From: Micromonospora inositola | GTDB taxonomy: Bacteria > Actinomycetota > Actinomycetes > Mycobacteriales > Micromonosporaceae | Direction of reading: 5' to 3' | Length of the DNA stretch: 64,000 bases | Assembly (NCBI RefSeq): GCF_900090285.1 | Contig: NZ_LT607754.1 | Coordinates: forward strand, 3,870,001 to 3,934,000 | Part shown: positions 1 through 64,000 of the stretch, piece by piece | Numbering within the stretch: the stretch's first letter is position 1 | How the letters are laid out: the number at the start of each line of letters is the position of its first letter | Position numbers and translations under genes: made by a program | Notes under the pieces: model-generated | What the model was told of the DNA's origin: nothing | What the model saw: the letters and a program-made list of their open reading frames with translations, nothing else | Databases searched by the model: none

Positions 1-1
1 C

Positions 2-2587
2 GCGGTCTACGGCTTCACCTCGATGCTGATCAACGTGCTCCGCGACGAGCAGCCCAGCCACATCGTGGTGGCGTTCGACGTCTCCCGCCGCTCCTTCCGC
101 ACCGACCGCTACGCGGAGTACAAGGCCGGTCGCAGCGAGACCCCGACCGACTTCAAGGGCCAGGTCAGCCTGGTCAAGGAGGTCCTCGCCGCGCTGCGCA
201 TCCCGGTGGTGGAGAAGGAGGGGTACGAGGCGGACGACGTCATCGCCACCCTCGCCTGCCAGGCCCGCGACCAGGGCATGCAGGTGCTGATCACCAGCGG
301 CGACCGGGACGCCTTCCAGCTCGTCGGCGACAGTGTCACCGTGCTCTACCCGCGCAAGGGCGTCTCCGACCTGGCCCGGATGGACCCGGCCGCGGTCGAG
401 GCGAAGTACGGTGTCGGCCCGCAGCGCTACCGCGACCTGGCCGCCCTGGTCGGCGAGACCAGCGACAACCTGCCCGGCATCCCCGGCGTCGGCCCGAAGA
501 CCGCGGCCAAGTGGATCAACACGTACGGCGGGGTGGAGGGCGTCATCGCCCGGGCCGACGAGATCAAGGGCAAGGCCGGCGACAGCCTGCGCGAGCGGCT
601 CGCCGACGTGATCCGCAACTACGAGATCAACTGCCTGGTCTCCGACCTGGAGCTGCCCGTCCGCCCCGAGGACGCCCGCTGGCAGGGCTGGGACCGGGAG
701 GCCGTGCACCAGGTCTTCGACACCCTGCAGTTCCGCATCCTGCGCGACCGGCTCTACCAGTACCTGGAGGCCGTGGAGCCGGAGGCCGAGGCCGGGTTCG
801 ACCTGACCGGGGAGGTGCTCACCGAGCCCGGCGCCCTCGCCGGCTGGCTGGAGACGCACGCCCCGGCCGGCACCCCGGTCGGGCTGGCGGTCAAGCTCGA
901 CACCGGCCCCAACCGGCGGCACACCGCCTCGGTGGCCGGGATGGCCCTGGCCACCGCCGCCGGTGCGGCCGCCTGGTTCGACCCGGCCACCCTCGACCCG
1001 GCCGACGAGGCTGCCCTGGCGAGCTGGCTGGCCGACGGCAAGCGGCCCAAGGTGCTGCACGACAGCAAGCCGGCGGTGCTGGCCTTCGCCGCGCACGGTT
1101 GGCAGCTGGAAGGCATCTCCCGGGACACCCAGATCGCCGCCTACCTGGCCCGGCCCGACCAGCGCTCCTACGACCTCGCCGACCTGGCGCTGCGCTACCT
1201 GCACCGCGAGCTGCGGGTCGACGCGCCGGAGACCGGCCAGCTCACCCTGGAGGGGCTGGGCGACGACGGCGCGGCCGAGCAGAACCTCATGCTCCAGGCC
1301 CGCGCCACCCTCGACCTGGCCGACGCGATCGACGCCGAGCTGTCCCGCGACGGCGAGCAGTCCCTCCGGCTGATGGCCGGGGTGGAGCTGCCGCTGATGC
1401 GGGTGCTCGCCGCCATGGAGCGCACCGGCATCGCCGCCGACACGCACTACCTGTCGGAGCTGGAGGCGCACTTCGCCGCCGAGGTGAAGGCCGCCGCGCA
1501 GGGCGCGTACGCGGCGGTCGGGCGGGAGTTCAACCTCGGCTCGCCCAAGCAGCTCCAGGAGATCCTCTTCAACGAGCTGGGTCTGCCGAAGACGAAGAAG
1601 ATCAAGACCGGTTACACCACCGACGCCGACGCCCTGCAGTGGCTCTACGCCCAGCAGCCGCACGCCGTACTGGAGCACCTGCTGCGCCACCGGGACGTGG
1701 CCAAGCTCAAGTCGACCGTCGACGGTCTGCTCAAGTCGGTCTCCGATGACGGCCGGATCCACACCACCTTCAACCAGACGGTGGCGGCCACCGGCCGGCT
1801 CTCCTCCACCGAGCCCAACCTGCAGAACATCCCCATCCGCACCGAGGAGGGCCGGCGGATCCGCCGCGCCTTCGTGGTGGGGGAGGGGTACGAATGCCTG
1901 CTCACCGCCGACTACAGCCAGATCGAGATGCGGATCATGGCGCACCTGTCGTCGGACGACGCGTTGATCGAGGCGTTCAACTCCGGCCACGACTTCCACG
2001 CCGCCACCGCCTCGTCGGTGTTCTCGGTCGAGGTCGGCGCGGTCAGCGCCGACCAGCGGCGCAAGATCAAGGCGATGAACTACGGCCTGGCGTACGGGCT
2101 GAGCGCGTTCGGCCTCTCCCAGCAGCTGGGGATCAGCGCCGAGGAGGCGCGTGGGCTGATGGAGAACTACTTCGCCGGCTTCGGCGGCATCCGCGACTAC
2201 CTGCAGGAGGTGGTCGCCCGGGCCCGCCAGGACGGCTACACCTCCACCATCCTCGGCCGCCGGCGTTACCTGCCCGACCTGGTCAGCGACAACCGGCAGC
2301 GCCGGGAGATCGCCGAGCGGATGGCCCTCAACGCCCCGATCCAGGGCTCTGCGGCCGACATCATGAAGGTCGCCATGCTGCACGTGGACAGCGCGCTGCG
2401 CGACGCCGGGCTGCGCTCCCGGATGCTGCTCCAGGTGCACGACGAGCTGGTCCTCGAGGTTGCCCCGGGCGAGCGGGAGACCCTGGAGGCCCTGGTGCGC
2501 AAGGAGATGGGCGAGGCGTACCCGCTGTCGGTGCCGCTGGAGGTCTCCGTCGGCGACGGCCGCGACTGGAACAGCGCCGACCACTGA
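2..2587 (+). CDS. polA: DNA polymerase I, 3' portion (5' end outside window)
   Basis: Replicative gap-filling and repair polymerase. The frame is open to the window edge (codons for AVYGFTS precede the first ATG at 23), so the true start lies upstream. Order: 5'-nuclease domain (to about base 900), exonuclease-like domain, then the polymerase domain with motif A DYSQIEMR near 1910, motif B RRKIKAMNYGLAYG near 2058-2100 and motif C VHDEL near 2435. The DxE metal-binding motif of the proofreading 3'-5' exonuclease is absent: the equivalent segment near 880-905 reads VGLAVKLDTGPN. The enzyme is therefore probably non-proofreading, as known for mycobacterial and Taq Pol I. A GC-rich hairpin follows directly downstream. 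Confidence 0.97.
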   Translation, partial: AVYGFTSMLINVLRDEQPSHIVVAFDVSRRSFRTDRYAEYKAGRSETPTDFKGQVSLVKEVLAALRIPVVEKEGYEADDVIATLACQARDQGMQVLITSGDRDAFQLVGDSVTVLYPRKGVSDLARMDPAAVEAKYGVGPQRYRDLAALVGETSDNLPGIPGVGPKTAAKWINTYGGVEGVIARADEIKGKAGDSLRERLADVIRNYEINCLVSDLELPVRPEDARWQGWDREAVHQVFDTLQFRILRDRLYQYLEAVEPEAEAGFDLTGEVLTEPGALAGWLETHAPAGTPVGLAVKLDTGPNRRHTASVAGMALATAAGAAAWFDPATLDPADEAALASWLADGKRPKVLHDSKPAVLAFAAHGWQLEGISRDTQIAAYLARPDQRSYDLADLALRYLHRELRVDAPETGQLTLEGLGDDGAAEQNLMLQARATLDLADAIDAELSRDGEQSLRLMAGVELPLMRVLAAMERTGIAADTHYLSELEAHFAAEVKAAAQGAYAAVGREFNLGSPKQLQEILFNELGLPKTKKIKTGYTTDADALQWLYAQQPHAVLEHLLRHRDVAKLKSTVDGLLKSVSDDGRIHTTFNQTVAATGRLSSTEPNLQNIPIRTEEGRRIRRAFVVGEGYECLLTADYSQIEMRIMAHLSSDDALIEAFNSGHDFHAATASSVFSVEVGAVSADQRRKIKAMNYGLAYGLSAFGLSQQLGISAEEARGLMENYFAGFGGIRDYLQEVVARARQDGYTSTILGRRRYLPDLVSDNRQRREIAERMALNAPIQGSAADIMKVAMLHVDSALRDAGLRSRMLLQVHDELVLEVAPGERETLEALVRKEMGEAYPLSVPLEVSVGDGRDWNSADH

Positions 2588-2595
2588 TTCGCGGG

Positions 2596-3027
2596 TTACC
2601 GTCCCGGTCCGCGGCGCGCCTTCGGTGGGGCGCCGCGCCTCTCGAGGGCCCGCCGGGACGGGCCGCCCGGCGGTGGGAGCGGAGCCTTGAGGGGGTCGTG
2701 ACCCCAGTTCATCAGGGAGTACCGCCACCGGGTCGCGCGGACGTCGCCGCTCGGTCGCTGCGCCATGTGCCGCCGTACGTACCCGACGACCTTGCGCATG
2801 TGCTTGTAGTCGCCCTCGGAGAGCTGGTCGCGCTTGCGCCGCAGCAGCTGGATGATCTTGCGGCCGGACTCGTGGCCGACCGACTCGCCGCCCGTGGTGC
2901 CCTTCTTCCGCCAGCCGACGTGCTTGGACTCGTCGGACTCCAGCCACTTCTGCAATTCGCCGGGCTTCATGTTCACCGCCTCGGTGAACTCCCGATAGCT
3001 GTCGCGGCCGTCGTCACTTCGGCTCAC
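2596..3027 (-). CDS. DUF3140 family protein
   Basis: 143-residue soluble protein of the DUF3140 family, function unknown. The N-terminal half carries the family signature (RDSYREFTEAVNM, then KWLESDESKHVGW and a Lys/Arg-rich SGRKIIQLLRRKRDQL segment). The last 25 or so residues are Pro/Arg-rich and run into the polA terminator hairpin, so they may be poorly conserved. The GTG start at 3027 overlaps the upstream DUF2945 gene by 14 bases, which suggests translational coupling. The basic content would allow nucleic-acid binding, but that is a guess. Family assignment is fairly sure; the role is unknown. Confidence 0.8.
   Translation of the reverse strand: MSRSDDGRDSYREFTEAVNMKPGELQKWLESDESKHVGWRKKGTTGGESVGHESGRKIIQLLRRKRDQLSEGDYKHMRKVVGYVRRHMAQRPSGDVRATRWRYSLMNWGHDPLKAPLPPPGGPSRRALERRGAPPKARRGPGR
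2611..2636 (+). terminator. Hairpin after polA
   Basis: Ten-base arms GCGGCGCGCC and GGGGCGCCGC (one mismatch) around a TTCGGT loop, 23 bases after the polA stop. No U-run follows, as is common in actinobacteria. It overlaps the 3' coding end of the convergent DUF3140 gene. Confidence 0.5.
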
Positions 3028-3232
3028 GGCGCAGCGCCTCCGGTCGGTGGGCGACGTCCCGGCCCGAGTCGTCGTTGCGGATCCGGTACTGCGGGTCCTC
3101 GGCGGAGGCGTTCACGGGATGCCCGCGGATGTGCGTCCGGTCGATGAGCTTCTCCTTGACCACGCCGTGCGCCCGCCCGCTGTGGCTGGCCCAGGAGACG
3201 TGGTCACCCGCGTGGAACTCCTTCTCGGCCAT
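3014..3232 (-). CDS. DUF2945 (HVA1/Tudor-like) small protein
   Basis: 72-residue protein of the DUF2945 / hypervirulence-associated Tudor-like family. The start MAEKEFHAGDHVSW, with the sequence GVVKEKLIDRTHIRGHPVNAS in the middle and PQYRIRNDDSGRDVAHRPEAL at the end, fits this beta-barrel family. The start is the ATG at 3232, since the longer frame upstream is only the shadow of the methyltransferase. It overlaps the DUF3140 start by 14 bases, so the two are probably co-translated. The molecular role is unknown. Confidence 0.82.
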   Translation of the reverse strand: MAEKEFHAGDHVSWASHSGRAHGVVKEKLIDRTHIRGHPVNASAEDPQYRIRNDDSGRDVAHRPEALRREPK

Positions 3233-3270
3233 GCCCCGGGGTACCCGGGGCCGGCGAGCGGAAACGACGG

Positions 3271-4077
3271 CTACCGCTCGGCGGGCTTCTCGGCGACGAA
3301 GATGGCGGTGCCGGGGAAGAGGCGGCCGCGCAGCGGGCTCCACTGCCCCCAGATCCCCTCGTGCCCCTCCGGCCACTCCGGCTCCACCAGGTCCAGGAAG
3401 CGGAACCCGGCGCCGACGATCTCCCGGATCCGGTCGCCGAGGGTGCGGTGCTGCTCGACGTACGTGGCCACCCCGTGCTCGTCCTGCTCCACGTAGGGGG
3501 AGCGGTCGAAGTACGAGTGGACCGCGGTCAGCCCGCCCTCGCCGGGATCGTCGAGGAAGATCCAGCGCATCGGGTGGGTGACCGAGAAGACCCAGCGGCC
3601 GCCGGGGCGCAGCACCCGGAACACCTCCCGCATCACCGCGGCCGAGTCGTCGACGAACGGGATCGCGCCGAACGCCGTGCAGGCGGTGTCGAACGCCGCG
3701 TCGGCGAAGGGCAGCGCGAGGGCGTCCGCCTGCACCAGCGGGACGCGTACCCCGGTGGTGTCGGCGGCGAGCGCGGCGTGCCGCAACATGCCGGCGGACA
3801 GGTCCAGGGCGACCGGCCGGGCGCCCTGGGTGGCCAGCCACCGGGCGGCGGCCGCGGCGCCGCTGCCGAGTTCCAGGATCCGGCGGCCGGCCAGGTCGCC
3901 GAGGAGCCGGGCATCGGCCTCGCGCAGCCCCTCGGGGCACCAGACGAAGTCCACGTCGCCCAGGAACGCGCCGTGCTCGGCCTGGTAGTCGTCGGCGTCG
4001 GTGTCCCACCAGCCCCGGTTGGCCCGGCGTACCTCCGCGTCGCCCACCCGGCGTCGGCCCACCCTGTCGTCATCCAC
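3271..4077 (-). CDS. Class I SAM-dependent methyltransferase
   Basis: 268 residues. The Rossmann-fold SAM site is visible as ILELGSGAAAAARWLATQG (motif I, about residues 70-88), followed by VALDLSAGML and the post-II segment VQADALALPFADAAFDTA typical of the UbiE/Methyltransf_11 group. The N-terminal NRGWWDTDADDYQAEHG matches actinobacterial methyltransferases of unknown substrate. The start is the GTG at 4077. A TAGCGT box at 4084-4089 lies six bases upstream, so the mRNA is probably leaderless. No downstream partner fixes the substrate. Confidence 0.88.
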   Translation of the reverse strand: MDDDRVGRRRVGDAEVRRANRGWWDTDADDYQAEHGAFLGDVDFVWCPEGLREADARLLGDLAGRRILELGSGAAAAARWLATQGARPVALDLSAGMLRHAALAADTTGVRVPLVQADALALPFADAAFDTACTAFGAIPFVDDSAAVMREVFRVLRPGGRWVFSVTHPMRWIFLDDPGEGGLTAVHSYFDRSPYVEQDEHGVATYVEQHRTLGDRIREIVGAGFRFLDLVEPEWPEGHEGIWGQWSPLRGRLFPGTAIFVAEKPAER

Positions 4078-4435
4078 CCGCTCACGCTAGGCCCCGCGCC
4101 CGGTCGGCGGGCGGGCGGACCGGTGGGGCCGATGGGGCGCATGTGACGGACGAGACAGCCGTGGCACCTTGCCGTTCGAAATCTCCGCTTTCGCAGCTGA
4201 CGAGGTCGCGGGGAGACGGGAGGGCTTGCACGCTGTGGTAATGCAGCGGGTAGGCTAGACGATGCGCTCGCGGATCGTGTGCCTCGGCAGGGAGCAGGTG
4301 CGCGGTCACCGGAGCCACTAATGATCTTCTCTTGGCGATCGTTCGGTGTGCCCGGCGGCGAATCCGCTGGCGCGAAAAGGTCACCGCGACACCACGCCTG
4401 CTGTGACAACCCATCCGACCGGAGCAACCGCCCAC
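4078..4435. other. Intergenic region upstream of rpsA
   Basis: 358 bases without a convincing gene. The left edge holds the -10 box (TAGCGT, 4084-4089, minus strand) of the methyltransferase. The right part holds a likely rpsA promoter and a leader of about 175 bases ending in GGAGC before the rpsA ATG. No conserved RNA motif was recognised. Confidence 0.6.
4226..4256 (+). promoter_or_regulatory. Predicted rpsA promoter
   Basis: -35 TTGCAC (4226-4231) and -10 TAGGCT (4251-4256) with a 19-base spacer, slightly longer than ideal. It would give a leader of about 170 bases before the rpsA start. Confidence 0.45.
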
Positions 4436-5929
4436 ATGACGAGCAGCATCGAGGCCCCCTCGAGCGCCACCCGGGTCACCCACGACGATCTCGGTTCCGA
4501 GGAAGCTTTCCTCGCCGCGATCGACGAGACCATCAAGTACTTCAACGACGGCGACATTGTCGAAGGCACCGTCGTCAAGGTCGATCGGGACGAGGTCCTG
4601 CTCGACATCGGCTACAAGACCGAGGGTGTCATCCCCTCTCGTGAGTTGTCGATCAAGCACGACGTGGACCCCGCCGAGGTCGTCTCGGTCGGTGACCACA
4701 TCGAGGCCCTGGTCCTCCAGAAGGAGGACAAGGAGGGTCGTCTGATCCTCTCCAAGAAGCGGGCGCAGTACGAGCGGGCCTGGGGCACGATCGAGAAGAT
4801 CAAGGACGAGGACGGTGTCGTCCGCGGTTCCGTCATCGAGGTGGTCAAGGGTGGCCTCATCCTCGACATCGGGCTGCGCGGCTTCCTGCCCGCCTCCCTG
4901 GTCGAGATGCGGCGGGTGCGCGACCTGCAGCCGTACGTCGGCCGCGAGCTCGAGGCCAAGATCATCGAGCTGGACAAGAACCGCAACAACGTGGTCCTGT
5001 CCCGCCGGGCCTGGCTGGAGCAGACGCAGTCCGAGGTGCGCACCGAGTTCCTCAACAAGCTGCAGAAGGGCCAGGTCCGCAAGGGCGTCGTGTCCTCGAT
5101 CGTCAACTTCGGCGCGTTCGTGGACCTCGGCGGCGTCGACGGTCTGGTGCACGTCTCCGAGCTCTCCTGGAAGCACATCGACCACCCGTCCGAGGTCGTC
5201 GAGGTCGGCCAGGAGGTCGAGGTCGAGGTCCTGGACGTCGACCTGGACCGCGAGCGGGTCTCGCTGTCGCTGAAGGCGACCCAGGAGGACCCGTGGCGTC
5301 AGTTCGCCCGCACCCACGCGATCCAGCAGATCGTGCCGGGTAAGGTCACCAAGCTGGTGCCGTTCGGCGCCTTCGTCCGGGTGGACGACGGCATCGAGGG
5401 TCTGGTCCACATCTCCGAGCTGGCCGAGCGCCACGTGGAGATCCCGGAGCAGGTCGTCCAGGTCGGCTCCGAGGTCATGGTCAAGGTCATCGACATCGAC
5501 CTCGAGCGTCGCCGGATCTCGCTGTCGCTCAAGCAGGCCAACGAGGGCTTCGTCGAGGGCGAGGAGCACTTCGACCCGACCCTCTACGGCATGGCCGCGA
5601 CGTACGACACCGAGGGCAACTACATCTACCCGGAGGGCTTCGACCCGGAGACGGGCGAGTGGCTCGAGGGGTACGACAAGCAGCGCGAGACCTGGGAGAA
5701 CCAGTACGCCGAGGCGCGTCAGCGCTGGGAGGCCCACACCAAGCAGGTGCAGACCTCCCGGGCCGCCGACGCCGAGGCCGCTGCCAACCCGGCTCCGGCC
5801 GTGGCCGCCGGTGGCACCACCACCACGACCACCACGGCCCCGAGCCGGCAGGCCGAGGAGCCGGCTGGCACCCTGGCCACCGACGAGGCGCTCGCCGCGC
5901 TGCGGGAGAAGCTCGCCGGCGGCAAGTGA
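4436..5929 (+). CDS. rpsA: 30S ribosomal protein S1
   Basis: 497-residue S1 protein, which helps 30S subunits engage mRNA. Four S1 OB-fold repeats are visible, at roughly residues 35-105 (GDIVEGTVVKVD), 120-190, 205-275 (KGQVRKGVVSSIVNFGAFVD) and 290-360 (VTKLVPFGAFVRVDDG), as usual for actinobacterial S1. A low-complexity acidic/Ala-rich tail follows, with a run of seven threonines. The ATG at 4436 (MTSSIEAPS) was chosen over an in-frame ATG 30 codons upstream because GGAGC precedes it and it matches the family N-terminus. It is followed by a strong hairpin terminator. polA-rpsA-coaE order is conserved in actinobacteria. Confidence 0.96.
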   Translation: MTSSIEAPSSATRVTHDDLGSEEAFLAAIDETIKYFNDGDIVEGTVVKVDRDEVLLDIGYKTEGVIPSRELSIKHDVDPAEVVSVGDHIEALVLQKEDKEGRLILSKKRAQYERAWGTIEKIKDEDGVVRGSVIEVVKGGLILDIGLRGFLPASLVEMRRVRDLQPYVGRELEAKIIELDKNRNNVVLSRRAWLEQTQSEVRTEFLNKLQKGQVRKGVVSSIVNFGAFVDLGGVDGLVHVSELSWKHIDHPSEVVEVGQEVEVEVLDVDLDRERVSLSLKATQEDPWRQFARTHAIQQIVPGKVTKLVPFGAFVRVDDGIEGLVHISELAERHVEIPEQVVQVGSEVMVKVIDIDLERRRISLSLKQANEGFVEGEEHFDPTLYGMAATYDTEGNYIYPEGFDPETGEWLEGYDKQRETWENQYAEARQRWEAHTKQVQTSRAADAEAAANPAPAVAAGGTTTTTTTAPSRQAEEPAGTLATDEALAALREKLAGGK

Positions 5930-5944
5930 CCCGCTGACGACGAT

Positions 5945-5994
5945 GGGCCCCGCTCCCGCCGATCCGGTTCCACCGGGTCGCCGGGGCGGGGCCC
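5945..5994 (+). terminator. rpsA terminator hairpin
   Basis: Twelve-pair stem GGGCCCCGCTCC / GGGGCGGGGCCC (one G-U) closing a 26-base loop, starting 15 bases after the rpsA stop. Confidence 0.6.
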
Positions 5995-6072
5995 TCGCTT
6001 GTCCCCGCCCGGCCACCGTCCCGGCCGCTCGGCGGTTTGGTGGTGCGGGCGGTGATCCGGTTGACTGGTCCG

Positions 6073-7254
6073 GTGCTGATGGTGGGACTGACCGGCGGGA
6101 TCGGGTCCGGCAAGAGCGCCGTGGCGGCCCGGCTGGCCGAACTCGGCGCGGTGGTGATCGACGCCGACCAGGTCGCCCGCGAGGTGGTCGCCCCGGGCAG
6201 CGCCGGGCTGGCCGAGATCGTCGCGACCTTCTCCGACCGGGTGCTCGACACCCACGGCGCCCTGGACCGGGCGGCGCTGGGCGCGGTCGTCTTCGCCGAC
6301 GAGGCGGCCCGCCGCCGGTTGGAGGCGATCACCCATCCCCGGGTCCGGGCGCGTACCGCCGAGCTGGTCGCCGCGGCGCCGGCGCATGCCGTCGTGGTCA
6401 ACGACGTGCCGCTGCTGGTGGAGGTGGGGCTCGCGCCGACGTACCACCTGGTGGTGGTCGTGCGGACGGCGGTGGCCACCCGGCTGGAGCGGCTGGCCCG
6501 CGACCGCGGCATGGACCGCGCGGAGGCCGAGCGGCGGATCGCCGCGCAGGCCGACGACGCCCGCCGGCGGGCGGCGGCCGACGTGGTGCTGAGCAACGAC
6601 GGTGATCTGGCGGAGCTGCACGCGGCCGTGGACGGCCTGTGGCGCGACCGGCTGGTCCCGTACGAGGAGAACCTGCGGGCGCGGCGGGCGGTCCGGCCGG
6701 AGCGGGTGGTGCTCACCGAGCCCGATCCGAGCTGGCCGCAGCAGCACGCCCGGCTGGCCGCCCGGATCCGGCACGCGCTCGCCCCCGCCGACCTGCGCAT
6801 CGACCACATCGGCTCGACCGCCGTGCCCGGGCTCGCCGCGAAGGACGTCCTCGACATTCAGCTCGCCGTGCCGTCGCTGGCCGAGGCGGACGGGCCGATC
6901 GCCGAACGGCTCGCCGACGCCGGCTTCCCCCGGCTGCCCGGCGAATGGTGGGACAACCCGCGTCCCGCCGGCAGCGGTCGGTGGGAGAAGCGGTTGCACG
7001 GCAGCGCCGACCCCGGCCGTCCGGTGTACCTGCACCTGCGGGTGACCGGCTCCCCGGGCTGGCGGTACGCGCTGCTGATGCGCGACCACCTGCGCGCCGA
7101 CCCGGACCAGCGGGCCGCCTACCTCCAGCTCAAGCGGGAGCTGGCGGCCTCAGCGCCGGACGGCGCGACCTACGGCACGCTGAAGGACCCCTGGTTCGAC
7201 GAGGAGCACCTCCGGGCGGAGGAGTGGGCCGCGCGGACGGGCTGGCGGCCCTGA
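6073..7254 (+). CDS. coaE: Dephospho-CoA kinase fused to GrpB/UPF0157 domain
   Basis: CoaE phosphorylates dephospho-CoA in the last step of coenzyme A synthesis. The N-terminal 200 residues carry the P-loop GGIGSGKS, VIDADQVARE and NDVPLLVEVGL. From about residue 210 a second domain begins (LTEPDPSWPQQH, RIDHIGSTAVPGLAAKDVLDIQ, then YGTLKDPWFDEEHL at the end), typical of GrpB/UPF0157, a nucleotidyltransferase-like family of unclear role. The same fusion occurs in mycobacterial CoaE. The GTG at 6073 (MLMVGLTGG) fits the family start; the ATG at 6079 or the GTG at 6037 remain possible. It converges on the next gene with 8 bases between. Confidence 0.93.
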   Translation: MLMVGLTGGIGSGKSAVAARLAELGAVVIDADQVAREVVAPGSAGLAEIVATFSDRVLDTHGALDRAALGAVVFADEAARRRLEAITHPRVRARTAELVAAAPAHAVVVNDVPLLVEVGLAPTYHLVVVVRTAVATRLERLARDRGMDRAEAERRIAAQADDARRRAAADVVLSNDGDLAELHAAVDGLWRDRLVPYEENLRARRAVRPERVVLTEPDPSWPQQHARLAARIRHALAPADLRIDHIGSTAVPGLAAKDVLDIQLAVPSLAEADGPIAERLADAGFPRLPGEWWDNPRPAGSGRWEKRLHGSADPGRPVYLHLRVTGSPGWRYALLMRDHLRADPDQRAAYLQLKRELAASAPDGATYGTLKDPWFDEEHLRAEEWAARTGWRP

Positions 7255-7262
7255 CGGCCGGG

Positions 7263-8834
7263 TCAGCGGGGTTTCGACCGGTCGGTGGGCCGCGGCATGG
7301 CGGTGGGCAGCGCCGGTACCGGTCCCGGGGTGAGCTCGAGCTGCGCCCACACGCCGCGCCCGGTCCGCAGCTCCACCCGGCGCAGCAGCCCGTCCCGGTC
7401 GATCCAGTAGCGCAGCGGGGCCCGGCGGTCCCGCAGCTCGATGACGTCGACGGTGCGGTCGGCCAGCCGGTCGCCGCGCAGCCGGACCGCCGACCTGGCG
7501 TCGGCCGGCGGGCCACCCGCCCGCAGCGCGGCGCCGACCAGCCGGTCCAGGTCGTCGGTCGGGGGCGCGGGGGGCGACCAGGAGACGCCGGCCGGCGCCG
7601 GCAGCGGCGGTCGGGCCGGCAGCTCCGCGGTGCCGCCCTCCGTCGGCACTTCCACCCGGGTGGCCTGGCCCGCCCGGTGGCGCAGCAGCGTCCGGCGTCC
7701 CGGCGTGCCGACCTCGCCCACCGCCAGGTACGCGGAGGAACCCGCCCAGTTCAGCCAGCCGGCGGCGCGCAGGTTCGCGGTCGGGCCGAGTGGCGCGGTT
7801 CCGGTCAGCGCGGCGCCACCGGCGGCCCGTAGCCGGCTCGGCAGCCGGGTCAACCGGTCGGCCTCGGCGTCGGTGAGCGCCCGTGGCAGGCCGGGCCGGC
7901 CACCCAGGGCGTCGACCGGTCGCAGGGTCGGGCGGTCGCTGCGTTCCAGCTCCACGGTGACCGGCGTGTCGTCGGGCAGTCGCCCCGCCAGCCGGTGCAA
8001 CCGGGCGTCCCGGTCGAGCCAGAGCCGGACCTGTCGGACCGGCGCCGGTGTCGCCGGAGCCACCGCGGTCGGGCCGGCGGCGAGCGGCGCCTCCAGCAGG
8101 TCGACCGGGGTGCCGGCGGTGGACTCTCGACCCAGCCAGCGCGCCTCGGCGGCGACCGGGTCGGGTCGGTCCGCGCTCAGGGCGAGGAGCAGGTCGAGCA
8201 CGGCGGTCAGGCCGCGCCCCGGGGGAGGTTCCCGCAGCTGCCAGCGGTCGGTCGGGGGCACCAGCGGCGGCGGGGCGGGGGTGGCCGCCGCGCTCGGGTC
8301 CGGCCGGGCCACCAGCGCCGTCGGGGTGGCCTGGACCAGGCCCCGCTCCGCGCCGGCTGCCGGACCGCCGACGTCCAGGTAGACCAGTGGCCGGGCCCAG
8401 TCGACCCAGCCGACCAGTTCGGTCCGGGCCGCCCCGGCGCCGACGGTGACGTGCACCCCGGAGCGGACGTCCCGGTAGGCGGTGACCCGCATCGCCGCCA
8501 GCCGCTCCGCCTCGGCCGCGGTCAACGGGCGGGCCGGGTCGGCCGGCTCGGACGGCGTCCAGCTCAGCAGCCCGGCGACCAGGGCCGCGGCGGAGGCCGT
8601 CGCCGCCACCCCGAGCGCGAGCAGGAGGCTCCGGCGCCGGCTCGGCCGCGCGGGCGGGTCCCCCGCGCCGTCCGGCTCGGCCCCGGGCGGGCGCTCCGGT
8701 CCGTGGCCGACCGGGGCGGTTGCGGTACGCGGTGCGGCCGCTTCGGCGACCGGCGCGGCGGCCCGCCGGCGTCGGGCGCGGCCGGCGGCGGGTGCGGGAG
8801 TGGGGCGGGGGGGCCGCCCGGGAGAGTTCTCCAC
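7263..8834 (-). CDS. Membrane-anchored protein with duplicated extracytoplasmic domain
   Basis: About 523 residues, function unknown. A cytoplasmic Arg/Pro-rich N-terminus leads to one transmembrane helix (RRRSLLLALGVAATASAAAL), then about 400 extracytoplasmic residues. These contain two related copies of one domain: LTAAEAERLA...GWVDWARPLVYLDVG...VRLWLDRDARLHRL and LTDAEADRLT...GWLNWAGSSAYLAVG...LRYWIDRDGLLRRV. The WLDRD/WIDRD strand recalls actinobacterial LppX/LprG-type lipid-binding beta folds, but that link is weak. The start is uncertain: GTG at 8834 lies inside a perfect inverted repeat, and GTG at 8927 is the longest option. Confidence 0.7.
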   Translation of the reverse strand: MENSPGRPPRPTPAPAAGRARRRRAAAPVAEAAAPRTATAPVGHGPERPPGAEPDGAGDPPARPSRRRSLLLALGVAATASAAALVAGLLSWTPSEPADPARPLTAAEAERLAAMRVTAYRDVRSGVHVTVGAGAARTELVGWVDWARPLVYLDVGGPAAGAERGLVQATPTALVARPDPSAAATPAPPPLVPPTDRWQLREPPPGRGLTAVLDLLLALSADRPDPVAAEARWLGRESTAGTPVDLLEAPLAAGPTAVAPATPAPVRQVRLWLDRDARLHRLAGRLPDDTPVTVELERSDRPTLRPVDALGGRPGLPRALTDAEADRLTRLPSRLRAAGGAALTGTAPLGPTANLRAAGWLNWAGSSAYLAVGEVGTPGRRTLLRHRAGQATRVEVPTEGGTAELPARPPLPAPAGVSWSPPAPPTDDLDRLVGAALRAGGPPADARSAVRLRGDRLADRTVDVIELRDRRAPLRYWIDRDGLLRRVELRTGRGVWAQLELTPGPVPALPTAMPRPTDRSKPR

Positions 8835-8845
8835 AAGTGGAGAAC
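8826..8845. repeat. Perfect 9-bp inverted repeat, 2-bp spacer
   Basis: GTTCTCCAC-AA-GTGGAGAAC, a perfect dyad overlapping the likely GTG start of the minus-strand membrane protein and about 290 bases upstream of divergent uvrB. This is operator-like. A tight hairpin at the translation start is an alternative. Confidence 0.6.
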
Positions 8846-9102
8846 GCGGCTGCGGGACTTGGGTGACGAGCAGGGGCGCTCGCGGCGGCCGGTCAGCGCC
8901 TCCAGCGCGACCACGTCGGGCGCGCACGCCGGTGATGTCCGGGTGCTGCAGCCCTCGGTGCCGGGGGCGGCCGTCCCCTGAGGGGGGCCGCCGGCCCGGT
9001 CGGCCGCCGCGAGCGGCCTACGTCGAAAGCCTAGCTCCGTGAGATGTGGCACACAATGGGAATATCGAAGCCGATCACGGACCCTCCGTGGTCGGCCCGG
9101 AA

Positions 9103-9125
9103 CTGTCGGACCCGCGGCGTACGGT
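9103..9125 (+). promoter_or_regulatory. RecA-NDp/PafBC-type promoter of uvrB
   Basis: TGTC (9104-9107), G, then TACGGT (9120-9125) with exactly twelve bases between TGTC and TACGGT, matching TTGTCRGTG-N8-TAnnnT of mycobacterial DNA-damage promoters. The -10 box ends seven bases before the uvrB ATG, so transcription would start at or next to that codon. Confidence 0.75.
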
Positions 9126-9132
9126 TGATGTC

Positions 9133-11238
9133 ATGGCGCTCGACATTCCCCGGCTCGACGGCCGCTTCCAGGTCGTCAGCGAGTTCCAGCCGGCCGGCGA
9201 CCAGCCGGCGGCCATCGACGACCTTGAGCGTCGGGTTCGGCGCGGCGACCGCAACACCGTGCTGCTCGGCGCGACCGGCACCGGCAAGAGCGCCACCACC
9301 GCGTGGCTGGTCGAGCGGCTGCAACGGCCGACCCTGGTGCTCGCGCCCAACAAGACCCTCTGCGCCCAGCTGGCCAAGGAGTTCAGCGAGCTGCTCCCGC
9401 ACAACGCGGTGGAGTATTTCGTCTCCTACTACGACTACTACCAGCCCGAGGCGTACATCCCGCAGACCGACACCTACATCGAGAAGGACTCCTCGATCAA
9501 CGAGGAGGTCGAGCGGCTGCGGCACAAGGCCACCATGTCGCTGCTCACCCGGCGCGACACGATCGTGGTGGCGACGGTCTCGGCGATCTACGGCCTGGGC
9601 ACCCCGGAGGAATACCTCGAGCGGGCCGTCCGGGTCGCCGTCGGGCAGGAGCTCGACCGCGACCAGCTGCTGCGCCGGCTGGTCGACATCCAGTACACCC
9701 GCAACGACATGGCCTTCCAGCGGGGCACCTTCCGGGTCCGCGGCGACACGCTGGAGATCATCCCGGCGTACGAGGAGCTAGCGGTCCGGATCGAGCTCTT
9801 CGGCGACGAGGTGGAGAAGCTCTACTACCTCAACCCGCTCACCGGGGACGTGGTCCGGGAGGTCGACCACCTGCTGATCTTCCCCGCCACGCACTACGCG
9901 GCGGGGCCGGAGCGGATGGAGCGGGCGGTCCGCGACATCGAGGTGGAGCTGGGCGAGCGGCTGGCCGAGCTGGAGCGGCAGGGCAAGCTGCTGGAGGCGC
10001 AGCGGCTGCGGATGCGCACCACGTACGACATCGAGATGATGCGCCAGGTCGGCTTCTGCTCCGGCATCGAGAACTACTCCATGCACATCGACGGCCGGCT
10101 GCCCGGCAGCCCGCCGCACTGCCTGCTCGACTACTTCCCGGACGACTTCCTCACCGTGGTCGACGAGTCGCACGTGACCATCCCGCAGATCGGCGGCATG
10201 TACGAGGGCGACGCGTCCCGCAAGCGGATGCTCATCGACCACGGCTTCCGACTGCCGAGCGCCGCCGACAACCGGCCGCTGCGCTTCGACGAGTTCCTGG
10301 AGCGGGTCGGCCAGATGGTGTTCCTCTCCGCCACCCCCGGTCCGTGGGAGCTGGAGCAGGCCCAGGGGGAGTTCGTCGAGCAGGTCATCCGCCCGACCGG
10401 CCTGATCGACCCCGAGGTCGTCGTGAAGCCCACCAAGGGCCAGATCGACGACCTGATGCACGAGATCAAGCTGCGGACCGATCGGGACGAGCGGGTGCTG
10501 GTCACCACGCTGACCAAGAAGATGGCCGAGGACCTCTCGGACTACCTCCTGGAGAACGGCATCCGGGTGCGTTACCTGCACTCCGAGGTCGACACGCTGC
10601 GCCGGGTCGAGCTGCTGCGCGAGCTGCGCAAGGGCGACTACGACGTGCTGGTCGGCATCAACCTGCTCCGGGAGGGCCTCGACCTGCCCGAGGTGTCGCT
10701 GGTGGCCATCCTCGACGCCGACAAGGAGGGCTTCCTGCGCAGCGGCCGGTCACTGATCCAGACCATCGGCCGGGCCGCGCGTAACGTCAGCGGCCAGGTG
10801 CACATGTACGCCGACAAGATCACCCCGTCGATGGCGGGCGCGATCGACGAGACGAACCGGCGGCGGGCCAAGCAGATCGCGCACAACGAGGCGAACGGGA
10901 TCAGCCCGGAGCCGCTGCGTAAGAAGATCCACGACATCCTCGACGACATCTACCGCGAGGCCGAGGACACCGAGAACAGCCGGGTCGGCGGCGCGGCGCG
11001 GCAGCTCTCCAGGGGCAAGGCGCCGGTCAAGGAGACCCGCAGCCGCAGCCGGGGCGGCGCCACCCCGTCGCGGGAGGGGATGGCCCGGGCCGACCTGGCC
11101 AACCTGATCCAGGAGCTCAACGACCAGATGCTGGCCGCCGCGCGGGAGCTTCAGTTCGAGCTGGCGGCCCGGATCCGCGACGAGGTTTCCGACCTCAAGA
11201 AGGAACTGCGGGGGATGGACGCCGCCGGCGTGAGGTGA
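9133..11238 (+). CDS. uvrB: Excinuclease ABC subunit B
   Basis: DNA-damage verification helicase of nucleotide excision repair; it receives DNA from UvrA and recruits UvrC. 701 residues. Walker [12 protein letters not shown] lies near residue 47, the aromatic beta-hairpin [20 protein letters not shown] near 98, the DESH Walker B near 342, helicase motif TIGRAARN in the last third, and the UVR motif ([19 protein letters not shown]), which binds UvrC, at the C-terminus. The start at 9133 ([10 protein letters not shown]) is preferred over an ATG 29 codons upstream because the damage-type -10 box lies directly before it and would exclude the upstream codon from the transcript. Confidence 0.97.
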
Positions 11239-11254
11239 CGGACGGAGGCCGGGG

Positions 11255-12082
11255 ATGGGCGCGTTCGAGGTCGTCGTCGGTCGGCCCGACGTCCGGCTGC
11301 GGCCGTTCGTCGACCGGTACGTCGGCTACCGCGAACGGGCGGAGCTGCCCCTGGTACGCCGGGAGGCGGCCGGCGCCTTCGTGGTGCTCATCCTCGGCTG
11401 GGGCGCCCCGCTGGACGTGGTCGACCCCCGGTGCGCCGAGCGCGGGGCGTACCGGGTCGACTCCTTCGTGGCCGGCACTTTCGACGCGTACTGCGTGACC
11501 CGCACGATCGGGGTGGGCATCGGGGTGGAGCTCCTGCTGGCGCCGTTGGCGGCCCGCCGGATCCTCGGCGTGCCCCTGGGCGAGTTCGCCAACCGGGCGG
11601 TGGCGGTGGAGCGGTTCCCCGGCGGGTGGCTCGACCGGCTCCGGTGCCGGCTGGCCGAGACGCCGGACTGGCCCGGGCGGTTCCGCCTGCTCGACGGCGC
11701 CGTGGCCGCACGCCTTGCCGCCGCCGAGCCGGTGGATCCCCGACTGACGTGGGCGTGGCGACGGCTGGCCGGCAGTGCCGGGCGGGTGGGCGTCGGCGCG
11801 CTCGCCGAGGAGCTCGGCTGGAGTCGCCGCCACCTGGCCACCGTGTTCCGGCGGGAGGTGGGGCTGCCCCCGAAGACCACCGCCCGGTTGCTCCGCTTCG
11901 CGGGAGCCCATGCGGCGCTGACCGGCGATCGGCCGGTTGGCGAGGGGGCCCCGGCCGGCACCGCCGAGCTGGCCGTCCGCTACGGCTACTACGACCAGTC
12001 CCACCTGATCCGGGAGTTCCGCGAGTTCGCCGGGGCGACGCCGGCCAGCCTGGCCGGGTCACATTCGTCCAATCCGGGCTGA
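11255..12082 (+). CDS. AraC-family transcriptional regulator
   Basis: 275 residues. The C-terminal third has the paired helix-turn-helix of AraC/XylS regulators (ALAEELGWSRRHLATVFRREVG, then AVRYGYYDQSHLIREFREFAG). The N-terminal part resembles the ligand/oligomerisation region of actinobacterial AraC proteins (DVRLRPFVDRYVGYRER). GGAGG precedes the ATG, 16 bases after uvrB, so some read-through from uvrB is possible. It is followed 24 bases later by a VOC-domain protein, its likely partner or target. The ligand is unknown. Confidence 0.88.
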   Translation: MGAFEVVVGRPDVRLRPFVDRYVGYRERAELPLVRREAAGAFVVLILGWGAPLDVVDPRCAERGAYRVDSFVAGTFDAYCVTRTIGVGIGVELLLAPLAARRILGVPLGEFANRAVAVERFPGGWLDRLRCRLAETPDWPGRFRLLDGAVAARLAAAEPVDPRLTWAWRRLAGSAGRVGVGALAEELGWSRRHLATVFRREVGLPPKTTARLLRFAGAHAALTGDRPVGEGAPAGTAELAVRYGYYDQSHLIREFREFAGATPASLAGSHSSNPG

Positions 12083-12106
12083 CGGACGGGGCGGCACAGT
12101 GGAGCC

Positions 12107-12475
12107 ATGCGAACCTTGTATCCGATCTTCAGGTACCCCGATGCCCGCGCCGCCATCGACTGGCTCTGCACCGCGTTCGGTTTCACCGTGCACGCGGTGC
12201 ACGACGCCCCGGACGGCTCGGTGGCGCACGCCGAGCTCACCCTGGACACCGGCATGATCATGCTCGGTGAGCGGTCCGAGCCGCGACCGCGACCGGCCGA
12301 CGACGACTGGTCGGTCTACGTCGCGCTCGACGACGTCGACGCGCACTGCGCGCGGGCCCGCGCCGCGGGCGCCGAGATCGTCCGGGAACCCTTCGACACC
12401 GACTACGGCTCCCGCGACTACGCCGCCCGGGACCTCGCCGGCCACGTCTGGTCTTTCGGCAGCTACCGGCCCTGA
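12107..12475 (+). CDS. VOC (glyoxalase/bleomycin-resistance) family protein
   Basis: 122-residue single-domain vicinal-oxygen-chelate protein: RYPDARAAIDWLCTAFGF at the start, HAELTLDTGMIMLGE in the middle and RDLAGHVWSFGSY at the end, the pattern of the YcsG/PhnB-like group. Such proteins are metal-dependent isomerases, dioxygenases or drug-binding proteins; the sequence does not tell which. GTGGAG precedes the ATG. The close 24-base spacing to the AraC gene suggests they are co-transcribed. Confidence 0.87.
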   Translation: MRTLYPIFRYPDARAAIDWLCTAFGFTVHAVHDAPDGSVAHAELTLDTGMIMLGERSEPRPRPADDDWSVYVALDDVDAHCARARAAGAEIVREPFDTDYGSRDYAARDLAGHVWSFGSYRP

Positions 12476-12624
12476 GCCGAGTCGCCCCCGCCTGGGTCCC
12501 GGGGCCACCGCCGCGTCCCGGGGCCGATCCGCTGCCGCGCACTCCCGGCGGATGGTCGCACTGTGCGAGCAAGGTATTGCCGTGCGTGACGACCGTGCGT
12601 ACTCTCCCTCGGTGGGAGGCTGGA

Positions 12625-13533
12625 ATGCCGTTGTCAGCAAGTCCTGTCGTCCGGCGGGTGCGGCTCGGCGCCGAGCTGCGCCGGCTGCGCCACCGGGAGT
12701 CGCTCACCCTGGAGCAGGTCTGCGGCCGGCTCGGCTGGGCGTCCACGTCGAAGTTGTCCCGCATCGAGCTGGGGCAGAGCCGGCCGGATCTGGCCGACGT
12801 GCTCGACCTGCTCGACGTCTACGCGGTGCCGCCGGGCCAGCGGGAGGCGCTCGTCGTCATCGCCCGGGATGCGGCGACCGGCCGCGGCTGGTCGAAGGCG
12901 CTGGGCGAGATGGGGGAGCGGCAGCGGGCGTACGCGGAGTTGGAGGCGGGTGTCGCCCGCCTCGTGGAGTACCAGCCCGCCGTGGTGCCCGGGCTGCTCC
13001 AGACCCCGGCGTACGCGCGCCTGCGGGTGACCGCCGGTGCGCTGCTCGACGACGAGGTGGACGTGGAGGCCGACGTGCGGGCCCGGCTCGCGCGGCAGGA
13101 GGTGCTGCGCCGGGCTGACCCACCCGAGTACATCGCGCTGCTCGACGAGCGGGCCTGCGATCGCGGCGGCACGCCGGTCGAGGTCTGGCGGGAGCAGCTG
13201 CGGCACCTGGTGGTCCTCGCCGACCGGCCGAACGTCACCGTCCGGCTGGTGGCGCGCCCCGCGGCGCCCCGCGGCGGCATTCACCCGTTGACGGGGTTCT
13301 CGCACTACGCGTTCCCGGACCCGGCCGATCCCCGGACGGTGCTGGTGGAGACGCTCACCACCGACCTGCGCCTGGTGACCGACACCGAGGTGACCCGGTA
13401 CGAGCGGCTGGTGGAGTGGTTGCTCGCGGTCGCGCTGCCGGCCGACGAGACGGCGGCGCTGCTGGCCCGGCAGGCGGAGCAGCCCGTGGTGCCGCGCCCC
13501 CGCGCCGCGCCGGACGTCCCGAACGGCAGCTGA
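12625..13533 (+). CDS. XRE-family regulator with DUF5753 domain
   Basis: 302 residues. An N-terminal helix-turn-helix (LRRLRHRESLTLEQVCGRLGW, then SKLSRIELGQSRP) is followed by the DUF5753 domain (LVEYQPAVVPGLLQTPAYARL; FSHYAFPDPADPRTVLVETL near the end). This is an actinobacterial family often paired with a small DUF397 protein and linked to development and secondary metabolism. No DUF397 gene is adjacent here, which is slightly unusual. The ATG at 12625 is chosen over one 16 codons upstream because GGGAGG lies eight bases before it. Confidence 0.9.
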   Translation: MPLSASPVVRRVRLGAELRRLRHRESLTLEQVCGRLGWASTSKLSRIELGQSRPDLADVLDLLDVYAVPPGQREALVVIARDAATGRGWSKALGEMGERQRAYAELEAGVARLVEYQPAVVPGLLQTPAYARLRVTAGALLDDEVDVEADVRARLARQEVLRRADPPEYIALLDERACDRGGTPVEVWREQLRHLVVLADRPNVTVRLVARPAAPRGGIHPLTGFSHYAFPDPADPRTVLVETLTTDLRLVTDTEVTRYERLVEWLLAVALPADETAALLARQAEQPVVPRPRAAPDVPNGS

Positions 13534-13666
13534 CCCGATCCGGACTGGTCAGCGGCAACCGCCCCGCGAGGGTGTCGGCGCGCGGCCACCGGGCCCGGCG
13601 GCCCCGATGCCCGTCGGGACCGGCGGCCGGCGCGTCGCACGCACGCTATCCGGCGGGTACGACAGC

Positions 13667-13960
13667 TCAGGCCGGCACGTCGACGAAGTGCTCGACCAGG
13701 GGCGGGCCGGCGAAGTGCGGGCCGATCAGCGCGCGCCACTGCTGGAACTTCTCGCTCTGCCGGAAGTGGACGTCGTGCGCCTCGACCGAGTCCCACTCGA
13801 CCAGCAGCACGAACCGGGAGGGGGACTCGACGCCCCGGGTCATCCGGACGGAGCGGCAGCCCTCCGTGCCGGTGATGATCGCGTACGCCTGCGCGTAGGC
13901 GGCGGCGAAGGCGTCCTCGTGCCCGGGCGTCACGTCGATCTGCGCGACCTCAAGAACCAT
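13667..13960 (-). CDS. Antibiotic biosynthesis monooxygenase (ABM) domain protein
   Basis: 97 residues forming one ABM dimeric alpha/beta-barrel domain: VLEVAQIDVTPGHEDAFAAA at the N-terminus, GCRSVRMTRGVESPSRFVLL in the middle, and WDSVEAHDVHFRQSEKFQQW near the end. ABM proteins include heme-degrading enzymes, quinol monooxygenases and many of unknown role. The start is the ATG at 13960; longer open sequence upstream belongs to the antisense of pnuC. It is divergent from pnuC with about 100 bases between. Confidence 0.87.
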   Translation of the reverse strand: MVLEVAQIDVTPGHEDAFAAAYAQAYAIITGTEGCRSVRMTRGVESPSRFVLLVEWDSVEAHDVHFRQSEKFQQWRALIGPHFAGPPLVEHFVDVPA

Positions 13961-14065
13961 GCCGGAAGCCTCGCACGCCGGCCCGGCCACCGCGGGGGCA
14001 GGGGTCTTCCCCGGTCCGGGCCGGCGCTCTAGGGTGGGCGCGCGGAAGCAACGGGGGAGGACCAC

Positions 14066-14719
14066 ATGCTCGACTGGCTGACCGGCACGGCGTTCACCGT
14101 CGCGGGGACCGGCACCACCTGGGCGGAGCTGCTCGGCTTCGCCACCGGCGTGGTCAACGTCTGGCTCGTCGCCCGGCAGCACATCGCGAACTGGCCGATC
14201 GGCATCGCCAACGTGCTGCTGCTCATGCTGCTCTTCTGGACCGCCGGCCTGTACGCCGACGCCGGCCTCCAGGTCGTCTACGTGGTCCTCGGCGTGTACG
14301 GCTGGTGGCACTGGCTGTTCGGCGGGGAGCGGCGCAGCCGGCTCACCGTCGCCCGCACCGGCCACCGGGAGTGGTGGGCCCTCGGGGTCGCCGGGGTGCT
14401 GCTCACCGCCGGGCTCTGGGCGCTGCTGGACCGGGCCACCGACTCGACGGTGCCGTTGGCCGACGCGGTCACCACCGCGCTCTCGCTGCTCGCCACGTAC
14501 GGGCAGACCCGCAAGCTGGTGGAGAGCTGGTGGCTGTGGATCATGGCCGACCTGATCTACATCCCGCTCTACGCGTACAAGGGACTCTGGCTGACCGGCG
14601 GGCTCTACCTGATCTTCCTGGCCCTCTGCGTGGTGGGGTTGCGGGCCTGGCGGGCCGACCTGCGCGAGCGGTCGACGGCGCCCGCGGTGCCGCCCGGCCC
14701 GGCCCCGGTGGCCGCGTGA
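14066..14719 (+). CDS. pnuC: Nicotinamide riboside/mononucleotide transporter PnuC
   Basis: 217-residue membrane protein with about seven hydrophobic segments and the PnuC signatures FATGVVNVWLVARQHIANWP, VYVVLGVYGWWHW and DLIYIPLYAYKGLWLT. PnuC proteins facilitate uptake of nicotinamide riboside, which is trapped by phosphorylation. GGGGGAGG sits before the ATG, and a TAGGGT -10 box lies at 14030-14035. The stop overlaps the next start (GTGA), so it is tightly coupled to the NadR-like kinase/adenylyltransferase, completing a riboside-to-NAD salvage route. Confidence 0.92.
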   Translation: MLDWLTGTAFTVAGTGTTWAELLGFATGVVNVWLVARQHIANWPIGIANVLLLMLLFWTAGLYADAGLQVVYVVLGVYGWWHWLFGGERRSRLTVARTGHREWWALGVAGVLLTAGLWALLDRATDSTVPLADAVTTALSLLATYGQTRKLVESWWLWIMADLIYIPLYAYKGLWLTGGLYLIFLALCVVGLRAWRADLRERSTAPAVPPGPAPVAA

Positions 14720-15819
14720 CCGGGCCCGGCGACGGCGGGGAGCGGGAGTTCCGACACGGGATGGTGGTGGGGAAGTTCTACCCGCCGCACGCCGGGCACC
14801 ACGCGCTGATCGAGGCCGCCGCGGCCCGCTGCGCGGCGGTCACCGTGGTGGTCGCGCCGTCCCGGCGGGAGTCGATCCCGCTGGACGACCGGGTCGCCTG
14901 GCTGCGCGAGGCGCACGCGGCCACCCCGTGGGTGCGGGTGGTGGGCCGGTACGACGACCATCCCGTGGACTACGCCGACCCGGTGGTCTGGGACGCGCAC
15001 TGCGCGGTGTTCCGGGAGGCGGTCGGGCCCGAACCGGTCGACGCGGTCTTCTCCTCGGAGGCGTACGGCGCGGAGCTGGCCCGCCGCTTCGACGCCGTGC
15101 CGGTCTGCGTGGACTCCGACCGGCGGGGGGTGCCGGTCTCCGGCACCGCGGTGCGGGCGGACCCGGTGGGGCACTGGCGGTGGCTGCGCCCGCCGGTGCG
15201 GGCCTGGTTCGTCCGCCGGGTCGTGGTGGTGGGGGCCGAGTCGACCGGCACGACGACGATGGCCGCGGCCCTCGCGGCCCACTACCGCACCGCCTGGGTC
15301 CCCGAGTACGGGCGGGAGCTGACCGCCCGCAAGCTCGCCGAGCTGCGGTCGCGACGCCCGGAGGCGACGGTCTTCGACGTGGCCTGGGGGCGGGACGACT
15401 TCGTCGAGGTGGTCCGGGCGCAGCAGGCCGCCGAGGACGCGGCGGCCCGGACCAGTGGACCCCTGCTGTTCTGCGACACGGACGCCCGGGCCACCGCGGT
15501 CTGGGAGGAGCGGTACCTCGGTTCGGCCTCGCCGGCGGTCCGGGCGGCGGCCCGCCGGCCGGCGCCCTACCTGCTCACCGACCACGAGAGCGTCCCGTTC
15601 GACGACGACGGCCTGCGCGACGGGGAGCACCTGCGGGCCTGGATGACCGGGCGGTTCCGGTCCGAGCTGGCCGACGGCGGGGTGCCGGTGGTGGAGCTGC
15701 GTGGCCCGCACCCGCAGCGGCTGGCCACGGCGACGGCGGCCTGCGACGCGCTGCTGGCGGCCGGTTGGTCGCTCGCCGACCCCCAGCTGCCGCTTCCTGA
15801 CGGGCACCTAGCCTCCTAG
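14716..15819 (+). CDS. nadR: NadR-like NMN adenylyltransferase / ribosylnicotinamide kinase
   Basis: 367 residues. The N-terminal nucleotidyltransferase half has GKFYPPHAGHHALI, with the HxGH motif, and a C-terminal ISGT-like VSGTAVRADP. The second half is the kinase-type domain (VVVVGAESTGTTTMAAALA, then WVPEYGRELTARK and LLFCDTDARAT). Together they would phosphorylate nicotinamide riboside imported by PnuC and adenylate it to NAD. The P-loop reads GAESTGTTT: the usual Walker A lysine is replaced by threonine. The GTG start overlaps the pnuC stop by four bases. Confidence 0.88.
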   Translation: MTGPGDGGEREFRHGMVVGKFYPPHAGHHALIEAAAARCAAVTVVVAPSRRESIPLDDRVAWLREAHAATPWVRVVGRYDDHPVDYADPVVWDAHCAVFREAVGPEPVDAVFSSEAYGAELARRFDAVPVCVDSDRRGVPVSGTAVRADPVGHWRWLRPPVRAWFVRRVVVVGAESTGTTTMAAALAAHYRTAWVPEYGRELTARKLAELRSRRPEATVFDVAWGRDDFVEVVRAQQAAEDAAARTSGPLLFCDTDARATAVWEERYLGSASPAVRAAARRPAPYLLTDHESVPFDDDGLRDGEHLRAWMTGRFRSELADGGVPVVELRGPHPQRLATATAACDALLAAGWSLADPQLPLPDGHLAS

Positions 15820-16134
15820 GACGTCGCAGCGGATGTGACCTGCCGCACATCGGAAAAGTGATCCCAGCGCCAATCAGGGTCGCCGGAGATGCGCCGGCCG
15901 CCCCGGATGGTGAAGAATGGCGGCCGAGGAGGGGAGTATTCCCCCGCGACGGAGTCGTCAGCACGGACGGCCGCCGACCCCTGGCGGCACGACCCGGCTC
16001 CGTCGGTCAGTGGCCCGTCATCGGGTCGGTGGCGGAAGAGACCTCCGACAGTCACCAGAGTCAGCGTCGACGCACCCCGGCCCCTCACCCGGCGTACGGT
16101 GTGCCCGACGCTGCGTGTCTGCCGGAGGATGGAA
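15820..16134 (+). other. terC upstream region
   Basis: 315 bases between nadR and terC without a protein gene. It holds the yybP-ykoY riboswitch (15926-16047) and a linker of about 75 bases with the terC Shine-Dalgarno site. No clear promoter was identified upstream of the aptamer. Confidence 0.7.
15926..16047 (+). promoter_or_regulatory. yybP-ykoY (Mn2+) riboswitch aptamer
   Basis: Closing helix GGAGG (15928-15932) / CCTCC (16042-16046). The conserved GGAGTA (15933-15938) follows the 5' strand, and AGAGA precedes the 3' strand. Second element: CGACGGAG (15947-15954) pairs with CTCCGTCG (15998-16005), with conserved GTCGTCA just inside it and CCGG before its 3' strand, plus an inner GCCGCC/GGCGGC hairpin. 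This layout matches the known Bacillus yybP and E. coli alx/mntP aptamers, and the downstream gene is a TerC-family protein, a classic target. Confidence 0.88.
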
Positions 16135-17133
16135 TTGAACGTGTCCGGATGGGTGTGGGCCGGGACTCTCGTCGCGATGACGGCGGTCCTGCTCGTCGAC
16201 CTCTTCATCATCGGTCGGCGCCCGCACGAGCCCAGTGTGCGGGAGTCGAGCCTCTGGGTCGGCTTCTACGTCGGGTTGGCCCTGCTCTTCGGTGCCGGCC
16301 TCTGGGTCAGCTCCGGCCCGAGCGTGGCCGGCCAGTTCTACACCGGGTGGCTCACCGAGTACAGCCTCTCGGTGGACAACCTCTTCGTCTTCGTGATCAT
16401 CATGGCCCGGTTCGGGGTGCCCCGGCAGTACCAGCAAAAGGTGCTGCTCGTCGGCATCGTGCTGGCGCTGGTCATGCGGGGCGGCTTCATCGCCGCCGGC
16501 GCCGCGCTGATCTCCCAGTTCTCCTGGGTCTTCTACATCTTCGGCGCGTTCCTGATCTACACCGCGGTCAACCTGGCCCGGCAGGGCGAGCCGGACGAGG
16601 ACGAGTTCAGCGAGAACCTGCTGATCCGGTGGAGCCGCAAGGCGCTGCCGATCTCCCGGGACTTCGACGGCGCGAAGATGACCACCCACGAGAAGGGCCG
16701 GCGGCTCTTCACCCCGATGCTGATCGTGATGATCGCGATCGGCACCACCGACCTGATCTTCGCCCTCGACTCGATCCCCGCGATCTTCGGCATCACCCAG
16801 GAGCCGTACCTGGTCTTCACCGCGAACGTCTTCGCGCTGATGGGGCTGCGGCAGCTCTACTTCCTGCTCGGCGGGCTGCTGGACCGGCTGATCTACCTCA
16901 GCTACGGCCTTGCCGTGGTGCTCGGCTTCATCGGGGTCAAGCTGGTGCTGGAGGCCCTCGCCGACAACAACCTGCCGTTCGTCAACGGCGGCCAGCACGT
17001 CGGCTGGGCCCCGCACATCCCGATCTGGCTCTCCCTGGCGGTCATCCTCGGCACCCTGGCCGCGGCCACCGCGGCGAGCCTGGTCAAGTCGTCCCGCGAC
17101 CGGCGCCGCGAGCTGGCCGAAGCCCGACGCTGA
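16135..17133 (+). CDS. TerC-family membrane protein, probable Mn2+ exporter
   Basis: 332 residues with about nine transmembrane segments. TerC signatures carrying intramembrane acidic residues are present: YSLSVDNLFVFVII (about residues 75-90) and IGTTDLIFALDSIPAIFGIT (about 200-220). Family members (Alx, MeeF/YkoY) export manganese, often coupled to Sec secretion. The TTG at 16135 is chosen because GGAGG ends six bases before it; the ATG at 16129 touches the Shine-Dalgarno, and the GTG at 16141 is possible. The gene lies behind a Mn2+ riboswitch whose P1 3' strand is complementary to this GGAGG, implying translational control. Confidence 0.92.
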   Translation: MNVSGWVWAGTLVAMTAVLLVDLFIIGRRPHEPSVRESSLWVGFYVGLALLFGAGLWVSSGPSVAGQFYTGWLTEYSLSVDNLFVFVIIMARFGVPRQYQQKVLLVGIVLALVMRGGFIAAGAALISQFSWVFYIFGAFLIYTAVNLARQGEPDEDEFSENLLIRWSRKALPISRDFDGAKMTTHEKGRRLFTPMLIVMIAIGTTDLIFALDSIPAIFGITQEPYLVFTANVFALMGLRQLYFLLGGLLDRLIYLSYGLAVVLGFIGVKLVLEALADNNLPFVNGGQHVGWAPHIPIWLSLAVILGTLAAATAASLVKSSRDRRRELAEARR

Positions 17134-17191
17134 CCGCCCGTCGGGAACGGGGCGCTCCCGTCGTCGGGAGCGCCCCTGTCCGGGTACGAGG

Positions 17192-18139
17192 TTAGACCCG
17201 GTGCGCGCCGACCAGGGTGGCCTCCCGGTCGGCGGGGAGCCGCTCCTCCACCACCCGGCGCTGGAGGTAGCAGGCGTGCAGCATCCGCCGCTCGCCGCCG
17301 TGCGGCTCCGTGCTGACGATGCCGACGTGGTGGATCCGGCGACCAGGCCGGGCGAAGAAGTAGAGGTCGCCGGGGCGTTCGTCGCCGAGCGCCAGCGGGG
17401 TGGTCCGCTCGGCCTGGGCGTGGGCGTCCCGGGGGAGGGTCACCCCGAACCGTCGCCAGGCCAGGTGCACCAGGCCAGAGCAGTCGATGCCGTGGCTCGA
17501 CATCCCACCCCAGATGTAGACGAGGTCGCGGAAACGCTCGGCGACGGCGAGGACCTCCTTGGCCTCCGGCCACTCGGTCGGCAGCGGGACCACGTCGCCC
17601 TCGGGCACCCAGAGCGGGTCGGCGCGCCCCGGGGCGTGGACCGCTCGCCACCCGTCCACGGCCCGGCCGGCCGCGGCGAGGCGGGTGCCGAGGATCACCC
17701 CGGACAGCGTCACCGGCCCGTCGGGCGCGGCGTGCAGGGCGGTGACCGTGGCATCCACCACCAGGGCCGCGGCCGAGGCATCCGGTCCGGTCGCGGTCGG
17801 GTTGGCCGGACCCGTGGTCAGGTGGGCGGCGGGGAGCCAGCCGGGGTAACCGCGCGGGTCGAGCCCAGCGGCCGGCTGCTCGCCGGCGATCACCCGCGCC
17901 CAGCCGTCGGCGCGCAGCTCGGTGACGCGCACCCGCTCACCGAGCAGCAGCTGGCTGAGCACGCATTCGCCGACCTGCTGGTCGGTGTCCATGCCGGCGA
18001 TCCAGGCCGGCACGTCGGGCGCGGTGGCCAGCGCGGGGCGGTCGACCGGCCGTACCGCCTCTGGGGCACTCCAGAGGGTCGCCACCGGGACCCGGACGAC
18101 GGCCTCGCGGCCCACTTGCAGCTCCACGTCCACTCCCAC
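17192..18139 (-). CDS. NlpC/P60 endopeptidase with SH3 repeats (YkfC-like)
   Basis: 315 residues: two N-terminal SH3b-like regions, then a C-terminal NlpC/P60 papain-like domain with catalytic Cys in SHGIDCSGLVHLAWRRFG (about residue 225) and His in IHHVGIV. No signal peptide is visible, so it may act in the cytoplasm. B. subtilis YkfC, a gamma-D-glutamyl-diamino-acid endopeptidase, has this architecture and is encoded beside the L-Ala-D/L-Glu epimerase YkfB, as here. Together they would recycle murein peptides. A promoter (TTGATG-N17-TAGGGT) lies at the end of the epimerase gene. Alternative GTG starts exist at 18133 and 18127. Confidence 0.87.
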   Translation of the reverse strand: MGVDVELQVGREAVVRVPVATLWSAPEAVRPVDRPALATAPDVPAWIAGMDTDQQVGECVLSQLLLGERVRVTELRADGWARVIAGEQPAAGLDPRGYPGWLPAAHLTTGPANPTATGPDASAAALVVDATVTALHAAPDGPVTLSGVILGTRLAAAGRAVDGWRAVHAPGRADPLWVPEGDVVPLPTEWPEAKEVLAVAERFRDLVYIWGGMSSHGIDCSGLVHLAWRRFGVTLPRDAHAQAERTTPLALGDERPGDLYFFARPGRRIHHVGIVSTEPHGGERRMLHACYLQRRVVEERLPADREATLVGAHRV

Positions 18140-18160
18140 CTCGCGCCGCTGTCTCCCGCG

Positions 18161-18189
18161 ACCCTATGAAAGATCTTAACGGCCATCAA
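18161..18189 (-). promoter_or_regulatory. Promoter of the NlpC/P60 gene
   Basis: On the minus strand: -35 TTGATG (18184-18189), a 17-base spacer, -10 TAGGGT (18161-18166). It overlaps the last codons of the upstream epimerase gene, so the endopeptidase can be expressed independently of it. Confidence 0.6.
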
Positions 18190-19283
18190 CCACGGGTCTG
18201 CATCTTTGCTTCAGCGACCGAGGTGACCGCGAGCCCGGGGGCGTCCGGCAGCACGACCGTCGCGCCGTCGTACCGGATCCCGCCCCGCACCGGTGACCAG
18301 GCCAGCCACCAGGCGGCGTCCAGGTCCGACACGGCGGTGGTGCCGTAGGCCGCGACCAGGCTGGCCGCGGCCCCGACGCCGATCTGACTCTCCATCATCG
18401 AGCCGACGATCGTGCCGACGCCGTGCGCGGCGGCCAGGTCGAGCAGGGTGCGGGCCGGGTGCAGGCCGCCGCACTTGGCGAGTTTGACGTTCACCATGTC
18501 GGCCGCCCGGCGGCGGATCACCTCGACCAGGTCGCGGACGCCGAAGACCGACTCGTCGGCGAGGATCGGCAGGTCGACGCGGTCGCTGACCCAGGCCAGC
18601 CCGTCCAGGTCCCAGCGGGCCACGGGCTGCTCGACCAGCTCGACGTCGAGGCCGGCGTCCTCGATGCCGCGGATGATCCGAACCGCCTCGCGCGGCGTCC
18701 AGCCCTGGTTCGCGTCCAGCCGGATCCGCACCCCCGGCCCGACCGCGGAACGGACCGCGCGCACCCGGTCCAGGTCCCCGCCGGCGTCGGTGCCCACCTT
18801 CAGCTTGAGCACGTCGAACCCTTCGGCCCGGCGCTGCTTGGCGGCGGCGGCCAGGTCGACCGCATCGCCGGCGGCCAGGGTGACGTCCGTCGGGACCCGG
18901 CGGGTGGTGCCGCCGAGCAGCCGGACCAGCGGTACGCCGAGCCGCCGGGCGGCCAGGTCGTGCAGCGCGACGTCGACGGCCCCCTTGGCGGACTCGTTGC
19001 CGGCCACCGCCCGCTGCACCTCGCCGCAGCGGGCCACCAGGTCGTCGGCGTCCCGCCCGGCCAGCGCCGGGGCGATGATCTCCCGGACGCAGGCCTCCGC
19101 GCCGGCGATGGACGCGCCGGTCACCTGCCAGACCTGCGGCGCCTCGCCGAAACCGGACCGCCCGTCGTCGTCGATCAGTTCCACGACCAGGGTGTCCACG
19201 GTGGTGGTCCGGCGCAGCGCGGTGACGAACGGGGTGTGTAAGGGGGCGGAGAGCCGGTGGGTGCGTACCGCGGCGATCGTCAT
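18186..19283 (-). CDS. Dipeptide epimerase (L-Ala-D/L-Glu epimerase type)
   Basis: 365-residue enolase-superfamily enzyme of the muconate-lactonising subgroup. Visible catalytic elements are KLKVG (general base), IRLDANQGW (first metal Asp), ELVEQPV (Glu), ILADESVFG (Asp/Glu) and VNVKLAKCGG (second Lys). This pattern and the NlpC/P60 partner point to L-Ala-D/L-Glu epimerisation in murein-peptide recycling, although dipeptide specificity varies in the family. The ATG at 19283 is preferred over the GTG at 19292 because a TAGGGT box (19291-19296) lies seven bases upstream, giving a leaderless mRNA. Confidence 0.87.
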   Translation of the reverse strand: MTIAAVRTHRLSAPLHTPFVTALRRTTTVDTLVVELIDDDGRSGFGEAPQVWQVTGASIAGAEACVREIIAPALAGRDADDLVARCGEVQRAVAGNESAKGAVDVALHDLAARRLGVPLVRLLGGTTRRVPTDVTLAAGDAVDLAAAAKQRRAEGFDVLKLKVGTDAGGDLDRVRAVRSAVGPGVRIRLDANQGWTPREAVRIIRGIEDAGLDVELVEQPVARWDLDGLAWVSDRVDLPILADESVFGVRDLVEVIRRRAADMVNVKLAKCGGLHPARTLLDLAAAHGVGTIVGSMMESQIGVGAAASLVAAYGTTAVSDLDAAWWLAWSPVRGGIRYDGATVVLPDAPGLAVTSVAEAKMQTRG

Positions 19284-19327
19284 GTGCGGCACCCTATACG
19301 CAGGCAGGTGCGAACAGGGGAGGCCGG

Positions 19328-20125
19328 ATGCTGCAGCGGGACTGGGAACTGGTGGGGGCGCCGAACGCCCGTGACCTGGGCGGCCTGCCCGCGGCGGACG
19401 GGCGGCGGGTACGGGCCGGCCGGCTGATCCGGACCGCCGCGCTGGGCCGGTTGACCGACGAGGACCTGCCGGTGCTGGGCAAGCTGGGGCCGGTCTGCGT
19501 GGTCGACCTGCGGGGCGCCGCCGAGCAGGAGGTCGCCCCGCCGGACCGCCTGGCCGGCGAGCCCCGCGTGGTCCACCTGCCGGTGTACGACCCGGCGCAC
19601 CCGGTCTTCACGTACGTGTCGGCGGTGCTGCTCGGCCACGACCTGACCGCGTACGACGAGCTGGCCCGGGAGGGCATGCCGGCGGCGATGGCCCGGATCT
19701 ATCGCTGGTTCGTCTCCGGGGAGGTGGCCCGGGCCGGGTTCGGGGCGGCGGTGCGGCTGGCGGCCGAGGAGCGGAACCTGCCCCTGCTGTTCCACTGCTC
19801 GGCCGGCAAGGACCGCACCGGTTGGCTGGCCGTCGTCCTGCTCACCGCGCTGGGGGTGGACGAGGCGGCGATCCGGGCGGACTACCTGCGGCACAACGAG
19901 CTGACCGAGAGCCTGCGCGAGGTGCTGCTGGCCGCGATGACCCGGCGGCAGCCCGAGCTCGACCCGGTGACGGCCCGGCCGCTGCTGGAGGTGCGGGCGG
20001 AGTACCTGGACGCCGCGTACGACGAGGTGCGCCGGGTGCACGGCTCGTTCGGGGCGTACCTGCGCGACGGGCTGGGCGTGACCGACGAGGTGGTCGCCGC
20101 GCTGCGGGACAACCTGCTGGAGTGA
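19328..20125 (+). CDS. Tyrosine-protein phosphatase (DSP/PtpB-like)
   Basis: 265 residues of the bacterial Y_phosphatase3 family. It starts with NARDLGGLPAADGRRVRAGRLIRTAAL, carries the general-acid region CVVDLRG, and has the active-site loop FHCSAGKDRTGW (CX5R) near residue 157. The AGKDR signature is characteristic of the M. tuberculosis PtpB-like triple-specificity group. No signal peptide is seen. GGGAGG precedes the ATG. It is divergent from the epimerase, and the two promoters overlap around TATAGGGT/CTATACG at 19291-19300. Confidence 0.9.
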   Translation: MLQRDWELVGAPNARDLGGLPAADGRRVRAGRLIRTAALGRLTDEDLPVLGKLGPVCVVDLRGAAEQEVAPPDRLAGEPRVVHLPVYDPAHPVFTYVSAVLLGHDLTAYDELAREGMPAAMARIYRWFVSGEVARAGFGAAVRLAAEERNLPLLFHCSAGKDRTGWLAVVLLTALGVDEAAIRADYLRHNELTESLREVLLAAMTRRQPELDPVTARPLLEVRAEYLDAAYDEVRRVHGSFGAYLRDGLGVTDEVVAALRDNLLE

Positions 20126-20134
20126 GGGGCCGCC

Positions 20135-20158
20135 GGCCGGGGCAAAACTGCTCCGGCC
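20135..20158. terminator. Bidirectional terminator hairpin
   Basis: Ten-pair stem GGCCGGGGCA / TGCTCCGGCC (one G-U) with an AAAC loop, placed between the convergent phosphatase and serine-hydrolase genes. Confidence 0.6.
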
Positions 20159-20253
20159 GGGTGGCGGAGCCGCGCGACGGCGGCGCGGGGCGGCGGGCCG
20201 TTCGGGTCGGCGGCGTTGCGGGCGGGTGGCGCGACGAGGGCGCGGCGCGGCGG

Positions 20254-21120
20254 TCAGCCGGCGAGGCTGTGGCGGGCGTCCCAGACGCGTGCCGAGATGT
20301 CGGCGATCAGGCGGCAGGCGTCGTCCTCGACCTCCTCGCCGCTCGGCCCGCCGTCGGCCAGGTCCGTGGTGGTGCAGACGACGATCGCGTACGGCGGGGC
20401 GTCGGTCGGGAAGACCACGCCGGCCCCGTGCCGCACCCCGCGTACCCAGCCGTTCTTGTGCGCGATCCGGGTGCCCTCGGGCAGCCCGGAGGCGAGGTCC
20501 TCGCGGTGCTCCTGGGCGAAGAGCACGTCCAGCATCGCGGCGCAGCTCGCCGGGGCGGCGAGCGGGTCGGGCCGGTCGGCGCCGACCGCCAGACGGCTGA
20601 GCAGGGCGGCGAGGTCGGCCGCGGTGACCAGGTTGGTGATGCCGGCCTCCCGGGCGGCGAAGTCCTCGATGCCCCGGCCGGTGACGCTGTGCCGGGCCCC
20701 GCCGAGCGCCCACGCCTGCGCCACGGCCGGCAGCCCGACCTGGCCGAGCACGATGTTGGTGGCCAGGTTGCTGGACCGCACGATCATCCGCTCGGCGAGC
20801 CAGCGCAGGGGCGCGGTGCCGCCGACCCGGTCCCACACGGCGTCGTCGTTGTCGTAGTCCTGTGCGCAGGAGAACCGGGGCGCGCCCGGCAGCGCGGAGT
20901 CGAACTCGTTGCGCACCGGGATCGGCGTGTCCAGGTCGAGGGTGCCGGCCTCGGCGGCCCGGTGCAGCGCCACCAGCACGGCAGCCTTCATGGTGCTGGC
21001 CGCGTAGTGGGTGGCGTCCGGCAGCCGGGTCCAGGTGGGTCGGGCGTCCAGCCGCCCCACGTAGGCGGAGACGGTGCCGGGCACCTTGTCCAGGTGGGCG
21101 TCGAGGTCGTCCCAGATCAT
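20254..21120 (-). CDS. Serine hydrolase, class A beta-lactamase fold
   Basis: 288 residues of the beta-lactamase2 family. Active-site motifs: AASTMK (SxxK) near residue 42, RSSNLATN (SDN-like) near 115, and HKNGW in place of KTG near 220. No signal peptide or lipobox is visible, so it is predicted cytoplasmic and unlikely to be a conventional secreted beta-lactamase. Similar leaderless-secretion proteins are common in actinobacteria, with unknown substrates. The start is the ATG at 21120. It is divergent from the following methyltransferase with about 70 bases between. Confidence 0.86.
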   Translation of the reverse strand: MIWDDLDAHLDKVPGTVSAYVGRLDARPTWTRLPDATHYAASTMKAAVLVALHRAAEAGTLDLDTPIPVRNEFDSALPGAPRFSCAQDYDNDDAVWDRVGGTAPLRWLAERMIVRSSNLATNIVLGQVGLPAVAQAWALGGARHSVTGRGIEDFAAREAGITNLVTAADLAALLSRLAVGADRPDPLAAPASCAAMLDVLFAQEHREDLASGLPEGTRIAHKNGWVRGVRHGAGVVFPTDAPPYAIVVCTTTDLADGGPSGEEVEDDACRLIADISARVWDARHSLAG

Positions 21121-21191
21121 GCCGGTGACCGTAGCCGATCATCGCCGCGCTCGGGGCAGCGGTCCGCCGCGCGGGGTCCTAGCGTGCTGGT

Positions 21192-21857
21192 ATGACGACC
21201 GCCGCTTACGACGCCATCGCCGACTGGTACGAGGACTACGTCTCCACCTCCGCTGGCGACTACAGCCGGCGGATCCGGAGGGTGCTGGGGGAGCTGCTGG
21301 GCAGGGGCCCGGGCCGCTGCGTCGACCTGTGCTGCGGCACCGGCGCGCACGCCGCCCACCTGCGCCGGCTCGGTTGGGACCCGGTCGGGGTCGACCTTTC
21401 GGCCGGGCAGCTCCGGCACGCCGGGGCTCGGCTGCCGGTGGCCCGGGCCGACGCGACCGCGCTGCCGCTGCCCGACGCCGCGGTGCCGGCCGCGGTCTGC
21501 GTGCTCGCCCACACCGACATGCCGGACTACCCGGCGACCATCGCCGAGGCGGCCCGGGTCCTCGCGCCGGGCGGGCGGTTCGTCCACGTGGGCGTGCACC
21601 CGTGCTTCACCGGGGCGTTCGCCGACCGCTCCGACCCGGAGCGGATCGTGATCGACGGCGGGTACGCCGAGCGGGACCGCAGCTTCCGCGCCTGGTCGCC
21701 GCACGGTGTGCGGGCGAGGGTGGGCGCCTGGCACGTCCCACTGGCCGACCTGCTCAACGCGGTCACCGCCGCCGGCCTCACCCTGACCCGGGTCACCGAG
21801 TCCGGCTCCGGCCCGGTTCCCGACGTCCTCGCCCTCCTCGCCACCAAACCCAGCTGA
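21192..21857 (+). CDS. Class I SAM-dependent methyltransferase
   Basis: 221 residues. SAM-binding motif I CVDLCCGTGAHAAHLRRLGW lies near residue 43, followed by VGVDLSAGQLRHA and ARADATALPLPDAAVPA, the Methyltransf_11 pattern; a late RVLAPGGRFVHVG strand follows. The substrate is unknown and no pathway partner is adjacent. A TAGCGT box (21180-21185) lies six bases before the ATG with no Shine-Dalgarno, so the mRNA is probably leaderless. It is convergent with typA across a strong hairpin. Confidence 0.88.
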   Translation: MTTAAYDAIADWYEDYVSTSAGDYSRRIRRVLGELLGRGPGRCVDLCCGTGAHAAHLRRLGWDPVGVDLSAGQLRHAGARLPVARADATALPLPDAAVPAAVCVLAHTDMPDYPATIAEAARVLAPGGRFVHVGVHPCFTGAFADRSDPERIVIDGGYAERDRSFRAWSPHGVRARVGAWHVPLADLLNAVTAAGLTLTRVTESGSGPVPDVLALLATKPS

Positions 21858-21919
21858 CCCCCCACCCCCCACCGCCCGCCGGGGAGGGGGAGGGGTAAGG
21901 AGCCGGGAGCGGAGACGGC

Positions 21920-21952
21920 GGAGCCCGGGCCGCCTGGGGCGGTCCGGGCTCC
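21920..21952. terminator. Bidirectional terminator between methyltransferase and typA
   Basis: Fifteen-pair stem starting GGAGCCCGGGCCGCC (one G-U) with a three-base loop, centred between the two convergent stops. Confidence 0.75.
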
Positions 21953-21969
21953 GGGGGTTGCGGGTTTGG

Positions 21970-23838
<1,869 letters not shown>

Positions 23839-23972
23839 ACCCTCCATACTCCTGTCTGCGGTTGCCGGTGCGCGTGTCGGGGTCACCCCGAGATCGCCCG
23901 GATCTCTGCCGAAACTGCTGTTCCGACCGTTCCTGCGGCTGGCATGCTGGCCCCCGTGCTGCTGGGCACCGG

Positions 23973-25385
23973 ATGCCTGACCTGCTGATGTCGCTGCAGG
24001 GCCTGCCGTCCCTGCTGATCTACCTGGTCGCCGCGACGATCGTCGCAGGTGAGACGGCGGTGATCTTCGGCTTGCTGGTGCCGGGAGAGGCGACCCTGTT
24101 GCTGGTCGGCTTCTTAGCGTACGCGGGGACGCTCCGGATTATTCCGGCGCTGCTCGTCATGACGGGTGCTGCCGTGATAGGCGACACACTCGCCTTCCGG
24201 GCCGGCCGCCGTTACGGCCCCCGACTGCGCGCCTCCGGCCTGGGCGCCCGGATCGGCCCGGAGCGCTGGCACCGCGCGGACGCGCTGCTCGACCGGCTCG
24301 GCGGGCGGGGGCTCTTCGCCGCCCGCTGGGTGGCCTTCGCCCGCACGCTGGCGCCCCGGCTGGCCGGCGCGGCGGGTATGCCGTACCGCCGGTTCGCGCC
24401 GTGGAACCTCGGCGGGGTGGTCACCTGGGTGGGCGGCTCGGTCCTGCTCGGCTACCTCGCCGGCGAGTCGTACGAGCGGGTCTCCCACCTGCTCGGCCGG
24501 GCCACCGGCGCGGTCGCGGTGCTGCTGCTCTGCCTGGTGGCCGTGGTGCTGGCCGGCCGGTGGCTGGGCCGTAACCCCGACCCGGCGCGGGCCCTGGCGT
24601 CGCGGGCCGCCGGGCTGCCGCCGCTGCGCTGGCTGCGGGCCCGCTACGGGGTGCTGTTCCTCCTGCTCAGCACGCGGATCGGCCCGGCCTGGACGCTGCT
24701 GCTCAACCTCGCTGCCGGCCTCCTGCTGCTCTTCGCCGCGGGGCTGGCCATCGCCTTCGCGCTGGAGGCGGGGGTCCGGTACAGCGGGCTCGCGGTGGTC
24801 GACGGCCTCCTCGCCGACTGGTTCGCCGACCGGCGTACCCCCGGGGTGGTCCACGCCGCGTCGACGGCGGCCTCGGTGCTGCGCGGGTCGGTCCTGATCA
24901 TGGTGGTCACGCTGGTCGCCGCCGTGCTGGCCTGGCGGCACCGGCCCTGGCGGGCGGACCTGCTCAGCGTCGTCGGCACGGTGGGGGCGTTCGTGCCGCT
25001 GGTGGTGCTGGCCGTGGTGGCCGACCTGACCGGACCGGGCGGGCCGGGCGATGCCGCCGTCCTGTTTCCGACCCAGAACGCGGTGGTGACGGCGAGCCTC
25101 GGCACGTTGGCCTGGCTGCTGTCCCGGGGAGCGCCCTGGCCGGCGGCGGTGGCGGCCTGGACCGTCGCCGTCGCGGGCGTGGTGGCGATCGGCGGCGCCC
25201 GGTTGTATCTCGGCTGGAGCACGGCGAGCGGCACGGCCACCTCCGTCCTGCTCGGAATGGCCTGGACGGCGGTGTTCATGGTGGCCTGGGCCACCCGGGA
25301 CCGGGCGGTCGGCGGCGGCCGGGCGGCGGACGGGCCGACCGGCGACGAACCGGCCGTGGCACCCGGCTCGCGACGCGCCCGGTGA
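23973..25385 (+). CDS. DedA-like protein fused to a degenerate PAP2 domain
   Basis: 470-residue integral membrane protein. The N-terminal 200 residues are a DedA/VTT domain ([21 protein letters not shown], then [20 protein letters not shown]). The C-terminal part has PAP2-phosphatase topology, but the catalytic motifs are altered: PSGH is PTQN (in [13 protein letters not shown]) and the SRxxxxxH region is [11 protein letters not shown], keeping only the arginine. The domain is thus probably not an active phosphatase and may bind lipid or act as a scaffold. DedA proteins are lipid scramblases or flippases. The ATG at 23973 was chosen; the ATG at 23988 is possible. Confidence 0.85.
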
Positions 25386-25497
25386 AGATCCGGCCGGGGA
25401 GCTGCCGGCGCGCCGGAGCCGGTCCGGCGTCGATGGACCGGACGGTGAACGGCCATCGGGCCCCCGCGAACCGGCCGGTCCTTGTAGGGTCCGGCGC

Positions 25498-26392
25498 ATG
25501 CCACGGGGGAGGGGTCAGATGGGTCCAGGGATGGGTCGGGTCGGCGCCGCGGTGGTGGTCGGCGTGCTGTTGGCCGCCGGGATCACCGGGTGCGGCGGCG
25601 CGGAACCCGCGCCCCGGGAGCTGGCCGCGCCGGTCGCGCTGCCGACGGAGGCGCCCGTCGAGGCGCCCGGCGACCAGCCGAACGAGGTGCCGCCGGGGGT
25701 CGAGGCGATGGGCGCGGCGCCCAGCGCCAAGGCCAGCCCGAGTGCCAAGCCGACGGTGAAGCCGAAGCCCACCCGGACGGCGGCGGGACCGCTCGTCACC
25801 CCGAAGCCGCCGACCGAGACGCGGGTCCCGCCGCCCCCGCCGAAGCCGGCACCGAGCGGTTGCCAGCCCACCTAACCAGGGCACCCAGGCGACCCGCAGC
25901 GAGGTCAAGGCGGCCCTCGGCGCCGCCGCCGGCCGCACCTACTGGCCGACGTCAGCGCCGGACATCGCGATCCCGCTGGACCTGCTCAAGGCGACTGCCT
26001 GGCAGGAGAGCGGCTGGCAGTCCAACATCGTCGCCTGCGACGGAGGCATCGGGCTGATGCAGGTCATGCCGGCCACCGCGGACTGGATGAACCAGCGTTT
26101 CGGCCAGTCGTACGACATCGCGGACTACCGGGACAACGCCTACCTCGGCGCCAACTATCTCGCCTGGCTGACCAAGTACATCGGCGACATGTATTTCGAG
26201 GCCGACTACCGGCTGGACGCCTCGCTCTGCACCAGCGAGCTGAACTCCTGCCTGCTCAACGCCGTCATCTCGGCGTACAACTACGGCCACAACGCGGTGG
26301 CGCGGGAGGGCGAGCCGCTGACCATCCCCAACCCGCAGTACGTGCGCAACGTGCGCGCGTTGATGACCGAGTGCGTCTGCCTGAGCTACTGA
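25498..26392 (+). pseudogene. Lytic transglycosylase lipoprotein, frameshifted
   Basis: The 5' part (25498-25875) encodes a lipoprotein signal (VLLAAGITGC, lipobox ITGC) and a Pro/Thr/Lys-rich linker ending GCQPT then TAA. The lytic-transglycosylase domain continues in another frame from about 25876 to 26392, with KATAWQESGWQSNIV (catalytic Glu), GLMQVMPATADWMNQRFG and AYNYGHNAV. Removing one A from ACCTAACCAG (25870-25879) restores TYQGTQATRSEVK and joins both halves, so a single-base insertion explains the break. A TAGGGT box (25485-25490) seven bases before the ATG suggests a leaderless mRNA; an ATG at 25519 with a good Shine-Dalgarno is an alternative start. A sequencing error cannot be excluded. 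Confidence 0.85.
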
Positions 26393-26491
26393 CCTGACCG
26401 ACGACGCCGGCCGCGGTGGACCCGCGCGGGCTACGTGGCCGCCGTTCTATGCTGCTGACCCGGGCCCGTTCGACAGGGGAATCGACAAGAC

Positions 26492-27022
26492 GTGGCATCG
26501 CACGGCAGGTATCGGCGGCGGGACGACCCACGCGGGCGGATGATCTCGGACATCACCACTGACCTGCGGCGCTACTCGGTGGACGCGCAGCACGTCGGGC
26601 ACGCGTTCGCCGCCCTGCACGGGCTGAACGCCACCGACCTGCAGGCGCTGATCGCCGTCATGGACGCGGAGCTGGCCGGCGAACCGATCACCCCCGGCCG
26701 GCTCGGGGAGCAGCTGAACCTCTCCTCCGGTTCGGTCACCGCCCTGGTCGACCGCCTCGAACGGGCCGGACACATCCGGCGTGACCGGGACACCGCCGAC
26801 CGGCGCAAGGTCTTCCTGCACCACGCCGACCGGGGCGCCGCGCTGGCGAGGGAGTTCTTCCAGCCGCTCGGCTCCCGCACCGACCAGGTGCTGGCCCGGT
26901 TCAGCGACGAGGACCTGGCCGTGGTCCACCGGTTCATGACCGAGATGAGCGCCTCGCAGCGCGAACACCGCGACGCGGTGCGGGCCGCCCGCCCGGAGTC
27001 GTCCCGCCGGGCCACGGACTGA
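26492..27022 (+). CDS. MarR-family transcriptional regulator
   Basis: 176 residues. The winged helix is seen at TPGRLGEQLNLSSGSVTALVDRLERAGHIRRDRDTADRRKVF, written here only as the span of residues 65-108, with the typical DxRxxx wing (DTADRRKVFL). A long C-terminal helix for dimerisation follows. The GTG at 26492 is used; the ATG at 26540 (MISDITTD) is also possible. It ends five bases before a CocE-type hydrolase, so the two are likely co-transcribed and the regulator may respond to a substrate or product of that hydrolase. Confidence 0.88.
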   Translation: MASHGRYRRRDDPRGRMISDITTDLRRYSVDAQHVGHAFAALHGLNATDLQALIAVMDAELAGEPITPGRLGEQLNLSSGSVTALVDRLERAGHIRRDRDTADRRKVFLHHADRGAALAREFFQPLGSRTDQVLARFSDEDLAVVHRFMTEMSASQREHRDAVRAARPESSRRATD

Positions 27023-27027
27023 CCGAC

Positions 27028-28695
27028 GTGCTCGACCGGCTCGCCACCCGACTCGCCACCGCGGCGCTGCGGTTACCGGCCGCCCGGAGCCCGCGGGTCA
27101 CGGTGACCCCGGACATCCCGGTCCGGGTCCGCGACGGGGTGACGCTGCGCACCGACCACTACGCCCCCGACCTGCCCGGCGCGCCCACCGTGCTGATCCG
27201 TACGCCCTACGGGCGGGGCGGGCCGGTGCGGCTCCTCGGCCGGCTCGCCGCCGAGCGCGGCTTCCACGTGGTCATCCAGTCCTGCCGGGGCACGTACGGC
27301 TCGGGCGGGGAGTTCGCGCCGCTGGTGCACGAGCGCGACGACGGCCTGGACACCGTCGACTGGCTGCGCCGGCAGCGCTGGTGGTCCGGGGCGTTCGGCA
27401 TGTTCGGCGCCAGCTACCAGGGCTTCGTGCAGTGGGCCGTGGCCGCCGAGGCGGCCGACGAGCTCAAGGCGATGGTCGCGGTGGTGACGGCCTCGGGCAC
27501 CCGCGACTCGACGTACGCGGGCGAGTCGTTCGCCCTGGACACGGTGCTGACCTGGGCGGAGCTGCTCCAGGCGCAGACCGTGCCGTGGCTGGCCCGGCAG
27601 TGGGAGCTCAAGCGGGGGCAGCCTCGGCTGACCGCTGCGCTGGCCCACCTGCCGTTGGCCGAGGCGGACCGGATCGCCACCGGCGTCACCGTGCCCTTCT
27701 TTCAGGAGTGGCTGCGCCACCACACCCCGGACGCCGACTACTGGCGGTCCCGGGTCTTCGGCGACCGGATCGCCGAGGTGCGCGCCCCGGTGGCGATGAT
27801 CAGCGGCTGGCACGACATCTTCCTCCCCGCCCAGCTCGACGACTACGCCGCGCTGCGGGCCGCCGGCGCCCACCCGCGACTGACCGTCGGACCGTGGACC
27901 CACGGCAGCCCCGGGCTCTTCGTGGCCGCCCTGCGGGACGGCCTCGACTGGCTCGACGAGCACCTGGCCGGCCGCGCGGGCACGCGTACCGCGCCGGTGC
28001 GGGTGCACGTCGGGGGAGTGGGCGGTGGCTGGCGGGACCTGACCGACTGGCCCCCGCCGGCCGCGCCGACCCGGTGGCACCTGCACGCCGAAGGCGCCCT
28101 CGCGCCGGACCCGCCGACCCCGTCCGCGCCGGACCGGATCTGGTACGACCCGGCCGACCCCACGCCGTCGCTCGGCGGCCCGCTCCTGGTCGCCCAGCGG
28201 GCGGGCGCGGTGGACAACCGGCCCGTGGAGGCCCGGCCGGACGTGCTGACCTACACCAGCCCGCCGCTCGACGCGCCGCTGGAGGTGGTCGGACCGGTCC
28301 ACGCGGAGATCCATGTCCGCAGTGAACTGTCGTACCTGGACGTCTTCGTGCGGCTCTGCGACGTGGACCTCCGGGGGAGATCCTGGAACGTCTGCGACGG
28401 TCTGGTCCGGGTCGCGCCGGGCCGCTTCCCGACCGGTCCGTCCGGCGTGGTGCGGGTGCCGGTGACCCTCTGGCCGACCGCGCACCGGTTCGCCCCCGGG
28501 CACCGGTTGCGGGTCCAGGTCTCCGGCGGCGCCCATCCGCGGTACGCGCGCAACCCGGGCACCGGCGAACCGCTCGGCACGGCCGTCACGCTGCGTGCCG
28601 GGCGGCGGGAGATCCTGCACGATCCGGAGCACCCGTCGGCGATCGTCCTACCGCTCCTCGGCGTCGGTCCAGAGTCTTCCCTCAGTTCCAGATAG
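27028..28695 (+). CDS. CocE/NonD-family hydrolase (peptidase S15 type)
   Basis: 555-residue alpha/beta hydrolase. The N-terminal strand VRVRDGVTLRTDHYAP, nucleophile elbow MFGASYQGFVQWAVA (Ser near residue 132), a likely acid near SGWHDIFLPAQ, and catalytic His in GPWTHGSPGLF are visible. The last 200 residues form the beta-rich X-Pro dipeptidyl-peptidase C-terminal domain (YTSPPLDAPLEVVGPVHAEI). Family members include cocaine esterase, glutaryl acylases and X-Pro peptidases. The substrate cannot be read from the sequence. The GTG start is five bases after marR. Confidence 0.9.
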   Translation: MLDRLATRLATAALRLPAARSPRVTVTPDIPVRVRDGVTLRTDHYAPDLPGAPTVLIRTPYGRGGPVRLLGRLAAERGFHVVIQSCRGTYGSGGEFAPLVHERDDGLDTVDWLRRQRWWSGAFGMFGASYQGFVQWAVAAEAADELKAMVAVVTASGTRDSTYAGESFALDTVLTWAELLQAQTVPWLARQWELKRGQPRLTAALAHLPLAEADRIATGVTVPFFQEWLRHHTPDADYWRSRVFGDRIAEVRAPVAMISGWHDIFLPAQLDDYAALRAAGAHPRLTVGPWTHGSPGLFVAALRDGLDWLDEHLAGRAGTRTAPVRVHVGGVGGGWRDLTDWPPPAAPTRWHLHAEGALAPDPPTPSAPDRIWYDPADPTPSLGGPLLVAQRAGAVDNRPVEARPDVLTYTSPPLDAPLEVVGPVHAEIHVRSELSYLDVFVRLCDVDLRGRSWNVCDGLVRVAPGRFPTGPSGVVRVPVTLWPTAHRFAPGHRLRVQVSGGAHPRYARNPGTGEPLGTAVTLRAGRREILHDPEHPSAIVLPLLGVGPESSLSSR

Positions 28696-28831
28696 TGCCT
28701 CTTGGTGCGTGGCGGAGTCCGTCGCCGGTGCCCCGGACCCCAGGGAAGCGTCCTCCCGCCGGGGGCGGCGAGGGCCCCGCGGCGAGCGGGTCACGACGAT
28801 GGAGTGACCGGCTTCCCGTCCTATCGGCAAG

Positions 28832-28859
28832 TACTATTTCGCAACAGGCATTGCGCAAA
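28832..28859 (+). promoter_or_regulatory. arsR-MFS promoter with dyad operator
   Basis: A TACTAT -10 box (28832-28837) runs into TTTCGCAA-N6-TTGCGCAAA (28837-28859), an inverted repeat apart from one extra base. The ArsR-family product probably binds it to block its own promoter. Confidence 0.55.
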
Positions 28860-28886
28860 CGTCGTTGCCGATGTCAGGGTGGGCGT

Positions 28887-29462
28887 ATGCCGAACCAGAA
28901 CGTCCGACAGGTGACCGACTCCCGGGTCCTCGCCGCGCTCGCCCACCCGCTCCGCCGTCGCCTGATGGACGTGCTCAAGGTGCACGGCTCGGCGACCGTC
29001 GGCCTGCTCGCCGAGCGGACCGGCCAGGCGCCGGCGAACGTCAGCCACCACCTCAAGGTGCTGGCCACCGCCGAACTCGTCACCGAGGCTCCCGAGCTGG
29101 CCCGGGATCGCCGGGAGCGGTGGTGGCGCCTGCAGAGCCGCGGCGTGCGTTGGTCCAACACCGACTTCGACGCCGACCCCGCCGCCCGGGCGGTCGCCGA
29201 CGCCGCCACCTCGCTCAACCTGGACCGGCAGGTCGCCCTCGCCCGCGCCTGGCACGCCGCGACCGACGAGGCCCAGGCCGCCTGGGGCGACGGTCCCTTC
29301 TCCACCGACCGCTGGCTGCACCTCACCCCGGAGGAGCTGGCCGAGCTGGGACGCGAGGTGGTCGACCTGTTCGCCCGGTGGGCGGACCGGGAGGTGCCCG
29401 ACGACGGGCGGCGGCGCGAGCCGGTGTTCCTGTTCGCGTACGGCATCCCGGCGCAGCCGTGA
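28887..29462 (+). CDS. ArsR-family (HTH_20) transcriptional repressor
   Basis: 191 residues. The winged helix-turn-helix lies at residues 10-75 (RVLAALAHPLRRRLMDVL, ATVGLLAERTGQAPANVSHH, LATAELVTEAPELARDRRER). There are no clustered metal-binding cysteines, so the ligand is probably organic. The C-terminal part (WLHLTPEELAELGREVVDLF) is typical of members paired with MFS exporters. The ATG at 28887 with AGGGTGGG upstream is preferred over the long open frame from 28695. The stop overlaps the GTG of the downstream exporter (GTGA), which marks a repressor-exporter operon controlled from the dyad just upstream. Confidence 0.88.
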   Translation: MPNQNVRQVTDSRVLAALAHPLRRRLMDVLKVHGSATVGLLAERTGQAPANVSHHLKVLATAELVTEAPELARDRRERWWRLQSRGVRWSNTDFDADPAARAVADAATSLNLDRQVALARAWHAATDEAQAAWGDGPFSTDRWLHLTPEELAELGREVVDLFARWADREVPDDGRRREPVFLFAYGIPAQP

Positions 29463-30745
29463 GCGCGCCGACGGCGCGCCGGGTGCCCGACCCGCCGGTA
29501 CGCCCACGCGGCGGGCTGTTCCGGCACCGGGACTTCCGGCTGCTCTGGACCGGACAGACCGTGAGCAGCGTCGGCAGCAACGTGACCACGGTGGCGCTGC
29601 CGCTGGTCGCGCTGGCCGTGCTGGACGCAACCACCTTCCAGGTCGCCGTCCTCACCGCCGCGGCGTGGCTGCCCTGGCTGCTGGTCGGCCTGCCGGCCGG
29701 CGCCTGGGTCGACCGGCTGCGCCGCCGCCCGGTGATGATCGTCTGCGACCTGGTGTCGGCCGTGCTGTTCCTCAGCGTCCCGGTGGCCGCCGTCCTCGGG
29801 GTGCTCACCATCGGCCAGTTGCTGGCCGTGGCGCTCGGCGCGGGCCTGGCCCGGGTCTTCTTCGAGACCGCCGACCAGGCGTACCTACCGACCCTGCTCC
29901 GGCCGGAGGAGGTGCCGGAGGGCAACGCGAAGCTGCACGCCACGCAGACCGCGAGCTACGTCGTCGGTCCGGGGCTGGCCGGCCTGGTCGCCCAGCTCGC
30001 CGGGGCGGTCACCGCCCTGCTGCTCGACGCGCTGAGCTTCCTCGTCTCCGCCGCCTGCCTGTGGCGCATCCGCGCGGTCGAGCGCCGGACGCCCCGCCTC
30101 GACGGCCCGCCGTCGCTGCGCCGGGAGGTGGCGGCCGGGATCCGCTTCGTCGCCCGGGACCCGTACCTGCGGGTGATGACCGTCTTCGGGGCCGCCAGCA
30201 ACATCGGGCTCACCGGGTACCAGGCCGTCCTGGTGGTCTTCCTGGTCCGCTCGGCGGGGCTGCCGCCCGGCCTGGTCGGGCTGCTGATCGGCCTGGCCAG
30301 CCTGGGCGGGATCGTCGGCGCGACGGTGGCCACGACCGTCGCCCGCCGGGTCGGCACCGCCCGCGCGATGTTGCTGGCCGCCCTGGGCACCGGGCCACCC
30401 GCCCTGCTCATCCCGCTCGCCGGGCCCGGGAGCGGGGTGCTCTGGCTGCTCCTCGGCGGAGTCGTGGTCAGCCTCGCCGTCGCCGTGGGCAACGTCGTCA
30501 AGGGCAGCTTCCGGCAGACCTACACCCCGCAGGCGCTGCTCGGTCGGGTGACGGTCAGCATGCAGCTGCTGAACTACGGGACGATCCCGCTGGCGGCCGT
30601 GCTCGCCGGGGCGCTGGGCGCCGCGTACGGGCCGGGCCGGGCGATCTGGGTGATGACCGGTTGGCTGGCGGTGACCCCGCTGATCCTGCTGGTCGGGCCG
30701 CTGCGGCGACGACGCGACCTGCCGGGCGCGCCGGAACCGGCCTGA
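29459..30745 (+). CDS. MFS transporter, probable drug exporter
   Basis: 428 residues with about 12 transmembrane segments, of the MFS_3/Enterobactin-exporter type: FRHRDFRLLWTGQTVSSVGS at the N-terminus, AGAWVDRLRRRPVMI (the conserved loop 2-3 motif), ADQAYLPTLLRPEEVPEGNA, and GPGLAGLVAQLAGAVTALLLD. It most likely exports small hydrophobic compounds. The GTG at 29459 overlaps the arsR stop by four bases, so expression is coupled to the repressor. A perfect terminator hairpin follows. Confidence 0.9.
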   Translation: MSAPTARRVPDPPVRPRGGLFRHRDFRLLWTGQTVSSVGSNVTTVALPLVALAVLDATTFQVAVLTAAAWLPWLLVGLPAGAWVDRLRRRPVMIVCDLVSAVLFLSVPVAAVLGVLTIGQLLAVALGAGLARVFFETADQAYLPTLLRPEEVPEGNAKLHATQTASYVVGPGLAGLVAQLAGAVTALLLDALSFLVSAACLWRIRAVERRTPRLDGPPSLRREVAAGIRFVARDPYLRVMTVFGAASNIGLTGYQAVLVVFLVRSAGLPPGLVGLLIGLASLGGIVGATVATTVARRVGTARAMLLAALGTGPPALLIPLAGPGSGVLWLLLGGVVVSLAVAVGNVVKGSFRQTYTPQALLGRVTVSMQLLNYGTIPLAAVLAGALGAAYGPGRAIWVMTGWLAVTPLILLVGPLRRRRDLPGAPEPA

Positions 30746-30755
30746 GATGCGCTGC

Positions 30756-30782
30756 GGCGGCGGTCGGAACCCGACCGCCGCC
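30756..30782. terminator. Bidirectional terminator between MFS gene and cold-shock gene
   Basis: Perfect 12-pair stem GGCGGCGGTCGG / CCGACCGCCGCC with an AAC loop, between convergent stops. Confidence 0.75.
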
Positions 30783-30794
30783 ACCGGCACGGAG

Positions 30795-30998
30795 CTACAG
30801 CGGACGGACGTTGTCCGCCTGCGGCCCCTTCTGCCCCTGGGTCACCTCGAACTCGACCTTCTGGCCCTCGTTGAGTTCCCGGTAACCACTGCTCGCGATG
30901 GCCGAGTAGTGGACGAACACGTCCGGGCCTCCGCCGTCCTGCTCGATGAAGCCGAAGCCCTTTTCCGAGTTGAACCACTTGACCGTGCCGGTTGCCAT
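30795..30998 (-). CDS. Cold-shock protein CspA family
   Basis: 67-residue single OB-fold RNA chaperone. RNP1 KGFGFIEQ and RNP2 VFVHYSAI are intact, and the protein ends with [11 protein letters not shown], the usual actinobacterial CspA length and ending. GGGAG precedes the ATG by eight bases. It would melt mRNA secondary structure, useful in so GC-rich a genome. It stands alone and converges on the MFS operon across a terminator. CspA/B/D paralogs cannot be told apart here, so no specific gene symbol is given. Confidence 0.95.
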
Positions 30999-31169
30999 GC
31001 AATCTCTCCCTGTTCAAAGCGGGTGAGCACCGACCGTTCGGCCGATGATCGCCCTGTACCACCCCGACAGTAGCCTCCCGGAGCGCAATTCGCTGCCGGA
31101 AGTGCCGGCGCGCCCCAGGGAATCCGCGCGCGGAGCGGGAAAGCCACCCGGTCCGGGCCGACCCGGGGC

Positions 31170-31856
31170 ATGCTTGCGCCGGTGAGGGATCGCACGGCGC
31201 TGGCCGAACTGGAACGGGAGATCACCGTGCCCGGCTCCGGTCTGGACCGGCTCCGGCTGATGGAGACCCCGTTCGTGCCCGAGGTGCGACTGCACCTGGC
31301 CGAGGACGCGATCGTCTGGTGGGCCCGGATGGAGGCGGCGGCGGGTCACCCGCTGCCGCCGCCGTACTGGGCCTCCGCCTGGGCCGGCGGGCAGGCCCTG
31401 GCCCGCCACCTGCTCGACCACCCCGAACTGGCCGCCGGCCGCCGGGTGCTCGACCTCGCCGCCGGGTCGGGGCTGGTGGCCATCGCCGCCGCGCTCGCCG
31501 GCGCCGACCAGGTGGTCGCCAACGACATCGACCCGTACGCCGTCGCGGCGGTCACCGTCAACGCGCGAGCCAACCGGGTGCTCGTCGCCGCCAGCGCCGA
31601 CGACCTGCTCGACTCCACAGTGACCGCGGACCTGCTGGTGGCCGGGGACATCCTCTACGACGCCGCACTGGCCGAACGGGTGCTGCCGTTCCTGCAGCGG
31701 GCCGCCGCCGGCGGCGCCGAGGTGCTGGTCGGCGACCCCGACCGGGGGCACCTGCCCCTGGGGCGGCTGGAGGTGGTGGCCAGCTATCCGGTGCCCACCA
31801 CCGAGCCGTCCGTGGACTCCCCGATGCGTCGGGTACAGGTGCTGCGCCCGGCCTGA
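31170..31856 (+). CDS. Class I methyltransferase, ETFB-Lys/Nnt1-like
   Basis: 228 residues. The segment PPYWASAWAGGQALARHLLDH, motif I VLDLAAGSGLVAIAAALAGA (about residue 92), VVANDIDPYAVAAVTVNA and VAGDILYDAALAERVLPFL are the pattern of small protein-lysine methyltransferases such as the ETFB-lysine/METTL20 group and related PrmA-like enzymes. The substrate is unknown. The ATG at 31170 lacks an obvious Shine-Dalgarno; a GTG 12 bases downstream is possible. It is divergent from the cold-shock gene. Confidence 0.86.
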   Translation: MLAPVRDRTALAELEREITVPGSGLDRLRLMETPFVPEVRLHLAEDAIVWWARMEAAAGHPLPPPYWASAWAGGQALARHLLDHPELAAGRRVLDLAAGSGLVAIAAALAGADQVVANDIDPYAVAAVTVNARANRVLVAASADDLLDSTVTADLLVAGDILYDAALAERVLPFLQRAAAGGAEVLVGDPDRGHLPLGRLEVVASYPVPTTEPSVDSPMRRVQVLRPA

Positions 31857-31955
31857 CCGCCGGCGGCGGGTCGGGGTCGACCCCGAGCCGGGATCAGGGG
31901 CCGGTGGGGGATCGGACCCGATGTGCGCGCGGCCGGGCGGCCATAGCGTACGGGC

Positions 31956-32579
31956 ATGACTGATCTGCTGGCCCAGTTCGGTGAGCTGCCCACCGCCCTG
32001 CTGATGGGCACGCTCGGCATGGTCATGCTCGCCGACGCCGTACCGCTGCTCGGGGTGCTGGTGCCCGGCGACGCCGCGGTCCTCGCCGCGGTCGGCGCCG
32101 GTCGGCCGGCCACCGGGCTGGCGACCGTGGCGGCGGTGGTGGCCGGCTGCCTGGCCGGTTGGTCGCTCAGCTTCCTCGCCGGCCGGCGTTGGGGCGACCG
32201 GCTGCGGCGCAGCCGGGTGGGCGGCTGGATCGGCGAGTCGCGATGGGCGGCGGCCGAGGTGATCCTGCGCCGCGGCGGCGGCCGGATGGTGCTGGTCGCG
32301 CCGTTCCTGCCGGTGTTCAACGCGCTGCTGCCGCTGGCCGCGGGCGGGCTGCGGATGTCGTACCGGCGATTCGCGGCCTGCGCCGCGCTCGGCGCGACGG
32401 CCTGGGCGGGCCTCTACGTGCTCCTCGGCACCGCGGCCCGGGCGCTGACCGGGCTGCTGCCCGGGGCGCCGAACCCGACGGTGCTGACCATGGCGGTCGG
32501 CCTGCTGCTCGCCGGCCCGGTGCTGCTGGGCACCCGGCACCGGCTCCGCGCGCTGGCCGGGGTGGGCACGTCCGCCTGA
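31956..32579 (+). CDS. DedA-family membrane protein
   Basis: 207 residues with four to five hydrophobic segments and DedA/VTT features: LLGVLVPGDAAVLAAVGAG (the conserved re-entrant P-G-D/E motif), FLAGRRWGDRLRRSRVGGWI, and VAPFLPVFNALLPLAAGGLRMSYRRF in the second half, of which only key parts are quoted. DedA proteins translocate lipids such as undecaprenyl phosphate or phosphatidylethanolamine. A TAGCGT box (31944-31949) lies six bases before the ATG without a Shine-Dalgarno, indicating a leaderless mRNA. It is a separate paralog of the N-terminal domain of the protein encoded at 23973-25385. Confidence 0.9.
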   Translation: MTDLLAQFGELPTALLMGTLGMVMLADAVPLLGVLVPGDAAVLAAVGAGRPATGLATVAAVVAGCLAGWSLSFLAGRRWGDRLRRSRVGGWIGESRWAAAEVILRRGGGRMVLVAPFLPVFNALLPLAAGGLRMSYRRFAACAALGATAWAGLYVLLGTAARALTGLLPGAPNPTVLTMAVGLLLAGPVLLGTRHRLRALAGVGTSA

Positions 32580-32684
32580 CCGGCCGCGCCGGCGACGGGG
32601 GCCGGCGGTGGCCGCGACGCGCGGCCACCGTCGGGGTCGGAGCGGCAGCCGGTGCGGGCGGTCTGGCCCGCACCGGCGGGGGAC

Positions 32685-33338
32685 TCACCAGCCGCGGGCG
32701 CGCCACTGCGGCAGCGACGGGCGCTCCGTGCCGAGGATGCTGTCCCTGCCGTGGCCCGGGTAGAACCAGGTCTCGTCCGGCAGCCGGTCGAAGAGCTTGT
32801 GCTCGACGTCGTCGATGAGCTGCCCGAACCGCTCCGGGTCCTGGTCGGTGTTGCCGACCCCACCCGGGAAGAGGCTGTCGCCGGTGAACAGATGCGGGAT
32901 GCCGGCCGGGTCGCGGTAGAGCAGGGCGACCGAGCCGGGGGTGTGCCCCTTGAGGTGGATGACCTCCAGCGCGCAGCCTCCGACCGCAACGGTGTCACCC
33001 TCGGCGAGCGACTCCGCGTCGATCGGCAGCCCGTCGGCGTCGTCGGCGTGCACCAGCGGGCGGGCGCCGGTCTTGGCGACCACCTCCTCCAGAGCCACCC
33101 AGTGGTCCATGTGCCGGTGCGTGGTGACCACCGCGGCCAGCCCGCCGTCGCCGACCAGTTCGAGCAGCCGGGGCGCCTCGTTGGCCGCGTCGATCAGCAC
33201 CTGCTCGCCGGTGTCCTGACAGCGCAGCAGGTAGGCGTTGTTGTCCATCGGGCCCACCGACACCTTGGTGATGGTGAGCCCGCCGAGCTCACGTACGGCC
33301 GGCGCGCCGCCGGGCGTGACGTCTCCGCTGTAGGTCAT
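32685..33338 (-). CDS. MBL-fold metallo-hydrolase (glyoxalase II-like)
   Basis: 217 residues. Metal ligands are in TTHRHMDH (HxHxDH type, about residue 73), HLKGHTPGSVALL, FTGDSLFPGGVGNTD and YPGHG. This is the glyoxalase II / hydroxyacylglutathione-hydrolase-like branch. It begins seven bases after the mycothiol-dependent enzyme gene, so a thioester of mycothiol is a reasonable substrate guess. An MBL gene also sits next to uvrA in mycobacteria. The start is the ATG at 33338. Confidence 0.9.
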   Translation of the reverse strand: MTYSGDVTPGGAPAVRELGGLTITKVSVGPMDNNAYLLRCQDTGEQVLIDAANEAPRLLELVGDGGLAAVVTTHRHMDHWVALEEVVAKTGARPLVHADDADGLPIDAESLAEGDTVAVGGCALEVIHLKGHTPGSVALLYRDPAGIPHLFTGDSLFPGGVGNTDQDPERFGQLIDDVEHKLFDRLPDETWFYPGHGRDSILGTERPSLPQWRARGW

Positions 33339-33345
33339 GGGTCCG

Positions 33346-34062
33346 CTATATCCATTCCGGTGGAGTCGGCAGGGGACCGTCGGGGGTGACGGTGAGCACC
33401 TCGCCCGCGCTGCGGCCGATCAGCCAGGCGGCGAGTTCGGGCGCGGCGGCGGTGATCGTGGGCGCCCCCTCGGGATCGCCCACGACGAGTTCCTGGCGGA
33501 AGCCGTCGAAGCGCAGCACCATGGCCGGCGCGTCGGGCCGGTCGGCCAGCCCGGTGGCCACCTCGTGCAGCAGCCGCTGGCCGAACGCCTCCGGCCAGTC
33601 GACCGGCCGGTAGCCGGCGGCCAGGTCCACGTGGTGCACCTCGATCTCGCGGAGCCGGCCCCAGACCAGCATGGCCGCCGGCCACGGGCCACGCCGCGTC
33701 TCGACGGTCGCCGCCCACGCCTCGACCGGCATCGTGTCGACCGCCTCGACGAACCGGTCCGAGGTGCGCCGCAGGTCGTCCAGGAGGGCGGCGGGCGAAC
33801 GATCGGCGCCGGCCTCGATGTCCGCGGTACGGGCGTCCGCGCTGGCGTACATCGGGATCCGCTCGCCGGTGCGGGCGGCGGTGAGCAGGTTGACGAAGCC
33901 GTCGGCGTTGCGGGCCAGGTGGGTCAGCACGTGCCCCCGGGTCCAGCCCGGCAGCAGGGAGGCGGCGGCGACGTCCGCGGCGTCGAAGGCTGCCACGGTA
34001 CGCAGCAGCCGGGCCGTGGCGTCGTCCACCTCGCCGGTCAGCAGCAGCGGATCGGTGGTCAC
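33346..34062 (-). CDS. Maleylpyruvate isomerase-type mycothiol-dependent enzyme
   Basis: 238 residues of the MDMPI/DinB-like family. The N-terminal four-helix region has LLPGWTRGHVLTHLARNADGF, where the His is a metal ligand in family members, and REIEVHHVDLAAGY supplies further ligand residues. A C-terminal sterol-carrier-like region follows (VLRFDGFRQELVVGDPEG). It uses or binds mycothiol, the actinobacterial glutathione analogue. The GTG at 34062 is preceded by a TAGGGT box (34069-34074) six bases away, so the mRNA is probably leaderless. It is co-transcribed with the MBL hydrolase. Confidence 0.88.
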   Translation of the reverse strand: MTTDPLLLTGEVDDATARLLRTVAAFDAADVAAASLLPGWTRGHVLTHLARNADGFVNLLTAARTGERIPMYASADARTADIEAGADRSPAALLDDLRRTSDRFVEAVDTMPVEAWAATVETRRGPWPAAMLVWGRLREIEVHHVDLAAGYRPVDWPEAFGQRLLHEVATGLADRPDAPAMVLRFDGFRQELVVGDPEGAPTITAAAPELAAWLIGRSAGEVLTVTPDGPLPTPPEWI

Positions 34063-34242
34063 GCGTCGACCCTAGCGGTCCGGCGCGCCGGCGTCGCCGT
34101 GGAAATCGCTTTCGGCGCGTCGGCGCGCGCCCTACCGTCGGCCTCGAACGCGGCACCGGGACGTCGGAGGAGGTGGTGGTGATCATGCCGGTCGTAGCAC
34201 GCGTGTTCCGCCAGTTGCCGCCTCGACACCGATGAGGATGCC

Positions 34243-35322
34243 ATGACCATGGATCTGACCGCCCTCGGCTGGGACGCCGGCTGGGCGGCACACGTACGAC
34301 GGGGCAGCGACCACCGTCCGGGCCGGGTGGCCCGGGTCGACCGGGGGGTCTGCACCGTGCTCTGCGCCGACGGCCCGGTCCGGGCCAGCCTCGGTGGCGG
34401 GGTGCTGGCCGCCGCCGCCCGCGACCTGGCCGCGCTGCCCTGCGCGGGCGACTGGGTGCTGGTCGGCACCTGGCCGGACCGGCGGCGGACCGTCGAGGCG
34501 GTGCTGCCCCGGCGCAGCGCGCTGGTCCGCCGGACCGCCGGCAAGGACGCCAGCGGGCAGGTGCTCGCCGCCAACCTCGACGCCGCCGCGGTCGTCGAGC
34601 CCGTGCACCCCGAGCCGGACGTCGGCCGGATCGAGCGGGCGCTCTCCCTGGTCCACGAGTCGGGAGCCCGGCCCCTGATCGTGCTGACCAAGGTCGACCT
34701 GGCCGCCGACCCGGCCGCGCTGGCCCGCCAGCTCGCCGCCGTCGCGCCGGGGGTGCCGGTGCTGCCGGTCAGCGCCGAACACGGCGTCGGGCTCGACCCG
34801 GTGCGGCCGTTCGTCGCCCCCGGGCGGACGCTCGGCCTGCTCGGACCCTCCGGGGCCGGCAAGTCGAGCCTGGTCAACGCCCTCGCCGGTGCCGTCGTCA
34901 TGCCGACCCAGGCGATCCGCCGGGTCGACGGCAAGGGCCGGCACACCACCACCTGGCGGTCGCTGGTGCCGATCCCGCACGGGGGCGCGGTGGTGGACAC
35001 CCCGGGCGTCCGGGCGGTGGGCCTGCTGGACGGATCGGCCGGTCTGGACCGGGCCTTCGCCGACATCGTCGAGCTGGCCGCCGGCTGCCGGTACGCCGAC
35101 TGCGCGCACGACGGCGAGCCCGCCTGTGCCGTGCGGGAGGCGCTGGAGAACGGGGAGCTGCCGGCGCGGCGCTGGGAGAGCTGGCGCCGGCTGCAGCGGG
35201 AGGTGGCCTTCGAGAGCCGCCGCCGGGAGGTCCGGCTGGCCGCCGAACGTCGCGGCGGCTGGCGTGGCGGTCGACGGCGCACGGTGCGTCCGACGCCGCC
35301 CCCGTCGCCGGGCGGATACTGA
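34243..35322 (+). CDS. rsgA: Ribosome small-subunit-dependent GTPase RsgA
   Basis: 359-residue circularly permuted GTPase that checks late 30S maturation. G-motif order is permuted: G4 LTKVDL (about residue 147) precedes G1 GPSGAGKSS (about 203) and G3 DTPGVR. The Zn site C-x4-C-x-H-x6-C is seen in GCRYADCAHDGEPACAV near residue 285. GAGG lies five bases before the ATG at 34243; an ATG two codons later is possible. The C-terminus is rich in Arg. It is divergent from the mycothiol operon and lies about 60 bases upstream of the uvrA promoter. Confidence 0.93.
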   Translation: MTMDLTALGWDAGWAAHVRRGSDHRPGRVARVDRGVCTVLCADGPVRASLGGGVLAAAARDLAALPCAGDWVLVGTWPDRRRTVEAVLPRRSALVRRTAGKDASGQVLAANLDAAAVVEPVHPEPDVGRIERALSLVHESGARPLIVLTKVDLAADPAALARQLAAVAPGVPVLPVSAEHGVGLDPVRPFVAPGRTLGLLGPSGAGKSSLVNALAGAVVMPTQAIRRVDGKGRHTTTWRSLVPIPHGGAVVDTPGVRAVGLLDGSAGLDRAFADIVELAAGCRYADCAHDGEPACAVREALENGELPARRWESWRRLQREVAFESRRREVRLAAERRGGWRGGRRRTVRPTPPPSPGGY

Positions 35323-35398
35323 GCCGCTGGCCGGTCACGCTGACCCACTCGCGGTCGGCGCGAACGGCCTGAGCTGGGGGAATGTGCGGGCGCGGAAA

Positions 35399-35422
35399 GT
35401 TGTCGTACCTCGGGGCTAAAGT
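35399..35422 (+). promoter_or_regulatory. RecA-NDp/PafBC-type promoter of uvrA
   Basis: TTGTCG (35400-35405), then TAAAGT (35417-35422), with twelve bases between TGTC and TAAAGT. The predicted transcription start near 35429 leaves a leader of about 88 bases before the uvrA GTG. Same geometry as upstream of uvrB, uvrC and recQ. Confidence 0.75.
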
Positions 35423-35516
35423 TGCCGAGGCGTCTCTTCTGCGCCCGCAAACCGCTCAGACCCCGCTCGGAGCGGACAGATCCGCCCCACTTTCTTCTCC
35501 CGGGAGTACACGGACC

Positions 35517-38459
<2,943 letters not shown>

Positions 38460-38467
38460 CATCCGCG

Positions 38468-38509
38468 CGGCCGCGTACCCGGTTGGGTTGCCGGCCCCGG
38501 GCGCGGCCG
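38468..38509 (+). terminator. Possible uvrA terminator
   Basis: Eight-base arms CGGCCGCG / CGCGGCCG around a GC-rich loop that can fold further, starting nine bases after the uvrA stop. Confidence 0.4.
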
Positions 38510-38544
38510 GAATAGCCGTAAAGCGGGTGAAATTTCTGGCAGGG

Positions 38545-38575
38545 TGATCCGTGGCAGGAACGTGACCGCGGATCA
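38545..38575. repeat. Inverted repeat upstream of first Rieske gene
   Basis: TGATCCG-N17-CGGATCA, followed by TGACGGGCG. The same element, with an 18-base spacer, precedes the second Rieske gene. It could be an operator, an alternative-sigma promoter or an RNA hairpin. Confidence 0.65.
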
Positions 38576-38605
38576 TGACGGGCGCGGCGGCAGAGAGGGG
38601 AAGTC

Positions 38606-39049
38606 ATGAGTGACGATCAGGTGCTCACCGAGCCGGGTAACCAGACCCGTCGGGCACTGCTCGCCGGTGCGGGCGCGGTCGGCGCGGCGGCGGTACTGGC
38701 CGCCTGCGGCAGCGACGACTCCGGCCAGGCCGCCGCCGGCCCCACGTCCCCCGCTGGGAGTGGCCAGCCCCTGGCAAAGACCAGCGAAATCCCGGTCGGT
38801 GGCGGCAAGATATTCGCCGACCGGGATGTCGTGGTCACGCAGCCGAAGCCCGGTGAATTCAAGGCCTTCAGCGCGATCTGCACCCACCAGGGCTGCAAGG
38901 TCACAAGCATCGAGGGCGGCACCATCAACTGCCCCTGTCATGCCAGCAAGTTCTCCATCGCCGACGGCTCGGTCAAGGCGCCCCCGGCCAAGAAGCCTCT
39001 CCCGGCCAAGGAGATCAAGGTCACCGGCGACCAGATCTCCCTGTCCTGA
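38606..39049 (+). CDS. Tat-exported Rieske (2Fe-2S) lipoprotein, copy 1
   Basis: 147 residues. The Tat-type signal [22 protein letters not shown] ends in lipobox LAAC, predicting a membrane-anchored extracytoplasmic protein. The Rieske domain has both cluster loops, CTHQGC (about residue 95) and CPCHASKF, giving the expected Cys-His/Cys-His ligands. It is a stand-alone redox protein; no cytochrome bc partner is nearby. It shares its N-terminus ([11 protein letters not shown]), upstream inverted repeat and domain with the next gene, so the two arose by tandem duplication. A 12-codon ORF starting at 38576 overlaps the start region. Confidence 0.92.
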   Translation: MSDDQVLTEPGNQTRRALLAGAGAVGAAAVLAACGSDDSGQAAAGPTSPAGSGQPLAKTSEIPVGGGKIFADRDVVVTQPKPGEFKAFSAICTHQGCKVTSIEGGTINCPCHASKFSIADGSVKAPPAKKPLPAKEIKVTGDQISLS

Positions 39050-39144
39050 TTCCGGACGGCACGGACGGGCGGACCCGGCGGCGGCCGGGTCCGCCCGCTC
39101 CGATATCCATTCGGTGACGCAACCGTATGAACCGTGCGGCGCGG

Positions 39145-39176
39145 TGATCCGTGTTCAGCAGTGTGGCCGCGGATCA
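39145..39176. repeat. Inverted repeat upstream of second Rieske gene
   Basis: TGATCCG-N18-CGGATCA, again followed by TGACGGGCG. This is the duplicated copy of the element at 38545-38575, retained although spacer and flanks have diverged. Confidence 0.65.
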
Positions 39177-39211
39177 TGACGGGCGGCGACAGCCGAGAGA
39201 GAGGCCGGGAG

Positions 39212-39700
39212 ATGAGTGACGATCAGGTGCTGACCGGGCCGGGTACCCAGACGCGCCGGGCGCTGCTCGCGGGCGTCGGCGCGGTCGGGGCGTCGGTCGT
39301 GCTGGCCGGCTGCGGCAGCGACGCGGGCGAGACCGGCGGCGGTGCGGCCCCGAGCAGCGGTGGCCCGAGCGTGAGCAGCGCCGGCGACGCCGAGGGTGGC
39401 AACCGGGACACCACCGGCCCCCTGGCGCGCACCACGGACATCCCGGTCGGCGGCGGCGCGGTCTTCGCCAGCAAGGGCGTGGTGATCACCCAGCCCAACC
39501 CGGGGGAGTTCAAGGGCTTCAACCCGATCTGCACCCACCAGGGCTGCCCGGTGTCGAACGTCGACGGCGGCACCATCAACTGCACCTGCCACGGCAGCAG
39601 GTTCTCGATCAGCGACGGCTCGGTGAAGCAGGGCCCCGCGACCCGCCCCTTGGCCGCCAAGAACGTCAAGGTCGACGGCGACCAGATCTCCCTCGCCTGA
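39212..39700 (+). CDS. Tat-exported Rieske (2Fe-2S) lipoprotein, copy 2
   Basis: 162 residues. The signal [22 protein letters not shown] carries lipobox LAGC. A Ser/Gly-rich linker about 15 residues longer than in copy 1 follows, then the Rieske loops CTHQGC and CTCHGSRF. Both copies keep all four cluster ligands, so both are probably functional; differences in the second loop (ASKF versus GSRF) may shift redox potential. The ATG at 39212 follows GGGAG. An in-frame ATG inside the upstream element would extend it by 13 residues and spoil the Tat signal position. Confidence 0.92.
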
Positions 39701-39709
39701 CCGCCCCGG

Positions 39710-39742
39710 CGCCCCCGCCCGCCAGGTGTGGCGGCGGGGGCG
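39710..39742 (+). terminator. Terminator after second Rieske gene
   Basis: Strong stem CGCCCCCGCC(C)GCC / GGCGGCGGGGGCG with one bulged base and an AGGTGT loop, ending just before the uvrC promoter and separating the two units. Confidence 0.65.
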
Positions 39743-39744
39743 GG

Positions 39745-39767
39745 GTGTCGGGGGTGCGGACTAGGCT
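39745..39767 (+). promoter_or_regulatory. RecA-NDp/PafBC-type promoter of uvrC
   Basis: TGTC (39746-39749), G, then TAGGCT (39762-39767), with twelve bases between TGTC and TAGGCT. The -10 box ends seven bases before the uvrC GTG, so the mRNA should be leaderless. Confidence 0.75.
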
Positions 39768-39774
39768 TGTTCGC

Positions 39775-41712
39775 GTGGCTGACCCCTCGACCTACCGTCC
39801 CGCGCCCGGCACCATCCCGGAGTCGCCAGGGGTCTACCGCTTCCGCGACGGCACCGGCCGGGTCATCTACGTCGGCAAGGCGAAGAACCTGCGCAGCCGG
39901 CTCAACTCCTACTTCGCCGACCTGTGGGGCCTGCACCAGCGCACCCAGCAGATGGTCACCACGGCCGAGTCGGTCGACTGGGTCACCGTCGGCACCGAAG
40001 TCGAGGCGCTCCAGCTCGAATACACCTGGATCAAGCAGTACGACCCCCGGTTCAACGTCCGCTACCGCGACGACAAGTCGTACCCCTACCTGGCCGTCAC
40101 CCTCGACGAGGAGTACCCGCGGCTCCAGGTGATGCGGGGCGCCAAGCGCAAGGGGGTGCGCTACTTCGGGCCGTACTCGCACGCCTGGGCGATCCGCGAG
40201 ACGCTCGACCTGCTGCTCCGGGTCTTTCCGGCGCGGACCTGCTCGTCGGGGGTGTTCAAGCGGGCCGGACAGGTGGGTCGTCCCTGCCTGCTCGGCTACA
40301 TCGGCAAATGCTCCGCGCCGTGCGTCGGCAGCGTCTCCGCCGAGCAGCACCGCGACATCGTCAACGGGTTCTGCGACTTCATGGCCGGCCGCACCGACAC
40401 CATGGTCCGCCGGCTCGAGCGCGAGATGACCGAGGCCAGCGAGCAGTTGGAGTTCGAGCGGGCCGCCCGGCTCCGCGACGACGTCGCCGCCCTGCGGCGG
40501 GCGATGGAGAAGCAGACCGTGGTGCTCGGCGACGGTACCGACGCCGACGTGGTGGCCTTCGCCGACGATCCCCTCGAAGCCGCCGTCCAGGTGTTCCACG
40601 TCCGCGACGGCCGGGTCCGCGGCCAGCGCGGCTGGGTGGTGGAGAAGACCGAAGAACTGAGCACCGGCGACCTGGTGCACCACTTCTGCACCCAGGTCTA
40701 CGGCGGGGAGCAGGGCGAGGCCGACGTGCCCCGCGAGCTGCTCGTGCCCGAGCTGCCCGCCGACGCCGACGCGCTGGCCGAGTGGCTCACCAGCCACCGG
40801 GGCAGCCGGGTGTCGCTGCGGGTGCCGCAGCGTGGCGACAAGAAGTCGCTGCTGGAGACCGTGGAGCGCAACGCCAAGGACGCCCTCGCCCGGCACAAGC
40901 TCAAGCGGGCCGGTGACCTGACCACCCGCAGTAAGGCCCTCGACGAGATCAGCGACGCGCTCGGCATGCGGACGTCGCCGCTGCGCATCGAGTGCTTCGA
41001 CGTCTCGCAGATCCAGGGCACCGACGTGGTGGCCAGCATGGTCGTCTTCGAGGACGGGCTGCCCCGCAAGAGCGAATACCGCCGGTTCATCGTCCGGGGC
41101 GCCACCGACGACCTCTCGGCCATGTCCGAGGTGCTGCGCCGGCGCTTCGCCCGCTACCTGGACGCCCGCGCCGAGACCGGGGAGATCGGCGAGGAGACCG
41201 CCGGCGACCCGGACCGGCCCGGCATCGACCCGACCACCGGGCGGCCGCGCAAGTTCGCGTACCCGCCTCAGTTGGTGGTGGTCGACGGCGGCGCGCCGCA
41301 GGTCGGCGCCGCGGCGCAGGCCCTCGCCGAGCTGGGCATCGACGACGTGGCGCTGTGCGGGCTGGCCAAGCGGCTGGAGGAGGTCTGGCTGCCGGACGAC
41401 GAGTTCCCGGTCATCCTGCCGCGCACCTCCGAGGGGCTCTACCTGCTGCAACGGGTCCGCGACGAGGCGCACCGCTTCGCCATCACCTTCCACCGCCAGC
41501 GGCGCTCCAAGCGGATGACCGAGTCGGCGCTGGACAACATCCCCGGTCTGGGCGACGTACGCCGCAAGGCGCTGCTGCGGCACTTCGGCTCCCTCAAGCG
41601 GCTCTCCGTCGCCACCGTCGAGGAGATCACCGAGGTGCCCGGGGTGGGGAAGCGGACCGCCGAGGCGATCCTGGCCGCCCTGGACGAGGGCACCAAGTCG
41701 CCGCAGAGCTAG
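39775..41712 (+). CDS. uvrC: Excinuclease ABC subunit C
   Basis: 645-residue dual-incision nuclease of nucleotide excision repair. The N-terminal GIY-YIG domain is seen in [11 protein letters not shown] and [14 protein letters not shown]. The UVR motif that binds UvrB is near residue 225 ([19 protein letters not shown]). The RNase H-like 3' nuclease region ([33 protein letters not shown]) follows, and two helix-hairpin-helix motifs close the protein ([26 protein letters not shown]). The GTG at 39775 ([12 protein letters not shown]) is chosen over the GTG at 39745 because the damage-type promoter ends directly before it. Confidence 0.96.
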
Positions 41713-42341
41713 TCACCGGTTCCCTGGGAAGGTGGGGCCATGTCGCCTTCCTGCTTTGTCAGAGGCTTTTGACCAGGCCTCTTCGACTCGGCCGCTCCGA
41801 CCGGCGACCATTCCTCGGCACCGCTTTGCTCTGCTTCAACGGACGCAACGGTTACCGGCCGTGCCTGTTGCCTGTGGGGAAGCAGAGCAAAGGGAGCGGT
41901 CGGATGATTGGCGGGCCGAACGAGGGTCACCGTCCGTAACTCGATGGGGGCGGTGCGCCGGGAGGCGGCACTCTGCCCGAAAATGCGCGGATCTTGACGC
42001 TGGGCGGGTCGGGGCGTGTGTGGCTGGATGTCCGGATCGGCGCGCCCTCCGGTGCGCGGGGTGTCCGGTTTACGGCCCGGTGTGCCGTGGGCGGGGCCAC
42101 CCCGGCGGTGGAATGGCGGGCGGGGCCGGGTCGTTGAACATGGCATACCACCGAGGAACCCCCGCCCCCGGTGCTGGCCCCGGCGCCGAGCCGGGAACAC
42201 CCGGCCCGCCGGGACGGTTACATCCTCCGGACCCGAGCAGGCCCCCGGCCGCCGGGCAGATCCCCCTCAAGACTTTCCCCCCGTTTTTGCGCGCACCACC
42301 GCACCCCCGTGCGGGACCCCCGAGCAGAGGAGCACGCCATC
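41713..42341. other. 629-bp non-coding region with long inverted repeat
   Basis: Between uvrC and the C39 peptidase gene no open frame has a plausible start, Shine-Dalgarno or recognisable product. The first 200 bases contain a composite inverted repeat (41790-41901). The rest is GC-rich and includes the leader of the peptidase gene ending in GAGGAG before its ATG. No known riboswitch, tRNA or insertion-sequence end was recognised. Confidence 0.6.
41790..41901. repeat. Composite inverted repeat, candidate structured RNA
   Basis: Perfect 14-bp arms CTTTGCTCTGCTTC (41824-41837) and GAAGCAGAGCAAAG (41879-41892) enclose a 41-base loop in which GCAAC/GTTGC can pair. Abutting it is an outer helix GGCCGCTCC (41790-41798) with GGAGCGGTC (41893-41901, one G-U), leaving a 25-base internal loop on the 5' side. 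The inner arms are notably less GC-rich than the surroundings. Confidence 0.6.
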
Positions 42342-43010
42342 ATGCGTACCGATCTGATCCGTAAGACCGCTCTGACCGCTGCCGGCCTCGCCGCCACCGC
42401 CGCCGGCATCGCCGGCCCGGCCATCGCCGCCCACGCCGCCCCCGCCGAGAAGGCCACGGCGCAGGTGCACACCGACCGCAAGCAGACCGACCGCAAGCAC
42501 AGCGAGCGGGAACTCAACGTCCGCTACGCCGCGCAGCCGAACTTCTACTACTGCGGCCCCGCCGCCACCCGCAACGCCCTGTCCGTGCAGGGCAAGGACA
42601 TCAACGTCGACGCCATGGCCAAGGAAATGGGCACCACCGAGGCCGGCACCAACAGCGTCAACGACATCACCCCGGTCCTGAACAAGGAAACCGGTAAGGA
42701 CGTCTACCACAGCGTCGAAATCCGCGACGCCAAGGCCGACGACAAGCAGACCGACAAGCTGCGCACCGACATCGTCGCCACCGTCGACGACGGCCGGGCC
42801 GTGGTCGCCAACATCGCCGGCACCGCCGTCGACACCGACGGCACCGTCCACTCCTTCGAAGGCGGGCACTACATCAGCGTCGTGGGCTACCGCGACGGCG
42901 GCCACACCGTCACCATCGCCGACTCGGCCGACCCGAACATGGCCTCCTACCGCATCAGCGTCGACAACCTCGCCGACTGGATCGCCACCCGCGGCTACAC
43001 CGCCTCCTGA
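42342..43010 (+). CDS. Secreted C39-like cysteine peptidase
   Basis: 222 residues. The Sec signal peptide MRTDLIRKTALTAAGLAATA ends near AHAAPA. A short charged repeat HTDRKQTDRKH follows, then a peptidase C39_2-type papain-like domain with catalytic Cys in NFYYCGPAATRNAL (about residue 67), His in GGHYISVVGYRD (about 180) and Asp in IADSADPNM. It has no ABC-transporter partner, so it is not a bacteriocin-leader peptidase of the classical kind; the substrate is unknown. Codon use is almost entirely C-ending, and Lys/Asp/Thr content is higher than in its neighbours. GAGGAG precedes the ATG. Confidence 0.88.
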   Translation: MRTDLIRKTALTAAGLAATAAGIAGPAIAAHAAPAEKATAQVHTDRKQTDRKHSERELNVRYAAQPNFYYCGPAATRNALSVQGKDINVDAMAKEMGTTEAGTNSVNDITPVLNKETGKDVYHSVEIRDAKADDKQTDKLRTDIVATVDDGRAVVANIAGTAVDTDGTVHSFEGGHYISVVGYRDGGHTVTIADSADPNMASYRISVDNLADWIATRGYTAS

Positions 43011-43026
43011 CCCACCGCACCAACCA

Positions 43027-43062
43027 CGAAAGGGCCGACCCCACCCGGGGTCGGCCCTTTCG
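43027..43062. terminator. Strong bidirectional terminator
   Basis: Perfect 16-pair stem beginning CGAAAGGGCCGACCCC and ending in CCCTTTCG, four-base loop, between the convergent peptidase and recQ genes. Confidence 0.85.
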
Positions 43063-43141
43063 CCGTCTTCCACGGTCCGGATGCCCGCGGCGATCAGGAC
43101 GTGGGTGCACGGGCGGAACCAACGCCGCCAGACCGGGTCGG

Positions 43142-44995
43142 TCAGGCGGGTGCGTCGCCCTCGGCGAGCACGGCGAGGAGCTGGTCACCGTACTTGGCCA
43201 GCTTGTTCTCGCCGACGCCGTTGACCCGGGACAGCTCGGCCAGCGAGGCCGGCGCGTCGGTGGCGATCTGCCGCAGGGTGGCGTCGTGGAAGATGACGTA
43301 CGCGGGCACGCCCTGCTCCTTCGCGGTCGCCGCCCGCCAGGCGCGCAGCCGCTCGAAGACCGAGGTCGCGACCGGGTCCAGCTCGGCCATCACGGTGGCC
43401 GCGCCACGCGGTTTCGCCGACCGGCTGGCCGCGGGCTTCTCCGGCTCGCGGCGCATGGTCACGGTGCGCCGCCGGCCCAGCACCTCGGCGCTCGCCTCGG
43501 TCAGCGCCAGCGTGCCGTAGTCGCCCTCGACGGCGAGCAGGCCCTCGGCGAGCAGCTGCCGGACCACGCCGCGCCACTCGGCCTCGCGCAGCTCGGTGCC
43601 GATGCCGAAGACGGTCAGCGAGTCGTGACCGTACTGCGTGATCTTGTCGGTCCGCTTGCCGAGCAGGATGTCGACGCAGTGCCCGGCGCCGAACCGCTGG
43701 TTGCGTTCCCGGTCCAGCCGGAAGACGGTGGAGAGCAGCTTCTGCGCGGCGACCGTGCCGTCCCACGACTCCGGCGGGTTGAGGCAGGTGTCGCAGTTGC
43801 CGCAGGCCGGCGTCGCAGACTCGCCGAAGTACTCGAGGAGCTGGACCCGGCGGCAGCGGACCGTCTCGCAGAGCGCGAGCATCGCGTCCAGGTGGGCGGC
43901 GAGGTTGCGGCGGTGCGCGAGGTCACCTTCCGACGTCTCGATCATCTTCCGCTGCTGCACCACGTCCTGCAGCCCGTACGCCAGCCAGGCCGTGGACGGC
44001 AGGCCGTCCCGGCCCGCGCGGCCGGTCTCCTGGTAGTAGCCCTCGACGGACTTCGGCAGGTCCAGGTGGGCGACGAAGCGGACGTCCGGCTTGTCGATGC
44101 CCATCCCGAAGGCGATCGTGGCCACCATGACCAGGCCGTCCTCGCGCAGGAAGCGCTGCTGGTTGGCGGCACGGGTCGCCGCGTCCAGGCCGGCGTGGTA
44201 CGGCAGCGCGGGGATGCCGTTCTGCACCAGGAACTCGGCCGTCTTCTCCACCGAGGCGCGGGAGAGGCAGTAGACGATGCCGGCGTCGGCCGGGTGCTCG
44301 TCGCGGAGCAGGCTCAGCAGCTGCTTGCGCGGTTCCCGCTTCGGCACGATCCGGTACTGGATGTTGGGGCGGTCGAAGCTGGCCACGAAGTGCCGGGCGT
44401 CGGTGAGCCTGAGCCGGGTGGCGATCTCGGCCCGGGTGGCGCTGGTCGCGGTGGCGGTCAGGGCGATCCGCGGCACCCCCGGCCACCGCTCGTGCAGCAT
44501 CGAGAGGTTGAGGTAGTCGGGGCGGAAGTCGTGCCCCCACTGCGACACGCAGTGCGCCTCGTCGATCGCGAAGAGCGCGATGGTGCCGCGTTCCAGCAGT
44601 TGGAGGGTGGATCGGACGGCCAGCCCCTCCGGCGCGAGGTAGAGCAGGTCCAGCTCGCCGGCGACGAAGGCCGCCTCGACCCGCCGCCGCTCGGCCAGAT
44701 CCTGCGTCGAGTTGAGGAAGCCGGCCCGCACGCCGACCGCGGTGAGCGCGTCGACCTGGTCCTGCATGAGCGCGATCAGTGGGGAGACGACGACCGTGAC
44801 GCCGTCGCGGACCAGCGCGGGGATCTGGTAGCAGAGCGACTTGCCGCCACCGGTCGGCATCAGCACCAGCGCGTCGCCGCCGGCCACCACGTGGTCGACG
44901 ACCTCCTCCTGGAAGCCGCGGAAGGCGTCGTAGCCGAACACCCGCCGGAGCACCCGCAGCGCGTCCTCGGTCCGTAGATCGGTGGGGGAGACCAT
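43142..44995 (-). CDS. recQ: ATP-dependent DNA helicase RecQ
   Basis: 617-residue 3'-5' helicase for recombination and fork repair. Helicase motifs: [13 protein letters not shown] (Walker A), [19 protein letters not shown] (DEAH), SFDRPNIQY, and the arginine-finger region [15 protein letters not shown]. The RQC zinc cysteines (CRR, CGNCDTC) and a C-terminal HRDC domain ([23 protein letters not shown], quoted in part) give full-length RecQ. The ATG at 44995 starts six bases after a damage-type -10 box (TAGACT), implying a leaderless, damage-inducible mRNA like those of uvrB and uvrC. Confidence 0.96.
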
Positions 44996-45001
44996 CCGCG
45001 C

Positions 45002-45024
45002 AGTCTAGGAGCGTCCCCCGACAC
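45002..45024 (-). promoter_or_regulatory. RecA-NDp/PafBC-type promoter of recQ
   Basis: On the minus strand TGTC (45023-45020), G, then TAGACT (45007-45002), with twelve bases between TGTC and TAGACT. The recQ ATG begins six bases after the box. Confidence 0.75.
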
Positions 45025-45223
45025 CCCGCCGACGCCGAGCCGCGCCGGCCCGGGGGAGGACGCGCGGGCGGGCCCTGGCCGCCGCCGGATTCCGGGCCGG
45101 AACCGGACAAGCAGGTGTTCCGGTCGTCACCCCGTGGAATCCCAGGCGGGGTCCCAGCGGTTAGAGTCGCTGATTGACCACGCGCGGCCGACCGGCCGCG
45201 GCGCCACGGCTTGGGGGTAGTGG

Positions 45224-46168
45224 GTGAGCGAGGCGCGGACGACGGCGGACCTGGTGCCGGCGGGCACGGCGATGGGACCGGCGGTCGGGCAGCCGGCGCC
45301 GACCGAGGCGGACACCAGCCTGGTGGTGGTGACCGGCCTCTCCGGCGGTGGGCGGAGCACAGTGGCCCGGGCGCTGGAGAACGTCGGCTACTACGTGGTC
45401 GACAACCTGCCCCAGGCGTTGATGTTGGACATGGCGGAGCTGGCGTTCAAGGCCGGCGGCGCCGCCCGGCGTACCGCGATGGTGCTGGATGTCCGCTCGC
45501 GCGCCTTCTCCACGGACCTGGCCGGGGCGATCCGGGAGCTCAAGGACCGCGGCTTCTCGCCGCGGGTGGTCTTCGTCGACGCCGACGACGAGGTGTTGAT
45601 CCGCCGGTTCGAGAGTGTCCGGCGCTCGCACCCGTTGCAGGGTGAGGGGCGGCTGGCCGACGGCATCGCCGTCGAGCGCGACCTGCTGGAGGAGGCCCGC
45701 GACCAGGCCGACGTGATCATCGATACCAGCCACCTCAATGTCAACCAGCTCCGGCGGCGGGTCGAGGAGCTCTTCGGCGGCGAGGACGCCCGCCGCCTGC
45801 GGATCACCGTCCTCTCCTTCGGCTTCAAGTACGGGCTGCCGCCCGACGCCGACTTCGTGATGGACGCCCGGTTCCTGCCCAACCCGTACTGGGTGCCGGA
45901 GTTGCGGGAGCACACCGGGCGGGAGGAGGCGGTCAGCTCGTACGTGCTGGGCCAGGAGGGGGCGGACGCCTTCGTGGCCGGGTACGCCGACCTGGTCAAC
46001 GCCACCACCGCCGGGTTCGAACGCGAGGGCAAGCGCTACCTCACCGTCGCCGTGGGGTGCACCGGCGGCAAGCACCGCAGCGTCGCCATCGCCGAGGAGT
46101 TGGCCGCCCGGCTGCGCCAGTCCGGCATCGCCGCCAACGCCCAGCACCGGGACCTGGGGCGGGAATGA
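45224..46168 (+). CDS. rapZ: RNase adapter RapZ / YvcJ-family nucleotide-binding protein
   Basis: 314 residues. RapZ in E. coli controls glmS through RNase E; YvcJ orthologs hydrolyse nucleotides. The N-terminal P-loop region reads VVVTGLSGGGRSTVARALEN, with arginine where the Walker A lysine usually lies, then DNLPQALM; the C-terminal domain has SFGFKYGLPPDADFVMDARFLPNPYW and VAVGCTGGKHRSV. The GTG at 45224 follows GGGGTAGTGG. The order rapZ-yvcK-whiA is conserved in Gram-positive bacteria. The stop overlaps the next start (ATGA). Confidence 0.93.
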   Translation: MSEARTTADLVPAGTAMGPAVGQPAPTEADTSLVVVTGLSGGGRSTVARALENVGYYVVDNLPQALMLDMAELAFKAGGAARRTAMVLDVRSRAFSTDLAGAIRELKDRGFSPRVVFVDADDEVLIRRFESVRRSHPLQGEGRLADGIAVERDLLEEARDQADVIIDTSHLNVNQLRRRVEELFGGEDARRLRITVLSFGFKYGLPPDADFVMDARFLPNPYWVPELREHTGREEAVSSYVLGQEGADAFVAGYADLVNATTAGFEREGKRYLTVAVGCTGGKHRSVAIAEELAARLRQSGIAANAQHRDLGRE

Positions 46169-47196
46169 CCGGCCGGAAGGTGGTCGCCTTCGGCGGCGGG
46201 CACGGCCTGTCGGCGTCCCTGCGGGCGCTGCGGCACTGCGTACCGGAGCTGGACCTGGACATCACCGCGGTGGTCACGGTCGGCGACGACGGCGGCTCCA
46301 GCGGCCGGCTGCGCGCCGAGCGCGGCGGCCTGCCCCCGGGTGACCTGCGGCAGGCCCTCGTCGCGCTGGCCGGCGACCACCCGGCCACCCGGCGCAGCGC
46401 CGGGCTCTTCCAGCACCGTTTCGCCGCCGCGGACCCCGGCCGGGGGGCCGGCGCGGACGCCGCCGCGACCGTCGCGGAGAACGCCGGGGGAATGCTTGGC
46501 ACCCCCGACGCGCTGGCCGGGCACGCGGTCGGCAACCTGGTCCTCTGCGGCCTGATGGAGCTGCTCGGCGACCCGGTCGCCGCGCTCGACCACGCCGGCG
46601 CCATGCTCGGCGCGGTCGGCCGGGTGCTGCCGATGTCCTGCCAGCCGGTCGGCATCGAGGCCCGGGTGCGCGGCGCCGACGCCGACCACCCCGACGAGGT
46701 ACGCACCGTGCGCGGCCAGCACCAGGTCGCGGTCACCGGCGGCCGGGTCGACTCGCTCCGGCTCACCCCGGTGGCGCCGGCCGCCTGCGCGGAGGCGGTG
46801 GCCGCGGTCTCCGAGGCCGACTGGCTGATCTTCGGGCCGGGCAGCTGGTACACCAGCGTGCTGCCGCACCTGCTGGTGCCGGGACTGGCCCACGCGATCG
46901 TCTCGAGCCCGGCCCGGCGGCTGGTCACCCTCAACCTGGTGGCCGAGAAGGAGACCCTCGGCCTCTCCCTGGCCGACCATCTGGCCACCCTGCACCGCTA
47001 TTTGTCCGAGTTGAAGGTGGACGTGGTGCTGGCCGACTCCAAGGCGGTGGGTGACCCCGAATCGGTCGAACGTGCGGCAGAATCGCTGGGTGCCCGGCTG
47101 CTGCTCGCTCCCATCGCCGTCACCGACGGCACGCCCCGCCATGATCCGGCCGCCCTGGGCGCCGCGCTGGTGCCTGTCCTGGGCGCCGATCGTTAA
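46165..47196 (+). CDS. yvcK: YvcK/MgfK-family protein (gluconeogenesis/cell-wall factor)
   Basis: 343 residues of the CofD/YvcK family. Nucleotide-sugar-binding features are the N-terminal VVAFGGGHGLSASLRALR, VTVGDDGGSSGRLRAE, LPPGDLRQALVALA, and later FGPGSWYTSVLPHLLVPG. YvcK binds UDP-sugars and links carbon supply to peptidoglycan precursor synthesis; in mycobacteria (CuvA) it supports growth on gluconeogenic sources. The ATG at 46165 overlaps the rapZ stop by four bases, so the two are translationally coupled. Confidence 0.93.
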   Translation: MTGRKVVAFGGGHGLSASLRALRHCVPELDLDITAVVTVGDDGGSSGRLRAERGGLPPGDLRQALVALAGDHPATRRSAGLFQHRFAAADPGRGAGADAAATVAENAGGMLGTPDALAGHAVGNLVLCGLMELLGDPVAALDHAGAMLGAVGRVLPMSCQPVGIEARVRGADADHPDEVRTVRGQHQVAVTGGRVDSLRLTPVAPAACAEAVAAVSEADWLIFGPGSWYTSVLPHLLVPGLAHAIVSSPARRLVTLNLVAEKETLGLSLADHLATLHRYLSELKVDVVLADSKAVGDPESVERAAESLGARLLLAPIAVTDGTPRHDPAALGAALVPVLGADR

Positions 47197-47250
47197 GCAC
47201 GTACGTAATCACCGGCGACACGCCGGTACCGGTCCGTGGAGGGGCGCACT

Positions 47251-48231
47251 ATGGCGATGACGGCTGCGGTCAAGGACGAGCTGAGTCGGGTCGACGTGCC
47301 CAAGCCCTGCTGCCGGCGGGCGGAGATGGCGGCCCTGCTGCGCTTCGCCGGCGGGCTGCACATCGTGTCGGGTCGCGTGGTGGTGGAGGCCGAGCTGGAC
47401 ACCGGCGCGGTGGCCCGGCGGCTCCGGCGGGAGATCGCCGAGGTCTACGGGTACCCGAGCGAGATCCACGTGCTCGCCTCCGGCGGGCTGCGCAAGGGCA
47501 GCCACTTCATCGTCCGGGTGGTGAAGGACGGCGAGGCCCTGGCCCGGCAGACCGGGCTGCTGGACGTGCGCGGTCGTCCGGTGCGCGGCCTGCCGCCGCA
47601 CGTGGTCGCCGCGAACGCCTGCTGCGCGGTCTCCGCCTGGCGGGGCGCGTTCATGGCGCACGGGTCGCTGACCGAGCCGGGCCGCTCCAGCGCCCTGGAG
47701 ATCACCTGTCCCGGACCGGAGTCGGCCCTCGCGCTGGTCGGCGCCGCCCGCCGGATCGGCATCGTGGCGAAGAACCGCGAGGTGCGCCAGGTGGACCGGG
47801 TGGTGGTCAAGGACGGCGACGCGATCGCCGCGCTGCTCACCCGGATCGGCGCGCACTCCAGCGTGCTGGCCTGGGAGGAGCGGCGGGTTCGCCGGGAGGT
47901 CCGGGCGACCGCGAACCGGCTGGCCAACTTCGACGACGCCAACCTGCGCCGGTCCGCCCGCGCCGCGGTGGCCGCGGCCGCCCGGGTGACCCGCGCGTTG
48001 GAGATCCTCGCCGATGACGCGCCGAACCACCTGACCTCTGCCGGTCGGCTCCGCCTGGAGCACCGGCAGGCCTCGCTGGAGGAGCTGGGCGCGCTGGCCG
48101 AGCCGCCGCTGACCAAGGACGCCATCGCCGGGCGGATCCGCCGGTTGCTGGCGCTGGCCGACAAGCGGGCCCGCGACCTGGGCATCCCGGATACGGAAGC
48201 GGCCGTCACGCCCGACATGCTCGTGGTCTGA
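47251..48231 (+). CDS. whiA: Sporulation/cell-division regulator WhiA
   Basis: 326 residues: an N-terminal LAGLIDADG homing-endonuclease-like fold ([35 protein letters not shown]) and a C-terminal helix-turn-helix ([20 protein letters not shown], then [17 protein letters not shown]). In Streptomyces WhiA works with WhiB to switch growing hyphae to sporulation septation. The ATG at 47251 follows GAGGGG; a longer frame starts five codons upstream. It is third in rapZ-yvcK-whiA and about 260 bases upstream of gap. Confidence 0.95.
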
Positions 48232-48299
48232 TAGGACGGTGGGGCGGCACGGTGCGAGCGGGATCACCACCCGCCGCAGCGCGACACCGCACGCTCGGA

Positions 48300-48305
48300 T
48301 AAGGT
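48300..48305 (+). promoter_or_regulatory. Possible -10 box of the gap operon
   Basis: TAAGGT within CGGATAAGGTCG, about 190 bases before gap. No convincing -35 hexamer accompanies it, so this is a weak call. Confidence 0.3.
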
Positions 48306-48378
48306 CGCTGCGTACGGCAAGGGGGCCGGCACAGGCATCCCTCGCCGTGCTCACCGCCTCCGGCGGTCAGGTCCTTGA

Positions 48379-50719
<2,341 letters not shown>

Positions 50720-50720
<1 letters not shown>

Positions 50721-51511
50721 TGGCGGGCGTCACCCGCCGGCCGCTGATGGCCGGCAACTGGAAGATGAACTTGAACCACCTCGAGGCCAACCTGCTGGTG
50801 CAGAAGCTGGCCGCGAGCCTGACCGAGAAGCAGCTCACCGACGTGGAGACGGTGGTCCTGCCGCCCTTCACCGACCTGCGTACCGTGCAGACCGCGGTGG
50901 ACGGCGACAAGCTGCTGATCGGCTACGGCGCGCAGGACCTGTCGCCGTACCAGTCCGGGGCGTACACCGGGGACGTGTCCGGGCCGATGCTGGCGAAGCT
51001 GGGCTGCACGTACGTGGTGGTCGGGCACTCCGAGCGGCGGGCCTACCACTACGAGGACGATGCGGTCGTCAACGCGAAGGTGGCGGCGGCGCTGGCCAAC
51101 GGGCTCACCCCGATCCTCTGCATCGGCGAGGGCCTGGAGATCCGGGAGCAGCTCAAGCACGTGCCGCACTGCTGCGACCAGCTCGACGGCGCGCTGAAGG
51201 GGCTGACCCCGGAGCAGGTCACCAGGGTCGTCGTCGCGTACGAGCCGGTCTGGGCGATCGGCACGGGCAAGACGGCCACCCCGGAGGACGCCCAGGAGGT
51301 CTGCGGCGAGGTCCGCAAGCGCCTGGGGCAGACCTTCGACGAGGGCACCGCGCAGCAGGTCCGTATCCTCTACGGCGGGTCGGTCAAGGCGTCGAACATC
51401 GCCGCGATCATGGCCCAGCCGGACGTGGACGGGGCCCTGGTGGGCGGGGCGAGCCTGGACGCCGAGGAATTCGCGCAGATCTGCCGGTTCCCGGAGCACA
51501 TCGCCCGCTGA
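50720..51511 (+). CDS. tpiA: Triosephosphate isomerase
   Basis: 263 residues. Catalytic residues are all visible: the Lys of [12 protein letters not shown] (about residue 14), the His of [12 protein letters not shown] (about 104), and the Glu of [17 protein letters not shown] (about 176), followed by the [11 protein letters not shown] phosphate loop and [12 protein letters not shown]. It interconverts dihydroxyacetone phosphate and glyceraldehyde 3-phosphate, feeding Gap and Pgk encoded just upstream. The ATG overlaps the last base of the pgk stop. Confidence 0.97.
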
Positions 51512-51606
51512 CGGCTCGCTATTCTTGACTCCGCCCGTCCGCCGGCCGGTGCCGCGTGCCCGACCTGCCCGGGCAGATGATCGCTACGAGAGGACTGACC
51601 CCAGCC

Positions 51607-51867
51607 ATGCCGATCGCGTTCGCGTACACGTTGATCGTGTTGTTGATCATCACGAGCATCCTGCTCACCCTGCTGATCCTGCTGCACCGAGGTAAGGGCG
51701 GCGGGTTGTCGAGCATGTTCGGCGGCGGCGTCAGCTCCAGCCTGGCCGGCTCCTCGGTGGCCGAGAAGAACCTCGACCGCTACACCGTTCTGGTGGGGAT
51801 CGTCTGGTTCGCGTCCATCGTCGGGATCGGCCTCTGGCTGCGGCTGCAGATGAGCAGCGGCGCCTGA
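51607..51867 (+). CDS. secG: Preprotein translocase subunit SecG
   Basis: 86 residues, two transmembrane helices (YTLIVLLIITSILLTLLILL and VLVGIVWFASIVGIGLWL) joined by the conserved cytoplasmic loop HRGKGGGLSSMFGGGVSSSLAGSSVAEKNLDR, quoted here by its span of residues 29-60. It stimulates SecYEG-mediated export. The ATG at 51607 (MPIAFAYTL) is preferred over the ATG at 51556. A TATTCT box (51520-51525) after tpiA suggests its own promoter in addition to read-through. It lies between tpiA and rbpA. Confidence 0.93.
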   Translation: MPIAFAYTLIVLLIITSILLTLLILLHRGKGGGLSSMFGGGVSSSLAGSSVAEKNLDRYTVLVGIVWFASIVGIGLWLRLQMSSGA

Positions 51868-51884
51868 GCGAGCCCGTCTGGTCG

Positions 51885-51890
51885 TACAAT
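51885..51890 (+). promoter_or_regulatory. -10 box of rbpA
   Basis: TACAAT, close to the sigma-70-type consensus. The predicted start near 51897 falls inside the 5' arm of the hairpin at 51893-51922. No good -35 is seen. Confidence 0.5.
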
Positions 51891-51892
51891 CT

Positions 51893-51922
51893 GCGCGCGG
51901 TCCGTCACGACGGGCCGCGCGC
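51893..51922 (+). terminator. secG terminator overlapping the rbpA start site
   Basis: GCGCGCGG-T-CCGT / ACGG-G-CCGCGCGC hairpin followed by TTCTTT (51925-51930), one of few stems here with a T-rich tail. Confidence 0.6.
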
Positions 51923-51995
51923 AGTTCTTTGTCCGCCGCACCGCGTCGCCGCCCGCCCGAGCGGCGGTTCCCGACGACGACAGGAGCGAGCAGCC

Positions 51996-52340
51996 GTGCC
52001 GAGTGGCAACGTCATCCGTGGCGCCCGGGTCGGGTCCACCCCCGAGCGGCCGACCGAGCGGGCCGCACCGGCCCCGCGCCGGGCGGTCGCCTACTGGTGC
52101 CGCAACAATCACCGCGTCGAGATCCTGATCGCCGCCGAGGCGGAGGCGCCGCCGCTCTGGGACTGCCCGCGCTGCGGCCAGCCGGCCGGGCGGGACGCGC
52201 AGAACCCGCCCGGTCGGGCCCGGACCGAGCCCTACAAGTCGCACCTGGCGTACGTGAAGGAGCGGCGCACCCCCGAGGAGGGCGAGGCGATCCTCGCCGA
52301 GGCCCTGGCCGCGCTGCGCCAGCGCCGCGGCGGGGCCTGA
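51996..52340 (+). CDS. rbpA: RNA polymerase-binding protein RbpA
   Basis: 114-residue actinobacterial transcription activator that binds RNA polymerase with the principal sigma factor and stabilises open complexes. An N-terminal tail with GNVIRGARVGS is followed by the core barrel with YWCRNNHRVEILIAAEAE, then CPRCGQPAGRD (zinc-type Cys), and the basic linker plus sigma-interacting helix RTPEEGEAILAEALAALR at the end. The GTG at 51996 follows CAGGAGCGAG. It is convergent with pgl. No SigR-type GGGAAT-N18-GTT promoter, as known for Streptomyces rbpA, was found upstream. Confidence 0.95.
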   Translation: MPSGNVIRGARVGSTPERPTERAAPAPRRAVAYWCRNNHRVEILIAAEAEAPPLWDCPRCGQPAGRDAQNPPGRARTEPYKSHLAYVKERRTPEEGEAILAEALAALRQRRGGA

Positions 52341-52387
52341 CCCGCGCAAGCTCCGCTCCCGCCGGACCGGGGCGCACCGTCCGTCGT

Positions 52388-53158
52388 TCAGCGCAGGCTG
52401 CGCAGCCGGGGCGGCACCTCGGCCGCCGCGGCCCGGTCCAGCAACCAGAGGGTACGACTGACGCCGTGCACCCCGGCCGCGGGCAGCTGCACCGGCCCCG
52501 CCCCGGCCAGCGCCATACCCACCGCCCGGGACTTGTCGGCCCCGCTGGCGACCAGCCAGACCTCCTCGGCGGTGTTGATCGCCGGCAGAGTGAGCGTGGT
52601 CCGCACCGGCGGCGGCTTGGGGCTGCCCCGGACCGCGCTGACCGGCCGGTTGTCGTGGTGCACCGGGTGCTCCGGGAAGACCGAGGCCACGTGCCCGTCC
52701 TCCCCGACGCCGAGCATCAGCACGTCGAAGTGGGGGAGCGGGGCGTGCCCCGGCCGGGCCGCCCGGGCCAGTTCCTCGGCGTACCGGGCGGCGGCCGCCT
52801 CCGGGTCGTTGCCCGCCGGCCCGTCGGAGGGCGGCATCGGGTGGATCCGGGCCGGATCCAGCGGCACCACGTCCAGCAGCGCCGCCCGGGCCTGGGTCTC
52901 GTTGCGCTCCGGGTCGCCGGCCGGCAGGAACCGCTCGTCGCCCCACCAGACGTCGACCCGGGACCAGTCGACGGCGTCCCGGGCCGGCAGCGCCGCCACC
53001 GCCCGGTACACCGCCGCGGCGATCCGCCCGCCGGTCAGCACCACCGACGCCTGGCCCCGGTCCGCCTGCGCGTCCAGCAGCTTCACCACCAACCTGGCCG
53101 CCACCGCCTGCGCCAGCAGGTCGGCGTCGGCGTGTACGGCGACACTCGCCTCACTCAT
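52388..53158 (-). CDS. pgl: 6-phosphogluconolactonase
   Basis: 256 residues of the glucosamine-6-phosphate isomerase-like Pgl family (DevB). Key features: VVLTGGRIAAAVYRAVA, DVWWGDERFLPAGDPERNETQAR, HFDVLMLGVGEDGHVASVFPEHP (parts quoted) and VWLVASGADKSRAVG. It hydrolyses 6-phosphogluconolactone made by Zwf. The ATG at 53158 (MSEASVAV) replaces a 40-codon longer frame. It is last in the tkt-tal-pgi-zwf-opcA-pgl operon, about 130 bases after opcA. Confidence 0.94.
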   Translation of the reverse strand: MSEASVAVHADADLLAQAVAARLVVKLLDAQADRGQASVVLTGGRIAAAVYRAVAALPARDAVDWSRVDVWWGDERFLPAGDPERNETQARAALLDVVPLDPARIHPMPPSDGPAGNDPEAAAARYAEELARAARPGHAPLPHFDVLMLGVGEDGHVASVFPEHPVHHDNRPVSAVRGSPKPPPVRTTLTLPAINTAEEVWLVASGADKSRAVGMALAGAGPVQLPAAGVHGVSRTLWLLDRAAAAEVPPRLRSLR

Positions 53159-53288
53159 GTTGTGCCTTCGTTTCCCGACCGCGCCCGCGCGGTCCCTGTT
53201 CGTCGTGCCCGGGGGCCGGTCGGCCCGTCCGTCGCGCCCGTCCGCCGGCGGGGGACGGGCCGCGCCGGCCCGCCCCACGCCGCCGTGG

Positions 53289-54305
53289 TCAGGGGGTCGC
53301 GCTGGTGCCGGCGTGCGCGGTGACGCCGGCCTCGGCCCGCTGGGCCGTCGCCGGATCCTTCCAAACGTGCACCCGGTTGCCGGGGCGCTGGTCCAGCCCG
53401 GTGAGGCCGGCCGTGGCGCCGAGCGCCTCGGCGTACACCTGGTCGGCGTCGAGCCGGCGCAGCTCCTCGGCCAGCTCGTCGCCGAGCGGCCGGCGGACCA
53501 GCGGCAGGGTCCGGTCCTCCTGCCCGGTACGCCGGAAGATGGCGACGTTGTCCTCCCGGGTGAGCGTCAGCTCGTCGCCGTTGGCGCAGCGCAACTGCAC
53601 CCCGCGCATCCGGGGATGCTCGGCGCTGTGCTCCCACACCGGGTCGATGCCGAGCCGGGCGGCCAGCCAGCCGCGCATCAGCGCCGCCGTCGGGTCCATC
53701 CCCGGCCCGATGACCGTCGCCTCGGTGACCCGGGCCTGGGTGGTGTCGAACGCCCCGGCGACCAGGGAGCGCCACAGGGTGATCCGGGTCCAGGCCAGGT
53801 CGGTGTCGCCGGGGGCGTAGTCCCGGGCCCGCTGCCGGATGGCCTCGATCGGGTCGGCGGCCTGCGCGGCGTCGGTGATCCGCCGGTCCGCGACCACGCC
53901 GAGGAAGTCGGTGGCGATCTCGGCCGGCGGCTCGCCGTGCCACCAGGTGACCACCGGCACGTCGGGCACCAGCAGTGGCATCACCACCGACTCGGCGTGC
54001 AGGGCGAGCCGGCCGTACATCCGGGTCACCACCGCCTCGCACGGGCCGAGCCGGCCGCCGACGACGATCTCCGCGTCCAGCCGGTTGCGGTCCCGCTCGA
54101 CGTCCGAGCGGACCACCACCACGATCCGGCACGGGTGGGCGGCGGCGGCGATCGTCGCCGCCGCCTCCGCCTCGCGGACCCGCTTCTCGTCCACCACGAC
54201 GATCAGGGTGAGCGCCATGCCGCTGGCCACCCCGCCGGCGCTGCGGCGCTCCGCCGCGAGCGCCTTGACCACCTCGTTGCCGGTGGTGTCCCACAGCCCG
54301 ATCAA
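53289..54305 (-). CDS. opcA: Glucose-6-phosphate dehydrogenase assembly protein OpcA
   Basis: 338 residues. OpcA is the actinobacterial/cyanobacterial redox-responsive partner of G6PDH. The family start is IGLWDTTGNEVVKALAAERR; SDVERDRNRLDAEIVVGGRLGPCE and VPVVTWWHGEPPAEIATDFLG lie in the middle. The start is a TTG at 54305 with GGAGG seven bases upstream; no ATG or GTG matches the family N-terminus. It lies 31 bases after zwf, so complex subunits are made together. Confidence 0.92.
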   Translation of the reverse strand: MIGLWDTTGNEVVKALAAERRSAGGVASGMALTLIVVVDEKRVREAEAAATIAAAAHPCRIVVVVRSDVERDRNRLDAEIVVGGRLGPCEAVVTRMYGRLALHAESVVMPLLVPDVPVVTWWHGEPPAEIATDFLGVVADRRITDAAQAADPIEAIRQRARDYAPGDTDLAWTRITLWRSLVAGAFDTTQARVTEATVIGPGMDPTAALMRGWLAARLGIDPVWEHSAEHPRMRGVQLRCANGDELTLTREDNVAIFRRTGQEDRTLPLVRRPLGDELAEELRRLDADQVYAEALGATAGLTGLDQRPGNRVHVWKDPATAQRAEAGVTAHAGTSATP

Positions 54306-54336
54306 TGGAGCCTCCTGGTTCCCTCGCTGTGCTCGC

Positions 54337-55851
54337 TCACGCCCGCCGCCAGGCCCGGCCATCGCGGGCCAGCATCTCGTCGGCCGCCCGGGGGCCCCAC
54401 TCACCGGCCCGGTACGGCTCCGGCGTGGTACCCGCCCAGGCGTGCTCCAGCGGGTCCACCGCCTGCCAGCTCTGCTCCACCTCGGCGGCGTCCGGGAAGA
54501 GGGTCCGGTCGCCGATCAACACATCCAGCACCAACCGCTCGTACGCCTCGGGGCTCGACTCGGTGAACGCCTCGCCGTACTGGAAGTCCATCGCGATGTC
54601 GCGGACCTCCATGGTGGTGCCGGGGACCTTGGAGCCGAACTTGAGCACCACGCCCTCGTCCGGCTGGACCCGGATGACGAGCTGGTTGGGGCCGAGCGAC
54701 TCCATGTCCGCCTGGTTGAACGGCAGGTGCGGCGCCTTCTTGAACATGATGGCCACCTCGGTGACCCGCCGGGGCAGCCGCTTGCCGGCCCGGATGTAGA
54801 AGGGCACCTCCGCCCAGCGGCGGTTCTGGATGCCGAGCTTGACGGCCACGTAGGTCTCCGTGGTGGAGTCCTCCGGTACGCCCTCCTCCTCCCGGTAGCC
54901 CACCGCGCGCTCGCCGCCGACCCAGCCGGGCAGGTACTGCCCGCGGACGGTGTCCCGGGCGACGTCCTTCGGCACAGTGATCGCCCTGAGCACCTTGAGC
55001 TTCTCGGTCCGGATCTCGTCGGCGTCGAAGCTCGTCGGCTCCTCCATCGCCACCAGGGCGAGGAGCTGGAGCAGGTGGTTCTGCAGCACGTCCCGGGCGG
55101 TGCCGACGGTGTCGTAGAAGCCGGCCCGGGTGCCGATGCCGACGTCCTCGGCCATGGTGATCTGCACCGAGTCGACGTACTTGGAGTTCCACAGCGGCTC
55201 GAACAGGTTGTTCGCGAACCGCAGGGCGAGGATGTTCTGGACCGTCTCCTTGCCCAGGTAATGGTCGATCCGGAAGACGTCCTGCCGGGTGAAGACATCG
55301 TCGACCAGGTCGTTGAGCGCCTTCGCCGACGGCAGGTCGTTGCCGAACGGCTTCTCCACCACCACCCGCCGCCAGCCGCCGGACTTGGCATTGTCCGCCA
55401 TCCCGGTGCGGGCCAGCTGCTTGAGCACCATGGGGAAGGCCGCCGGGGGGATGGAGAAGTAGAAGGCGGCGTTGCCCGGGATGCCGTGGCTGTCGCGCAG
55501 CTCGTCCAGGGTCGCCGCGAGATGGTCGAACGCGGCGTCGTCGTCGAACGAGCCGCCGACGAACTTGATGTTGCCGGCCAGCCGCGCCCAGACCTCCTCC
55601 CGCCACGGGGTCCGGGCGTGCTTCTTCGCCGCCTCGTGGGCCAGCGACTCGAAGTCGCCGTCGCCCCAGTCGCGCCGGGCGAAGCCCAGGACCATGAAAC
55701 CGGGCGGCAGCAGGCCCCGGTTGGCCAGGTCGTAGACCGCCGGCAACAGCTTCTTGCGGGCCAGGTCCCCGGTCACCCCGAAGATCACCAGAGCGCATGG
55801 CTCCGGGATCCGCGGCAGCCGTCGGTCCTGCGCGTCGCGCAGCGGGTTCAC
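54337..55851 (-). CDS. zwf: Glucose-6-phosphate 1-dehydrogenase
   Basis: 504 residues, first enzyme of the oxidative pentose-phosphate pathway. The NADP-binding [20 protein letters not shown] (residues 20-39), active-site [13 protein letters not shown] (catalytic His) and EKPFGNDL are intact. The GTG at 55851 ([13 protein letters not shown]) has AGGAGG upstream; the ATG at 55887, two bases after the pgi stop, would add 12 residues and cannot be excluded, since mycobacterial Zwf2 has a similar extension. It is followed by opcA, its allosteric partner. Confidence 0.95.
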
Positions 55852-55889
55852 GCCGCCTCCTCGCTCCGCTGGGTTCACGTCATTCATCG

Positions 55890-57539
55890 TCACGTCCGTG
55901 TCCGTCCGGCCGCATCCAGCAGCTGGGCGACGCCCGCCGCCCGCTCGGTCAGGTGCAGTCGCAGCACCGGTCGCTCCCGGCCGGCCAGGGCCTGCCGGTC
56001 GCCGGCGGCCTGGGCCGCCTGAAGCTCTCCGAAGGTGTACGGCCGCCCCGGGACCGGCAGATCCTCGGTGACCGCGCCGGTCACCTGCAGGAAGCTGCCG
56101 ACCTGCGGGCCGCCCTTGTGGTACTGCCCGGTCGAGTGCAGGAAGCGCGGTCCCCACCCGAAGGTCACCGGCCGGCCGGCCGCCTCCGCGAGCAGCGGGC
56201 GCAGCCCGGCCACCGCCGCGTCGGCCTGCCGGTCGAGGTACGCCAGCACCGCCAGGTACCCGTCGTCGCCCAGCCCGTCGAGCAGCCACCTCAGCACGCC
56301 GGCCAGGTCACCCGGGGCGGCCGCCGGCGCGTACACCTCGACGGCACCCTCGACGAACGACGGCGTCTCCGCCGGCGGAGCCGAGGCGAGGATCCGAGCG
56401 GTGTTCTCCTTGCTCTCGGTGACGTTCGGCTGGTCGAACGGGTCGACCCCGAGCACCACACCGGCGATCGCGATGGCGTACTCCCAGGTCAGGAAGTGCG
56501 CGCCGAGCGGGCCGTTGACCGCCACGTCGGGGCTGCCGCCACCGCCGGGCACGTCCCCGGCGGTCAGCGCGCCGCCGTAGGACACGGTCAGCACGTCGGG
56601 GCCGGCGGTGCCGGGCGCCCGCGGGGACTCCACCACGACCGGCAGGATGCCGACCCCGGCCTTGCCGGTCGACTCGGCGAGCAGCTGTTCCGCCCAGTCG
56701 CCCAGCCCGTCGATGCCGGTGCCGTCGCCGACCAGGGCGACCTTGTCGCGGCCGGTGGTGGCGGCCGCGGCCAGGGCCGCCCCCAGCGCCAGGCCCGGGT
56801 TGTCCCGGTCCCGGCCCAGCGACCCGCTCAGCGCCTCGGCCTCGTCGAGCAGTTCCGTCACCTCGGCCCCGGCCAGCGCGGCCGGGACCAGCCCGAACGC
56901 GGTGAGCGCCGAGTACCGGCCGCCCACCTCGGGGTCGGCGAAGATGGTGACCACACCCATCTCGGCGGCGGTCTCCGCAAGCGGCGAGCCCGGGTCGGTG
57001 ACCACCACGAAGTGCCGGGCGGCCTCCGCCTCGGTCATGCCGGCGTCCAGGAAGGCCTGCCAGTAGACGCGCCGGTGGCTGTCGGTCTCCACCGTCGAAC
57101 CCGACTTGCTGGAGATCACCACCACGGTCCGCTCCAGCGGGTCGGCCAGCGCCGCCCGGACCTGCCCCGGGTCGGTGCTGTCCAGCACGGTCAGCGGCCG
57201 GCCCAGGGTCCGGGCGATCACCTCGGGGGCGAGCGACGAGCCGCCCATCCCGGCGAGCACCACGTGGTCGAGGTCCTCCAGCTCGGCGGTCAGCTCGGCG
57301 AGCTGGGGGAGGAGCTCCCGGCTGCGCAGGTGGGTGTCCAGCCAGCCGAGCCGTGCCTTCGCCGTCGCCTCGGCCTCCGGGCCCCACAGCGTCGGGTCCT
57401 TCGCGGCCAGCGCGGCGGGCACGCCCCGGGTCACCAGGGCGTCGCGCGCCGACGCGGGCGCGGACCGGTCGACCGCGTCCGCGCCGTACACGGCCAGCCC
57501 GGCGGCCGCGTCCGCCGGGCCGGCCAGCAGGTCGCTCAC
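55890..57539 (-). CDS. pgi: Glucose-6-phosphate isomerase
   Basis: 549 residues with a tandem SIS fold. [39 protein letters not shown] (phosphate-binding Ser/Thr), [20 protein letters not shown], and the late [20 protein letters not shown] (quoted in part) are typical of the pentose-phosphate-operon Pgi of actinobacteria, which is more divergent than classical Pgi; the Tal/Pgi bifunctional enzymes of other bacteria carry a similar domain. Placement between tal and zwf allows fructose-6-phosphate from transaldolase/transketolase to re-enter the oxidative branch. Confidence 0.92.
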
Positions 57540-57609
57540 GTCGCCACCCTGTGGGGTGCGACGGCGTGAAGCGCCCCGGGCCGGCCCGGGGCGCGTCCGG
57601 CGCCGTTCG

Positions 57610-58788
57610 TCACGCGTTGCCCCCGGCCTGCTCGGCGGCCCGGGCGCTGCCCTTGGCGGCCCGGCCCGGCTTGCCGGTGCCCTTGGCCGCCTCGGTCAGC
57701 GACTTCTTCACGCCGTCGAGCAGCTCCAGCCAGCTCGCCTCGAACTTCTCCACGCCCTCGCGCTCCAGCGTGGCGATCACGTCGGACATGTCCACGCCGA
57801 CCGCCTCCAGGTCGGTGAAGACCTTGCGGGCCTCGTCGTACGAGCCGGTGATGGTGTCGCCGCGGGTCTCCCCGTGGTCGGCGTAGGCGTGGATGACCGA
57901 TTCCGGCATGGTGTTGACCGTGCCGGGGGCGATCAGCTCCTCGACGTACATGACGTCCCGGTAGTCCGGGTTCTTCGTGGAGGTGGAGGCCCACAGCGGG
58001 CGCTGCGGGTGGGCGCCGGCGTCTGCCAGTGCCTGCCACCGGTCGGAGCCGAAGACCTCGCAGTAGCGCTCGTACGCCAGCCTGGCGTTGGCGATGGCGG
58101 CCTTGCCGCGCAGCGCCTTCGCCTGGTCCGAGCCGATCTTCTCCAGCCGCTTGTCCACCTCGGTGTCGACCCGGGAGACGAAGAACGAGGCGACCGAGCC
58201 GATCTTGGACAGGTCGTGGCCGTTCGCCTTGGCCTGCTCCAGGCCGGCGAGGAACGCCTCCATCACCTGGGAGTAGCGGTCCAGCCCGAAGATCAGCGTC
58301 ACGTTGACGCTGATCCCCTGGGCCAGGGTCGCGGTGATCGCCGGCAGGCCCGCCTCGGTGGCCGGGATCTTGATGAAGAGGTTGGGCCGGTCGATCAACC
58401 ACCACAGCGACCCGGCCTCGGCGACTGTCTTCTCCGTCTCGTGGGCCAGCCGCGGGTCCACCTCGATCGAGACCCGGCCGTCCACCCCGGCGGTCGCGTC
58501 GTACGCCGGCCGCATCACGTCGCAGGCCCACCGCACGTCGTACGTGGTGAGCATGCGGACGGACTCCTCGACGTCCACCCCACGGATGGCGAGGTCCTTC
58601 AGTTGCCAGTTGTACTCGTCCGCGTCGCTCAGCGCCTTCGCGAAGATGGTCGGGTTGGACGTCACCCCGACCAGGTGCTTCTCCCGGCGCAACTGGTCCA
58701 ACCCGCCGGAACTCAGTCGGGTCCTCGAAAGATCGTCGAGCCAGATCGCCACACCCGCGGCGCTGAGCTCAGCCAGCCTGTCCGTCAT
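57610..58788 (-). CDS. tal: Transaldolase
   Basis: 392 residues, class of TalB-like long actinobacterial transaldolases. [19 protein letters not shown] at the N-terminus, [13 protein letters not shown], the Schiff-base lysine region [16 protein letters not shown] (about residue 140), [14 protein letters not shown], and [17 protein letters not shown] are present. It transfers dihydroxyacetone units between sugar phosphates. The ATG at 58788 is preferred over the GTG at 58797, which abuts the Shine-Dalgarno. The C-terminal 25 residues are Lys/Ala-rich. It lies 16 bases after tkt. Confidence 0.95.
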
Positions 58789-58804
58789 GCCGCCCACGCT
58801 CCCC

Positions 58805-60943
58805 TCAGTTACCGGTCGTGTTACCGGTGATGTCGCCCACCCGGGTCAGCGCCGCGTGCGCCGCGGCCACGATCCGGTCGGGGGTGAACCCGAACTGCTC
58901 GAAGAGCACGGTGTGCGGGGCGCTCGCGCCGTAGTGCTCCAGGCTCACGCTCTCGCCGCAGTCGCCGACGATCCCGCGCCAGGACATGGCGATGCCCGCC
59001 TCCACGCTCACCCGTGCCTTTACCCCGCGTGGCAGAACCGACTCCCGGTACGCCTCGTCCTGCTCGAAGAACCACTCCTGGCAGGGCATGGAGACCACCC
59101 GGGTGGGGGTGCCGTCCGCCTCCAGCCGCTCCCGGGCGGTGAGGCAGAGCTGCACCTCGGAGCCGGTGCCGACGATGATCACCTGCGGCTTGCCGGTGGA
59201 CGCCTCGGCCAGCACGTAACCGCCCTTGGCGACGCCCTCGGCACCCCCCAACCGCTCCCGGTCCACGGTCGGCAGCGGCTGCCGGCTGAGCGCCAGCGCG
59301 GTCGGCCGATCGGTGTGCTCCAGGGCCTGCCGCCACGCCCACGCGGTCTCGTTGGCGTCGGCCGGGCGGACCACGTCCAGGCCGGGGATGGCCCGCAGCG
59401 CGGTCAGGTGCTCCACCGGCTGGTGGGTGGGGCCGTCCTCGCCGAGGCCGATCGAGTCGTGCGTCCAGACGTAGGTCACCGGCAGCTTCATCAGCGCGGC
59501 GAGCCGGACGGACGGGCGCATGTAGTCGCTGAACACCAGGAACGTGCCGCCGTACGGGCGGGTGCCGCCGTGCAGGGCGATGCCGTTGAGGATGGCGCCC
59601 ATGGCGTGCTCACGGATGCCGAAGTGCAGGGTGCGTCCGTACTCGTCGCCCGGGAAGTCCTTGGTCGCGTGCACCGCCGGGATGAAGGACGGCTCGCCCT
59701 TCACCGTGGTGTTGTTGCTCTCCGCCAGGTCGGCCGAGCCGCCCCACAGCTCCGGCAGCATCGGAGCGAGCGCCTCGAGGACCTTGCCGGAGGCGGCCCG
59801 GGTGGCGACGCCCTTGGCGTCGGCGGGGAAGGTCGGCAGCGCGTCGGTCCAGCCCTGCGGCAGCACCCGGCCGGCCATCCGGTCGTAGAGCGCCTTGCGC
59901 TCCGGGTTGGCCTTGGCCCAGGCGTCGAACGCGCCCGTCCACTCCTGCTGGGCGGACTCGCCCCGGTCCATCACCTTCCGGGCGTGGGCGAGCACCTCCT
60001 CGTCGACCTCGAAGCTCTGCTGCGGGTCGAAGCCGAGGATCTCCTTGGTGGCCCTCACCTCGTCGGCACCGAGCGCCGAGCCGTGGATCTTGCCGGTGTT
60101 CTTCTTGTTGGGCGCGGGCCAGCCGATGATGGTGCGCAGCGCGATGAAGGAGGGGCGGCCGGTCTCAGCCTTCGCTGCCACCAGCGCCTGGTACAGCGCC
60201 TCGACGTCCTCGTGGTAGTCGCCCTGGTCGGCGTCGCCGCGGCGCCAGTCGACGGTCTGCACGTGCCAGCCGTACGCCTCGTAGCGGGCCGCGACGTCCT
60301 CGCTCTTGGCGATCCGGGTGTCGTCCTCGATGGAGATCTCGTTGTCGTCGTAGATCACCGCGAGGTTGCCGAGCTGCTGGTGGCCGGCGAGCGAGCTGAC
60401 CTCGTGGGAGATCCCCTCCTCGATGTCGCCGTCCGAGGCGATGCACCAGATGTCGTGGTCGAAGACCGATTCGCCGCGCTCCGGCTCCGGGTCGAACAGG
60501 CCCCGCTCGCGACGGGCCGCCATCGCCATGCCGACGGCGTTGCCCAGGCCCTGGCCGAGCGGGCCGGTGGTGGTCTCCACGCCCGGGGTGTGCCCGTGCT
60601 CCGGGTGGCCCGGGGTGAGCGAGCCCCACTGCCGCAGCGACTGCAGGTCCTGCAGGCTCATCGGGTAGCCGGAGAGGAAGAGCTGGATGTAGAGGGTCAG
60701 GCTGGAGTGCCCGGCGGAGAGCACGAACCGGTCCCGGCCGGGCCAGTTCGGGTCGGCCGGGTTGTGCCGGATGACCCGGTTGAAGAGCAGGTACGCCGCC
60801 GGGGCGAGGCTCATCGCCGTGCCCGGGTGGCCGTTACCGGATTTCTCCACGGCGTCCATGGCCAGCACACGGACCGTGTCGACGGCCCTGCGGTCGAGGT
60901 CGGACCAGTTGAGAGCGGGAAGCTCGGGTCGGTTGGCAGCCAC
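58805..60943 (-). CDS. tkt: Transketolase
   Basis: 712-residue thiamine-diphosphate enzyme. Visible features: [20 protein letters not shown] (substrate/TPP region), [34 protein letters not shown] (GDG-type TPP motif, here SDGD), [20 protein letters not shown] with the proton-relay Glu, and [22 protein letters not shown] (in part). The GTG at 60943 with GAGGAG ten bases upstream is chosen over a 29-codon longer frame. It is first gene of the pentose-phosphate operon and divergent from ctaB; a TAGGGT box on the minus strand at 60987-60992 may be its -10. Confidence 0.96.
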
Positions 60944-61209
60944 GTTGGTTGTGCTCCTCGGCAGATGGGCGGAACCCTCACTGATGACCCTATCGAGCTG
61001 TCCTAAACATGCGCCCGGGGATCTCTGCATGGTGGTCTGTACGTGTCCGACCGGATCGGTCGTTCAACGCCGACTGTGACGCCTCGCACCGTTGTCGGGT
61101 CCGCCGGGCAGCCAAAACGACGACGCGTAGTGTGTGGGGCGGTGTGTGGACCCCGGACGGGTCCGGGCCGACTCGATCTCCCCCTGCCGACGCCGGAAGG
61201 TGGCAATCC
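60944..61209. promoter_or_regulatory. Divergent tkt/ctaB control region
   Basis: 266 bases between two divergent genes. It holds a minus-strand TAGGGT box (60987-60992) for tkt, a perfect dyad CGACCG-GAT-CGGTCG at 61048-61062, and a plus-strand TAGTGT box near 61127 that may serve ctaB. Confidence 0.45.
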
Positions 61210-62169
61210 GTGAGCATGATCACCGAGCGCCCCGTCAGCAACTCTGCCGGGCAGCCGCCGGTGCGCACGGTGGGGGAGGCGCCGGCGACCGGCCGGCGGG
61301 ACGTCCGGGCGGTCGTGGCGGCGTACGTGGCGTTGACCAAGCCGCGAATCGTCGAGCTGCTGCTGGTCACCACCGTGCCGGCGATGATGCTCGCCGACGG
61401 CGGCATGCCGTCGCTCTGGCTGGTCGCCGTGGTGCTGGTCGGCGGCTCGCTCGCGGCCGGCGCGGCCAGTGTCCTCAACTGCTACATCGACCGGGACATC
61501 GACCAGCTGATGCGGCGCACCAAGCGCCGTCCGCTGCCGGCGCACACCGTGACGCCCCGCAACGCGCTCGTCTTCGGGCTGGTGCTGGCGGTGATCTCGG
61601 TCGCCCTGATGGCCGCGGCCACCAACTGGCTGGCGGCCGGGCTGACCCTGGCCGCGATCGCCTACTACGACCTGGTCTACACGCTCTGGCTGAAGCGGAC
61701 CACCGCGGCCAACACCTTCTGGGGCGGGGCGTGCGGGGCGGCGCCGGTGCTGATCGGCTGGGCCGCGGTCACCGGTTCGCTGGCCCCCGCCGCCTGGGGC
61801 CTGTTCGCGGTGGTCTTCTTCTGGCAGATGCCGCACTTCTACGCGCTGGCCATCAAGTACAAGGCCGACTACGCCCGGGCCGGCATCCCGATGCTGCCGG
61901 TGGTGGCCTCGGTGCGCCGGGTCAACGCCGAGATCATCGTCTTCTCCTGGCTGACCCTGCTCTCCTCGCTGGCCGTCTGGCCGCTCGGGATGAGCCCGAT
62001 CTACGGGGTCACCGCGCTGGTGGTGGGCGGCATCTTCGTGGTCGAGGCGCACAAGCTCTGCCGGCGGGCGGCGCGCGGCGAGGCGGTCAAGCCGATGCGG
62101 CTGTTCCACTGGTCGACCACGTACCTCACGATCCTCTTCGCGGCCGTCGCGCTCGACGCGCTGATCTGA
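61210..62169 (+). CDS. ctaB: Protoheme IX farnesyltransferase (heme O synthase)
   Basis: 319 residues, UbiA-type prenyltransferase with about nine transmembrane segments. The prenyl-diphosphate-binding motif [20 protein letters not shown] (about residues 95-115) and the second Asp-rich region near [12 protein letters not shown] are present; [19 protein letters not shown] is the heme O synthase hallmark. It makes heme O for cytochrome c oxidase. The GTG at 61210 (VSMITERP) follows AAGGTGG; the ATG at 61216 is possible. The ctaA gene, which acts next, lies about 1.6 kb downstream on the opposite strand. Confidence 0.95.
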
Positions 62170-62406
62170 GCGCGGCCCCGGAGTCATCGGGGTGGATGAG
62201 TTCCGCCGGTCGAAGATTTCATCAGAATTTTTTTCGTGCTGATTCCGGTGGCTCAACCGGGACAGATAGTGACGATCCCGCCTGTCCGCTTCGTGCTGAC
62301 TTACTACGACGTGCCCGGGCGAATCACCTGTGGTCTTCCTTAAACCCGTAGGTAATTGGCATCACAAATTGTTCATGGTTCTCGCACACGTGGGTGGAAC
62401 TCTGCT

Positions 62407-62412
62407 TAGGCT
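62407..62412 (+). promoter_or_regulatory. -10 box of the unknown/ATP-grasp pair
   Basis: TAGGCT ending seven bases before the ATG at 62420; no Shine-Dalgarno lies between, so the mRNA is probably leaderless. Confidence 0.55.
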
Positions 62413-62419
62413 TCGCGTC

Positions 62420-62755
62420 ATGGCAGATGGTTCCGATACGACGCTGACGGCTCAGCAGGCCGCACCGGAGCAGGCCCCCAACGGTCTTGTCTCGGGCATC
62501 AAGTCGTTCGCCGCCGGGCACGGCGGGGCGAAGGCGGTCATCGAGTACGTCGGCAAGCGCGGTGCGCGGATCGTCCTCGTGGGTGAGGACGGGGCGTGGG
62601 CCGACCAGTTCGCGGACGGCACCGACGTCGCGCGGCAGGCCTGCGCCAAGGCGGGAGTCACCGTCGAGAACGCCTGGGAGCGTGAACTGATGGACCAGAT
62701 GCGTCCGAGCAACGACCTGTGGCGGTCGATGGCGCGACGCACCATGGCCCGTTGA
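62420..62755 (+). CDS. Small protein of unknown function
   Basis: 111 residues, not recognised. After a Thr/Gln/Ala-rich N-terminus comes a compact conserved-looking part: SFAAGHGGAKAVIEYVGKRG, ARIVLVGEDGAWADQFADG, AGVTVENAWERELMDQMRP, with a basic end RSMARRTMAR. The alternating hydrophobic strand IVLVGEDGAW suggests a small alpha/beta fold. No signal peptide or membrane segment. The ATG at 62420 is chosen over one 30 codons upstream because a TAGGCT box lies seven bases before it. It is followed eight bases later by an ATP-grasp gene, its probable operon partner. Confidence 0.75.
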   Translation: MADGSDTTLTAQQAAPEQAPNGLVSGIKSFAAGHGGAKAVIEYVGKRGARIVLVGEDGAWADQFADGTDVARQACAKAGVTVENAWERELMDQMRPSNDLWRSMARRTMAR

Positions 62756-62763
62756 GAGATACA

Positions 62764-63681
62764 TTGATCAATAATCGCCAGTCGGCCCGGGGGAAACCCC
62801 GGGTCGCTCTCGTCACCTGCAGCGAACTGTCCGACCTCGACCCGGATGACCGGCTCGTGCTCGCGCCGCTGGCCGCCCGGGGGATCGCCGCCGAGCCGGT
62901 GGTCTGGGACGACCCGGCCGTCGACTGGCACGCGTACGACCTGGCGGTGCTCCGGTCGCCCTGGGACTACGCGCTGCGCCGCGACGAGTTCGTCGCCTGG
63001 GCCCGGACCGTGCCGAGCCTGGCCAACCCGGCCGAGGTGGTCCGCTGGAACACCGACAAGCGCTACCTGGCCGAGCTCTCCGCCGCCGGCGTGCCCACCG
63101 TGCCCACGACGTGGGTGGCGCCCGGGGAGAGCTGGGTGGCCGCGCAGTCCGGCGAGTACGTCCTCAAGCCGGCGGTGAGCGCCGGCAGCCAGGACACCGG
63201 CCGGTACGACCTGGCCGACCCGGAGCACCGCGAGCTGGCCGTGGCACACGTCCGGCGGCTCTCCGACGCGGGCCGGCTGACCATGGTGCAGCCCTACCTC
63301 CACGCGGTCGACACGGCCGGCGAGACGGCGCTGCTCTTCCTGGCCGGTCCGGACGGGCTCCGGTTCAGTCACGCGATCTGCAAGGGCCCCATGCTCACCG
63401 GTCCGGACCTGGGTGTCGAGGGGCTCTACAAGGTGGAGGACATCGGCGCCCGGACGGCCACGCCGCAGCAGCTGGCGGTGGCGGAGAAGACCCTCGCCGT
63501 GGTGCCCGGTGGCCCCGAGCGGCTGCTCTACGCCCGGGTGGACCTCATCCCGGGTCCGGACGGATCGCCCGTCCTGGTGGAGCTGGAACTCACCGAGCCC
63601 TCGCTCTTCATCGGCCACGCCGACGGTGCCCCCGACCGCCTGGCCGACGCGATCGCCACCCACCTGGCCCGCCGCGCCTGA
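62764..63681 (+). CDS. ATP-grasp domain protein (RimK/glutathione synthetase-like)
   Basis: 305 residues. An N-terminal Rossmann-like part (VALVTCSELSDLDPDDRLVL, AYDLAVLRSPWDYALRRDEF) precedes the ATP-grasp fold: [37 protein letters not shown] (ATP-binding Lys and the flexible loop), MVQPYLHAVDTAGETALLFL and the metal-binding VLVELELTEPSLFIGH. Such enzymes join a carboxylate to an amine or thiol using ATP; the substrates are unknown. The start is unclear: TTG at 62764 is the best fit to gene spacing, and an in-frame ATG at 62719 would overlap the upstream gene by 37 bases. Confidence 0.85.
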   Translation: MINNRQSARGKPRVALVTCSELSDLDPDDRLVLAPLAARGIAAEPVVWDDPAVDWHAYDLAVLRSPWDYALRRDEFVAWARTVPSLANPAEVVRWNTDKRYLAELSAAGVPTVPTTWVAPGESWVAAQSGEYVLKPAVSAGSQDTGRYDLADPEHRELAVAHVRRLSDAGRLTMVQPYLHAVDTAGETALLFLAGPDGLRFSHAICKGPMLTGPDLGVEGLYKVEDIGARTATPQQLAVAEKTLAVVPGGPERLLYARVDLIPGPDGSPVLVELELTEPSLFIGHADGAPDRLADAIATHLARRA

Positions 63682-63689
63682 CCGTCTCC

Positions 63690-63729
63690 GGGTGCGTTTG
63701 TCGTCGCTCCAGCGACGACAAACGGACCC
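63690..63729. terminator. Bidirectional terminator before ctaA
   Basis: Perfect 14-pair stem CGTTTGTCGTCGCT / AGCGACGACAAACG (63695-63724) extended by GGGT/ACCC, between the convergent ATP-grasp and ctaA stops. Confidence 0.8.
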
Positions 63730-63767
63730 GTTCCCGTCCCACCCCTGTTCGCGGAGCCGGGGCGGGC

Positions 63768-64000
63768 TCAGGCGGCGGCGGTGACCGGCTCGGCGGCGGG
63801 GACGGTGGTCGGGGTGGGCTGGACGGGTCGGCGCTCGCGGGTCGACCAGAGCACCGCGAGGGTGGCGAGCAGGACCAGGCAGGAGCCGAGCATGTGCGCG
63901 GCCACCAGCACCGCCGGCAGGTGGGTGAAGTACTGCACGAAGCCGATCAGGCCCTGCCCGAGTTCCACCGCGACCAGCACCCCGGCGGCCCGGGCGGCCC
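63768..64000 (-). CDS. ctaA: Heme A synthase, C-terminal end (5' end outside window)
   Basis: About 77 C-terminal residues of a COX15/CtaA-type membrane protein. The frame is open to the window edge (AARAAGV precedes LVAVELGQG), so the gene starts beyond 64000. LGQGLIGFVQYFTHLPAVLVAAHMLGSCL is the last conserved CtaA segment, quoted by its two halves, with the heme-ligand His in AAHMLGS; one more transmembrane helix and a Thr/Pro/Ala-rich cytoplasmic tail follow. It converts heme O from CtaB to heme A. The nearby ctaB supports the assignment. Confidence 0.85.
   Translation of the reverse strand, partial: AARAAGVLVAVELGQGLIGFVQYFTHLPAVLVAAHMLGSCLVLLATLAVLWSTRERRPVQPTPTTVPAAEPVTAAA

Follow-up and report, generated by a model that had tools for sequence, protein, structure and literature searches.

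To judge by its upstream sequence, the uvrB gene of Micromonospora inositola is very probably transcribed from a PafBC-dependent promoter of the RecA-NDp type, and the predicted transcript would start at the ATG or one base before it, yielding a leaderless mRNA. The promoter reads TGTC-GGACCCGCGGCG-TACGGT (9104-9125, forward strand) and is followed seven bases further on by the ATG of uvrB (9133). The same layout is enriched across the genome and conserved at uvrB in other actinobacteria, and the genome encodes PafB, PafC and LexA.

In the mechanism proposed here, which takes the steps of PafBC action from work on M. smegmatis (PMC11804915), DNA damage would produce single-stranded DNA that binds the WYL domains of PafBC. 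PafB would then read the TGTC -26 element and PafC would hold domain 4 of the housekeeping sigma factor, and RNA polymerase would open the TAnnnT box and begin transcription on the start codon, 7-8 bases further on. Ribosomes would load this 5' start codon without a Shine-Dalgarno sequence, and uvrB, uvrC, recQ, polA and other genes would compose a regulon separate from that of LexA. From this arrangement we infer, for uvrB, binding of PafBC, induction by damage, the position of the transcript start and translation of a leaderless message; sequence and conservation both speak for the predicted regulon, in which uvrA does not share the leaderless layout. The promoter type itself is already known, as is the enrichment of DNA-metabolism genes among the leaderless transcripts of M. 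smegmatis.

Predicted damage-type promoters in the window

The window, that is, the whole stretch of 64,000 nt analysed here (M. inositola, NZ_LT607754.1, positions 3,870,001 to 3,934,000), contains five matches to TGTC-N12-TAnnnT, as opposed to the 0.66 expected from 100 shuffles (standard deviation 0.84, largest count 3). Besides uvrB, these matches lie ahead of uvrA, uvrC and recQ, and the fifth, which has no clear gene, may be a chance match (Table 1). An earlier note on this DNA had described the uvrB element as a RecA-NDp/PafBC-type promoter with its -10 box ending seven bases before the ATG, had considered the same TGTC-to-TAnnnT spacing at uvrA, uvrC and recQ unlikely to be accidental, and had seen no LexA-like palindrome at the four promoters. 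These claims are all borne out. PMC5656591 quotes the published consensus of LexA-independent P1/RecA-NDp promoters as tTGTCRgtg-8 nt-TannnT; its strong positions, namely TGTCR, the 12-base gap and TAnnnT, are all present at uvrB, and the weak positions around TGTCR (t....gtg) agree at one of four. The exact LexA palindrome (CGAAC-N4-GTTCG) does not occur within the window; allowing up to two mismatches there are 42 palindromes, compared with 41.3 by chance, and none of them falls in the promoters of uvrB, uvrA, uvrC or recQ.

Table 1. Features of the window discussed in the text (positions counted from the first base of the window).
Feature	Position	Strand	Basis and remarks
polA	1..2587	+	begins 112 bp before the window; its site lies outside the window
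uvrB promoter, full extent with start codon	9103..9135	+	CTGTCGGAC-CCGCGGCG-TACGGT-TGATGTC-ATG
-26 element TGTC of the uvrB promoter	9104..9107	+	sequence; extended form CTGTCGGAC at 9103-9111; element and spacing kept in 25 of the 80 UvrB-related loci
-10 box TACGGT of the uvrB promoter	9120..9125	+	sequence
uvrB, predicted leaderless, ATG 7 bases past the -10 box	9133..11238	+	Pfam UvrB, UvrB_inter, UVR; N-terminus resembles Hamadaea UvrB
Fifth TGTC-N12-TAnnnT match, no clear gene	13643..13664	-	pattern only
PafBC-type promoter of uvrA	35401..35422	+	TGTC-N12-TAnnnT match
uvrA, GTG with GGAG upstream, leader about 88 nt	35517..38459	+	Pfam; Shine-Dalgarno word
PafBC-type promoter of uvrC	39746..39767	+	TGTC-N12-TAnnnT match; 8 of 19 genomes have a leaderless uvrC layout
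uvrC, GTG 7 bases past the -10 box	39775..41712	+	Pfam UvrC domains
recQ, ATG 6 bases past the -10 box	43142..44995	-	Pfam RQC, HRDC, RecQ_Zn_bind
PafBC-type promoter of recQ	45002..45023	-	TGTC-N12-TAnnnT match

Counting the final T of the -10 box as -7 puts the predicted start of the uvrB transcript at 9132 or 9133, at the start codon or right beside it. No Shine-Dalgarno word of at least four bases is present upstream of the uvrB, uvrC and recQ starts, and the polA site, which ends 120 bp before the window, lies seven bases ahead of the polA GTG. The start of uvrA is likely GTG 35517, which makes it a leadered gene. The Shine-Dalgarno-free translation that the earlier note envisaged for excision repair does not extend to uvrA, with its leader and GGAG word. 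Directly downstream of uvrB lies a gene for an AraC-type regulator (11255-12082, forward strand).

The regulators are encoded elsewhere in the genome. PafC (HTH_PafC, WYL and WCX domains) adjoins PafB (WYL, WCX) at about 5.54 Mb; a 670-residue open frame had suggested a fused PafBC, and translation resolved it into separate adjacent reading frames for PafB and PafC. LexA is encoded as well, with a box 78 bases ahead of the chosen frame start and another before an IMS polymerase (dinB-like) gene, and the genome has 12 exact LexA boxes, all outside the window. The presence of PafB, PafC and LexA with its boxes thus indicates that two pathways coexist, as in mycobacteria.

Genome-wide enrichment and spacing to the start codon

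Over the whole genome TGTC-N12-TAnnnT occurs 75 times, compared with 41 for the reversed pattern used as control; two of the 75 are copies of other sites near the contig ends, so that 73 are distinct. The site pairs involved (9968/6698836 and 13549/6703851) recur near both contig ends with offsets that differ by 1434 bases, and the assembly ends hence seem to share sequence with an indel. Long frames start at +6 (9 sites) or +7 (17 sites) past the end of the -10 box in 26 of the 73 sites, against a mean of 0.86 at other offsets (Poisson about 6e-22), in a scan from -40 to +100 that considered ATG/GTG frames of at least 80 codons and third-position GC of at least 0.80. Dropping the frame filter gives 27 ATG/GTG codons at +6/+7 (9 and 18), and we read the offset peaks at -23 and -2 as the motif's own letters. 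The -26 extension in this genome is mostly TGTCGG(A/T)C, rather than TGTCRGTG: a G directly follows TGTC in 25 of the 26 leaderless sites versus 29 of the 47 others, and the eighth base of the extension is C in 18 of the 26. Sites of the TTGAC-N18-TAnnnT type have a start at +6/+7 in 7 of the 36 cases examined (a sample made up of 16 of the 31 such sites from this genome and 20 of the 58 from Hamadaea), versus 23 of 50 TGTC(A/G)(G/T) sites in this genome (p = 0.013).

The genes behind all 29 sites with a start at +6 to +9 were scanned for families, and 13 of them look like genes of repair, recombination or replication: recA, tag, a DinG/YoaA-like helicase, a PcrA/UvrD-like protein, a DEDD-type exonuclease (whose frame is also similar to the UvrC N-terminus), an IMS polymerase, polA, an AlkZ-like glycosylase, a PD-(D/E)XK nuclease, an SMC/RecN-like protein, uvrB, uvrC and recQ. 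The count includes recA, even though its leaderless status is ambiguous. Behind TTGAC-N18-TAnnnT sites no repair gene was found among 20 scanned genes (10 from this genome, 10 from Hamadaea; Fisher p = 0.0003), a control that scanned 20 of the 29 genes found, accepted starts anywhere within 150 bases and not just at +6 to +9, and scored an NrdR-like gene as non-repair. The enrichment near repair genes that the earlier note had proposed to look for genome-wide is therefore present. The majority of sites are nonetheless not at known repair genes: 16 of the 29 genes have no recognised repair role (e.g. an MfpA-like pentapeptide protein, a TnpB-like protein, two YjbR proteins and a maltokinase N-cap), and ten scanned sites with longer leaders yielded one GyrB/ParE-type topoisomerase, one mycothiol-S-transferase (DinB_2) and eight genes without a repair family. 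The TnpB-like (OrfB_IS605) gene of this genome and an IS200-like Y1 transposase gene of Mycolicibacterium sphagni both lie behind leaderless TGTC-N12-TAnnnT sites, as if mobile elements used the damage promoter.

Conservation across actinobacteria and association with PafC

At 25 of 80 UvrB-related loci the motif was found together with a start in frame between +5 and +9; the offset is 6 or 7 in all 25, and none of the first 47 UvrB loci inspected carried it at another spacing only. All but one of the 25 belong to the 45 loci that carry the label of an Actinomycetota group; two of these 45 are too short upstream to be tested. The motif is present at uvrB in Hamadaea (Micromonosporaceae), Saccharothrix, Mycolicibacterium, Nocardia, Peterkaempfera, Planomonospora, Nocardioides, Arthrobacter, Streptomyces, Microbacterium and Acidimicrobiales, and it is missing from 19 of the 43 testable Actinomycetota-labelled loci, including those of Bifidobacterium, Corynebacterium, Rothia and Mobiluncus. 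A metagenome-assembled genome labelled Acidobacteria (L125:1263-3248) also has a leaderless site at uvrB, for which misbinning or transfer are possible. Across loci the stretch from the start to the GDQP core of UvrB ranges from 13 to 48 residues while the 6-7 base spacing stays constant, and the start codon therefore tracks the promoter, not the protein. This constancy bears on the suggestion that the promoter is indeed of the PafBC type and that the transcript starts elsewhere, leaving uvrB not truly leaderless, or that a longer form begins at an upstream GTG. The uvrB frame does stay open upstream as far as GTG 9046, in line with such a form, but the fixed spacing in 25 loci with changing N-termini and an ATG devoid of a Shine-Dalgarno word make this very unlikely.

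At recA, 16 of the 18 genomes scored (Hamadaea not among them) carry TGTC-N12-TAnnnT in the promoter, and in 5 of these 16 loci a start codon in frame follows at +6 to +8. In the genome studied here this start is a GTG at +7, 16 codons ahead of the classical ATG, and recA is probably leadered. In this genus (loci L227 and L228), Nocardioides, Peterkaempfera and Streptomyces oceani, a GTG or ATG in frame with recA sits 12-16 codons upstream of the classical ATG and 6-8 bases beyond the -10 box, and a leaderless, N-terminally extended RecA is a possible product in these organisms. For uvrC, the leaderless layout is found in 8 of 19 genomes, Peterkaempfera has the motif with a 36-base gap and the exact motif is absent from 10; in four of the latter (Saccharothrix, Mycolicibacterium, Actinotalea and Arthrobacter) a TAnnnT box can be seen by eye 6-7 bases before the uvrC start.

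The complete layout (TGTC-N12-TAnnnT-N6,7-RTG) occurs 553 times in 17 named genomes, a count that leaves out Planomonospora, against 62 with CTGT swapped in and 59 for the reversed pattern. This comparison speaks against an ordinary housekeeping (SigA) leaderless promoter, in which TGTC would be incidental and uvrB not inducible by damage. Leaderless starts are common, and the TTGAC-type sites that start at +6/+7 illustrate as much, but TGTC far outnumbers CTGT with the -10 box and the start held constant, and TGTC at N12 recurs at uvrB across orders. The lack of any sigma-70-like site in 8900-9300 points the same way, although shuffles predicted none either and it is thus weak as a test for a -35 box. 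A SigA promoter at uvrB is, on this evidence, extremely unlikely. In 15 genomes, TGTC-N12-TAnnnT as such totals 1512 versus 896 for the control, and leaderless sites total 591 versus 43, so that leaderless sites make up 548 of the 616 sites in excess, a rough ratio because in Mycolicibacterium, Nocardia and Arthrobacter the control gives more matches than the motif. A sample of 19 layout sites from 12 named genomes, less favourable to a repair regulon, included only five repair genes (a polA-type 5'-3' exonuclease, RecG, UvrC, an SbcD-like protein and an RNase_T exonuclease). Also in this sample is the Pup ligase gene of Nostocoides jenkinsii, whose leaderless PafBC-type site suggests a possible feedback on the proteasome/PafBC locus.

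Over a total of 296 genomes of the phylum, 261 of them outside the class of M. inositola, the layout numbers 1354 versus 121 for the control in the 35 genomes of the same class, 1273 versus 304 in 117 genomes of other classes with a strong PafC match (E up to 1e-15, a cut-off of our choice), and 889 versus 719 in 144 genomes with a weak PafC or none. The excess differs between strong and weak or absent PafC with a Mann-Whitney p of about 4e-18, which is overstated because the genomes are related. At least three times the control is reached in 34 of 35, 78 of 117 and 32 of 144 genomes, respectively; the last figure is what ordinary leaderless promoters would give, or PafC proteins missed because no more than 14 first-look candidates per genome were scored. 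Many of the matches listed for some other classes (e.g. genomes G088 and G241) read TGTCACACCC, a -26 extension unlike that of mycobacteria or of this genome. That another regulator reads the element instead of PafBC, for instance ClgR, which is reported to recognise the P1 motif in mycobacteria (Wang 2011, as cited and discussed in PMC5656591), would fit the departure of the -26 extension from the mycobacterial one, but the layout excess tracks PafC across the 296 genomes and we give this idea hardly any credence.

The PafBC-type layout extends to Streptomyces. S. oceani has 29 layout sites, of which 8 read TGTCAGTG and 11 TGTCRGTG; its uvrB locus was identified by sequence. Twelve of the 21 frames scanned out of these 29 are repair- or replication-like: dnaX, rarA/mgsA, alkZ, recD2, a uvrD-like gene, recA, an exonuclease/endonuclease-family gene, a radA-like domain set, uvrC, an O6-methylguanine methyltransferase gene, xseA and xseB. 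In the literature, a first motif search pointed to a lack of conservation of the M. smegmatis motif in S. venezuelae (PMC9380542); our evidence concerns S. oceani, for which the 29 sites rule out absence of the motif. Earlier papers report a RecA-NDp promoter at the UV-induced SCO6735 gene of S. coelicolor, and PMC5087735 cites its discovery at recA of S. rimosus; hence, the motif is not new to Streptomyces.

Predicted leaderless damage promoters and known systems

The comparative data lead us to suggest, as a reading only slightly better than even, that the PafBC regulon is old and mostly leaderless, and that the -26 element, the -10 box and the start codon form a single cassette, with the promoter moving along with the start of the frame. 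If so, selection would act on the coupling of damage sensing to translation free of Shine-Dalgarno sequences, and this would explain the enrichment of DNA metabolism among the leaderless transcripts of M. smegmatis. More generally, the PafBC-type damage response, studied mainly in mycobacteria, is here extended as a predicted repair regulon to a broad range of actinobacteria, Streptomyces included. The coupling of promoter and start provides a means of correcting the start codons of repair genes, and it raises the question of whether damage-response proteins are made by a route free of Shine-Dalgarno pairing.

Work on M. smegmatis has established both the consensus and the part played by PafBC (PMC5656591, PMC11804915, PMC6789036, PMC8223512); in that species the recA P1 promoter depends on PafBC and loss of pafBC abolishes P1-driven recA transcription (PMC5656591). 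The uvrB transcript is 37% lower in M. smegmatis without pafBC (PMC5656591), a drop that supports our explanation, although its modest size counts against it. As for leaderless transcription, 24% of M. smegmatis transcripts are reported as leaderless, with the DNA metabolism category enriched among them (PMC6448022), and the figure for M. tuberculosis is about a quarter (PMC3898074). In the latter, lexA (PMC2897130) and recX (PMC3062782) are leaderless, and for the RecA-NDp gene Rv1955 a leader of about 50 nt has been mapped (PMC2897130), which argues against a strict leaderless rule. A link between PafBC promoters and leaderless starts was not found in the accessible text of the literature searched, which included PMC5552922 (on Deinococcus), PMC2897130, PMC3062782 and PMC12649562, without supplementary tables of transcript starts.

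Set against known systems, the LexA/SOS regulon is a damage response of the same genome, but one that works through a repressor palindrome, of which there is none at the uvr genes and recQ of the window. Leaderless transcripts of mycobacteria share the start on the start codon, here predicted from sequence, and the accessible parts of the corresponding accounts (PMC3898074, PMC6448022, PMC2897130, PMC3062782) do not tie it to the PafBC promoter. The closest parallel to mycobacterial RecA-NDp (P1)/PafBC promoters lies in TGTC, the 12-base gap, TAnnnT, the recA and uvrB targets, PafB and PafC, and a parallel LexA regulon. The genome analysed here differs from them in its prevailing TGTCGG(A/T)C and in the many targets that start 6-7 bases past the -10 box, a trait unmentioned for mycobacteria in the text available from those sources. 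The Streptomyces RecA-NDp accounts, as far as the accessible text of PMC5087735 goes, deal with single genes and describe neither a repair regulon nor a leaderless layout; they nevertheless place the same promoter type outside the mycobacteria, at S. rimosus recA and at SCO6735, and for the latter damage induction has been shown.
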